From an uncultured Eubacteriales bacterium (lineage in GTDB: Bacteria > Bacillota > Clostridia > Lachnospirales > Lachnospiraceae): a stretch of DNA of 38,873 bases. Shown in pieces: positions 1 to 38,873 of the stretch; position 1 is the stretch's first letter; every line of letters starts with the position of its first letter. Made by a program: the position numbers and the translations under genes. Under the pieces are notes generated by a model. The model had not been told where the DNA came from and ran no database searches. It worked only from the letters and a program-made list of their open reading frames with translations. The stretch is from assembly GCA_949299375.1 (NCBI GenBank), contig CASGAH010000034.1:1-38873 (forward strand). The letters are read 5' to 3'.

Positions 1-97
1 GGTAATAATACTTATTGGGGATAAAGGTCGGAGGCGTAAGCCGCTTGCACGACTGGGCAGTTACAAGCCCATTCCCTTTAGGGGATGGGTAGTTGAC
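1..97 (+). mobile_element. Probable right end of an IS200/IS605-type element (omega-RNA scaffold-like)
   Basis: The first 97 nt show the layout typical of the 3' end of TnpB-carrying IS200/IS605 elements. There is a short stem TGGGC (54-58) / GCCCA (67-71), then an overlapping strong hairpin CCCATTCCC (68-76), loop TTTA, GGGGATGGG (81-89) with one G-U pair, then TAGTTGAC (90-97). In such elements this region is both the transposon right end and the scaffold of the TnpB guide RNA, with the guide lying just downstream. No tnpA or tnpB is visible because the window begins here. The call rests on hairpin architecture and remembered resemblance to clostridial IS605 ends, so the exact boundary is not certain. 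Confidence 0.5.
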
Positions 98-140
98 GAC
101 GCTGTTCCATTGCAGGAAAATAAAGGAGGACAAGGGAGAC

Positions 141-779
141 ATGAGAATTGCATTGATCAATGAAAACAGTCAGGCGGCAAAAAATGAGATGATTGAACGT
201 GCCCTGAAAACGGTTGTGGAGCCGATGGGGCATGAAGTGAGAAACTATGGGATGTATACGCCGGAAGATGCGTGTCAGCTCACCTACGTGCAGATTGGAA
301 TTTTGGCTGCGGTTTTGCTGAACTCAGGCGCCGCAGACTATGTGATTACCGGATGCGGGACAGGAGAAGGCGCAATGCTTGCCTGCAATTCATTTCCGGG
401 TGTGATCTGCGGGCATGTGGAGGATGCACTGGATGCGTACACGTTCGCACAGATCAACGATGGAAATGTCATCGCCATCCCATTTGCAAAAGGATTTGGA
501 TGGGGAGGCGACTTGAATCTGCAGTATATTTTTGAAAAACTTTTTGCGGAGGAGAGTGGTCAGGGATACCCGAGAGAACGTGCGGTTCCCGAAAAACGAA
601 ACAAAAAAATATTGGACGAAGTAAAGCGCGTCACCTATCAGGAGCTGCCGGTAATCCTGAAAAAACTCGATCGGGATCTCGTAAAAGGAGCGCTCAGCGG
701 TGAAAAGTTTCAAGAATACTTTTTGGCGGATTGTAAGTCCGAGAAACTGCGGGAACTTGTAGCGTCGATTTTGGAGTAA
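141..779 (+). CDS. RpiB/LacA/LacB-family sugar-phosphate isomerase-like protein
   Basis: This encodes a 212-residue cytosolic protein of the RpiB/LacAB fold, which interconverts aldose and ketose phosphates such as ribose-5-P and ribulose-5-P. The family core is visible: an N-terminal beta strand (MRIALINEN), the TGCGTGEG loop around residues 70-80 that carries the active-site Cys and phosphate-binding turn, and an HVEDALDA segment. It is about 60 residues longer than ordinary RpiB (near 150), with a charged C-terminal extension, so it may belong to a subfamily with another substrate. The start at 141 is chosen over an upstream ATG at 93 because AAAGGAGGA (122-130) sits correctly before it and the family begins here; the 93 start would lie inside the IS end. 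It stands alone, 45 nt before the next gene. Confidence 0.8.
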   Translation: MRIALINENSQAAKNEMIERALKTVVEPMGHEVRNYGMYTPEDACQLTYVQIGILAAVLLNSGAADYVITGCGTGEGAMLACNSFPGVICGHVEDALDAYTFAQINDGNVIAIPFAKGFGWGGDLNLQYIFEKLFAEESGQGYPRERAVPEKRNKKILDEVKRVTYQELPVILKKLDRDLVKGALSGEKFQEYFLADCKSEKLRELVASILE

Positions 780-824
780 ATCCTGCAGAATGCACCGGAT
801 TTTCATCAGGAGGAGGGGGAAAAA

Positions 825-1370
825 GTGGATTATAAGAAGATTCAGGACTATTTTATTTATTTTATGTTTTACTCTGTTATCGGATGGATATATGAGGTCT
901 TTCTAGAAGTTGTTGTATATCGATGGGGATTTTCCAACCGTGGAGTTTTGATGGGGCCATATTGTGTCGTTTACGGCTTTGGCGCGGTCATCTTGCTGCT
1001 GACATTGTCAGAATTAAAAAAGAAGAGAATAAAAATCGGACCGATTCTCATCACACCTCTTCTCGTGTTCCTGGGAATTGTGTTCCTCACAACGCTAATT
1101 GAATTGATTGCCAGCTATGTGATGGAATGGACTATGGGCGAATGGCAGTGGGATTATACGAGATTTGCGTGGAACTTTCAGGGAAGAATCGCGCCCAATC
1201 CGAGCATTCGCTTTGGGATTGGAGGCATGGTGATTTTGTATTTGCTTCACCCGCTTGCGCTGCAATACACGGAAAGGGCAAATCCAACGGTTCAGAAAAT
1301 CATTGCGTGGACATTGGCCGTGATAATGGCTGTGGAGTGTGTGGTCTTCCTCGCTGGAAAACTAATTTGA
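825..1370 (+). CDS. Putative membrane protein, ABC-transporter type IV (CmpB-like) family
   Basis: This encodes a 181-residue integral membrane protein with about five hydrophobic segments. The start region (YFIYFMFYSVIGWIYEVFLE) and the RGVLMGPYCVVYGFGA motif are hallmarks of the widespread firmicute family Pfam calls putative ABC-transporter type IV (PF06541). No transported substrate is established for this family and no ATPase partner is next to it, so the transport role is only a family label. GTG at 825 follows a strong AGGAGGGGG site (810-818). It is separated from the upstream isomerase by 45 nt and could be co-transcribed with it. The reading frame ends cleanly at TGA 1368-1370. Confidence 0.75.
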   Translation: MDYKKIQDYFIYFMFYSVIGWIYEVFLEVVVYRWGFSNRGVLMGPYCVVYGFGAVILLLTLSELKKKRIKIGPILITPLLVFLGIVFLTTLIELIASYVMEWTMGEWQWDYTRFAWNFQGRIAPNPSIRFGIGGMVILYLLHPLALQYTERANPTVQKIIAWTLAVIMAVECVVFLAGKLI

Positions 1371-1469
1371 CAGTGTGCCCAACCCCTTGTCCCGTTCTCT
1401 GCGGAAAACGAATTTGTAAAAAAATAGATAACAGGGGCTTGAAAAAATTCAAAAAGAATATATACTTAT

Positions 1470-1640
1470 TTGTATGAATATGAGACAGAAAGAACGCTGG
1501 ACCGGGAGGCAGGTTCAGGTTATGGATACTGGATTCGATACGCAGCTGTTTTTGATGGTTTATCGGAAGCAATACAATCATACTATGATGATTACTACAG
1601 ACCGATTTATGAGAGCTGGAGAGAGGAAGTCCCGTGGTAA
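1470..1640 (+). CDS. Possible small protein or 3' gene remnant (TTG start)
   Basis: The frame opened after a TGA near 1442 encodes about 56 residues from TTG 1470 to TAA 1638-1640. The composition looks protein-like: an acidic start (YEYETERTLD), then GYGYWIRYAAVFDGLSEAI, then aromatic and acidic residues, ending in WREEVPW. No ribosome binding site precedes the TTG and I recognise no family. It could be a genuine small protein, or the decayed 3' end of a larger gene whose 5' part has been lost. An overlapping ATG ORF at 1474-1701 in another frame is less protein-like. Low confidence. Confidence 0.2.
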   Translation: MYEYETERTLDREAGSGYGYWIRYAAVFDGLSEAIQSYYDDYYRPIYESWREEVPW

Positions 1641-1727
1641 GCCGACTGTTTTGTGTACTCTGACATTCGACCATTGTGGTGGAAGGCACAAGAAAAAATG
1701 ATAGGAGCAGAAAATCTGCAAAAAAAT

Positions 1728-1773
1728 CGCTCAGATTAGGAGGAAAAACTCCGAACTGAGCGTTTTTTTTTTT
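1728..1773 (+). terminator. Rho-independent terminator
   Basis: The stem CGCTCAG (1728-1734) pairs with CTGAGCG (1756-1762). An inner GGAG/CTCC pairing closes an A-rich loop, and 11 consecutive T (1763-1773) follow. It ends transcription coming from the 141-1370 genes or the possible small ORF, and so isolates the sigI promoter downstream. Confidence 0.85.
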
Positions 1774-1966
1774 GCATGATACGCCCGCAGTATCGCGGCG
1801 GATAGAGGCGCCTTTTCTTCCCATATCCAATTGAGCCGCTATGCCTGTGATCTATTTACATATATTTTACATTCACTTTACGAAAGGATGCTTTTGAATT
1901 TGAAATAGATGCATTAAACTTTACAGAGAGGTTTTATGCGCCGGTGCGCAAAAAAGTGGGGGAAAG

Positions 1967-1994
1967 ACCCCGATTCCATGAAGAGAGATCCGTA
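1967..1994 (+). promoter_or_regulatory. Putative SigI-type promoter upstream of sigI (autoregulation)
   Basis: ACCCCGATT (1967-1975), an 11-nt spacer and GATCCGTA (1987-1994) recur with identical spacing at 3623-3650 before the lipoprotein gene. ACCCC plus CGTA resembles the sigma-I recognition pattern known from Bacillus and clostridia (-35 ACCCC-rich, -10 CGAA/CGTA-like). Placement 27 nt before sigI suggests that SigI drives its own operon, the usual arrangement for sigI-rsgI pairs. The duplicate is seen directly; the promoter role is inference from the match. Confidence 0.65.
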
Positions 1995-2008
1995 TTCTAT
2001 AATACGGA
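1989..2008 (+). other. Perfect hairpin between the putative SigI -10 element and the sigI ribosome binding site
   Basis: TCCGTATT (1989-1996) and AATACGGA (2001-2008) form a perfect 8-bp stem with loop CTAT, immediately before and touching the AAAGGAG ribosome binding site (2008-2014). As DNA it is an operator-like palindrome overlapping the -10 element. As RNA from an upstream start it could mask the ribosome binding site. Which of these applies cannot be told from sequence. Confidence 0.5.
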
Positions 2009-2021
2009 AAGGAGTTGAACT

Positions 2022-2750
2022 ATGCAGGGGGAACATCAGATAATCAAATTGGTCTACCAGGCAAAAAAAGATATGCAGAAGGCAGACGATCTGATTCGAA
2101 GCTATATTCCGTATATCCGATCGGAAGCATCAAAATTCCTTTCCCGGTTCTGTACAGAGCAGGATGATGAGTTTAGTATCGCCATGATTGCTTTTCATGA
2201 GGCAATTCTGGGATACGAAAAGAGCCGAGGCTCTTTCCTGCAGTACGCGTCTATGTTAATCCGAAGCCGATTGATCGACTATCATCGAAAGGAGGTTCGA
2301 CATCGAGGACACATTTCCTTGCAGGAGGAAATCAAAGAGGGAGAGCGGACGCTGATGGAGGAGTTGGCGGACAAGAATGATCCGATTGAGGAGTCCGTGA
2401 ATTTGCAGGCAACGCAAAGAGAAATTGAAGAATTGTCGCAGATACTGCCGCAGTTTGGCGTCAGCTTTTCGGATGTTGCAGACAATTCTCCCAAGCAAGA
2501 GCGGACGCTGGAGGCGTGTATGGCGGCTGTCCGCTATGCCGCTGCAAATCGGTTTCTGTTGGATCTTTTGCTGAAAAAGAAAAAACTTCCATTGGCACAG
2601 TTGGCAGCGGGATGCGGAGTGGAGCGAAAAACGTTGGAGCGTCATAGGAAATACATCTTAATCATGCTTTTAATCCAGACCAACGGATATGAAAATATCC
2701 GTTGGCACATAAAAGAGGCCCTGAACAGGAAAGGGGGGATGACAGCATGA
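2022..2750 (+). CDS. sigI: RNA polymerase sigma factor SigI
   Basis: This encodes a 242-residue alternative sigma factor of the SigI family, which in bacilli answers heat/envelope stress and in clostridia extracellular polysaccharide. Region 2 is visible near the N-terminus (EDEFSIAMIAFHEAI-like block, then SFLQYASMLIRSRLIDYHRKE). The SigI-specific C-terminal DNA-binding domain is clear: KKLPLAQLAAGCGVERKTLERHRKYI around residues 190-215. Length matches the family (about 240-250). ATG 2022 follows AAAGGAG (2008-2014). The stop overlaps the rsgI start (ATGA, 2747-2750), so the sigma factor and its inhibitor are probably translationally coupled. A SigI-like promoter lies just upstream, implying positive autoregulation held in check by RsgI. 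Confidence 0.93.
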   Translation: MQGEHQIIKLVYQAKKDMQKADDLIRSYIPYIRSEASKFLSRFCTEQDDEFSIAMIAFHEAILGYEKSRGSFLQYASMLIRSRLIDYHRKEVRHRGHISLQEEIKEGERTLMEELADKNDPIEESVNLQATQREIEELSQILPQFGVSFSDVADNSPKQERTLEACMAAVRYAAANRFLLDLLLKKKKLPLAQLAAGCGVERKTLERHRKYILIMLLIQTNGYENIRWHIKEALNRKGGMTA

Positions 2751-3574
2751 AATATATGGTAATGGAATGTCATTTCAGCTATGCAGTTGTGTTAGATGAA
2801 GAAGGGAAATTTTGGAATGTTGCCAATCTGCACTATGAAACGGGGCAGATTGTTGCAGAAGTTGTTAAGATGGAAATCCCTCTCGAAAAAGAGGAAACGG
2901 TTCCCCGGAAGTCAAATCGTTGGATTTATGGACTGGCAGTTGCAGCAGCCTGCCTTGTCCTGGCGATGACATCGCTGCTCCAAATCAATCAGATGCCATA
3001 TGCTTCGGTATATCTTACCATTAACCCGGAAGTTCTCATCGGCGTCAACCGAAAAGATGAAGTCGTTCGGCTGGAGGGATGCAATGAGGATGGGAAACGG
3101 TTGATAGATGGCTTTGCTTACCAAAAGGAAGAGATAAGCAGAGTGATGGATCAATTGATTGATCGCGCCATTGAGATGGGATATCTTCATGAGGGAGGCC
3201 AAATTTCACTTACGCTGGATGCCAATGAGGAGTGGATCATCCGCCATAAGGATCCGATCACAGAACATCTGATAGAATATGTATCGCAAAAAATGAGTGT
3301 GACCATTGAGGTGATTCAAAAAAACGCACAGAAGCAGGAGGCGATCATTCCGGTCAGACCCGACAAAGACACAGAAAGCAGTTTTGAGGAAGATTCCGGC
3401 GACTCAGGGTATGAGGAGGAAACGGAAGATTCCGGCGACTCAGGGTATGAGGAGGAAACGGAAGATTCCGGCGACTCAGGGTATGAGGAGGAAACGGAAG
3501 ATTCCGGCGACTCAGGGTATAAAGAGGAAACGGAAGATTTCGGCGACTCAGGGTATGAGCGACTCAGACTATGA
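2747..3574 (+). CDS. rsgI: Anti-sigma-I factor RsgI with acidic repeat tail (3' end frameshifted)
   Basis: This encodes a 275-residue single-pass membrane protein that binds SigI inside the cell. The cytosolic RsgI N-terminal domain is residues 1-55 and a transmembrane helix lies near 60-79 (IYGLAVAAACLVLAMTSLL). An extracellular SEA-like domain follows (about 85-205), containing T-I-N93-P94-E-V. In clostridial RsgI proteins an Asn-Pro at this place is the self-cleavage site needed for signalling. Residues 215-275 are a tandem 12-residue repeat of the type DSGDSGYEEETE. Usual RsgI proteins end in a carbohydrate-binding or other sensor module; here an acidic low-complexity tail replaces it. 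The last codons (ERLRL, stop 3572-3574) are out of frame. The +1 frame continues as SDSDYEEEIPED to 3596, so a small deletion in the last repeat has changed the C-terminus. Start 2747 overlaps the sigI stop. Confidence 0.88.
   Translation: MKYMVMECHFSYAVVLDEEGKFWNVANLHYETGQIVAEVVKMEIPLEKEETVPRKSNRWIYGLAVAAACLVLAMTSLLQINQMPYASVYLTINPEVLIGVNRKDEVVRLEGCNEDGKRLIDGFAYQKEEISRVMDQLIDRAIEMGYLHEGGQISLTLDANEEWIIRHKDPITEHLIEYVSQKMSVTIEVIQKNAQKQEAIIPVRPDKDTESSFEEDSGDSGYEEETEDSGDSGYEEETEDSGDSGYEEETEDSGDSGYKEETEDFGDSGYERLRL
3389..3556 (+). repeat. 36-bp tandem repeat inside rsgI (about 4.6 units)
   Basis: Units start at 3389, 3425, 3461, 3497 and 3533. The first three are essentially identical at DNA level, the fourth has TATAAAG for TATGAGG, and the fifth has GATTTC for GATTCC and is cut short. 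Each unit encodes E-D-S-G-D-S-G-Y-E-E-E-T. Near identity of codons indicates recent slippage or recombination, so copy number probably varies between strains. Confidence 0.9.
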
Positions 3575-3622
3575 GGAGGAAATCCCTGAGGATTAAAAAA
3601 AAATTAAAAAAAAGAAGATACA

Positions 3623-3650
3623 ACCCCGATTTGAAAAGGGAGGATCCGTA
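3623..3650 (+). promoter_or_regulatory. Second putative SigI-type promoter, before the lipoprotein operon
   Basis: ACCCCGATT (3623-3631), 11 nt, GATCCGTA (3643-3650) is the same element and spacing as at 1967-1994, while the 11-nt spacers differ. Conservation of only the two boxes with fixed spacing is what a shared sigma factor would leave. It lies 51 nt before the lipoprotein ATG at 3702 and would put 3702-7451 under SigI control. Confidence 0.65.
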
Positions 3651-3701
3651 ATCTATCTATGTAAAGAAAAAAAGAGAAATTTTCAAAAAGGAGAGAAGAA
3701 A

Positions 3702-4643
3702 ATGAACAATGGGAAACGAAGATCGATTTTAGGTATCGCAGCGGCATGGGTGATGTGTGTGGCACTTTTGGTGGGATGCGGCAGTGTAGGACCGGCAGCC
3801 GGATTTTCCAGTGGAGGAACATTGGTTTTGCGAGTGAATCCGGAGATTGAAATCGCGTATGATGAGAATGGAATGGTTACGGAAATCAAAGGAAGAAACG
3901 ATGACGGAAAAGAGATGGTAGCATCGTATTCCGGATATGAGGGAAAAGAAACCCGTCAGGTTGTAACAGATCTGGTAGAGATGATCGGGGAAGCCGGCTA
4001 TTTTGTAGAAGAGATAGAAGGGAAAAATCGCCAGATCATTATCGAAATTGAATCGGGATCCAGCCTTCCGTACGAGGCATTTTTGGATGAGGTTGTTTCC
4101 GACGTTCACAACTGCATTCAAAATAACAGTTGGAACAGCATGATCGATGTAGAGGGAGAAAGTAACTACGGTATGAGTGATTACGTAGACACAGATTACG
4201 GCCCGGACAGCGACGGAGTGACAGACTATGATGACGGGACAACGGACTATGACGATGGAACGACAGACTATGACGATGGAACGACAGACTATGACGACGG
4301 GACAACGGACTATGACGATGGAACGACAGATTACGATGACACAGATTATGGCCCGGACAACGACGGAGTGACGGATTATGATGACGGGACAACGGACTAC
4401 AACGATGGAACAACAGACTACGATGACGGGACAACAGACTATAACGACACAGACTACGGTCCGAACAATGACGGAATGACGGATTACGATGACGGAACAA
4501 CGGACTACGACGACACAGATTATGGCCCGAACAACGACGGAGTGACGGACTATGATGATGGGGATTCCGGTTATGATGATGGAGATTCTGGCTATGATGA
4601 TGGGGATTCTGATTATGAGGATGGAGATTCCGGCAATTCATGA
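3702..4643 (+). CDS. Lipoprotein with RsgI-like extracellular domain and acidic DYDDG tandem repeats
   Basis: This encodes a 313-residue secreted lipoprotein. The signal peptide is basic (KRR) then hydrophobic with lipobox L-V-G-C26. Residues 40-150 resemble the extracellular domain of the RsgI encoded just upstream: a V-N46-P47-E-I motif aligns with RsgI I-N93-P94-E-V, followed in both by a strand, then E(G)(C/R)N(E/D)DGK. It is therefore a stand-alone, membrane-tethered copy of the sensor domain. Residues 163-313 are tandem repeats: 7-residue DYDDGTT units, four longer DTDYGPxxDGxTDYDDG units (reminiscent of calcium-binding thrombospondin type-3 loops), and a final GDSGYDDG block echoing the RsgI tail. 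Ribosome binding site AAGGAG precedes ATG 3702. The stop overlaps the next possible start (ATGA, 4640-4643). Its function is not established; it may modulate RsgI or be a surface substrate or cation binder. Confidence 0.8.
   Translation: MNNGKRRSILGIAAAWVMCVALLVGCGSVGPAAGFSSGGTLVLRVNPEIEIAYDENGMVTEIKGRNDDGKEMVASYSGYEGKETRQVVTDLVEMIGEAGYFVEEIEGKNRQIIIEIESGSSLPYEAFLDEVVSDVHNCIQNNSWNSMIDVEGESNYGMSDYVDTDYGPDSDGVTDYDDGTTDYDDGTTDYDDGTTDYDDGTTDYDDGTTDYDDTDYGPDNDGVTDYDDGTTDYNDGTTDYDDGTTDYNDTDYGPNNDGMTDYDDGTTDYDDTDYGPNNDGVTDYDDGDSGYDDGDSGYDDGDSDYEDGDSGNS
4188..4640 (+). repeat. Acidic tandem repeat region of the lipoprotein gene
   Basis: 21-bp units encode D-Y-D-D-G-T-T. They are interleaved with four copies of a longer unit beginning D-T-D-Y-G-P and ending D-Y-D-D-G, then three to four D-S-G/D-Y-D-D-G units. 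Codon choice varies more than in the rsgI repeat, so this array looks older or more diversified. Confidence 0.85.
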
Positions 4644-5350
4644 CAGCAAATTCGTGGATAAGAGAAAAAGAACCCTGCAAGATGCGCCATGAGTGGAAGT
4701 ACAGCATCAGCTTCCAGGAGGCCTGGGTGATGTCGTCCCGACTGCAGAAGATTTTTCAACGCGACAAGTATACAGGCTCACACGGTTCCTACCGTGTGAG
4801 CAGCCTCTACTTTGATACACCATATGATAAGGCGCTGCGCCAGAAATTGAATGGTGTTTCGTCTCGGGAAAAGTTCCGCCTTCGTTATTACGGGGAGGAT
4901 ACGTCCCGGATTCGCTTGGAGAAGAAATGGAAAATCAATGGATTGTGCGGAAAGTATGGGGCATGGCTTACAGAAGACGAGGTTCGGCGGATTCTGTGCG
5001 GAGACAGTGAGCTGCTGCTGCAAAAAGAATCCCCGGTATTGCTTGAATTTTACAGCAAGCTGCGCGGACAGCTCCTGTCCCCCACGACAATTGTGGCATA
5101 TGACCGTGAGGCGTTTTTGTATGAGCCTGGAAACGTGCGGATTACGATAGACCGAAACGTTCGAACCCGGATTGGAAGCAAGGCGTTTCTCAATCCACGG
5201 CTGGAATTCACCGACATCTCAGAAAATCAGGCGATTTTAGAGGTAAAGTATGATGCGTTTCTGCCGGAAGTCGCTCAGAGAATGGTTCAGCTGCCAGGCT
5301 GCCGCCTCGTGTCATTTTCCAAATATGCCATATGCCGCAAATACGATTGA
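4640..5350 (+). CDS. VTC-domain (polyphosphate polymerase-like) protein
   Basis: This encodes a 236-residue protein (222 if started at ATG 4682) of the VTC domain family, a triphosphate-tunnel fold that in yeast Vtc4 makes polyphosphate from ATP. Tunnel motifs are visible: the MRHEWKYSI opening (E-x-K), YRVSSLYFDT, REKFRLRYYGE, RIRLEKKW, VAYDREAF, the R-x-T-x-D strand, and metal-ligand-type ILEVKYD near the C-terminus. It has no membrane segment, so DUF4956 downstream is the likely membrane partner. Homologues of the family usually begin at MRHEWK, which favours 4682, while ATG 4640 overlaps the lipoprotein stop (ATGA) and favours coupling. I cannot decide between them. VTC, DUF4956 and CotH are commonly found together in clostridia, but the product made by these bacterial trios has not been shown to my knowledge. 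Confidence 0.85.
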   Translation: MTANSWIREKEPCKMRHEWKYSISFQEAWVMSSRLQKIFQRDKYTGSHGSYRVSSLYFDTPYDKALRQKLNGVSSREKFRLRYYGEDTSRIRLEKKWKINGLCGKYGAWLTEDEVRRILCGDSELLLQKESPVLLEFYSKLRGQLLSPTTIVAYDREAFLYEPGNVRITIDRNVRTRIGSKAFLNPRLEFTDISENQAILEVKYDAFLPEVAQRMVQLPGCRLVSFSKYAICRKYD

Positions 5351-5365
5351 GAGGAAGAATGCAAT

Positions 5366-6040
5366 ATGTTTCAGTTTCAGGATATTTTTAAATCCAGCTT
5401 TCTGGAAAATGTGGGATCCATCACATTGCTTGACATGGCACTTGCACTTGCACTGTCATTTGCAATCGGACTTTTCATTTTCTTTATTTACAAACAATGC
5501 TATGCGGGGGTTATGTACTCTTCCAACTTTGGCGTGACGCTAATTGCGCTGTGCATGATTACTTCCCTGCTGATTCTGGCCGTGACAAGCAATGTTGTGC
5601 TGTCTCTTGGTATGGTAGGTGCGTTGTCGATTGTCCGATTTCGCGCTGCAATCAAAGAACCGTCCGAGATTGCCTTTTTATTCTGGAGCATTGCGGCAGG
5701 GATTGTGCTGGCCGCCGGATTTTTACCGCTGGCTGTTTTTGGAAGCCTGCTGATTGGATTGATGCTGATTGTATTTTCCGGTCACAAGGAGTTTGAAAAG
5801 CCCTACATTCTCGTACTGCACTGTGAAACCGTTGATTCTGAGCAAAAAGCCTATCAGATGGCTGCCGGGAGGGCGAAAAAACTGTCGATGAAAAGCAAAA
5901 GTGTTGTTTCCGGATGCATTGAACTGAACTATGAAATTCGCCTGAAAGATGCGGACACCTCTTTCCTCAATGAACTGGCAAATCTGCCGGGAGTGACGTA
6001 TGCAGCGATGGTATCGTACAATGGAGATTATATGAGTTAA
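5366..6040 (+). CDS. DUF4956 membrane protein
   Basis: This encodes a 224-residue protein with a membrane N-terminal half: hydrophobic stretches at about 20-45, 58-80, 82-100 and 108-140. A soluble alpha/beta C-terminal domain of about 80 residues follows. The segment MVGALSIVRFRAAIKEPSEI (about residues 84-103) is the signature of DUF4956. The family regularly lies between a VTC-domain gene and a CotH gene, and an MgtC-like fold has been noted for such proteins. A membrane subunit for VTC, for example for export of its product, is a reasonable inference and nothing more. AGAGGA near 5350 serves ATG 5366. It is 15 nt from the VTC gene and 4 nt from the kinase gene, so the three form one operon. 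Confidence 0.85.
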   Translation: MFQFQDIFKSSFLENVGSITLLDMALALALSFAIGLFIFFIYKQCYAGVMYSSNFGVTLIALCMITSLLILAVTSNVVLSLGMVGALSIVRFRAAIKEPSEIAFLFWSIAAGIVLAAGFLPLAVFGSLLIGLMLIVFSGHKEFEKPYILVLHCETVDSEQKAYQMAAGRAKKLSMKSKSVVSGCIELNYEIRLKDADTSFLNELANLPGVTYAAMVSYNGDYMS

Positions 6041-6044
6041 AGCG

Positions 6045-7451
6045 ATGCTGAAATCAAAATATATTGACTGGATTTGCATAATAGTGATGGCAGCTGCGCT
6101 GTCCGGGACGATTCTTTTCTGGGATGGGGAATCGTTTGGACTGACCCGGGCATCCCGTTCCCCTGGATATGAGAATCGGCTCTTTGATTCCTCCATAGTT
6201 CACGAGGTTGATATCATAATAGAAGACTGGGAACAATTTCTGGAGCAGGCCAGTGAGGAGGAATATCATTCGTGCAGCATTGTCATTGACGGAGAGGCCT
6301 TTTCGCATGTGGGACTGCGGGTAAAGGGGAATAACTCGCGGCGCCTGACGGAAACGTATGGATTGGAGCGCTATAGCCTGAAAGTCGAGTTTGATCATTA
6401 CACAGCGGGGAGTTATTATGGACTGGACAAGTTTTCGCTGGATTCTTCTTTTCAGGACAATAGTTATATGAAAAACTGGATTGCCTACGATATGATGGAG
6501 AAGATGGGAGTGCCGACGCCGCTGCGCAGCTACACGTGGGTGCGCGTAAATGGAGAGGACTGGGGACTTTTCTTGGCAATAGAAGAACCGGAAGAATCCT
6601 TTGCCAGACGCCAATTCGGAAAAAATCATGGAAATCTCTACAAGCCAGACTATCGTTCTCTCAATGCGGAAAATGCAGATGTGCATTTGCGGTACATTGA
6701 CGAGTCGATCGAAAGCTACGACAATATTTTCCGAAATGCGAAATTTGAGGTGTCAGAAGCGGAAAAGCGGCGTGTGATCCATGCGCTGAAAGTACTCGAT
6801 ACAGGAGAGAATCTGGAATCTGTGATTCATATCGATGAAGTGCTTCGCTATTTCACCGTGCAGGTGTTTGTCGTCAACCTGGACAGCTATCTTGGAAAGA
6901 CGGGGCACAACTATTTTCTATATGAAGAAAATGGAATTTTAAGCATCCTTCCATGGGATTATAACCTGGCATTTGCCACGTACTCCCTCGGGATGCCAAA
7001 TCCGATCAACGACTCCACGAAATACGTCAATTATCCCATTGACACACCGGCAAGCGGGGAGATCATGAAAAAACGCCCGCTGTACCATCATTTGATGAAA
7101 AACAATGCATATTTTGCAAAGTATCACGCATACTTCGATCAGCTCATCTCCGAGTATTTCGAGAGCGGGTACTTTCAACAGTGGATCGCCCGGACAACAC
7201 AGATGATTGCTCCGTACGTAGAAAAAGATCCCACCGCCTTTTGTTCTTACGAGGATTTTCTGCTAGCGGTAGATACAATTACAGAATTTCGGAACAATAC
7301 CTTCCACAATCCGGGGACAACAACAAGACCGTACAAACTTCGTAGATGCTTCCAGCGTATGGCTTCCAGACATGGGAGAAATCGAAGACTTAAAACAAAA
7401 ATAATCCAAACCCAGCGAAATCCATCCGGACAGCGAACCGCGAAGTTGTGA
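6045..7451 (+). CDS. CotH-family protein kinase, C-terminus frameshifted
   Basis: This encodes a 468-residue CotH-family protein. An N-terminal membrane anchor (residues 8-25) is followed by an extracellular CotH kinase fold (PF08757, about 55-400). CotH enzymes are atypical secreted kinases that phosphorylate Ser in repetitive proteins. Kinase-like motifs are intact: RVKGNNSR (about 93-100), K-F-S-L-D near 128, LDSYLGKTGHNY with H288-N289, and metal-binding W304-D-Y-N. From residue 416 (nt 7290) the frame is wrong. The +1 frame from 7288 reads F-G-T-I-P-S-T, ...NFVDASSVWLPDMGEI... and stops at 7402-7404, which matches the usual end of clostridial CotH proteins. The usual preceding stretch (a RAES...GQL-type segment) is missing, so an internal deletion with frameshift is likely. 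The catalytic core precedes the lesion and activity may survive. Confidence 0.85.
   Translation: MLKSKYIDWICIIVMAAALSGTILFWDGESFGLTRASRSPGYENRLFDSSIVHEVDIIIEDWEQFLEQASEEEYHSCSIVIDGEAFSHVGLRVKGNNSRRLTETYGLERYSLKVEFDHYTAGSYYGLDKFSLDSSFQDNSYMKNWIAYDMMEKMGVPTPLRSYTWVRVNGEDWGLFLAIEEPEESFARRQFGKNHGNLYKPDYRSLNAENADVHLRYIDESIESYDNIFRNAKFEVSEAEKRRVIHALKVLDTGENLESVIHIDEVLRYFTVQVFVVNLDSYLGKTGHNYFLYEENGILSILPWDYNLAFATYSLGMPNPINDSTKYVNYPIDTPASGEIMKKRPLYHHLMKNNAYFAKYHAYFDQLISEYFESGYFQQWIARTTQMIAPYVEKDPTAFCSYEDFLLAVDTITEFRNNTFHNPGTTTRPYKLRRCFQRMASRHGRNRRLKTKIIQTQRNPSGQRTAKL
7288..7404 (+). pseudogene. Out-of-frame ancestral 3' end of the CotH gene
   Basis: Codons from 7288 to TAA 7402-7404 encode 38 residues beginning FGTIPST and ending DMGEIEDLKQK. 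The G-T-I-P-S and V-D-A-S-x-x-x-x-x-D-M-G elements are typical of CotH C-termini. They lie in frame +1 relative to the upstream CDS and have no start codon of their own. Confidence 0.7.
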
Positions 7452-7467
7452 GCGGGATGCGCCGGTT

Positions 7468-7517
7468 AAGCGCCTCCTTAAAGTGTCAAGCGTACCTGGC
7501 ACTTTAGGGAGGCGTTT
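7468..7517 (+). terminator. Long inverted repeat, probable terminator of the SigI module
   Basis: CGCCTCCTTAAAGTGTC (7471-7487) pairs with GGCACTTTAGGGAGGCG (7498-7514), with two G-U pairs and a 10-nt loop. AA/TT flanks extend the stem. Only a short T run follows, so termination is likely but not textbook. It stands between the CotH gene and the uvrB promoter. Confidence 0.6.
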
Positions 7518-7554
7518 GCTGTCCAGACAAACCGTTCCCGGGCATCACAATACA

Positions 7555-7566
7555 GAACAAAAGTTC
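7555..7566 (+). promoter_or_regulatory. LexA (SOS) box before uvrB
   Basis: GAAC-AAAA-GTTC is a perfect inverted repeat of the firmicute LexA/DinR type (GAAC-N4-GTTC), extended by a G on the right. It lies about 127 nt before the uvrB start and just upstream of a -10-like GATAAACT (7599-7606), as expected for SOS control of uvrB-uvrA. Confidence 0.8.
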
Positions 7567-7595
7567 GAAAAAACAACTATACTTTTTCCGGTTTT

Positions 7596-7606
7596 TGTGA
7601 TAAACT
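7596..7606 (+). promoter_or_regulatory. Probable uvrB promoter -10 region
   Basis: TGTGATAAACT contains an extended -10 style TG followed by a GATAAA/TAAACT hexamer. No good -35 is visible, which suits an extended -10 promoter. The LexA box lies about 30 nt upstream. A small hairpin (7636-7653, GGG/CCC with an inner GAG/CTC) lies in the leader. Confidence 0.4.
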
Positions 7607-7692
7607 AGGAAGGACAACAGAGGATCGGCCGAATCGGGGAGAAATTCTCGCCCGGTCCCAAAAGAAAAGACTGGAAAAAAAGAGGGAATCGT

Positions 7693-9687
7693 ATGGACCA
7701 TTTCAAATTGGTATCGGAATATACGCCTACGGGGGATCAGCCGCAGGCAATTGAGTCGCTTGTCAGAGGTTTTCAGGAAGGGAATCAATGTCAGACGCTG
7801 CTTGGGGTTACGGGTTCCGGAAAGACGTTTACAATGGCCAATGTGATCCAGGCACTGAACAAACCGACGCTGGTGATTGCCCACAACAAGACGCTTGCCG
7901 CTCAGCTCTACGGTGAATTTAAAGAATTTTTTCCGGAGAATGCGGTGGAGTATTTTGTCTCCTACTACGACTACTATCAGCCGGAGGCGTATATTCCGTC
8001 GACTGACACGTATATTGAAAAGGACTCGGCCATCAATGATGAGATTGACAAGCTGCGTCTGTCTGCAACGGCGGCGCTCTCTGAGCGATCGGACGTTATC
8101 ATTGTGGCGTCGGTCTCCTGCATCTATGGCCTTGGAAGTCCGATTGACTACCAGGAGATGGTTGTCTCTCTGCGCCCTGGGATGGAGAGGGACCGGGACG
8201 AGGTGATTCGCAAGCTGATAGACATCCAATATATGCGAAACGACATAGACTTTAAGCGCGGAACGTTTCGGGTGAGAGGAGATGTCCTGGAGATTTTTCC
8301 GGCGAACTGGGGAGAGGAAGCTGTCCGGGTGGAGTTTTTTGGGGACGAGATTGACCGGATTGGCGTGTTTGACCCGTTAACGGGCACTGTCAAGAGCTGG
8401 CTTCAGCATACGGCAATTTTCCCGGCGTCCCACTATGTCGTATCGAGAGAGAGGATGGAGGAGGCGGCGAAGACGATTGAGGCAGAATTGAAAGAACAGG
8501 TTGCCTTCTTCCGGGGGAGAGATCGCTTTCTTGAGGCACAGCGCATCTCGGAGAGGACGCATTTTGATGTGGAGATGATGCGGGAAACCGGATTCTGCTC
8601 TGGCATTGAGAATTATACGAGGCATCTGGCCGGCACTGCCCCGGGAGAAGCGCCCAACACGCTGATGGATTATTTCCCGGACGATTTTCTGATCATTGTA
8701 GATGAATCGCACATTACCCTTCCGCAAGTGAGGGGGATGTTTGCGGGAGACCGTTCCCGAAAGACAACGCTTGTGGATTATGGATTTCGTCTTCCCTCTG
8801 CGCTGGATAACCGTCCGCTGAATTTTGAGGAATTCGAATCAAAGATCAGTCAGATTCTGTTTGTGTCCGCCACTCCGGGGGAGTATGAAGCGCGGCACGA
8901 GCTGCTTCGCGCAGAACAGGTCATCCGGCCCACAGGACTTCTAGACCCGGAAGTTGAGGTTCGCCCGGTGAGAGGACAGGTGGATGATCTGATCGGAGAG
9001 ATCAACAGGACGACAAAGGAAAAGAACAAAGTGCTGGTGACAACGCTGACGAAGAAAATGGCGGAAGATTTGACGGATTATCTGAAAGGGGCAGGAATCC
9101 GTGTAAAATATCTCCACTCGGACATTGACACGTTAGAGCGCGCCCAGATCATCCGGGATATGCGTCTGGATGTGTTCGATGTCCTTGTGGGAATCAATCT
9201 GCTCCGGGAAGGGCTGGACATTCCGGAGATTGCGCTTGTTGCAATTCTCGATGCGGACAAGGAAGGATTTCTCCGCTCGGAGACATCTCTGATTCAGACC
9301 ATCGGGCGGACCGCCCGCAATGCAAAGGGACGGGTTATTATGTATGCCGATGGAATGACAGAATCGATGAGCCGGGCGATCGGGGAGACAAAACGGAGGC
9401 GGGAAATCCAGCAGGCCTACAATGAAGCGCACGGAATTACACCCCAGACGATACACAAAGCAGTCCGCGATCTGATCCGCATCTCGAAGAAGGCGGAGGA
9501 GGCGTCCAGCCATCTGGAGAAAGATCCGGAATCGATGAGCCGTGGGGAGCTGGAGAAACTGATCCGGAAGATGAACAAGAAGATGCGGGAAGCCGCAGCG
9601 GAATTGAATTTTGAGGCTGCGATGGAACTGCGGGACAAGATGCGGGAGCTGATGAAACATTTGGAAGAAATGGAAGGGAGAACGTGA
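7693..9687 (+). CDS. uvrB: Excinuclease ABC subunit B
   Basis: This encodes the 664-residue damage-verifying helicase of nucleotide excision repair. Visible elements are Walker A GVTGSGKT (38-45), the aromatic beta-hairpin [12 protein letters not shown] (about 92-103) that probes the strand, and Walker B-type VDESH (about 335). Helicase motifs include [14 protein letters not shown] (about 535-550). The C-terminal UVR motif (about 622-660, [15 protein letters not shown]) contacts UvrC. Length is normal. GAGGG precedes ATG 7693. The stop overlaps the uvrA start by one base, so the two are translated together. The LexA box at 7555 indicates SOS induction. Confidence 0.98.
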
Positions 9688-12512
9688 TGCCCGAGAAACA
9701 ATACATTAAAATCCGGGGGGCAAGGGAACACAACCTCAAAGGACTCGATGTCGATATTCCGAGAAATGAACTTGTCGTGCTTACCGGGCTGAGCGGGTCC
9801 GGAAAATCTTCCCTTGCATTTGATACGATCTACGCAGAGGGGCAGCGCCGCTATATGGAGTCGCTCTCCTCATATGCCCGTCAATTTCTCGGACAGATGG
9901 AGAAACCGGAAGTAGACCAGATCGAAGGCCTCTCACCGGCAATTTCCATTGACCAGAAGTCGACAAACCGCAATCCCCGCTCTACGGTGGGAACGGTGAC
10001 AGAAATTTATGATTACTTTCGGCTCCTCTACGCCCGCATAGGCATTCCCCACTGCCCAAAGTGCGGCAGGGAGATCAAAAAGCAGACCGTCGATCAGATG
10101 ACCGATCAGATTATGGAGCTCCCGGAGCGGACGAAACTGCAGCTGCTTGCGCCGGTGGTGCGCGGGAAGAAAGGCCGCCACGAGAAGGTTTTGGAACAGG
10201 CCAAGAAAAGCGGTTATGTCCGTGTCCGAGTTGACGGAACTCCATATGACTTGTCAGAAGAGATCCTCCTTGACAAAAACAAAAAACATGAGATTGAAAT
10301 TGTCGTGGACCGGCTTGTCATCAAGCCCGGGCTAGAACGGCGCTTGGCAGATTCCATAGAACAGGTGCTCAAATTGACGGACGGACTTCTCCTTGTGGAT
10401 GTCATCGGGGGAGAACCGATGCTGTTCAGCCAGAACTTTTCCTGCCCGGAATGCGGCATCGGAATCGATGAGATTGAGCCGAGGAGTTTTTCGTTCAACA
10501 ATCCATTCGGCGCCTGCCCGGAGTGCTACGGGCTTGGATACCGGATGGAATTTGATGAAGATCTGATGATACCCGACAAGAGCCTCAGCATTGCGAAAGG
10601 GGCGATTGCGGCGATGGGATGGCAGTCCTGCACAGAGAAGGGAAGTTATACGAGAGCGATTCTCGATGCGCTTTCGGAACATTTTCAGTTTTCTCTGGAT
10701 ACCCCGTTTGCGCAGTATCCAAAAGCGATTCACGACATTTTGATTCACGGGACAGGAGAGACGGTGAAGGTTCACTACAAGGGACAGCGCGGAGAAGGGG
10801 TATATGATGTCACCTTTGAAGGGCTGATCCGCAACATGGAGCGGCGCTACCGGGAGACATCTTCCGAGACAATGAAGGCGGAGTACGAGTCGTTTATGAG
10901 AATCACGCCCTGCAAGCGCTGCCGCGGGATGCGGCTGAAAGAGGAATCGCTTGCCGTCACGGTGGACGGGAAAAATATATTTGAAGTAACCAATCTGTCC
11001 ATCCGGAAACTCCAGACATTTTTGCGGGAGCTGAAGCTGACGCCGATGCAGGAGGCCATCGGGGCGCAGGTTCTCAAGGAGATTAAGGCCCGCACGCAGT
11101 TTCTCATCGACGTCGGGCTGGATTATCTGAGTTTGTCGAGAGCTACGGCAACGCTGTCCGGAGGAGAATCGCAGAGAATCCGGCTTGCGACGCAGATCGG
11201 CTCAGGGCTTGTGGGAGTCGCCTATATTTTGGACGAGCCAAGCATAGGGCTGCACCAGAGAGACAATGACAAGCTTTTGCGCACATTGATTCATCTGAAA
11301 GATCTGGGCAACAGCGTCCTTGTCGTAGAGCACGATGCGGATACGATGATGGCGGCGGACTGCATTGTGGACATCGGACCAGGGGCGGGAGACCACGGCG
11401 GCGAAGTTGTGGCAGTCGGATCGGCGCAGGAGATCATGGACAATCCGGATTCCATCACCGGGGCCTATTTAAGCGGAAGACGAAAGATCCCAGTTCCCGA
11501 AAAAAGGAGGACGCCGGAAAGCTATGTGACCATTTTCGGGGCGGCGCAGAACAATCTCAAAAACATCACGGTGAAAATACCGCTTGGAGTGTTTACCTGT
11601 GTCACAGGAGTGTCCGGATCCGGGAAATCGTCTCTCGTCAATGAAATTCTCTATAAAAATCTGGCGAAGAAGCTGAATCGGGCACACGAAATTCCCGGGG
11701 CTTTTCAGCGGATGGAAGGCATCGAGCAGCTGGACAAAGTCATTGCCATTGATCAGAGTCCCATTGGCCGGACGCCCCGCTCCAATCCGGCCACATATAC
11801 CGGCGTGTTTGATCTGATTCGCGACTTGTTTGCCTCCACTGCCGACGCGAAGGCAAAAGGTTATGCAAAGGGGCGATTCAGCTTCAACGTCAAGGGCGGA
11901 CGCTGCGAGGCGTGCAGCGGGGATGGCATGATCAAGATTGAGATGCATTTTCTGCCGGACGTATATGTGCCGTGTGAGGTGTGCCATGGAAAGCGCTACA
12001 ATCGGGAGACGCTGGAAGTGCTCTACAAGGGAAAGAGTATTTATGATGTGCTGAATATGACGGTGGAGGAGGCAATGACGTTTTTTGGAAATGTCCCGGC
12101 GATCCGAAGAAAAATAGAAACGCTATTTGAAGTAGGGCTTTCCTACATTCGTCTTGGACAGCCCTCTACGACGCTGTCCGGCGGAGAGGCACAGCGCGTC
12201 AAGCTGGCGACAGAGCTGAGCCGGCGCAGCACGGGCAGGACCATCTACATTCTGGATGAGCCGACGACAGGACTTCACTTTGCTGATGTGCATCAGCTGA
12301 CGAACATTTTGCAGAAGCTGGCCGACGGGGGAAATACCGTTGTCGTCATCGAGCACAACCTGGATGTGATTAAGACGGCCGATTACATCATCGATCTGGG
12401 CCCGGAGGGCGGCGACGGAGGCGGAACGGTTGTGGCAGCCGGAACACCGGAGGAGGTCGCCGGTCAGGACAATTCCTACACCGGGCAGTATCTCAAAAAA
12501 TATTTGCATTGA
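9687..12512 (+). CDS. uvrA: Excinuclease ABC subunit A
   Basis: This encodes the 941-residue DNA-damage sensor ATPase. Two ABC modules are visible: first Walker [10 protein letters not shown] (34-42) with signature [12 protein letters not shown], and second Walker [10 protein letters not shown] with [12 protein letters not shown]. Two four-Cys zinc modules are present (CPECGIG...CPECYG and CEACSGDG...CEVCHG). ATG 9687 overlaps the uvrB TGA (9685-9687). A GTG at 9684 would add one residue; ATG is preferred, with AAGGGAG about 8 nt upstream. UvrA2 loads UvrB at lesions, and uvrC is not in the window. Length and motifs are complete. Confidence 0.98.
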
Positions 12513-12543
12513 CAAGGGGACGGCACAAATTTGGCGGGGCCTC

Positions 12544-12571
12544 TTGATTTTGTGGAGTTGTCTGATATAAT
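12544..12571 (+). promoter_or_regulatory. Sigma-A-type promoter before the RlmI-like gene
   Basis: TTGATT (12544-12549), a 16-nt spacer and a perfect TATAAT (12566-12571) lie about 50 nt before the next start. It probably drives the 12620-19606 gene series. No terminator hairpin is obvious between the uvrA stop and this promoter. Confidence 0.7.
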
Positions 12572-12619
12572 AACAGGGAAACTGAATGGGATGATCAAAT
12601 GACGATGGGGGCAAATGGT

Positions 12620-13816
12620 ATGGCTGTTGTACGAATCAAAAAAGGCGAAGGGCGATTCCTAAAGGCGGGAGGAGCCTGGATTTATGACAATGAGATTGAT
12701 GAAGTTCGAGGGGCGTTTTCCAATGGGGATCTCGTCACGGTGGAGGATTACAACGGGTTTGTCCTGGGGACAGGATTCATGAATACCAATTCCACCATCC
12801 GCATCCGCATGATGACGCGAAAAAAAGATCAGAAGATAGACCGCGCATTTTTGGCGCAGAGAGTCCGGGACTGCATCGATTACCGCCGCCATACGATTGA
12901 CATGAGCTGCTGCCGCCTGATTTTTGGGGAGGCGGATTTTCTGCCGGGATTTGTCGCAGACAAATTTTCGGATATTCTTGTCATACAGTGTCTGGCGCTT
13001 GGGATGGAAGCGTTTAAAATGGATCTTGTAAAAGAGCTGAAGCTTCAGCTGGAGGAGATCGGGATGCCAATCCGGGGGGTGTATGAGAGAAGCGATGCGA
13101 AAGTTCGCACACAGGAGGGATTGGAGCGCGTGAAAGGATTCCTCTCTGCGCCGTTCGACACGAAGGTGCCGATTGTGGAAAACGGGGTTCGCTATTTTGT
13201 AGATGTGGAGGAAGGACAAAAGACCGGTTTCTTTCTCGATCAGAAAAACAACCGGGCGGCCATTCACCGGCTCTGCCCGGGCGCAAAGGTGCTGGATTGC
13301 TTTACCCACACCGGCTCCTTCGCGCTGAATGCGGGGAAAGCAGGCGCGTCAAGTGTGCTCGGAGTGGATGCGTCGGAGCTTGCCATTTGCCAGGCGCAGG
13401 AAAATGCCAGACTCAACGGGCTGGAGGAGACGGTGCGTTTTCAGACGGCAGATGTGTTTGCACTTTTGCCCGAGCTGGAGGAGCAGGGAGAGCAGTTTGA
13501 CCTTGTCATTCTCGACCCCCCGGCGTTTACAAAGTCCCGGAATTCTGTGAAAAATGCGATCAGAGGATATCGGGAAATCAACCGCAGAGGGATGAAGCTT
13601 GTCCGGGACGGAGGATATCTGGCCACTTGCTCCTGCTCTCATTTCATGACGCCGGAATTGTTTGAGGAGACGATTCGGCAGGCTGCCGCCCACGCGGGGA
13701 AACGGCTGCGCCAGATCGAATACCGCACACAGGCGCCGGACCATCCGATTTTGTGGGCGGCGGAGGAATCCTACTATTTGAAATTTTATATTTTCCAGGT
13801 GTGCAGTGAAAAGTAA
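12620..13816 (+). CDS. Class I SAM-dependent rRNA methyltransferase, RlmI/RlmK-like
   Basis: This encodes a 398-residue protein with an N-terminal PUA-type RNA-binding domain (about 1-75) and a C-terminal Rossmann methyltransferase. SAM-binding motif I is LDCFTHTGSFALNAGKAGA, followed by the acidic GVDAS loop, catalytic-type DPPAFTKS, and CSCSHFM near the C-terminus. This is the RlmI (YccW) family, which methylates C5 of a 23S rRNA cytosine in E. coli; the exact site here is unknown. The start at 12620 fits the family's beginning (MAVVRIKKG) and a GGGGG run at 12606-12610. ATG 12599 would add seven residues. It is followed 10 nt later by the carboxypeptidase gene. Confidence 0.88.
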   Translation: MAVVRIKKGEGRFLKAGGAWIYDNEIDEVRGAFSNGDLVTVEDYNGFVLGTGFMNTNSTIRIRMMTRKKDQKIDRAFLAQRVRDCIDYRRHTIDMSCCRLIFGEADFLPGFVADKFSDILVIQCLALGMEAFKMDLVKELKLQLEEIGMPIRGVYERSDAKVRTQEGLERVKGFLSAPFDTKVPIVENGVRYFVDVEEGQKTGFFLDQKNNRAAIHRLCPGAKVLDCFTHTGSFALNAGKAGASSVLGVDASELAICQAQENARLNGLEETVRFQTADVFALLPELEEQGEQFDLVILDPPAFTKSRNSVKNAIRGYREINRRGMKLVRDGGYLATCSCSHFMTPELFEETIRQAAAHAGKRLRQIEYRTQAPDHPILWAAEESYYLKFYIFQVCSEK

Positions 13817-13826
13817 CGGGAGGACT

Positions 13827-15389
13827 ATGGGGAAAAAGAAGAGAGGAAAGGCCATTGTCTGCCTCCTCATCCTGATTGGTCAGTGGCTTGCCGGCCAGAC
13901 TCTGGCATTGGGTGCCATCCTTATGACAAAGGAAGGGGAGGACCGGGGACCAGAGCTAAGCTGCAGGGCTTACTGCGTGATGGACAGGGACAGCGGCGAG
14001 ATTTTGTTTTCCAAAAATGCGGATCGGGCATATCCTCCGGCGAGCATCACGAAAGTTCTGACGGCGCTTGTCGTCGCCGAGCAATGCAAAAACCTGGATG
14101 TTCCCATTCTCGTTCCGGAAGAGACATTTGAGGATCTGGAACTGGTCAGTTCTTCCCTGACCCCTCCGGCAAGGGCTATGGAGCAGCTGACAGTGCGGGA
14201 CCTTCTCTACGGAATGATTCTGGCGTCCGCAAATGAGTGCGCCAGCGCGCTGGCCTGCTTTCTGTCGGGGAGCGCGGAGGCGTTTGCAGATCAGATGAAC
14301 GAGAGAGCCAGACAGGCGGGAGCCACAAACAGCCATTTTGTCAATGCGCATGGGCTGGATGCCCCGTCCCATCGGGCGACGGCTTCGGATATGGCGCGAA
14401 TATTTCAAGCTGCGCTGGACAATCCGGTGGCCTGTGAAGTGCTTTCTGCCAGAGAATATACGATTCCGGCGAACACGGTTTCCGGCGAGCGCAAGCTCAC
14501 GATGGGACATGCGATGGTAAACGGGAGCTGGCAGGCAGAGGGCGTCTATGCGGGGAAAACCGGATTTACCGTGAAGGCGGGGCGCACACTGCTGACTGCT
14601 GTGAGACGAAACGGCCGGGATCTTCTTATTGTGACGATGGGATCGGAGGCGGCCTCCATTTACTGGGATGCGCAGATTCTGATGGACTACAGCTTTGCCA
14701 TGCTGTCCGGGCAGGAATGGGAAGCGCCCCCGATTGTCTGCAGCCTTCGGGTCTCCTCGTCCGGCCCGGACGGATGTGTGGTGAGCGGATGGATGAGCGA
14801 CGCCGTCGTTCGGGCAGAAGCGGCTGTCTGGAGCATCGCGGGCGGACAGGACGATCTGCTCTGGCAGGAAGTGACGCTTCAGGACAACTGGGCGTCGTTT
14901 GTGCTGGACTGTGCAGACCACGGAGGGGAAATGGGCCTTTACACCGTCATCTTCTACGGATATGCCGCAGACGGGAGTTCACACGGCGTCTCGGCGGATG
15001 TCCTTGTGACGGGAAATCCGCTTCCTCTTGGGATGCTCGACTGGAACGGCGGACGATATTGGATTTTGGAGAACCGAACTCCGGCAGTCGGGATTTGTGA
15101 GACAGAAGAAGGCGTCTTTTTTGCGGACGCCGCGGGAAAGATTCAGACCGGAGCCGTGGTGTCGGATGGTGCGGTTGTGCTGTTAGAGGAAGAGAGCGGA
15201 ACAATGGCGGACGGGTGGCACTTTTTCGGCGGGGATTTCTACTACATGCAGAAATCGGGAGAGGCGGCCGTCGGACGGATGCAGATCGACGGAAGGCTTT
15301 ACGAATTTGACCTGGAGGGAAGGCTTGTGCGGGGACGACTGTTTCCCGCCACGCTGCACACAATCGCTCCCGAAGCGGAGACAGATTGA
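13827..15389 (+). CDS. D-alanyl-D-alanine carboxypeptidase (S11) with C-terminal wall-binding-like region
   Basis: This encodes a 520-residue exported penicillin-binding protein that trims the terminal D-Ala from peptidoglycan stem peptides. An N-terminal hydrophobic signal lies at about 10-30. The active-site triad is complete: S73-I-T-K76, S133-A-N135, K244-T-G246. In place of the usual PBP5 C-terminal domain and amphipathic anchor, about residues 300-390 look like an Ig-like GBS-Bsp-type repeat (VSGWMSDA..., LYTVIFYGYAADG). About 400-510 resemble choline/cell-wall-binding repeats (GWHFFGGDFYYMQKSGEAAVG, DGRLYEFDLEGRLVRG). That suggests wall attachment, not membrane anchoring. ATG 13827 follows GGGAGG (13818-13823). 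A GTG at 13806 overlaps the upstream gene and is less likely. Confidence 0.88.
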   Translation: MGKKKRGKAIVCLLILIGQWLAGQTLALGAILMTKEGEDRGPELSCRAYCVMDRDSGEILFSKNADRAYPPASITKVLTALVVAEQCKNLDVPILVPEETFEDLELVSSSLTPPARAMEQLTVRDLLYGMILASANECASALACFLSGSAEAFADQMNERARQAGATNSHFVNAHGLDAPSHRATASDMARIFQAALDNPVACEVLSAREYTIPANTVSGERKLTMGHAMVNGSWQAEGVYAGKTGFTVKAGRTLLTAVRRNGRDLLIVTMGSEAASIYWDAQILMDYSFAMLSGQEWEAPPIVCSLRVSSSGPDGCVVSGWMSDAVVRAEAAVWSIAGGQDDLLWQEVTLQDNWASFVLDCADHGGEMGLYTVIFYGYAADGSSHGVSADVLVTGNPLPLGMLDWNGGRYWILENRTPAVGICETEEGVFFADAAGKIQTGAVVSDGAVVLLEEESGTMADGWHFFGGDFYYMQKSGEAAVGRMQIDGRLYEFDLEGRLVRGRLFPATLHTIAPEAETD

Positions 15390-15446
15390 AAAATAGGAGG
15401 AAGCTGCGCAGGAGCGCTGTGCGCGGCAGGAAAGAGGATTTTGCTT

Positions 15447-16427
15447 ATGAAATGGAAAAAGTTTACTATCCATACGACGACCGCAGCAGTAGACTACATC
15501 AGTCAGCTGCTGGCGCGTGTCGGGATTGACGGGATTGAGATAGAAGACAATGTTCCCCTCACTGAGGCGGAGACGAAGGGAATGTTTATCGACCTGCTGC
15601 CGGAACTGCCGCCGGATGACGGGACGGCGCGGGTGACGTTTTACCTGGATGACACGCAGGAGACATCAGACGTCATGCAGACGGTTCGGGACGGACTGGA
15701 GGAATTGCGAAGCGATATCGACATTGGAAGCGGTCAGATTGATGTCGGAGAGACAGAGGATGTGGACTGGATCAACAACTGGAAGCAGTTTTTTAAGCCG
15801 TTTGTCGTGGACGACATTCTCATCAAGCCGACCTGGGAGGATGTCCCTGAAGAGCATCGGGACAAGCTTTTGATTCAGATCGATCCGGGAACGGCCTTTG
15901 GAACCGGGATGCATGAGACGACACAGCTTTGCATCCGGGGAATCCGAAAATATATGAAGCCCGGGGACCGTATGTTGGATGTTGGAACGGGGAGCGGTAT
16001 TTTGGCCATTTGCGCGCTGAAGCTTGGCGCTAGCACAGCCTTTGGAACCGATCTGGATGAGAATACAGTCTGCGCAGTCCGCGAAAATGTGCAGGCCAAC
16101 AACCTGGATGAGGCGCGCTTTCCGCTGATGATCGGAAATCTGATTGACGACCGCGCAGTAAAAGATGCGGCGGGATACGAGGCCTATGACATTGCAGTGG
16201 CAAATATATTGGCGGATGTCATTCTTCCGCTTCAAAGAGAGATTGTGCCGCATTTAAAAGAGGGAGGGATTTTCATCACCTCCGGCATTATTGACACAAA
16301 GGAAGCGGCGGTGAAGGCGGCCTTTGCCGAAAACAATGCGTTTGAGGTGATTGAGACGGCCCGCCAGGGCGAATGGGTTTCTGTCATCGCCCGGAAAACA
16401 GAACGGAAAACAAATCAGGCGGGATAA
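15447..16427 (+). CDS. prmA: Ribosomal protein L11 methyltransferase
   Basis: This encodes a 326-residue cytosolic methyltransferase that modifies ribosomal protein L11 with SAM. An N-terminal substrate-recognition domain (about 1-120) is followed by the family block IDPGTAFGTGMHETTQLC (about 148-165), SAM motif I MLDVGTGSGILAI, and ANILADVI, the PrmA form of motif IV. AAAGAGGA (15431-15438) serves ATG 15447; TTG 15441 is an alternative two codons earlier. It is followed 4 nt later by rsmE, the usual neighbour in firmicutes. Confidence 0.95.
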   Translation: MKWKKFTIHTTTAAVDYISQLLARVGIDGIEIEDNVPLTEAETKGMFIDLLPELPPDDGTARVTFYLDDTQETSDVMQTVRDGLEELRSDIDIGSGQIDVGETEDVDWINNWKQFFKPFVVDDILIKPTWEDVPEEHRDKLLIQIDPGTAFGTGMHETTQLCIRGIRKYMKPGDRMLDVGTGSGILAICALKLGASTAFGTDLDENTVCAVRENVQANNLDEARFPLMIGNLIDDRAVKDAAGYEAYDIAVANILADVILPLQREIVPHLKEGGIFITSGIIDTKEAAVKAAFAENNAFEVIETARQGEWVSVIARKTERKTNQAG

Positions 16428-16431
16428 AATC

Positions 16432-17166
16432 ATGTATCATTTTTTTATGGGAGAAAAACCGGAGGGGAAGGAACTTGAGATAACCGGAACCGATGTGAAT
16501 CATATCCGAAATGTCCTTCGAATGAAGCCGGGAGAGCAGATTCTTGTCAGTTTCGGGGACAAAGAGAGCTGCCGCTGTACCATCACCTCGGTTGAGGCAG
16601 ACCGTGTGACGGCGATTTTGGGGGAAGCAGATACGAAAGTGCGGGAACTTCCCTCGCGCATTCATCTGTTTCAGGGCATTCCCAAAGGCGATAAGATGGA
16701 GTGGATCATCCAGAAGGCGGTGGAGCTTGGCGTCAGCGAAATCATCCCGGTATCGATGAAGCGGTGTGTTGTAAAGCTGGACGCAAAAAAGGAGGAGAGC
16801 CGGAGGAAGCGGTGGCAGGCCATTGCGGAGAGCGCGGCCAAGCAGTCTGGGAGAAATCAGATTCCGGGCATTCATCCGGTGATGTCCTACGCGGAGGCGG
16901 TCGCATACGGCTGTGGAATGGACTGGATGCTTGTCCCATACGAGGGGGCAGAAGGGATGCAGGAGACGAGGGCGCTTTTGCAGCGCATAAAGCCCGGGGC
17001 GGAGATTGGTGTTATGATCGGGCCGGAAGGCGGATTTGAGACGGAAGAGATTGAACAGGTCTGTGCGCGCGGCGGACATGCGATTACGCTTGGAAATCGG
17101 ATTTTGCGCACTGAGACGGCAGGCCTTGCCATTTTGTCGGTTTTGATGTTTGCGCTGGAACCGTAG
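16432..17166 (+). CDS. rsmE: 16S rRNA (uracil-1498-N3)-methyltransferase
   Basis: This encodes a 244-residue SPOUT-class methyltransferase for m3U1498 of 16S rRNA. An N-terminal PUA-like domain (about 1-70) is followed by the trefoil-knot domain with characteristic IGPEGGFETEEI and LGNRILRTETAGLA near the C-terminus, which form the SAM pocket. The start MYHFFMG at 16432 fits the family. The longer frame from 16351 overlaps prmA and is rejected. It sits 4 nt after prmA and is transcribed with it. About 69 nt separate it from the cysteine desulfurase. Confidence 0.95.
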   Translation: MYHFFMGEKPEGKELEITGTDVNHIRNVLRMKPGEQILVSFGDKESCRCTITSVEADRVTAILGEADTKVRELPSRIHLFQGIPKGDKMEWIIQKAVELGVSEIIPVSMKRCVVKLDAKKEESRRKRWQAIAESAAKQSGRNQIPGIHPVMSYAEAVAYGCGMDWMLVPYEGAEGMQETRALLQRIKPGAEIGVMIGPEGGFETEEIEQVCARGGHAITLGNRILRTETAGLAILSVLMFALEP

Positions 17167-17235
17167 ACCAGCAATCGATGCCGCGGTTGGGCGAAGCGGC
17201 CGCAATGAGGAAGCCCAGCGAGGAAGGGAGAACAG

Positions 17236-18393
17236 GTGAACGGAATATATTTGGACAATGCTGCCACAACCCGCGTGTTTGACGCGGTGCAGCAGCTGAT
17301 GATGGAGACAATGCGGGAGCAGTACGGGAATCCGTCTTCACTTCACACAAAGGGTGTGGAGGCGGAACGGTATGTGCGGCAGGCAAGAGAGCGCATTGCC
17401 AGGACACTAAAAGTTTCAGAAAAAGAGATTGTCTTTACCTCCGGCGGAACAGAATCCAACAATATGGCGCTGATCGGAGGCGCAATGGCAAACCGACGCG
17501 CGGGAAAGCGCATTCTGACGACAGCAATCGAACATGCAAGCGTTTCAAACCCGGTCCGCTTTTTGGAGGAAGAAGGATTTGATGTTGTCCGCCTTCCGGT
17601 GGATGGCGATGGAATCGTCTCAATGGAGGCGCTGCGGGAGGCCATGACGCCGGACACCATCGTTGTCTCGGTCATGTATGTCAACAACGAGATTGGCTCG
17701 GTTCAGCCGGTAGAAGAAATCAGCCGCATCATCAAAGCGGTGAATCCCCGGGTTTTGTTTCATGTGGATGCCATTCAGGCATATGGAAAGTATGAGATCC
17801 GGCCCAAGAAGATGGGCATTGACTTGCTGTCGGTCAGCGGACATAAAATCCACGGCCCGAAGGGAGTCGGCTTTCTCTATCTGGCGGAGCGGGCCAAAGT
17901 AAGACCGCTCCTGCTTGGGGGAGGACAGCAGCAGGGACGCAGATCCGGAACCGAAAATGTGCCGGGGATTGCCGGGCTTGGCCTCGCCGCAGAAATGGTC
18001 TATGAGAACGTCAGAGAGAAAGCAGAGCAGATGGCCGCGATGAAAGCCCAATTTGTCCAGGGGGTGGAGGCCATCCCGGGAACGAAAATCAACGGGAAGA
18101 CGGGGAGAGACTCGGCGCCCCATATCGTCAGCGTCAGCTTTGAGGGAATAAGAAGCGAGGTTCTTTTGCACGCGCTGGAGGCGAAGGGAATTTATGTGTC
18201 GGCGGGTTCTGCCTGCTCCTCCAACAAATCGACGGTCAGTGCCACATTAAAGGCGATTGGCCTGCCGGGCAGTCTGCTGGATTCCACGCTGCGTTTTAGT
18301 TTCGGGGCATTTACAACAGCGCAGGAAATTTCTGAGACACTGGACGTTTTGGCAGAAGTGCTGCCTCTTTTGCGCAGATATGCGAGAAGATAG
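17236..18393 (+). CDS. Cysteine desulfurase (NifS/IscS class), likely sulfur donor to ThiI
   Basis: This encodes a 385-residue PLP enzyme that turns cysteine into alanine and a protein-bound persulfide. Visible are YLDNAATT at the N-terminus, TSGGTESNN (68-76), H100 stacking on PLP, PLP lysine K204 in SGHKIHGPKG, and active-site C327 in SAGSACSS. The gene directly precedes thiI, 19 nt apart. The same pairing in Bacillus (NifZ-ThiI) makes 4-thiouridine in tRNA, so that is the probable role, not Fe-S cluster supply. There is no iscU nearby. GTG 17236 follows GGAAGGGAG. A complete, normal-length enzyme. Confidence 0.95.
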   Translation: MNGIYLDNAATTRVFDAVQQLMMETMREQYGNPSSLHTKGVEAERYVRQARERIARTLKVSEKEIVFTSGGTESNNMALIGGAMANRRAGKRILTTAIEHASVSNPVRFLEEEGFDVVRLPVDGDGIVSMEALREAMTPDTIVVSVMYVNNEIGSVQPVEEISRIIKAVNPRVLFHVDAIQAYGKYEIRPKKMGIDLLSVSGHKIHGPKGVGFLYLAERAKVRPLLLGGGQQQGRRSGTENVPGIAGLGLAAEMVYENVREKAEQMAAMKAQFVQGVEAIPGTKINGKTGRDSAPHIVSVSFEGIRSEVLLHALEAKGIYVSAGSACSSNKSTVSATLKAIGLPGSLLDSTLRFSFGAFTTAQEISETLDVLAEVLPLLRRYARR

Positions 18394-18412
18394 GAGCAGA
18401 AAGAGGAAGAAT

Positions 18413-19606
18413 ATGACATTTCAGGCTTTTTTGATCAAATATGCCGAGATCGGCATCAAAGGGAAAAACCGTTATTTATTTGAGAATGCACTTGTGCGCC
18501 AGATCGAGTATGGGATTGCACAGGTGGAAGGGTCATTTTGTGTCACCAAGGCATCTGGCAGAATTTATGTAAACTGTCTGTCGGAGTATGACGAGGAAGA
18601 GCTGGTCGAAGCGTTAAAGCGGGTGTTCGGAATCGTGTGGATTTGTCCGGTGATGCAGATTCCGGATGAGGGATTTGACGATCTTCGCCGGAAAGTCGTT
18701 GCCTATATGAAGGAAATGTATGCGGATCAGGATATAACCTTTAAGGTGGAGGCGCGGCGCTCTCGGAAAAATTATCCGCTTAACTCCCAGGAAATCAATG
18801 TGGAGATGGGGGAGGCCGTACTGCAGGCGCTTTCCGGAGCGCGGGTCGATGTCCACAAGCCGCAGGTCGTGCTGCGCATCGAAGTTCGAGAGCAGTTTGT
18901 GAATGTGTATTCTGTGCAGATTCCAGGCCCCGGTGGGATGCCGATCGGCACAAACGGCCGGGCGACACTTTTGCTGTCCGGCGGAATTGACAGCCCGGTG
19001 GCAGGTTATCTGATTGCAAAGAGGGGCGTCATTGTAGATGCGGTCTATTTCCACGCGCCGCCGTATACGAGTGAGCGCGCAAAACAGAAAGTGATCGATC
19101 TGGCACGCCTCGTGTCGCGGTATTCCGGACCGGTTCAGCTGCATATCGTCAACTTTACGGAAATCCAGCTCTACATCTACGAGCAGTGTCCGCATGAGCA
19201 GCTCACGATTCTTATGCGGCGCTATATGATGCGGATTGCAGAGAAGATTGCCAGAAAAAATGGCTCGATGGCACTGATTACCGGGGAGAGCATCGGGCAG
19301 GTTGCCTCTCAGACAGTGCAAAGTCTGTGCGCGACAAACGAGGTCTGCACAATGCCGGTGTTCCGTCCGGTGATTGGATTTGACAAGCAGGAAATTGTAG
19401 ATGTGGCGGAGAAGATTGGTACGTATGAGACATCGGTTCTCCCATACGAGGACTGCTGCACCATTTTCGTGGCGAAGCATCCAGTGACAAAACCGAACGT
19501 CCACATCATCCGAAAATCAGAAGAGAGACTGGCGGAAAAAATCGACGGACTTGTGGAGGAGGCGATGCGCTCCATTGAGACGGTTGTGTGCCGCCCGGTC
19601 GGATAA
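18413..19606 (+). CDS. thiI: tRNA 4-thiouridine synthase ThiI
   Basis: This encodes a 397-residue enzyme that adenylates U8 of tRNA and adds sulfur. A ferredoxin-like N-terminal domain and THUMP domain (about 60-165) are followed by the PP-loop ATPase with S189-G-G-I-D-S194. It ends after the PP-loop domain; the rhodanese extension of enterobacterial ThiI is absent, as usual in firmicutes where a dedicated desulfurase supplies sulfur. The start MTFQAFLIKYAEIGIKGKN at 18413 has AAAGAGGA upstream. A longer frame from 18257 is a shadow over the desulfurase. It is the last gene of the series, convergent with the HPr-like gene. Confidence 0.96.
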   Translation: MTFQAFLIKYAEIGIKGKNRYLFENALVRQIEYGIAQVEGSFCVTKASGRIYVNCLSEYDEEELVEALKRVFGIVWICPVMQIPDEGFDDLRRKVVAYMKEMYADQDITFKVEARRSRKNYPLNSQEINVEMGEAVLQALSGARVDVHKPQVVLRIEVREQFVNVYSVQIPGPGGMPIGTNGRATLLLSGGIDSPVAGYLIAKRGVIVDAVYFHAPPYTSERAKQKVIDLARLVSRYSGPVQLHIVNFTEIQLYIYEQCPHEQLTILMRRYMMRIAEKIARKNGSMALITGESIGQVASQTVQSLCATNEVCTMPVFRPVIGFDKQEIVDVAEKIGTYETSVLPYEDCCTIFVAKHPVTKPNVHIIRKSEERLAEKIDGLVEEAMRSIETVVCRPVG

Positions 19607-19644
19607 GGAATCACAGTTCGCAGCGAAGCGCTTTCTGTGGGTTG

Positions 19645-19683
19645 CCTGCCAAATGCACCTTTGTCCAAAGAGGCATTTGACAG
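19645..19683. terminator. Hairpin between convergent genes (possible bidirectional terminator)
   Basis: CCTGCCAAATGC (19645-19656) pairs with GCATTTGACAGG (19672-19683), allowing one mismatch, and an inner CCTTTG/CAAAGAGG pairing gives a long stem. The outer sequences GTTCGC... and ...CGCGAAC extend the pairing with bulges. No long T run follows on either strand, so termination is inferred from position between thiI and the minus-strand gene. Confidence 0.45.
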
Positions 19684-19734
19684 GCTTTCGCGAACAGCCT
19701 GCGGTCATGTCTGCGAAGCGGATGAGCGATTGGA

Positions 19735-19965
19735 TTAAGCCAGATAAGGTTTTAACGCTTCACAAATCTGATCAACATTCTCCTCGGCATAAATCTTCAG
19801 ATCGATCGGTTTTGACAGGTCGAGTGAGAAGATACCCATGATCGATTTTGCATCGATTGTGTATCTGCCGGAAATCAGATCAAAATCGGAATCAAACTTT
19901 GCCAGATCTCTGACAAAAGATTGTACCTTATCAATAGAATTCAGACGAACTTTTACGATAACCAT
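19735..19965 (-). CDS. HPr-family protein lacking the phosphorylatable histidine (Crh-like)
   Basis: This encodes a 76-residue cytosolic protein of HPr fold. The phosphotransfer region of HPr (GLHARPA) is replaced by SIDKVQSF, so the active His is absent and it cannot carry phosphate from enzyme I. The regulatory-site sequence K-S41-I-M-G-I-F-S-L matches the Ser46 site of HPr, the target of HPr kinase. This is the same pattern as Bacillus Crh, a catabolite-repression cofactor, although the sequence is not close to Crh. ATG at 19965 (minus strand) follows TAGGAGG. It is the only confident minus-strand gene in the window. A role in carbon-source regulation is inference. Confidence 0.85.
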   Translation of the reverse strand: MVIVKVRLNSIDKVQSFVRDLAKFDSDFDLISGRYTIDAKSIMGIFSLDLSKPIDLKIYAEENVDQICEALKPYLA

Positions 19966-20273
19966 TTTAATTCCTCCTAAAATGAATGGTAGTAATATGT
20001 GACAACAGCGGAAAATGAGAGACATCCCCTATAAGTCTCACCGCAGCAATTGCGCAGGCAAAATAAAAAAACAGCTCATGAAATCGTTGCACTGCATTTT
20101 CCTATATGGTTATCATAAGCTTTTGGGCATGAAAAGTCAAGATGTTGCATGTCCGTGTGTGATTTGCAGCGGAAAAGACAAATATTTGGACATTTTGCGG
20201 GGGAAACGGATATTTGTGAGAATAGAACGACTGCCGCCGAAAAAATGTTTGCGGCAGCGGAATGGGAGGAAAA
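19966..20273. other. Divergent intergenic region (HPr-like / mtaB)
   Basis: 308 nt that must hold promoters for both directions. On the plus strand, TTGCGG (20195-20200) with a 17-nt gap and GAGAAT (20218-20223) is a weak candidate. It would start transcription near 20230, just before the hairpin CTGCCGC (20231-20237) / GCGGCAG (20251-20257), which lies 6 nt before the GGGAGGA ribosome binding site (20264-20270) of mtaB. On the minus strand I see no convincing promoter. No gene was found here. Confidence 0.4.
20231..20257 (+). other. 5'-leader hairpin of mtaB
   Basis: CTGCCGC / GCGGCAG is a perfect 7-bp G+C-rich stem with a 13-nt A/T-rich loop. It lies directly before the ribosome binding site and has no T run. 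It could stabilise the mRNA or control access to the ribosome binding site. Confidence 0.45.
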
Positions 20274-21593
20274 ATGAGAAAAGCAGCGTTTCATACGTTG
20301 GGATGTAAGGTAAATGCCTACGAAACCGATGCAATGGAACAATTACTGTCCTGCCATGGATATGAAATTGTCCCATTTGAGGAGAAGGCGGATGTGTATG
20401 TGGTGAACACATGCTCTGTCACAAACATTGCGGATCGAAAGTCAAGACAGATGCTTCACCGGGCCAAGAAAAGGAATCCGGATGCGGTTGTCGTGGCGGC
20501 GGGATGCTATGCGCAGGCCGCCTCGGAACAGCTTTTGGCAGACGCGGGTGTGGATCTGATCATTGGGAACAATGAGAAAAAGGAGCTGCCATATTTTTTG
20601 GAGCAGTATTGGAACGGACAGCGCCGCGGGGCGCTGCCGGAAATTGCAAAGGAGCGGGAGTACGAATCACTCCATCTCGCCTCGGTGTCCAGCCACATCA
20701 GGGCGTATGTAAAAGTGCAGGACGGATGCAACCAGTTTTGCAGTTACTGCGTGATTCCATATGTGAGAGGGCGCGTCAGAAGCCGCAGCCTGCAGGAGGC
20801 GGAGGCGGAAGTGAGACGCCTGGCGGCACAGGGGACAAAGGAAATTGTGCTGACGGGAATCCACCTGAGCTCGTATGGGATGGATCGGAAGGAAGAGGGG
20901 GCGCTTCTCTCGCTGATTCAGCAGATTCATGCGGTGGAGGGGGTGGAGCGGATCCGCCTCGGGTCGCTGGAGCCGAGAATCATCACCGAAGAATTTGTCC
21001 GGGGGCTTCTTGCGCTTCCCAAGGTTTGCCCTCATTTTCATCTGTCTCTTCAGAGCGGATGCGATGAGACGTTAAAGCGGATGAACCGGCATTACACCAC
21101 GGCAGAGTATCGGGAGAAAGTTGACCTTTTGCGGACGGTATTTCCCGATGCCGCGATCACAACCGATGTCATTGCAGGTTTCCCGGGAGAGACCGAGGAG
21201 GAGTTTTTGGCGACCTGCGCCTTTCTGGATCAGATTCGTTTCTACGAGATGCATATTTTTAAGTATTCCAGAAGAAAAGGGACAAAGGCAGACCGGATGG
21301 AGGACCAGGTGGCGGAGACAGAAAAGACGCGCCGGAGCAAAGTGCTGCAGGAGATGGAGCAGAGGATGTCCCAGACATTTCGGGAAACGCTTGTCGGTCG
21401 GGAAGTGACGGTACTTTTGGAGGAAAAGATTTCAATCGATGGAGTCTCGTATATGGTGGGACATACGCCAGAGTATGTGAAGGCAGCCGTGCCGCTGGAT
21501 GTGCCTGCCAATACGTTTTTTACAGGAGTCGGAGAACAGATTCGAAGCGACGGCAGGGAGCAGTATCTTGTCCTGTCGGGTGTCAGAGAATAG
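20274..21593 (+). CDS. mtaB: tRNA t6A37 methylthiotransferase MtaB
   Basis: This encodes a 439-residue radical-SAM enzyme that converts t6A37 to ms2t6A in ANN-decoding tRNAs. The N-terminal UPF0004 domain carries three Fe-S cysteines (C11, C47, C78). The radical-SAM motif is C152-N-Q-F-C156-S-Y-C159. A TRAM-type RNA-binding domain ends the protein (about 375-439). LGCKVNAYETDAM with NTCSVTN is the MtaB form, as opposed to MiaB or RimO. ATG 20274 has GGGAGGA at 20264-20270. It is separated by about 200 nt with a promoter from ireB downstream and is probably its own unit. Confidence 0.95.
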   Translation: MRKAAFHTLGCKVNAYETDAMEQLLSCHGYEIVPFEEKADVYVVNTCSVTNIADRKSRQMLHRAKKRNPDAVVVAAGCYAQAASEQLLADAGVDLIIGNNEKKELPYFLEQYWNGQRRGALPEIAKEREYESLHLASVSSHIRAYVKVQDGCNQFCSYCVIPYVRGRVRSRSLQEAEAEVRRLAAQGTKEIVLTGIHLSSYGMDRKEEGALLSLIQQIHAVEGVERIRLGSLEPRIITEEFVRGLLALPKVCPHFHLSLQSGCDETLKRMNRHYTTAEYREKVDLLRTVFPDAAITTDVIAGFPGETEEEFLATCAFLDQIRFYEMHIFKYSRRKGTKADRMEDQVAETEKTRRSKVLQEMEQRMSQTFRETLVGREVTVLLEEKISIDGVSYMVGHTPEYVKAAVPLDVPANTFFTGVGEQIRSDGREQYLVLSGVRE

Positions 21594-21633
21594 GACAGGC
21601 GGAAAAGTTCGCGAAAGTAGGAGAGGAAACTAC

Positions 21634-21662
21634 TTGCATCGGAACGGGATTTATATTAAAAT
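21634..21662 (+). promoter_or_regulatory. Sigma-A-type promoter for the ireB-ruvX operon
   Basis: TTGCAT (21634-21639), a 17-nt spacer and TAAAAT (21657-21662) make a good housekeeping promoter. It would give a leader of about 125 nt before ireB. Confidence 0.65.
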
Positions 21663-21794
21663 AAATAGAGTGGGGGTACGCACCCAAATCTGCGGACGAA
21701 TCGGGAAAGAAACTTCCAGATGATGTCTTTCCCAAAGGAAAAACGAAAAAAGCGCGGAAAAGCGGAGGAAACAGCAGCTTACAGGAGGTTTTGT

Positions 21795-22046
21795 ATGAGC
21801 AATTTTTCCGATACACATTTTTTTAGGGCGCCTCAGGAAAAGCGGGTGGAGGTCAGCGAAGTCATTTCCAAAGTCTGCGATGCGCTGAGGGAGAAAGGCT
21901 ACAATCCAATCAGCCAGCTTGTCGGATACATTATGTCGGGGGATCCGACGTATATTACAAGCTACAAAGGAGCCAGAAGCCTGATCGTCAAGGTAGAGCG
22001 GGATGAGATTCTGGAGGAGTTGGTAAAACACTATATCAATGAGTGA
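21795..22046 (+). CDS. ireB: IreB-family regulatory phosphoprotein (UPF0297)
   Basis: This encodes an 83-residue small cytosolic protein, full length for the family. The N-terminus [10 protein letters not shown] contains a conserved Thr that, in Enterococcus IreB, lies in the segment phosphorylated by the PASTA kinase IreK, linking the protein to wall stress and cephalosporin tolerance. The [27 protein letters not shown] core is diagnostic. AGGAGG (21783-21788) precedes ATG 21795. The order ireB-ruvX-DUF1292 is conserved in firmicutes (yrzL-yrrK-yrzB in Bacillus). Confidence 0.95.
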
Positions 22047-22139
22047 GTCGTGGAACGTGCGGGCAGCAGCGGACGAAGCAAAACAGGCAAAAAAGAGTCA
22101 CACAGAGAACCGGGTGCTGCAGAAAGGGAGACAAGTCAG

Positions 22140-22646
22140 ATGCGGGTGATGGGGCTGGATTATGGGTCGAAGACGGTCGGAGTCGCAGTCAGCGATCCGT
22201 TTGGATGGACGGCGCAGGCGGTGGAGACGATTTGGCGCAGGGACGAAAATAAGCTGAGAAAAACATTGTCCCGCATTGACGAACTTGTAAAGGCCTACGA
22301 AATCCAGACGATTGTGCTCGGGTTCCCCCAAAATATGGATGGAACCATCGGAGAGAGAGCGCAGAAAACACTGGAATGGAAAGAAAAGCTGGAGCGGCGC
22401 ACCGGGCTTCCTGTCGTTTTGTGGGATGAGCGGCTGACAACCGTTTCCGCAGCAGAAATCCTGACCGAGAGCGGTGTCAAACGCGAAAATCAAAAAAAGT
22501 ACGTGGATCAGGTTGCCGCGGGATTGATTCTTCAGGAGTATTTGGATGCCTGCCGGGCAAAAAAAGATGCAGAAGGGAGGTTGGAGCATGAGTCAGAAGA
22601 GGGAAGATGTGCTGGTCTTTCAGACAGAGGACGGGAATTCGGTTGA
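22140..22646 (+). CDS. ruvX: RuvX/YqgF-family RNase H-fold nuclease
   Basis: This encodes a 168-residue protein of the family annotated as putative pre-16S rRNA nuclease or Holliday junction resolvase. The catalytic RNase H-fold acidic residues are visible: GLDYGSKTVGVAVSD at the N-terminus, GFPQNMDGTIGERA, WDERLTT, and the C-terminal V-D-Q-V-A-A-G block. Normal homologues end shortly after this block (about 140 residues). Here about 30 further residues run 59 nt into the DUF1292 gene, so the C-terminal tail is probably non-conserved. ATG 22140 is preceded by GGGAG. The frame from 22050 is longer than the family. Confidence 0.93.
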   Translation: MRVMGLDYGSKTVGVAVSDPFGWTAQAVETIWRRDENKLRKTLSRIDELVKAYEIQTIVLGFPQNMDGTIGERAQKTLEWKEKLERRTGLPVVLWDERLTTVSAAEILTESGVKRENQKKYVDQVAAGLILQEYLDACRAKKDAEGRLEHESEEGRCAGLSDRGREFG

Positions 22647-22854
22647 GATGGTCATTTTGGAGGAAACGAGGATCAATGGGTGCCGTTATATTTTGGTGAC
22701 CGACGAGGAAGAGGAAGAGGCATATATTTTTCGGGATGTGTCGTCTCAGGATGCGGAAGAGGCAATTTATGAACCGGTAGAAGAAGAGTCGGAATTGGAA
22801 GCGCTCGGGAAAGTCTTTGCAGAGCTGCTGGACGATACAGAAATCGTATATTGA
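22588..22854 (+). CDS. DUF1292 protein (YrzB-like)
   Basis: This encodes an 88-residue very acidic cytosolic protein. The pattern V-L-V-F-Q-T-E-D-G-N-S-V-E followed by an RYILVTDEEEEEAYIFR segment is typical of DUF1292, a family of unknown function always near ireB and ruvX. GGGAGG (22575-22580) lies inside ruvX before ATG 22588, so the reading frames overlap by 59 nt and translation may be coupled. Confidence 0.9.
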   Translation: MSQKREDVLVFQTEDGNSVEMVILEETRINGCRYILVTDEEEEEAYIFRDVSSQDAEEAIYEPVEEESELEALGKVFAELLDDTEIVY

Positions 22855-23063
22855 TGCTTCGGACCCGATTGCTGCGCATTGCTGTGTGTGTAGGGATAGG
22901 AACAGATGACTTGTATCAAAATAGATGTCAGACGACGAGTGGAAGGAACGTTGACAAGGAAATAGAGACGGATCCGGCACTGCCGGGGGAAGACAATGCG
23001 TTTGCGGCAATGGTTCGTGTTGGGGAGCGGAGTGAGAGATGGCAGCGGTACAGAAATGGTTAA
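22854..23063 (+). CDS. Doubtful small ORF between DUF1292 and RNase J
   Basis: An ATG at 22854 shares its A with the DUF1292 stop (TGATG) and reads about 69 residues to TAA 23061-23063. The protein has no recognisable family and a rather random Arg/Thr-rich composition. The coupled start is its only support. Otherwise this 245-nt gap is leader sequence for the RNase J gene. Confidence 0.15.
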   Translation: MLRTRLLRIAVCVGIGTDDLYQNRCQTTSGRNVDKEIETDPALPGEDNAFAAMVRVGERSERWQRYRNG

Positions 23064-23099
23064 GAAAGAGAGGTCCTCAATGAAAACGGAGGTAGCAGA

Positions 23100-24758
23100 T
23101 TGAGTAGCAAATTAAAAATAATCCCATTGGGAGGATTGGATCGGATCGGAATGAATATGACTGCCTTTGAGTACGAAGACAGCATTATTGTAGTGGACTG
23201 TGGGCTTTCGTTTCCCACAGAAGATATGCTTGGAATTGATTTGGTCATCCCGGACATTACGTATTTAAAGCAGAATGAAGATAAAGTAAAAGCATTTTTT
23301 ATTACACATGGCCATGAAGATCATATCGGAGCACTCCCGTATGTGCTGAGAGAGATGAATTTGCCGCTGTACGCGACAAAACTGACGCTGGCCATCATTG
23401 AGAGCAAGTTAAAGGAACACAATCTGACAAAGAGCGTCAAGCGCAAAATCATCAAATACGGGCAGTCGGTCAACTTAGGGCCGTTCCGGGTGGAATTTAT
23501 CCGCATCAATCACAGCATTGCGGACGCCGCCTCGCTGGCGATCTTCACACCGGTGGGAACGGTTGTCCACACGGGTGATTTTAAAATTGACTACACGCCT
23601 GTGTTTGGCGACAGTGCGGACTTGCAGCGGCTCGGAGAACTGGGAAAGAAAGGTGTGCTCGCGCTCCTGTGCGACAGCACGAACGCGATCCGGCCGGGAT
23701 TTACAAGCTCAGAGCGCACGGTCGGCAAGACACTCGACCATATTTTTGCGGAACACAAAGACCGGAGAATCATTGTCGCAACCTTTGCCTCGAATGTGGA
23801 CCGGGTTCAGCAAATCATCAATACGGCGCACCGCTACGGAAAGAAAGTTGTGGTGGAGGGGCGCAGTATGGTAAATATCATTTCGATTGCGCAGGAGCTG
23901 GAATATATCAAAATTCCCGAAGGGACGCTGATTGAGACGGAGATGCTGAGAAATTATCCCGAAGAGCAGACGGTCCTGATTACGACGGGAAGCCAGGGGG
24001 AATCGATGGCGGCGCTCTCGCGCATGGCGTCCGGCATTCACCGAAGGGTGAGCATTCAGCCGAGAGACGTAGTCATTCTCAGCTCTACTCCGATTCCCGG
24101 AAATGAAAAGGCAGTGTCCAAAGTCATCAATGAGCTGTCGGCCAAGGGAGCGAAAGTCATCTGCCAGGACACGCATGTGTCCGGCCACGCCTGCCAGGAG
24201 GAGATCAAGCTCATGTATTCTCTTGTGCGGCCGAAATATTCGATTCCGGTTCATGGAGAATACCGGCATCGAATGGCACAGGCGGAGATTGCAGAGTCTC
24301 TTGGCATTCAGAGGGACAACATCCTCATGGTCAATGCCGGGGATGTGCTGGAGCTGGACGGAGAATCCGCCTGCGTGACCGGTCAGGTGACACACGGAGC
24401 GATTCTCGTGGACGGCCTTGGAGTCGGTGATGTTGGAAACATCGTGCTCCGGGATCGCCAAAATCTCTCGCAGGACGGAATTATTATTGTTGTTCTGACA
24501 TTGAACCGAAGAAACAACGAACTGCTTGCAGGACCTGACATTGTGTCCAGAGGATTTGTCTATATCCGCGAAGCGGAGAATCTGATGGAGGAGGCGCATC
24601 AGGTTGTGGAGTCTGCGGTGGAGGGATGCCTGAACCGGAGAATCAGTGACTGGGGAAAGATTAAAAATGTCATTCGGGACAGCCTGGGAGACTATCTGTG
24701 GAAAAAAATGCGCCGAAACCCGATGATTCTCCCGATCATTATGGAAGTGGATGTGTGA
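23100..24758 (+). CDS. rnj: Ribonuclease J
   Basis: This encodes a 552-residue metallo-beta-lactamase/beta-CASP RNase with endo- and 5'-exonuclease activity in mRNA decay and rRNA maturation. The zinc motif H70-G-H72-E-D74-H75 lies in FFITHGHEDHIGALP, followed by GDFKID and a beta-CASP block with GSQGE. IPVHGEYRH provides the motif C region, and a C-terminal domain follows. Length matches RNase J1/J2 (about 555). TTG 23100 is chosen because GGAGG (23090-23094) sits correctly and MSSKLKIIPLGGL is the family start. Placement inside the ireB-to-trmR series differs from Bacillus. Confidence 0.95.
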   Translation: MSSKLKIIPLGGLDRIGMNMTAFEYEDSIIVVDCGLSFPTEDMLGIDLVIPDITYLKQNEDKVKAFFITHGHEDHIGALPYVLREMNLPLYATKLTLAIIESKLKEHNLTKSVKRKIIKYGQSVNLGPFRVEFIRINHSIADAASLAIFTPVGTVVHTGDFKIDYTPVFGDSADLQRLGELGKKGVLALLCDSTNAIRPGFTSSERTVGKTLDHIFAEHKDRRIIVATFASNVDRVQQIINTAHRYGKKVVVEGRSMVNIISIAQELEYIKIPEGTLIETEMLRNYPEEQTVLITTGSQGESMAALSRMASGIHRRVSIQPRDVVILSSTPIPGNEKAVSKVINELSAKGAKVICQDTHVSGHACQEEIKLMYSLVRPKYSIPVHGEYRHRMAQAEIAESLGIQRDNILMVNAGDVLELDGESACVTGQVTHGAILVDGLGVGDVGNIVLRDRQNLSQDGIIIVVLTLNRRNNELLAGPDIVSRGFVYIREAENLMEEAHQVVESAVEGCLNRRISDWGKIKNVIRDSLGDYLWKKMRRNPMILPIIMEVDV

Positions 24759-24764
24759 TGTGAT

Positions 24765-25169
24765 ATGGCAGCGTTGACAAAGAGAGAGTCACAGAAAACA
24801 GCGATTCGTCTGATCTACTGGAGCATCACCATAGGCGTGATCTGTCTGCTCATCGGATGCTGTGTGGGCGCCGCGCGCAAAGCCTACCAGATCGGATACG
24901 CGATTTTCTATGACGCCCCGTACGATGCGGGCAATGAGACGGAGATCGTTGTGACGGTTCCGGAGGGCTGTACGATGCAGATGATGGCAAAAGCGCTGGA
25001 GGAAGAGGCGATCATTGCGGATGACCTTGTCTTTTATCTGCAGGCGAAACTGTATCAGTATGAGCTGATGCCCGGAAAGCATGTAATCCAGGCATCGATG
25101 ACGGGCACGGAGATTTTAAAAGTACTCAGTGAGACGGAGGCTGCGTCGGAGGGGGCGTCAGAAGGATGA
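24765..25169 (+). CDS. Short MltG/YceG-like membrane protein without catalytic domain
   Basis: This encodes a 134-residue protein: one transmembrane segment (about 16-38), then a LysM-like domain (about 55-128) resembling the N-terminal part of MltG, the endolytic transglycosylase that ends glycan strands. The VTVPEGCTMQMMAKALEEEAII and PGKHVIQASMTGTEILKVLSE patterns are characteristic. Full MltG is about 340 residues, and its catalytic YceG domain with the active Glu is entirely absent. The gene ends naturally before trmR with no remnant after it, so it is probably a stable short form. It occupies the place of yrrL (mltG) in the Bacillus order. Confidence 0.8.
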   Translation: MAALTKRESQKTAIRLIYWSITIGVICLLIGCCVGAARKAYQIGYAIFYDAPYDAGNETEIVVTVPEGCTMQMMAKALEEEAIIADDLVFYLQAKLYQYELMPGKHVIQASMTGTEILKVLSETEAASEGASEG

Positions 25170-25209
25170 CGGGGAAGACAGACAGCCGGATCGGCAGAAA
25201 GGAGAATCC

Positions 25210-25875
25210 ATGATTGTAGGGGAACGGCTGACGGCGTATATTCATTCTCTGGAAATGCCGGAGAGTCCGATCTGTGAACAGATTCGCCGGCAGGCCCGAA
25301 AGGAGGATGTGCCGATTCTCCGGATGGAAACGGCAAGTCTGTTAAAAGTGCTCCTGATGATGAGACATCCGCAGGAGATTTTGGAAGTGGGGACCGCGAT
25401 CGGGTATTCCGCAATCGTGATGAGCGAATGGATTCCGGCAAACGCCCGAATTGCAACCATTGAGAGGGATGAGGGGCGCATCGCGTCCGCCAGAGAAAAC
25501 ATCCGGCGCGCCGGGAAGGAAGGCGTCATCACACTCTTGGAGGGCGATGCGCTCGAGGTGATGCGCCAGCTGGAAGGTCCGTATGATTTTATTTTGATGG
25601 ACGCCGCCAAAGGGCAGTACATTCACTTCCTTCCCGAAGTGATGAGGCTTCTTGGCCCAGGCGGCGTTCTTTTGTCAGACAATGTTCTGCAGGACGGGGA
25701 TGTGATCGAGTCGCGCTATGCTGTGACGCGGAGAAACCGCACCATCCACAGCAGGATGAGAGAATACCTGTATGAACTGAAACATCATCCGCAGCTGCAG
25801 ACCGCCATATTGCCGGTGGGAGACGGTGTGGCCGTCAGCATCAGGAAAGACGAGGAGGTTTCTGACGTACGATGA
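25210..25875 (+). CDS. trmR: tRNA 5-hydroxyuridine methyltransferase TrmR-like
   Basis: This encodes a 221-residue class I O-methyltransferase. SAM motif I is ILEVGTAIGYSA (about 60-71), and catalytic metal-binding-type acidic positions lie in LMDAAKGQY and LSDNVL. In Bacillus, TrmR (YrrM) methylates 5-hydroxyuridine at tRNA position 34 to mo5U, using ho5U made by the U32 proteins encoded next door. The same adjacency here supports the assignment over a catechol methyltransferase. AAAGGAG precedes ATG 25210. The stop overlaps the U32 start (ATGA, 25872-25875), showing coupling. Confidence 0.85.
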   Translation: MIVGERLTAYIHSLEMPESPICEQIRRQARKEDVPILRMETASLLKVLLMMRHPQEILEVGTAIGYSAIVMSEWIPANARIATIERDEGRIASARENIRRAGKEGVITLLEGDALEVMRQLEGPYDFILMDAAKGQYIHFLPEVMRLLGPGGVLLSDNVLQDGDVIESRYAVTRRNRTIHSRMREYLYELKHHPQLQTAILPVGDGVAVSIRKDEEVSDVR

Positions 25876-27095
25876 GGAAAACAGAATTGCTGATCCCTGC
25901 AAGCTGTCTGGAAGTGCTGAAAATTGCAGTGATATTTGGCGCGGATGCAGTTTACATCGGCGGGGAGGCCTTTGGCCTTCGGGCAAAGGCGAAAAATTTT
26001 ACGATGGAGGAGATGCGCGAGGGAATCGCCTTTGCGCACGCCCGAAAGAAGAAGGTGTATGTGACGGCCAACATTCTGGCCCACAACAAAGACCTGGAAG
26101 AAGTGAGACAATATTTGGAAGAGCTGAAGGAAATTCATCCGGATGCTCTTATTATTTCCGACCCGGGCGTATTTGAGATTGCCCGGGAAGTTCTCCCTGA
26201 GGTGGACATCCACATCAGCACGCAGGCAAACAACACCAATTACGGGACATATCGTTTTTGGCAGCGGATGGGGGCAAAGCGGGTCGTGTCGGCCAGAGAG
26301 CTTTCCCTGAAAGAAATCCGGGAAATCCGGGAGCGGATTCCGCCGGAGATGGAGATTGAAAGTTTCGTCCACGGAGCCATGTGCATTTCCTATTCCGGGC
26401 GGTGTCTGCTGAGCAGTTTTCTGGCCGGAAGGGATGCCAACCAGGGAGCCTGCACGCATCCGTGCCGCTGGAAGTATTCGATTGTCGAGGAGACGCGGCC
26501 GGGAGAATATATGCCTGTGTATGAGAACGAGCGCGGCACATATCTCTTCAACTCGAAGGATCTGTGTATGATTGAACACATTCCGGAGCTCCTGGAGGCA
26601 GGCATTGACAGCCTGAAAGTCGAGGGACGAATGAAAACCGCTCTGTATGTCGCGGTTGTGGCGCGGACATACCGGAAAGCGCTGGATGACTATGCGCACG
26701 ATCCGGCATTGTACGAGGCGAATTTGCCGTGGTATCGGGAGGAGATCGCAAAGTGTACGTACCGCGAATTTACGACAGGATTCTATTTCGGAAAGCCGAA
26801 TGAGCAGGCACAGATTTATGACAGCAATACGTACTCGAAGAATTATACGTATCTGGGCATCGTGGGAGAGAAAACCGACTGGGGATACCGACTGGAGCAG
26901 AGAAACAAATTTTCTGTGGGAGAAGAGATTGAGGTGATGAAGCCGGACGGGAGAAACCTCTCGGCAGTGGTACGGTCTATTTTGGATCAGGACAAAATTG
27001 CGATGGACAGCGCACCTCATCCGAAGCAGCTTTTGTATATCGATGTAGGGCTGCCGTTGGATCCGTATGACATTTTGAGAAGAAGGGATGGGTGA
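25872..27095 (+). CDS. Peptidase U32-family protein, probable tRNA hydroxylation protein TrhP
   Basis: This encodes a 407-residue member of the U32 family. These were named as collagenases, but the RNA-modifying members (TrhP, RlhA) hydroxylate nucleosides using prephenate and an Fe-S cluster. Visible are the LLIPASCLEVLKIAV and GADAVYIGGEAFGLRAKAKNF opening and a Cys cluster (CISYSGRCLLSS, ACTHPCRWKY) that would hold the cluster. The DLCMIEHIPELLEAGIDSLKVEGRMK core and a C-terminal beta domain follow. Bacillus has two such genes (yrrN, yrrO) after yrrM; here a single one overlaps trmR. Together they would make mo5U34 in tRNA. Confidence 0.88.
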   Translation: MRKTELLIPASCLEVLKIAVIFGADAVYIGGEAFGLRAKAKNFTMEEMREGIAFAHARKKKVYVTANILAHNKDLEEVRQYLEELKEIHPDALIISDPGVFEIAREVLPEVDIHISTQANNTNYGTYRFWQRMGAKRVVSARELSLKEIREIRERIPPEMEIESFVHGAMCISYSGRCLLSSFLAGRDANQGACTHPCRWKYSIVEETRPGEYMPVYENERGTYLFNSKDLCMIEHIPELLEAGIDSLKVEGRMKTALYVAVVARTYRKALDDYAHDPALYEANLPWYREEIAKCTYREFTTGFYFGKPNEQAQIYDSNTYSKNYTYLGIVGEKTDWGYRLEQRNKFSVGEEIEVMKPDGRNLSAVVRSILDQDKIAMDSAPHPKQLLYIDVGLPLDPYDILRRRDG

Positions 27096-27096
27096 C

Positions 27097-27852
27097 ATGC
27101 GGATTGCATCCGGAGCGGCGGCGGGGGCATGCCTTTTGTACGGCCTGATTCTTGTTTTTTACTCCGGAATCCACACAACCTTTTTGGCGTTTTGGTTTTT
27201 GGCGGCCGCGGTGCTTGGAAGTGTGTGCGGGCTGCTCTGCCTGAAACGAAAAAAAGACAATTTTGTGCGGGTTCCGCTGTGGGTGAAAGTCCCCGTTCTG
27301 ACGATCGCGGCATTTGGCCTGACGGTCTTTGTTGTGTCGGAGATGCTGATTTTGGTCAGCATGGTCAAAAGTGCTCCCAAATCGCTGGATTACCTGATTG
27401 TGCTTGGAATCCATGAGGATGGGATGTATCAGAAAGAGGAACTTCTGCAAAAGAGGCTGGACAGCGTGCTCTCGTATCTGAACGAGAATGAATCGACAAT
27501 GGTAATCGTATCGGGAGGAAGCGGACAGGGAAGTGACATTCCGCAGGCAAAAACGATGTATGATTTCCTCGTCCTCCAGGGAATCAGCAGCGGCCGTATT
27601 ATCATGGAGAAACGGTCGGAGAATACAACGCAAAACATTTATTACAGTCGTCTCCTGATAGAAAAGGAGAACGCCTCTGTCGGAATTGTGACGAGCAGTT
27701 ATCATGTATACCGCGCGGTTGGAATTGCCCGCAAGGCGGGGATCTCCCTCGTCTACGGGATCGGCGCGCCGGTTGATGCCATTCTCCTGCCGAACTTTAT
27801 GGTGCGGGAATGCGCTGTCATTTTTCTGGAAAAGCTAAGAGGAAACCTGTAA
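27097..27852 (+). CDS. YdcF/SanA-like (DUF218) membrane protein
   Basis: This encodes a 251-residue protein with about three N-terminal membrane helices (about 5-25, 28-48, 65-92) and a DUF218 alpha/beta domain facing outward. Family motifs are DYLIVLG (about 107-113), VIVSGGSGQGSDIPQA, MEKRSENTTQN and IVTSSYHVYRA. DUF218 proteins are linked to envelope barrier function and some bind SAM; the reaction is not known. ATG 27097 starts one base after the U32 stop, with AAGGG upstream. ATG 27088 would overlap and leaves no spacing for a ribosome binding site. Confidence 0.82.
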   Translation: MRIASGAAAGACLLYGLILVFYSGIHTTFLAFWFLAAAVLGSVCGLLCLKRKKDNFVRVPLWVKVPVLTIAAFGLTVFVVSEMLILVSMVKSAPKSLDYLIVLGIHEDGMYQKEELLQKRLDSVLSYLNENESTMVIVSGGSGQGSDIPQAKTMYDFLVLQGISSGRIIMEKRSENTTQNIYYSRLLIEKENASVGIVTSSYHVYRAVGIARKAGISLVYGIGAPVDAILLPNFMVRECAVIFLEKLRGNL

Positions 27853-27892
27853 GATGCAGCTGCAGAAATAAAGGAAGGAAACAAAGAGACAT

Positions 27893-30814
27893 ATGAAGAT
27901 GGAACAGATCGCCGGATATGAATTGATCCGGGAAGAGAAGGTAAAGGAACTGGATTCAAACGCATGGCTACTGCGCCACAAAAAAACAGGCGCCAGAGTG
28001 TTTCTTCTGGAAAATGAAGATCCGAATAAAGTGTTTAACATTGCTTTTCGAACACTGCCGAAAAACCATACCGGAGTTGCGCATATTCTGGAGCATTCGG
28101 TCTTGTGCGGTTCGGAAAAATATCCCGCAAAAGATCCGTTCATTGAACTGGCAAAGGGGTCGCTGAATACTTTTTTAAATGCCATGACGTACCCGGACAA
28201 GACGATGTATCCGGTGGCAAGCTGCAATGACCAGGATTTTAAAAATCTGACGTCCGTTTATCTGGATGCGGTATTTTGTCCGAACATTTACCGGAATGAG
28301 AAGATCTTCCGCCAGGAAGGATGGCATTATGAGATGGAATCGCTGGACGGTCCAATCACATACAACGGCGTCGTGTACAATGAGATGAAGGGAGCGCTGT
28401 CCTCCCCGGAGAGCATTCTGTCCTCCTATATTTACCGTGCCCTGTTCCCGCACACGATTTATGCCAATGCGTCCGGCGGAGACCCGGAGTTTATCCCCGA
28501 TTTGTCCTATGAGGAATTCCTCGAATTTCATCGAACATACTATCATCCGTCCAACTGCTTTTTGTACCTGTACGGAGATATGGATATGGCAGAATATCTA
28601 AATTGGATCGATGAACAGTATTTAAGCCGCTATGAGAAAATCTCCATTGACGAAACGATTGAGATGGAGCCGCCATTTGCCGGCTGGGCGGACGAGTCGG
28701 TTGTCTACGGAATTTCCGAGGAGGAGGAAGAGAACAACCATACGTTCCTGTCCTGGAATGTGGCGACGGGTTCCATTCTGGATCCCAGGAAATACTGGGC
28801 ATTTCAGATTTTGGAGTATGTCCTGCTGAGCGCTCCCGGCGCGCTGCTGAAACAGGCGCTTCTGGACGCAGGCATCGGGGAGGACATTCTGGGCGGATAT
28901 GACAACGGAACGCTGCAGACAAGTTTTTCGGTTGTGGCAAAGGGTGCCAACCCGGAGCAGAAGGAAGCGTTTGCAGCGATCATTGAGGAGACGCTGCGGA
29001 CGCTGGCAAAAGAGGGGATCCATCGCAAGTCCCTTTTGGCAGGAATCAACAGCTATGAATTCAAATGCCGGGAAGGGGATTTTGGAAGATGGCCCAAGGG
29101 ACTGATGTACAGCCTGCAAAGCTTTGACAGCTGGCTCTACCAGGAAGATGATCCGCTGATGCATCTGTGCTATGAAAAGACGTTTGATTTCCTGCGCAAA
29201 GCGGTGGAAGAGGGATATTATGAGGAACTGATCCGCACAGATCTTTTGGACAATCCGCACGGCGCACTTGTCTCTCTTGTTCCGAAAAAGGGATATCTCG
29301 CGCAGAAAGAGGCGCAGACCGTCGCAAAGCTGGCGGATTATAAGGCGTCGCTGTCCGCAGAACAGCAGCGTCAGATTATCGAGGAGACGAAAGCGCTGAA
29401 GGCTTACCAGGAAGCACCTTCTTCCAGAGAAGATCTGGAGAAAATTCCGATGCTCAGTGTAAAAGACATTCCAAAGGATGTGTGTCCTGCTGACGGTGAG
29501 AAGATCACCTTAGAAGGGCAGACGGCTCTGCTGACCAAGGCATCCACAAATGGAATCGGATATTTGAATCTCATATTCCAGGCGGACGCCGTCTCACTGG
29601 AGGAAGTTCCGTATGTCTCTCTTTTGCGCAGTTTTCTCTCCTCTGTGAACACAAAACAGCACACGTACCAGGATTTGTCCGACGAGATTAACATACACTG
29701 CGGCGGTCTGGAATTTGACTTGAGCGTTTATACCGATCCGGGAACGGCGGACAATCCAAGACTCTATATGAATGTCCGCTCCAAAATGCTGTACGATCAG
29801 ATGGAATGGGTGCTGAATCTGATGCAGGAAATTCTGTTCTCCTCGGAGTTCAGAGGAAGCGCCAAGCGAATTCGGGAGATGATTGCGGAATCCCGCTCCC
29901 GCGCGCAGATGCGGCTGATGAACAGCGGACATTCTGCCGCCATCGGTCGGGCAGAGTCATATTTCTCGGAGAGTGCTTATCTAGAAGAGCAGATCAGCGG
30001 TTTTGACTTCTACGATTTTCTGGATCAGCTGTATCAGAATTTTGAGGAGCGAAAAGAAGATCTGTTTGAGAAGCTGGAGCAGATGATCGGGAAAATATTT
30101 GTGAAAGAAAATCTTATGATCGGATTCACCTCGGAATCAGAGGGACAGGCCATCTTTAAACCGTTGGCGCAGAAGTTCATTCAGGCACTCCCGTCCGGCA
30201 TGCAGACGCCCGCGGTGCGCGTATATCCGCTTTGCAGAAAAAATGAGGGAATTAAGACATCCTCGCAAGTTCAGTATGTCGCCCGCTGCGGTGATTTTGG
30301 AAAGGCTGGGTACTCATTCCACGGCGCGATGAGAGTGCTGAGAACGATTATGGACTATGAATATATGTGGATCCAGATCCGGGTCAAGGGCGGCGCCTAC
30401 GGGTGCATGAGCGGCGCCTACCGAAACGGGGAGATGTATTTTGTCTCCTACCGGGATCCCAATCTGGCGCGTACCCTTGAAGTGTATGAGAAAATTCCGG
30501 AGTATCTGCGCAGCTTTTCTGTGGAGGCGCGGGATATGGAAAAATATATCATCGGAACGGTCAGCGACATTGACATTCCGATGACGCCAAGACAGAGGGG
30601 AGAGCGGAATATAAGCCTCTTTTTGGGACGGGTTACGAATGAGATGATTCAGCGGGAGCGGGATCAGATGCTTTCCTGCACGCAGGAGGACATTCGCGCC
30701 CTGGCAGACGTCGTAGAAGCGATTCTTCGCCAGGATTATCTGTGTGTAGTTGGAAACGAGGACAGAATTGAAGCGGACAGTGCGCTGTTTTTGGAGACAA
30801 GACAGCTGTTTTAG
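27893..30814 (+). CDS. M16C-family zinc metalloprotease (PreP/Cym1-like)
   Basis: This encodes a 973-residue cytosolic protease of two fused M16 halves forming a peptide-digesting chamber. The inverted zinc motif H64-I-L-E67-H68 lies in GVAHILEHSVLCG, with the NAMTYPDKTMYPVAS substrate region typical of PreP. A VYNEMKGALSSP helix carries the distal zinc-ligand Glu. The second half has the R-x-K-G-G-A-Y-G motif around nt 30380-30410. Length matches the family (about 970). AAGGAAGG precedes ATG 27893. There is no signal peptide. It ends 12 nt before era. Confidence 0.94.
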   Translation: MKMEQIAGYELIREEKVKELDSNAWLLRHKKTGARVFLLENEDPNKVFNIAFRTLPKNHTGVAHILEHSVLCGSEKYPAKDPFIELAKGSLNTFLNAMTYPDKTMYPVASCNDQDFKNLTSVYLDAVFCPNIYRNEKIFRQEGWHYEMESLDGPITYNGVVYNEMKGALSSPESILSSYIYRALFPHTIYANASGGDPEFIPDLSYEEFLEFHRTYYHPSNCFLYLYGDMDMAEYLNWIDEQYLSRYEKISIDETIEMEPPFAGWADESVVYGISEEEEENNHTFLSWNVATGSILDPRKYWAFQILEYVLLSAPGALLKQALLDAGIGEDILGGYDNGTLQTSFSVVAKGANPEQKEAFAAIIEETLRTLAKEGIHRKSLLAGINSYEFKCREGDFGRWPKGLMYSLQSFDSWLYQEDDPLMHLCYEKTFDFLRKAVEEGYYEELIRTDLLDNPHGALVSLVPKKGYLAQKEAQTVAKLADYKASLSAEQQRQIIEETKALKAYQEAPSSREDLEKIPMLSVKDIPKDVCPADGEKITLEGQTALLTKASTNGIGYLNLIFQADAVSLEEVPYVSLLRSFLSSVNTKQHTYQDLSDEINIHCGGLEFDLSVYTDPGTADNPRLYMNVRSKMLYDQMEWVLNLMQEILFSSEFRGSAKRIREMIAESRSRAQMRLMNSGHSAAIGRAESYFSESAYLEEQISGFDFYDFLDQLYQNFEERKEDLFEKLEQMIGKIFVKENLMIGFTSESEGQAIFKPLAQKFIQALPSGMQTPAVRVYPLCRKNEGIKTSSQVQYVARCGDFGKAGYSFHGAMRVLRTIMDYEYMWIQIRVKGGAYGCMSGAYRNGEMYFVSYRDPNLARTLEVYEKIPEYLRSFSVEARDMEKYIIGTVSDIDIPMTPRQRGERNISLFLGRVTNEMIQRERDQMLSCTQEDIRALADVVEAILRQDYLCVVGNEDRIEADSALFLETRQLF

Positions 30815-30826
30815 AGGTTTGTTTTT

Positions 30827-31735
30827 ATGGAAAAGAAGACAAAATCAGGATTTGCGGCATTGGTGGGAAGACCCAACGTAGGGAAATCGACATTGATGAA
30901 CCATCTGATCGGGCAGAAAATTGCCATCACATCAGCCAAGCCGCAGACAACGCGAAATCGCATTCAGACCGTATATACGGATGAGCGGGGACAGATCATT
31001 TTTCTGGATACGCCGGGCGTCCATAAAGCAAAAAATAAGCTCGGGGAATATATGACGTCGGTGATTGATCAGACGCTTGGGGAAGTGGATGTCATCTTGT
31101 GGCTTGTGGACTGCTCCGAGCGCATCGGGGCGCAGGATCGGGAAATTGCACAGCGCCTCTCCAAGGGCAAGACGCCGGTTATTCTTGTGCTCAATAAGAT
31201 CGACACGATTCCAAGGCAGGAGGTGCGTCAGGCGATGGAGACGTTTTCCAGCCTGTGCCGCTTTGCGGAAGTGGTGCCGACGTCCGCCCTCAAAGACCAG
31301 AACATTGGCACATTGCTGGATGCAATTTATGCCCATCTTCCGGAGGGACCGCTGTATTATGAGGAAGATACGGTGACGGACCAGACAATGCGGCAGATTG
31401 TGGAGGAAATCGTCCGCGAGAAGGCGCTGCGCCTGCTGCAGGATGAAGTGCCCCACGGCATTGCGGTTGTCGTCGAGAAAATGAGAGAGCGCGACAACGG
31501 CATAATGGACATTGAGGCCTCCATCATTTGTGAGCGGGAATCCCACAAGGGGATTGTCATCGGAAAAGGCGGGGAGATGCTCAAAAAGATCGGGACGCAG
31601 GCGAGACTGGATGCGGAGGCCATGATTGAGACAAAGGTAAACCTAAAGCTTTGGGTCAAAGTGCGCAAAGACTGGAGGGACAACAGCCTTTTTGTCAAAG
31701 CCTACGGATATGACAAGGGAAAATGGAAAGAATAA
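30827..31735 (+). CDS. era: GTPase Era
   Basis: This encodes a 302-residue ribosome-assembly GTPase binding the 3' end of 16S rRNA. G1 is G14-R-P-N-V-G-K-S21, with switch I QTTRNRIQ, G3 DTPG, G4 NKID, and G5-type TSALK. The C-terminal KH domain has IVIGKGGEMLKKIG (about 243-256). Length is normal. The ribosome binding site is weak (AGAGG, spaced by a T-rich stretch), and the 12-nt gap to the protease gene suggests reinitiation. Followed by recO, a pairing common in firmicutes. Confidence 0.98.
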   Translation: MEKKTKSGFAALVGRPNVGKSTLMNHLIGQKIAITSAKPQTTRNRIQTVYTDERGQIIFLDTPGVHKAKNKLGEYMTSVIDQTLGEVDVILWLVDCSERIGAQDREIAQRLSKGKTPVILVLNKIDTIPRQEVRQAMETFSSLCRFAEVVPTSALKDQNIGTLLDAIYAHLPEGPLYYEEDTVTDQTMRQIVEEIVREKALRLLQDEVPHGIAVVVEKMRERDNGIMDIEASIICERESHKGIVIGKGGEMLKKIGTQARLDAEAMIETKVNLKLWVKVRKDWRDNSLFVKAYGYDKGKWKE

Positions 31736-31803
31736 GGCAGAGTATGTGCGAAGGAGTATGTGCGGGGCGACAAGACGTGTGAGGACCGCACAAGAAGAGG
31801 GTC

Positions 31804-32589
31804 ATGAAGAAAGAGACGGCACAGGTGATGGGGCTCGTATTGTCGGCCATGCCCATCGGGGAATATGACAGAAGAATTCTTTTGCTGACCCGGGAGCGGG
31901 GGAAAATCAGCGCGTTTGCCAGAGGCGCCAGAAAGCAGGGGAGTCCTCTTATGGCGTGCAGCCGCCCATGCACGTTTGCGCGTTTTGCGCTCTCTGTGAG
32001 GAGAGATTCCTACGCGGTGCAGTGGGCGGAGCCGATTCGCTTCTTTGAGGAATTGAGTCTCGACATGGAGACCGTCGCCTATGCCTGCTATTTTATGGAG
32101 TTTGCGGAATACTATACGAGAGAAAATATGGAAAGCACAGCGCTTTTAAATCTCCTGTTTCTCTCGTTTCAGGCGCTCCTTCGGGAGTCCATTCCGAATC
32201 GCCTTGTGCAAAGAATCTATGAGCTGCGCATTATGGCCATCAACGGGGAATCTCCCCACATTTCCTGCTGTACCGGATGCGCAAAACCAATCGATGCGGG
32301 GTTTTACAGCTTTCGCCAGAGCAGCCTTTTCTGCGAAGACTGCCGCACGCGAATCTCCGATCCAGTGTGGATCAGCGAGCCGACCCTCTACGCCCTAAAG
32401 TATATCACAACGGCTCCCCTGGAGAAGCTGTTCACGTTTCGGCTGAAAGAAGACGTCTATCGGAGCGTGGAATCGGTGATTGAACAGCACAAGCGCCGCT
32501 GCATTGACCGGAAATTCCATTCTCTGGAAATTCTGGCGGCAGGGGAATATCTTGAAAAAAGACTTGAAAAACAGGTGAAAAAAGGGTAA
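31804..32589 (+). CDS. recO: DNA repair protein RecO
   Basis: This encodes a 261-residue recombination mediator that helps load RecA with RecR. An N-terminal OB-fold (about 1-80; GLVLSAMPIGEYDRRILLLTRERGKISAFARGA) is followed by a helical domain and a zinc finger (CCTGCAKP ... FCEDC, about 156-180). The protein has normal length with all four zinc cysteines. AAGAGGG precedes ATG 31804. Era-recO order is conserved. Confidence 0.95.
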   Translation: MKKETAQVMGLVLSAMPIGEYDRRILLLTRERGKISAFARGARKQGSPLMACSRPCTFARFALSVRRDSYAVQWAEPIRFFEELSLDMETVAYACYFMEFAEYYTRENMESTALLNLLFLSFQALLRESIPNRLVQRIYELRIMAINGESPHISCCTGCAKPIDAGFYSFRQSSLFCEDCRTRISDPVWISEPTLYALKYITTAPLEKLFTFRLKEDVYRSVESVIEQHKRRCIDRKFHSLEILAAGEYLEKRLEKQVKKG

Positions 32590-32633
32590 GATGATAGAGT
32601 CATTGCGATAGAAAACGGATAGGAGGAAAAAGA

Positions 32634-33377
32634 ATGAAGAACACAGTCCGCTTGCTGGCGCTTGTTATTCTGGCGGCGTGTATGGCCGGATGTGGATGCG
32701 GCAAAACGACAAACCCCGACGGCTCGACAGCGGGAGACAACACCGTTTCACAAGAGGAGAGCAGTACACTGGAATCGTCGATGGAGGCAATTGTGGAGCA
32801 CATGATGCCGGAAGGAGAGATGACAAAAGGTGTCAGCGTGTTTGTCAGAGGGGACAACACAATGATTGGTGTCCTGGCGGAGCCTTTTGACAAAGACTAT
32901 TATGCGATTGACGCCAGACTGCGGGAGATGGTAAAGGAAGATCTGGAACAATTCAATGAAAGCTATCAACAGGAAACTTCTTCAGATTCGTCAGACGACA
33001 AGAGAGAGGACGCCTTGATTTGCGAAGGGCTTGGCCTTTGGAACGGGAATGCCATTCTGTCGCTTGGATTTGCAGACTGGACCGCATATGCGGAGTATAT
33101 GGAAACAGAAGAGTATGCCGGAACAGACGTGACGGTTGGCGACCTGAAAAAAAACGATGTGCTGGAGGGAAGCTTTTCCGATCCCGAAGGGACGGATACT
33201 GATCCGGAGAAGATTCTCAAAGAGACAAGAAAAAAGAAATACCACATCATTTACGCCCAAGGAGAGATTTCCATTTTTCTGGAGCGCCCGGTTGCGTATG
33301 TGTCGGGTGATGTGGAAATTGTAGATGAATACAGCGTAAAAACTTCTGGAGAAAGCTGCGTTGTCATTACGCAGTAA
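32634..33377 (+). CDS. Lipoprotein of unknown function
   Basis: This encodes a 247-residue secreted protein with a lipobox M-A-G-C (Cys at residue 20) after a hydrophobic signal. An acidic Ser/Thr-rich linker precedes a globular part (about 45-247). I do not recognise a domain. Two similar-looking halves (a short strand-rich EMTKGVSVFVRGDNTMIGVL part and an LGLWNGNAILSLGFADW part) may be related modules. AGGAGG precedes ATG 32634. Placement between recO and the glycyl-tRNA synthetase is seen in related clostridia as far as I recall, but no function follows from it. Confidence 0.75.
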   Translation: MKNTVRLLALVILAACMAGCGCGKTTNPDGSTAGDNTVSQEESSTLESSMEAIVEHMMPEGEMTKGVSVFVRGDNTMIGVLAEPFDKDYYAIDARLREMVKEDLEQFNESYQQETSSDSSDDKREDALICEGLGLWNGNAILSLGFADWTAYAEYMETEEYAGTDVTVGDLKKNDVLEGSFSDPEGTDTDPEKILKETRKKKYHIIYAQGEISIFLERPVAYVSGDVEIVDEYSVKTSGESCVVITQ

Positions 33378-33462
33378 GCGAAGTCTCGTTCACGCGGCAG
33401 AACACGGCGAAGGCGCGGGGAAGGGAAAACAAGAAGGAACATAGAATGCGAGGATGATTACA

Positions 33463-34851
33463 GTGGAAAAGTCAATGGAAAAGATTGTGGCGCTGGCCAA
33501 GGCCAGGGGATTTGTATACCCGGGTTCTGAAATCTACGGGGGACTGGCCAACACCTGGGATTATGGGAATCTTGGCGTAGAATTGAAGAACAATGTGAAG
33601 CGGGCATGGTGGAAAAAGTTTGTGCAGGAAAGTCCCTACAATGTGGGCGTGGACTGTGCGATTTTAATGAACCCGCAGACATGGGTTGCATCCGGACATC
33701 TGGGCGGATTTTCCGACCCTCTGATGGACTGCAAGGAATGCCACGAACGATTTCGCGCGGACCGGCTGGTGGAGGATTATCAGAAAGAACACCAGATTGA
33801 GATGGAAGGATCGGTGGATGCCTGGCCTCAGGAGGAGATTCAGCGGTACATTGAAGAAAAACACATTTGCTGTCCGACCTGCGGAAAATTCAACTGGACG
33901 GATATCAGACAGTTTAATCTTATGTTTAAGACGTTTCAGGGTGTGACAGAGGACGCCAAAAATACCGTTTATCTGAGACCGGAGACGGCGCAGGGAATCT
34001 TCGTGAATTTTAAAAACGTACAGAGAACATCCAGAAAAAAAGTTCCCTTTGGAATCGCGCAGATCGGAAAATCATTCCGAAATGAGATTACGCCGGGCAA
34101 TTTCACATTCCGCACAAGAGAGTTTGAGCAGATGGAGCTGGAGTTTTTCTGCAAACCGGGAACCGATCTGGAATGGTTTGCCTACTGGAAGCAGTATTGC
34201 ATCGACTGGCTGCAAAACCTTGGAATTTCACCGGAGGAGATGCGCGCAAGAGATCATGAGCCGGAGGAACTCTCCTTCTACTCGAAGGCGACGACAGACT
34301 TGGAGTTTTTGTTCCCGTTTGGATGGGGAGAACTCTGGGGAATTGCAGACCGCACAGACTACGACTTGACGCAGCATCAAAATACATCCGGACAGGATAT
34401 GAGCTATTTTGACGACGAGTCGAAGGAAAAATATATCCCATACGTCATTGAACCGTCCCTCGGCGCAGACCGTGTGACGCTGGCGTTTTTATGCTCCGCA
34501 TATGACGAGGAGGTGCTGGAGAAGGGGGATGTGAGAACCGTCCTTCACTTCCATCCGGCAATTGCCCCCGTAAAAATCGGTGTGCTTCCGCTCTCGAAGA
34601 AGCTCAATGCCGGCGCCGAGAAAATTTATACCCATCTGTGCAAAACGTATCACTGCGAATTTGATGACAGAGGCGCCATCGGAAAGAGATACCGCAGACA
34701 GGATGAAATCGGAACGCCGTTTTGTGTCACCTACGACTTTGAATCCGAGAAAGACGGAAGCGTAACCGTTCGTGACCGGGATACGATGGAACAGATCCGA
34801 ATCAAAGTGGAGGATCTGGACGCGTATTTTGCAGAAAAGTTTGCATTTTGA
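33463..34851 (+). CDS. glyS: Glycine-tRNA ligase (dimeric, single-chain type)
   Basis: This encodes a 462-residue class II synthetase of the eukaryote/archaea-like alpha2 type. Motifs are [14 protein letters not shown], the zinc-type Cys pairs (DCKECHE ... CCPTCGKFN), motif 2 [26 protein letters not shown], motif 3 [13 protein letters not shown], and a C-terminal anticodon domain. GTG 33463 is chosen because GAGGAT lies 9 nt before it and the length becomes the usual 462. ATG 33454 has no spacing for a ribosome binding site. No T-box leader is visible in the 85-nt gap. Confidence 0.94.
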
Positions 34852-34852
34852 T

Positions 34853-35239
34853 ATGAAGATGCCGATGAAGATGCCCCATGACCATGGGAATATTGAAAAT
34901 GTGCTGCAGGTGATGCCGGAGCAGGAGGACTTTTTGCGGGCGGCGGAGACGTTCAAACAGATGTGTGACGGGACAAGGCTGCAGATTTTGTGGCTTTTGT
35001 GCCATAGCGAAGAATGCGTGCTGAACATTGCGGCGGCAGTTGGGATGAGTGCGCCCGCTGTGTCGCATCATCTGCGGTGTCTGAAACAGTCCGGGCTGAT
35101 TGTATCGCGCCGGGAGGGGAAAGAAGTCTACTATACCCTTGCACAGACGAAAAAAGCCAGCCTGGTACACCATCTCATTGACGACTACTTTGAGATATCT
35201 TGCCCGAAAGGAGATGCCTGCCATGGATCTGCCCAATGA
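34853..35239 (+). CDS. ArsR/SmtB-family regulator with His/Cys-rich ends
   Basis: This encodes a 128-residue winged-helix repressor-like protein. The HTH is ECVLNIAAAVGMSAPAVSHHLRCLKQSGLI (about 54-83) with the wing at VSRREGKEVYYTL. EECVLNIA occupies the place of the ELCVxDLA metal site of SmtB/CadC, with Cys55 retained. The N-terminus has MPHDHG and the C-terminal helix and tail have VHHLIDDYFEISCPKGDACH, giving several possible metal ligands. No transporter gene is adjacent, so its target is not evident. The start at 34853 is one base after the synthetase stop; it has no strong ribosome binding site and several in-frame ATGs follow, so the true start is uncertain. Confidence 0.82.
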   Translation: MKMPMKMPHDHGNIENVLQVMPEQEDFLRAAETFKQMCDGTRLQILWLLCHSEECVLNIAAAVGMSAPAVSHHLRCLKQSGLIVSRREGKEVYYTLAQTKKASLVHHLIDDYFEISCPKGDACHGSAQ

Positions 35240-35399
35240 TCCCGTAATGCTTTTGAGTGTTGTAAATACAAAACTTCGCGATTTCTATCCCGACTTTGAG
35301 ACATTCTGCCGGGAAAATGATCTCGACGCAGAGGAGATTCAAAAGAAGCTTTCCGCCATCTCGTATGAGTACAGCGTAAGTCAGAACCAATTCGTCTGA
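35223..35399 (+). CDS. DUF4250 small protein
   Basis: This encodes a 58-residue cytosolic protein matching DUF4250 in length and pattern (DPVMLLSVVNTKLRDFYPDF at the start, YEYSVSQNQFV at the end). Function is unknown. AAAGGAGA lies inside the regulator gene before ATG 35223, so the genes overlap by 17 nt and are co-expressed. Confidence 0.85.
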   Translation: MDLPNDPVMLLSVVNTKLRDFYPDFETFCRENDLDAEEIQKKLSAISYEYSVSQNQFV

Positions 35400-35489
35400 G
35401 CGTCGTTCTGTCTTGGCGCGGAAGTTCGCGAACCAGGGAGAAGATGTAACAAATCTTTCTAAAAAAAAAGAAAAAAAAAGAAAAAGCAC

Positions 35490-35517
35490 TTTACTCTATT
35501 GTGAAATATGTTATAAT
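35490..35517 (+). promoter_or_regulatory. ppdK promoter
   Basis: TTTACT (35490-35495), a 16-nt spacer and perfect TATAAT (35512-35517) follow an A-rich tract (35461-35485) that could act as an UP-like element. The leader holds a small hairpin GCCC-TTTTTT-GGGC (35539-35552) and then AGGAGG right before ATG 35599. This is consistent with strong expression. Confidence 0.75.
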
Positions 35518-35598
35518 AATAACAAGGGTGTTTTGTCTGCCCTTTTTTGGGCGGCGGATACACGACAACTATAACCAAGTTCAATTCAGGAGGTTAAT

Positions 35599-38229
35599 AT
35601 GAACAAGTGGGTGTATTTATTCAGAGAGGGAAATGCGGACATGCGTAACCTTCTCGGTGGTAAAGGTGCGAACCTTGCTGAGATGACCAATCTGGGATTG
35701 CCGATTCCGCAGGGATTTACCGTTACGACAGAAGCTTGTACCGACTACTACAATCAGGGAAAGAAGATTTCCGATGAGATCGTTGCCCAGATTGAAGAGG
35801 GGATGAAGTTTATTGAAGAAGTAAATGGCAAGAAGTTTGGTGATACGGAAGACCCATTGTTGGTATCTGTTCGCTCCGGTGCCCGTGCGTCCATGCCGGG
35901 TATGATGGATACCATTTTAAATCTCGGTTTAAATGATGTTGCGGTGGAAGGTTTTGCAAAGAAGACTGGAAACCCAAGATTTGCTTATGACTCCTACAGA
36001 AGATTTATCCAGATGTTCTCCGACGTTGTTATGGAAGTTCCGAAGTCCTATTTCGAGAAGATCATCGATGAGCTGAAGGAAGAGAAAGGCGTTACGTATG
36101 ACGTTGAGCTGACTGCAGAAGATCTGAAGGAACTCATTCAGAGATTCAAGGCAGTGTATAAGAATGCGATGAACGGCGAGGAGTTCCCGCAGGATCCGAA
36201 GGTTCAGCTGATGGAAGCCGTTAAGGCTGTATTCCGTTCCTGGGACAACCCGCGTGCTATCGTATATCGCCGTATGAACGACATCCCGGGTGACTGGGGA
36301 ACCGCTGTCAACGTTCAGACAATGGTATTTGGAAACATGGGAAATACATCCGGAACAGGTGTTGCATTTACCCGTAACCCGTCCACCGGTGAGAAGGGAA
36401 TCTTCGGAGAGTACCTGATCAACGCACAGGGCGAGGACGTTGTTGCTGGTGTTCGTACACCGCAGCCGATCACCCAGCTGCAGACCGACATGCCGGAAGT
36501 TTACGAGCAGTTCATGAACATTGCTACCACACTGGAAGAGCATTACCGTGATATGCAGGATATGGAGTTCACCATTCAGGAGAAGAAACTGTTCTTCCTG
36601 CAGACACGTAACGGCAAGAGAACCGCTCCGGCTGCTCTTCAGATCGCATGTGACCTGGTAGACGAAGGCAAGATCACACCGAAGGAAGCAGTTTCCCGTA
36701 TCGAGGCAAAGTCTCTTGATCAGCTGCTTCACCCGACCTTTGATGCAAAGGCACTGAAGGCTGGCAAGGTAATCGGCACCGCACTTCCTGCATCCCCGGG
36801 TGCTGCTGCTGGTAAAGTATACTTCACAGCAGACGAGGCAAAGGAAGCTGGCAAGGGCGGAAGAGGAGAGAGAGTTATCCTTGTTCGTCTGGAAACTTCT
36901 CCGGAAGACATCGAAGGAATGCATGCGTCCCAGGGTATCCTGACCGTTCGCGGCGGTATGACATCCCACGCAGCTGTTGTTGCCCGTGGTATGGGAACCG
37001 CGTGTGTATCCGGATGCGGTGAGATCGTAATTAACGAGGAAGCAAAAGAATTTACTTTGGGCGGAGAAACCATCAAGGAAGGAGATTACATCTCCCTGGA
37101 TGGATCCACCGGTAAGATTTATCTCGGTGATATCCCGACTGTTCCGGCTTCTATCGGAGGAAACTTCGGAAGAATTATGGCTTGGGCAGATGAATATAGA
37201 AAGCTGTCGGTTCGTACCAACGCAGATACTCCGGCAGACACCCGCAATGCAGTAGAACTTGGCGCAGAGGGAATCGGTCTTTGCCGTACAGAGCATATGT
37301 TCTTTGATGCAGAGCGTATTCCGAAGATCCGCAAGATGATCCTTTCCAAGACTCCGGAAGCAAGAGAGGCCGCTCTGATGGAACTGCTCGAGTTCCAGAA
37401 GGCAGACTTCAAGGCAATGTACGAAGTTCTGGAAGGAAAGCCAATGACCGTTCGTTACCTGGATCCGCCGCTTCATGAGTTCGTTCCGACCGATCCGGAA
37501 GACATCGCCGCTCTTGCAGAGGAGATGGGTCTGACGGTAGAGGAAGTAAAGGCAACCTGCGATGGACTGCATGAGTTCAACCCGATGATGGGTCACAGAG
37601 GATGCCGTCTTGCTGTTACTTATCCGGAAATCGCAAAGATGCAGACAAGAGCCGTTATGGAAGCTGCCATCGAAGTGAAGGAAGAAAGAGGATATGATAT
37701 CGTTCCGGAGATCATGATTCCGTTGGTAGGCGAGAAGAAAGAGTTGAAATTTGTAAAAGATATTGTTGTTGCGACAGCAGAGGCAGTGAAGGCAGAGAAA
37801 GGCTCCGACATCCAGTACCACATCGGTACAATGATCGAGATTCCGCGTGCAGCGCTGACCGCAGACGCGATCGCAGAAGAGGCAGAATTCTTCTCCTTCG
37901 GTACAAACGACCTGACACAGATGACATTCGGATTCTCCCGTGACGATGCCGGCAAGTTCCTGGATGCATACTACAAGGCAAAGATCTACGAGTCCGATCC
38001 ATTTGCCCGCCTGGATCAGGTAGGTGTTGGCCAGCTCGTGAAGATGGCTGCGGAAAAAGGCCGTGCAACAAGACCTGACATCAAACTTGGTATCTGCGGC
38101 GAGCATGGCGGTGACCCAAGCTCCGTAGAATTCTGCCATAAGATTGGTCTCAACTACGTATCCTGTTCTCCGTTCCGTGTGCCGATCGCTCGTCTGGCTG
38201 CAGCACAGGCTGCTATTAAACAAAAATAG
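35599..38229 (+). CDS. ppdK: Pyruvate, phosphate dikinase
   Basis: This encodes an 876-residue cytosolic enzyme interconverting pyruvate, ATP and Pi with PEP, AMP and PPi, a glycolytic/gluconeogenic step typical of clostridia. An N-terminal ATP-grasp domain (GGKGANLAEM, then GNTSGTGVAFTRNPSTGEK) is followed by the swivelling phosphohistidine domain with GGMTSH457AAVVARGMG. The C-terminal TIM barrel has LCRTEHMFF, SFGTNDLTQMTFG and CGEHGGDPSS with the catalytic Cys. Length is normal. Codon use is visibly stronger (GGT, CGT, GCT, GTT and AAC more frequent) than in neighbouring genes, the sign of a highly expressed gene. It has its own promoter and terminator. Confidence 0.98.
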   Translation: MNKWVYLFREGNADMRNLLGGKGANLAEMTNLGLPIPQGFTVTTEACTDYYNQGKKISDEIVAQIEEGMKFIEEVNGKKFGDTEDPLLVSVRSGARASMPGMMDTILNLGLNDVAVEGFAKKTGNPRFAYDSYRRFIQMFSDVVMEVPKSYFEKIIDELKEEKGVTYDVELTAEDLKELIQRFKAVYKNAMNGEEFPQDPKVQLMEAVKAVFRSWDNPRAIVYRRMNDIPGDWGTAVNVQTMVFGNMGNTSGTGVAFTRNPSTGEKGIFGEYLINAQGEDVVAGVRTPQPITQLQTDMPEVYEQFMNIATTLEEHYRDMQDMEFTIQEKKLFFLQTRNGKRTAPAALQIACDLVDEGKITPKEAVSRIEAKSLDQLLHPTFDAKALKAGKVIGTALPASPGAAAGKVYFTADEAKEAGKGGRGERVILVRLETSPEDIEGMHASQGILTVRGGMTSHAAVVARGMGTACVSGCGEIVINEEAKEFTLGGETIKEGDYISLDGSTGKIYLGDIPTVPASIGGNFGRIMAWADEYRKLSVRTNADTPADTRNAVELGAEGIGLCRTEHMFFDAERIPKIRKMILSKTPEAREAALMELLEFQKADFKAMYEVLEGKPMTVRYLDPPLHEFVPTDPEDIAALAEEMGLTVEEVKATCDGLHEFNPMMGHRGCRLAVTYPEIAKMQTRAVMEAAIEVKEERGYDIVPEIMIPLVGEKKELKFVKDIVVATAEAVKAEKGSDIQYHIGTMIEIPRAALTADAIAEEAEFFSFGTNDLTQMTFGFSRDDAGKFLDAYYKAKIYESDPFARLDQVGVGQLVKMAAEKGRATRPDIKLGICGEHGGDPSSVEFCHKIGLNYVSCSPFRVPIARLAAAQAAIKQK

Positions 38230-38295
38230 GCTATCGTCCCGTTTGTTAAGGTACAAACCGATTTTTACAAAAAATTTGTGCTAAACTAAAGAATA

Positions 38296-38335
38296 GACCT
38301 TGTGAGTCATTACGGCTCACAGGGTCTTATTTTTT
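38296..38335 (+). terminator. Rho-independent terminator of ppdK
   Basis: GACCTTGTGAG (38296-38306) pairs with CTCACAGGGTC (38316-38326), one G-U, 9-nt loop. It is followed by TTATTTTTT. Confidence 0.93.
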
Positions 38336-38743
38336 GCGACATGGCGAAAAACCTTGAAAATACGGCACTTTTGATAATAAAATCAAAGTTTTATTGTCAT
38401 TTTGATTTTGCAAACCCTCAAAGTAGGGGCGTTTTCTGGGGCAAGAATTTTTTACAAAATGACTTTTGCCGTGATATGGAGATTTTCCAAAAACACGCTT
38501 TTGGGAGTCTTATATTAATCCAAAATAGCCGTAAAATCAACAATTTAACGCTTTCTATAATGTTTTCAATTATGTTTGTGGGAGTTTCAGTTCTGATTTT
38601 GGGGATTTCTGAACATTATTGTGAGCTTTTGGGAAGCAAAAAAATCGGTAGTGTCAAGTAATCTATGAAAAACTGAGCCGAAAAAATAGGCTCAATAGAA
38701 CCTTGAAAATTGCAGATATCGATGACGAAAAGCTCTCCGAGGG
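38336..38743. other. A+T-rich stretch without a secure gene
   Basis: About 400 nt distinctly richer in A+T than the rest of the window. An open frame from ATG 38341 to 38661 (about 106 residues, hydrophobic near the C-terminus) has no ribosome binding site and no recognised family. A small hairpin TGAGCC (38674-38679) / GGCTCA (38689-38694) lies near its end. The composition and the following hairpins suggest the border of an inserted or recombining segment. Confidence 0.5.
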
Positions 38744-38860
38744 CTCAGGGCGCTGCCCTGAGAACCCGCAAGGGACCAGTCCCTTGACCCAATGTCGGGC
38801 TCTGCCCGAACCCGCCCTCGCCGGAAGGCAGGAAAAGGGCGCAGTTGCCCCCTTTTCTGC
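38744..38860. repeat. Cluster of four G+C-rich hairpins
   Basis: Four successive dyads occur in about 117 nt: CTCAGGG-CGCTG-CCCTGAG (38744-38762), CAAGGGAC-CA-GTCCCTTG (38769-38786), CGGGC-TCT-GCCCG (38796-38808), and GCAGGAAAAGGG (38828-38839) with CCCTTTTCTGC (38850-38860, one bulge). No T tracts follow the first three. Such GGGCTCTGCCC / AAGGGACCAGTCCCTT strings commonly occur at edges of clostridial mobile elements, but this is resemblance only. Confidence 0.6.
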
Positions 38861-38873
38861 TGAACAGGATAAT

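Follow-up and report, generated by a model that had tools for sequence, protein, structure and literature searches.

A recurrent sigma-I-type gene module in Lachnospiraceae with a predicted surface phosphoprotein and its candidate CotH-family kinase

The window, that is, the whole stretch of DNA analyzed here, comprises 38,873 nt on the forward strand of contig CASGAH010000034.1 (assembly GCA_949299375.1), from an uncultured Eubacteriales bacterium placed by GTDB in Bacteria; Bacillota; Clostridia; Lachnospirales; Lachnospiraceae. It carries six plus-strand genes encoding, in this order, the sigma factor SigI, the anti-sigma factor RsgI, an RsgI-like lipoprotein, a VTC-domain protein, a DUF4956 protein, and a CotH-family protein (table 1). 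An earlier note had proposed this gene set and order, and Pfam and TIGR matches indicate that all six genes are genuine. The spacing of 4–60 nt claimed there holds at four of the five junctions (4-nt overlaps at sigI/rsgI and lipoprotein/VTC, gaps of 15 nt at VTC/DUF4956 and 4 nt at DUF4956/CotH) but not between rsgI and the lipoprotein gene, where a 127-nt gap holds a second promoter. The start given for the module, position 1967, is the first base of the first promoter match. RpiB-like and CmpB-like proteins are encoded upstream, and the downstream open frames correspond, by eye, to uvrB-uvrA; no RNA family was detected between positions 1000 and 8000.

Table 1. Features of the six-gene module (positions in the window)
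Feature	Position	Strand	Evidence and remarks
Sigma-I-type promoter before sigI	1967..1998	+	ACCCC-N19-CGTATTCT; strict pattern; equivalent place in relatives
sigI, sigma-I factor	2022..2750	+	TIGR02895 4e-51; Sigma70_r2 above cut-off
rsgI, membrane anti-sigma-I factor	2747..3574	+	RsgI_M 1.2e-22; N-P motif; acidic DSGY repeat tail
Second sigma-I-type promoter, before lipoprotein and trio	3623..3654	+	Place conserved in relatives
RsgI-like lipoprotein	3702..4643	+	RsgI_M 4.1e-14; lipobox Cys26; Asn46-Pro47; 22 [S/T]-x-Y tail motifs; predicted CotH substrate
VTC-domain protein, predicted polyphosphate polymerase	4640..5350	+	PF09359 1.2e-36
DUF4956 membrane protein	5366..6040	+	PF16316 2.4e-11
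CotH-family kinase	6045..7451	+	PF08757 3.6e-57

Counting the window, 24 of the 46 lipoprotein loci show this set of six genes in identical order on a single strand, which excludes a chance arrangement, rules out that it is unique to one strain, and upholds the proposal that SigI-RsgI is tied to the VTC-DUF4956-CotH trio through the lipoprotein. The commonest additional neighbor, an ABC-type ATPase found at nine loci, belongs to a large generic family and was not counted in the module. The strict promoter pattern, of the sigma-I type by the consensus in PMC4711584, has two matches in the window versus none in 100 shuffles. The sigI-rsgI operon is thus preceded by a promoter of its own, as in SigI-RsgI systems, and the other match lies immediately before the lipoprotein-VTC-DUF4956-CotH genes and recurs in relatives, in agreement with the suggested reach of SigI to the trio. 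Among the loci, 39 of 46 have the strict promoter before the lipoprotein gene and 5 a relaxed one, with no match in 2 (L110 and L146); before sigI, 35 of 47 have the strict form and 10 the relaxed form, and 2 have none. Because the pattern was derived from the first 16 loci, the 13 hold-out loci give a fairer count: 11 strict, 1 relaxed, and 1 without a match for the lipoprotein, and 8 strict and 5 relaxed for sigI. The relaxed pattern has chance matches elsewhere too, and the strict one has no other match in the 1.2 Mb of loci examined. Given the two promoters, the strictness of the lipoprotein one at most loci, and the lack of matches elsewhere in these loci, sigma-I probably drives the lipoprotein gene and the trio directly. 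A strict promoter also precedes a standalone lipoprotein gene (L109, in genome G445). A wider regulon was sought in the window's own genome and discarded, a single extra strict match being found there and one as well in the reversed control.

SigI matches TIGR02895 better than any other sigma model, with a score of 173.8 bits that is 11 below the curated cut-off of 185. In RsgI, the central RsgI_M domain, which we take to be of the SEAL type, contains its Asn-Pro motif within INPEV. Pfam gave no match to the SigI-binding domain in the cytoplasmic part, whose N-terminal ~45 residues are, by eye, conserved in relatives, and it detected RsgI_M alone, with no carbohydrate-binding module of the kind that marks cellulosome-type RsgI proteins. 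The tail is a low-complexity region encoded by a 36-bp tandem repeat (3388–3559), from which the frame departs near 3556 (by eye), outside the matched core domain. Counts of 0 in L103 and 1 in L116 show that the [S/T]-x-Y motif is nearly dispensable in RsgI tails, a point against the phosphorylation model given below. The lipoprotein has an RsgI_M domain of its own (residues 44–142), and an RsgI-type domain with Asn-Pro occurs in 46 of 46 lipoproteins.

VTC retains the conserved basic residues of its domain and shows a weak profile match to Vtc4 (3g3q, E-value 0.0016); it is predicted to be a polyphosphate polymerase. DUF4956 has an MgtC/SapB-like match (E-value 2.8e-6, 27 bits against a cut-off of 214). 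CotH matches the solved CotH structure 5jd9 (E-value 5.3e-17), and its D280, N289, and D305, aligned with Asp, Asn, and Asp of that structure, are invariant in 12 of 12 sequences and are presumed to be the catalytic residues. An N-terminal membrane anchor with the catalytic domain facing outward is predicted by eye. The last ~50 residues (from about position 7290, by eye) diverge from the ends of the three relatives that were aligned to that point and lie outside the core domain. With a profile built from the sigma-I-linked kind, CotH proteins of the window type score above 600 bits and those of L121, L137, and L156 only 307–405, which indicates a distinct subfamily; the profile misses distant CotH proteins, such as those found by Pfam in G293 (C81) and G003 (C1).

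The disordered tail of the lipoprotein contains repeated [S/T]-x-Y motifs exactly where CotH is a linked neighbor, which is the new result of this analysis. All 29 loci with linked CotH have 9–34 such motifs in the tail, and all 12 loci without it are motif-poor, with 0–1 motifs in the disordered part at 11 of them and none in the tail at L148. CotH absence in these 12 was checked by Pfam, genome-wide for ten and in six downstream frames each for L076 and L078; the contigs of L145 and L152 extend only ~2.9 and 2.1 kb past the lipoprotein gene, and their genomes lack CotH by Pfam. Left out before counting were L100, which shares a contig with L075, and L153 and L154, weak matches to another protein. 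Five more were not evaluable, their contigs stopping at the lipoprotein gene or shortly past it (L067, L108, L114, L140, and L142, whose visible tails have 6, 2, 4, 1, and 0 motifs, respectively). One of these, L140, also fits the association, going by the genome-wide absence of CotH in G585, and another speaks against it: L114 (G095) has motif-bearing tails in a genome with no detected CotH or VTC, the contig ending within the repeats. At the standalone locus L109, the whole tail has 3 motifs and its disordered part none, although the genome encodes a window-type CotH; other CotH genes lie elsewhere in four genomes with Asp-type tails (G003, G293, G511, and G626).

The association was also predicted in writing before the hold-out loci were retrieved, and it held at 11 of the 11 that could be judged (2 could not). 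As the tails are tandem repeats, motifs inside one tail are not independent, and close relatives share them. On the tree, motif and CotH labels change eight times each, and six of six independent pairs on well-supported branches agree (P = 0.031; four of four, P = 0.125, on an earlier tree of the lipoprotein domain alone). Both traits differ together in the well-supported sister pairs L106/L107 and L146/L145. The lipoprotein–trio link put forward in the earlier note needs one correction: the key partner is CotH rather than the whole trio, because three loci (L103, L141, and L146) combine the lipoprotein and CotH without adjacent VTC-DUF4956; their tails have 14–26 motifs, which rules out VTC-DUF4956 as the determinant.

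Position −2 of tail Tyr residues is Ser or Thr in 96% of 506 cases with CotH, and Asp in 84% and Ser in 1% of 79 cases without it; the background for Ser/Thr, taken from 572 other open frames with 8846 Tyr, is 11.4%. Tyr itself was ruled out as the determinant by two Tyr-rich tails without CotH (30 Tyr in L151 and 23 in L078, neither with a motif). Net negative charge per tail residue is 0.276 with CotH versus 0.564 without (P = 1e-5), and adding two charges per motif brings the former to 0.530 (P = 0.69, that is, no difference, which is not proof of equality). One phosphate per motif would thus level the net charge of the two tail types. These charge and Tyr statistics exclude L148 and L108, removed by a disorder cut that had been loosened before any result was seen. 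In L110, where CotH is present, the tail has lost most acidic residues (8/127) and kept S-N-Y.

These data are best read as CotH acting at the surface as the kinase of the lipoprotein tail, with Asp standing in for phosphate where CotH is missing; the earlier idea of surface phosphorylation can be narrowed to the tails' [S/T]-x-Y repeats. We consider it fairly likely that the module is a stress-type switch of gut bacteria, a sigma-I regulon that amplifies itself and, as far as can be seen, chiefly yields a surface phosphoprotein together with the kinase acting on it, a model that draws on gene order, promoters, domains, catalytic residues, and covariation and in which phosphorylation, topology, the signal, and the brush function are inferred. 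RsgI would keep basal SigI at the membrane until a trigger induces autocleavage of its outer domain and then intramembrane proteolysis, the route described for RsgI in the available parts of two reports (PMC12203970, PMC10202637). Freed SigI would fire the promoter before sigI-rsgI and the one before the lipoprotein gene, which overlaps that of VTC and has DUF4956 and CotH downstream. The lipoprotein would display its acidic disordered tail, and outward-facing, membrane-anchored CotH would phosphorylate Ser/Thr of its motifs, giving a dense polyanionic brush, as well as the [S/T]-x-Y repeats of RsgI where these exist. Relatives without linked CotH would reach a similar charge through Asp. Polyphosphate supplied or exported by VTC-DUF4956 probably supports the surface layer, this being the weakest step.

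An elaboration that we regard as improbable makes CotH an ATP-free extracellular kinase: VTC would make polyphosphate in the cell, DUF4956 export it, and CotH phosphorylate the tail with it, the tail being a switchable brush that could be shed by way of the Asn-Pro domain and the RsgI phospho-tail setting the sigma-I gain. Compatible with it are the apparent outward orientation of CotH (by eye), the five genomes with Asp-type tails in which Pfam finds neither CotH nor VTC (G035, G585, G639, G752, and G1091), and the presence of VTC with every CotH-linked lipoprotein, adjacent at 26 of the 29 loci and elsewhere in the genome at three of three (G241, G605, and G700), the latter lending weak support since 112 of 150 family genomes have VTC. 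Among 20 other VTC regions (2 from the window's own genome and 18 from the family), VTC is paired with DUF4956 in 19, a Cthe_2159-domain gene adjoins it in 10, and CotH lies beside it in 2 (L121 and L137); Pfam found no CotH in 33 neighboring frames of the remaining 18. No frame of at least 60 residues in these 20 regions has at least 6 motifs, ruling out that every VTC-DUF4956-CotH trio has an [S/T]-x-Y neighbor.

Such pairing, mostly without CotH, would suit a scheme in which the lipoprotein serves mainly RsgI signaling, as an additional sensor or a decoy, and the trio makes an envelope polymer that contains polyphosphate or is phosphorylated and has no connection with the tail. The universal RsgI domain and Asn-Pro motif of the lipoproteins, and the proximity of the trio to pel exopolysaccharide genes elsewhere (available part of PMC7112168), are in its favor, yet the tail motif covaries with CotH, and L110 has the lipoprotein and trio with no adjacent sigI/rsgI and no sigma-I promoter, so that we find this scheme rather improbable. 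A different possibility accepts the sigma-I regulon and makes the repeats a target of another modification (O-glycosylation or Tyr modification) or a Ca2+-binding element, CotH travelling along or acting elsewhere. Units such as DTDYGPNNDGVTDY do resemble, by eye, acidic Ca2+-binding repeats, and Tyr has a fixed place in the unit; but CotH-less tails may keep Tyr and drop Ser/Thr (L151, L078), with Asp filling the position, and L110 retains its motif with few acidic residues, which makes this possibility unlikely. Neutral co-inheritance, with one clade having the trio and repeats, another neither, and repeat expansion explaining the rest, would exploit the non-independence of motifs within tails and among close relatives. 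The eight label changes, the sister pairs differing in both traits, and the agreement of all independent pairs make it highly improbable.

If CotH indeed acts on the tail, the module would provide a concrete candidate kinase–substrate pair for a bacterial CotH that is not tied to spores, its predicted target motif being recognizable in the sequence itself, and an apparent natural series of phosphosite-to-Asp replacements that follows whether the linked kinase gene has been lost or gained. The module also gives a defined context in which the unexplained VTC-DUF4956-CotH genes can be tested, connects them to sigma-I signaling, and raises the question of the phosphate source of a surface kinase.

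The module shares with the SigI-RsgI systems of Bacillus subtilis and Clostridium thermocellum a sigma-I gene overlapping rsgI, an autoregulatory promoter of the A-tract/CGWA type, and the central Asn-Pro domain of RsgI. It differs in its main linked output, a second RsgI-type lipoprotein and a kinase gene set instead of wall-homeostasis or cellulosome genes. In the available part of PMC7821199, which also reports the kinship of CotH with Fam20C, a disordered tail of Ser-rich repeats is polyphosphorylated by the CotH of B. subtilis, a precedent for the proposed model; S-D-Y occurs in one of the phosphopeptides, but the phosphates there are on residues other than the Ser at position −2 of Tyr, which counts against it. 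That CotB-CotG-CotH system similarly has the gene of a CotH-family kinase close to that of a protein whose C-terminal repeat tail is disordered and acceptor-rich, but of Ser/Lys/Arg rather than acidic [S/T]-x-Y composition (PMC7821199, same part), and the present module is predicted to act at the cell surface rather than on the spore coat, has a sigma-I promoter, and usually includes VTC and DUF4956. The pel-associated CotH-polyphosphate polymerase-DUF4956-DUF4832 group, as given in the available part of PMC7112168, likewise has contiguous polymerase-type, DUF4956, and CotH genes; in the window, neither pel genes nor DUF4832 occur among the immediate neighbors, which sets the module apart from that group, and SigI-RsgI and the lipoprotein are present. 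Compared by its gene list, the NELoc-2 locus of Clostridium perfringens likewise clusters a sigma factor, an anti-sigma-domain protein, VTC, a membrane protein that carries a tubulin/FtsZ GTPase annotation, and CotH, and differs by two VTC copies, a resolvase, a glycosyltransferase, and a deacetylase (available parts of PMC2879425 and PMC11677781). These parts propose no mechanism for the cluster; the earlier statement that no described circuit joins these genes thus applies, in the literature searched, to the mechanism, and not to the gene cluster, which was already in print.

Animal Fam20C, a secretory kinase related to CotH, acts on substrates with acidic disordered repeats, as is proposed here for CotH. 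It differs in being eukaryotic, in having ATP available in the lumen, and in its freedom from sigma-factor control.

The six genes of the module and their order, as described in the earlier note, were confirmed in the window; junctions of 4–60 nt throughout, also claimed there, proved wrong for the rsgI–lipoprotein gap, which is 127 nt. Among sigma models, that of SigI was by far the best for the window protein, yet its score lies 11 bits below the curated cut-off. Near its end (3543–3596), the RsgI frame departs from the 36-bp repeat frame, while an overlapping frame runs on to an acidic ending; this may be a real change or an assembly error. The source genome, a 2.02-Mb draft of 133 contigs with a completeness of 91.73%, carries three VTC genes; its RsgI_M domains number only two, and both belong to the window module.

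Genes of the SigI module in the window
Gene	Position	Strand	Description
sigI	2022-2750	+	sigma-I factor
rsgI	2747-3574	+	anti-sigma-I factor
RsgI-like lipoprotein	3702-4643	+	RsgI_M domain, low-complexity tail
VTC	4640-5350	+	VTC-domain gene
DUF4956	5366-6040	+	trio member between VTC and CotH
CotH	6045-7451	+	CotH-family kinase gene

By scanning genome contigs with the window SigI, we identified 20 loci, 11 with all six genes in order and six cut by contig borders; three long loci (L075, L076, and L078) have sigI-rsgI-lipoprotein and lack the VTC-DUF4956-CotH trio. In one locus without the trio (L075/L100), the SigI gene appears to be split into two open-frame pieces. The complete loci carry the taxon names Erysipelotrichia, Agathobacter, Mogibacterium, Ruminococcus, a Clostridiales bacterium, and Tissierellia. 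A search with the lipoprotein alignment, counting the source genome each time, matched 11/391 class, 22/397 family (two weakly), and 3/398 phylum genomes, so the lipoprotein is uncommon; an earlier family draw had RsgI_M in 47 of 150 genomes. The junction of SigI-RsgI with the trio through the lipoprotein, noted earlier for this stretch, does recur: 24 of the 46 lipoprotein loci (window counted, one duplicate removed) keep the complete order on one strand. Elsewhere, sigI-rsgI is divergent from lipoprotein-trio (L117) or not adjoining it (L110), CotH follows the lipoprotein without VTC-DUF4956 (L103, L141, and L146) or does not adjoin it (12/46), and five of the 46 are not judgeable. The sole same-genus genome among those searched gave no lipoprotein match, and GC is 0.45–0.475 over 1–8000, the module region, against 0.48–0.57 across the remaining window, which suggests possible horizontal acquisition of the module.

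The strict sigma-I-type pattern, ACCCC-N18..20-CGTAWNCT, matches the window twice, at 1967 before sigI and at 3623 before the lipoprotein gene, and in none of 100 shuffles. It agrees with the published signatures, ACCCCC/CGAA in Bacillales and an A-tract and CGWA in clostridia (PMC4711584, PMC10575876). Of 46 loci, 39 have the strict promoter upstream of the lipoprotein, five a relaxed one, and two (L110 and L146) none; upstream of sigI, it was strict in 35 of 47 cases, relaxed in 10, and absent in L103 and L107. Because the pattern was derived from the first 16 loci, 13 hold-out loci were counted separately (lipoprotein: 11 strict, one relaxed, one none; sigI: eight strict, five relaxed). Across the loci and control regions, which span 1.2 Mb, no strict match fell outside these places, and the source genome has one extra, as does its reversed control; relaxed matches weigh less, since that pattern is also found elsewhere in the loci. 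Before the lipoprotein of L106 (10406–10732), four near-identical strict promoters stand in tandem. Since the lipoprotein gene overlaps VTC, the trio should be transcribed from the 3623 promoter. Two standalone lipoproteins (L108 and L109) with PepSY-like repeats, judged by eye, have a strict promoter and no adjoining sigI; L109 lies far from the complete module of its genome, G445, so that sigma-I may act in trans.

The lipobox Cys is invariant in 16 aligned lipoproteins, and the pattern is found in 44/46 (weaker in L105, none in L110). All 46 have Asn-Pro within the RsgI_M domain (detected by script in 44 and read directly in L148 and L151), exactly where the profile match to the solved RsgI structure 8t9n starts (E 1.5e-4). 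In several relatives, an additional stretch looks PepSY-like by eye; the remainder of the lipoprotein is a low-complexity tail. The protein of L110, beside a trio, has an Asn-rich S-N-Y tail instead of Asp.

CotH of the window kind is similar to the spore coat kinase of solved structure 5jd9 and retains in 12/12 proteins an Asp, an Asn, and an Asp that we take to be catalytic. Past the kinase core, the window CotH ends in ~50 residues (7290–7451) that differ from the ends of L073, L074, and L079, the three relatives aligned that far. After the first survey and before fetching the hold-out, we set the rule that the lipoproteins with at least four [S/T][DGNESQ]Y motifs are those, and only those, that have CotH as a linked neighbor. 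Of the hold-out (13 new loci and two weak matches that turned out to be other proteins), 11 were judgeable and all obeyed, seven with CotH having 9–34 motifs and four without having 0; overall, the rule held in 29/29 loci with linked CotH and 12/12 without. In these 12, Pfam confirmed no linked CotH, genome-wide for ten and, at L076 and L078, in three frames downstream. Fisher's test (p = 4e-10, 40 rows) ignores kinship; on a SigI+RsgI+lipoprotein domain tree each label changes eight times, and independent pairs on well-supported branches agree in 6/6 cases (p 0.031).

Shuffled CotH-linked tails have about 1–3 motifs against the real 9–34; 572 other open frames (at least 250 residues) reach at most five per frame. 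Ser/Thr stands at −2 in 96% of 506 Tyr in tails with CotH (Thr 63%, Ser 33%), against 11.4% of 8846 Tyr in these frames, while tails without CotH have Asp there in 84% of 79 Tyr. Tails with CotH have a net negative charge per residue of 0.276, those without one of 0.564; counting two further charges for each motif raises the former to 0.530 and removes the difference (p 0.69), the outcome expected from one phosphate per motif, with Asp substituting elsewhere. RsgI tails behave likewise (Ser/Thr at −2 in 213/244 Tyr with CotH and in 1/14 without), although L103 indicates that their motif is dispensable. In G003, G293, G511, and G626, whose only CotH genes are others, tails are Asp-type or motif-free. 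Two cases fit less well: G095/L114 has motif-rich tails, yet no CotH or VTC was found in that genome (the contig ends inside the repeat), and the disordered part of L109 lacks motifs although G445 encodes the kinase.

L103, L141, and L146 keep 14, 24, and 26 motifs without VTC-DUF4956 beside CotH and thus point to CotH as the partner. VTC is linked in 26 of the 29 CotH-linked loci and in trans in three, against a background of 112/150 genomes in the family draw; a role for VTC-DUF4956 can be inferred from the VTC family and gene company. Neighbors of 20 other VTC regions included no motif-rich tail; CotH of another kind adjoins VTC in two. One is a second trio in the source genome (L121, 3432–6968 of its contig C47), with a different CotH subfamily and no SigI or repeat-tail neighbor. 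In 10/20 (L120, L127-L132, L134, L135, and L138), a Cthe_2159 carbohydrate-binding-domain gene adjoins VTC, with DUF4956 in nine; it is a second recurrent partner of VTC-DUF4956, in the place of window-kind CotH.

The proposed SigI circuit joining lipoprotein and trio is thus strengthened by the conserved lipoprotein promoter and by recurrence, with CotH rather than the whole trio as key partner. Chief among the results is the prediction of a surface kinase–substrate pair, CotH and the lipoprotein tail, in which Asp would replace the target where the kinase is missing. None of the titles and abstracts found proposed such a circuit or tail substrate. In published work, CotH of B. subtilis polyphosphorylates CotB on its disordered repeat tail, and one phosphopeptide contains S-D-Y, its Ser two before Tyr not phosphorylated (PMC7821199); CotH-polymerase-DUF4956 genes adjoin pel operons (PMC7112168); and the C. 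perfringens NELoc-2 list has a sigma factor, an anti-sigma-domain protein, VTC, CotH, and a glycosyltransferase in one cluster (PMC2879425, PMC11677781).
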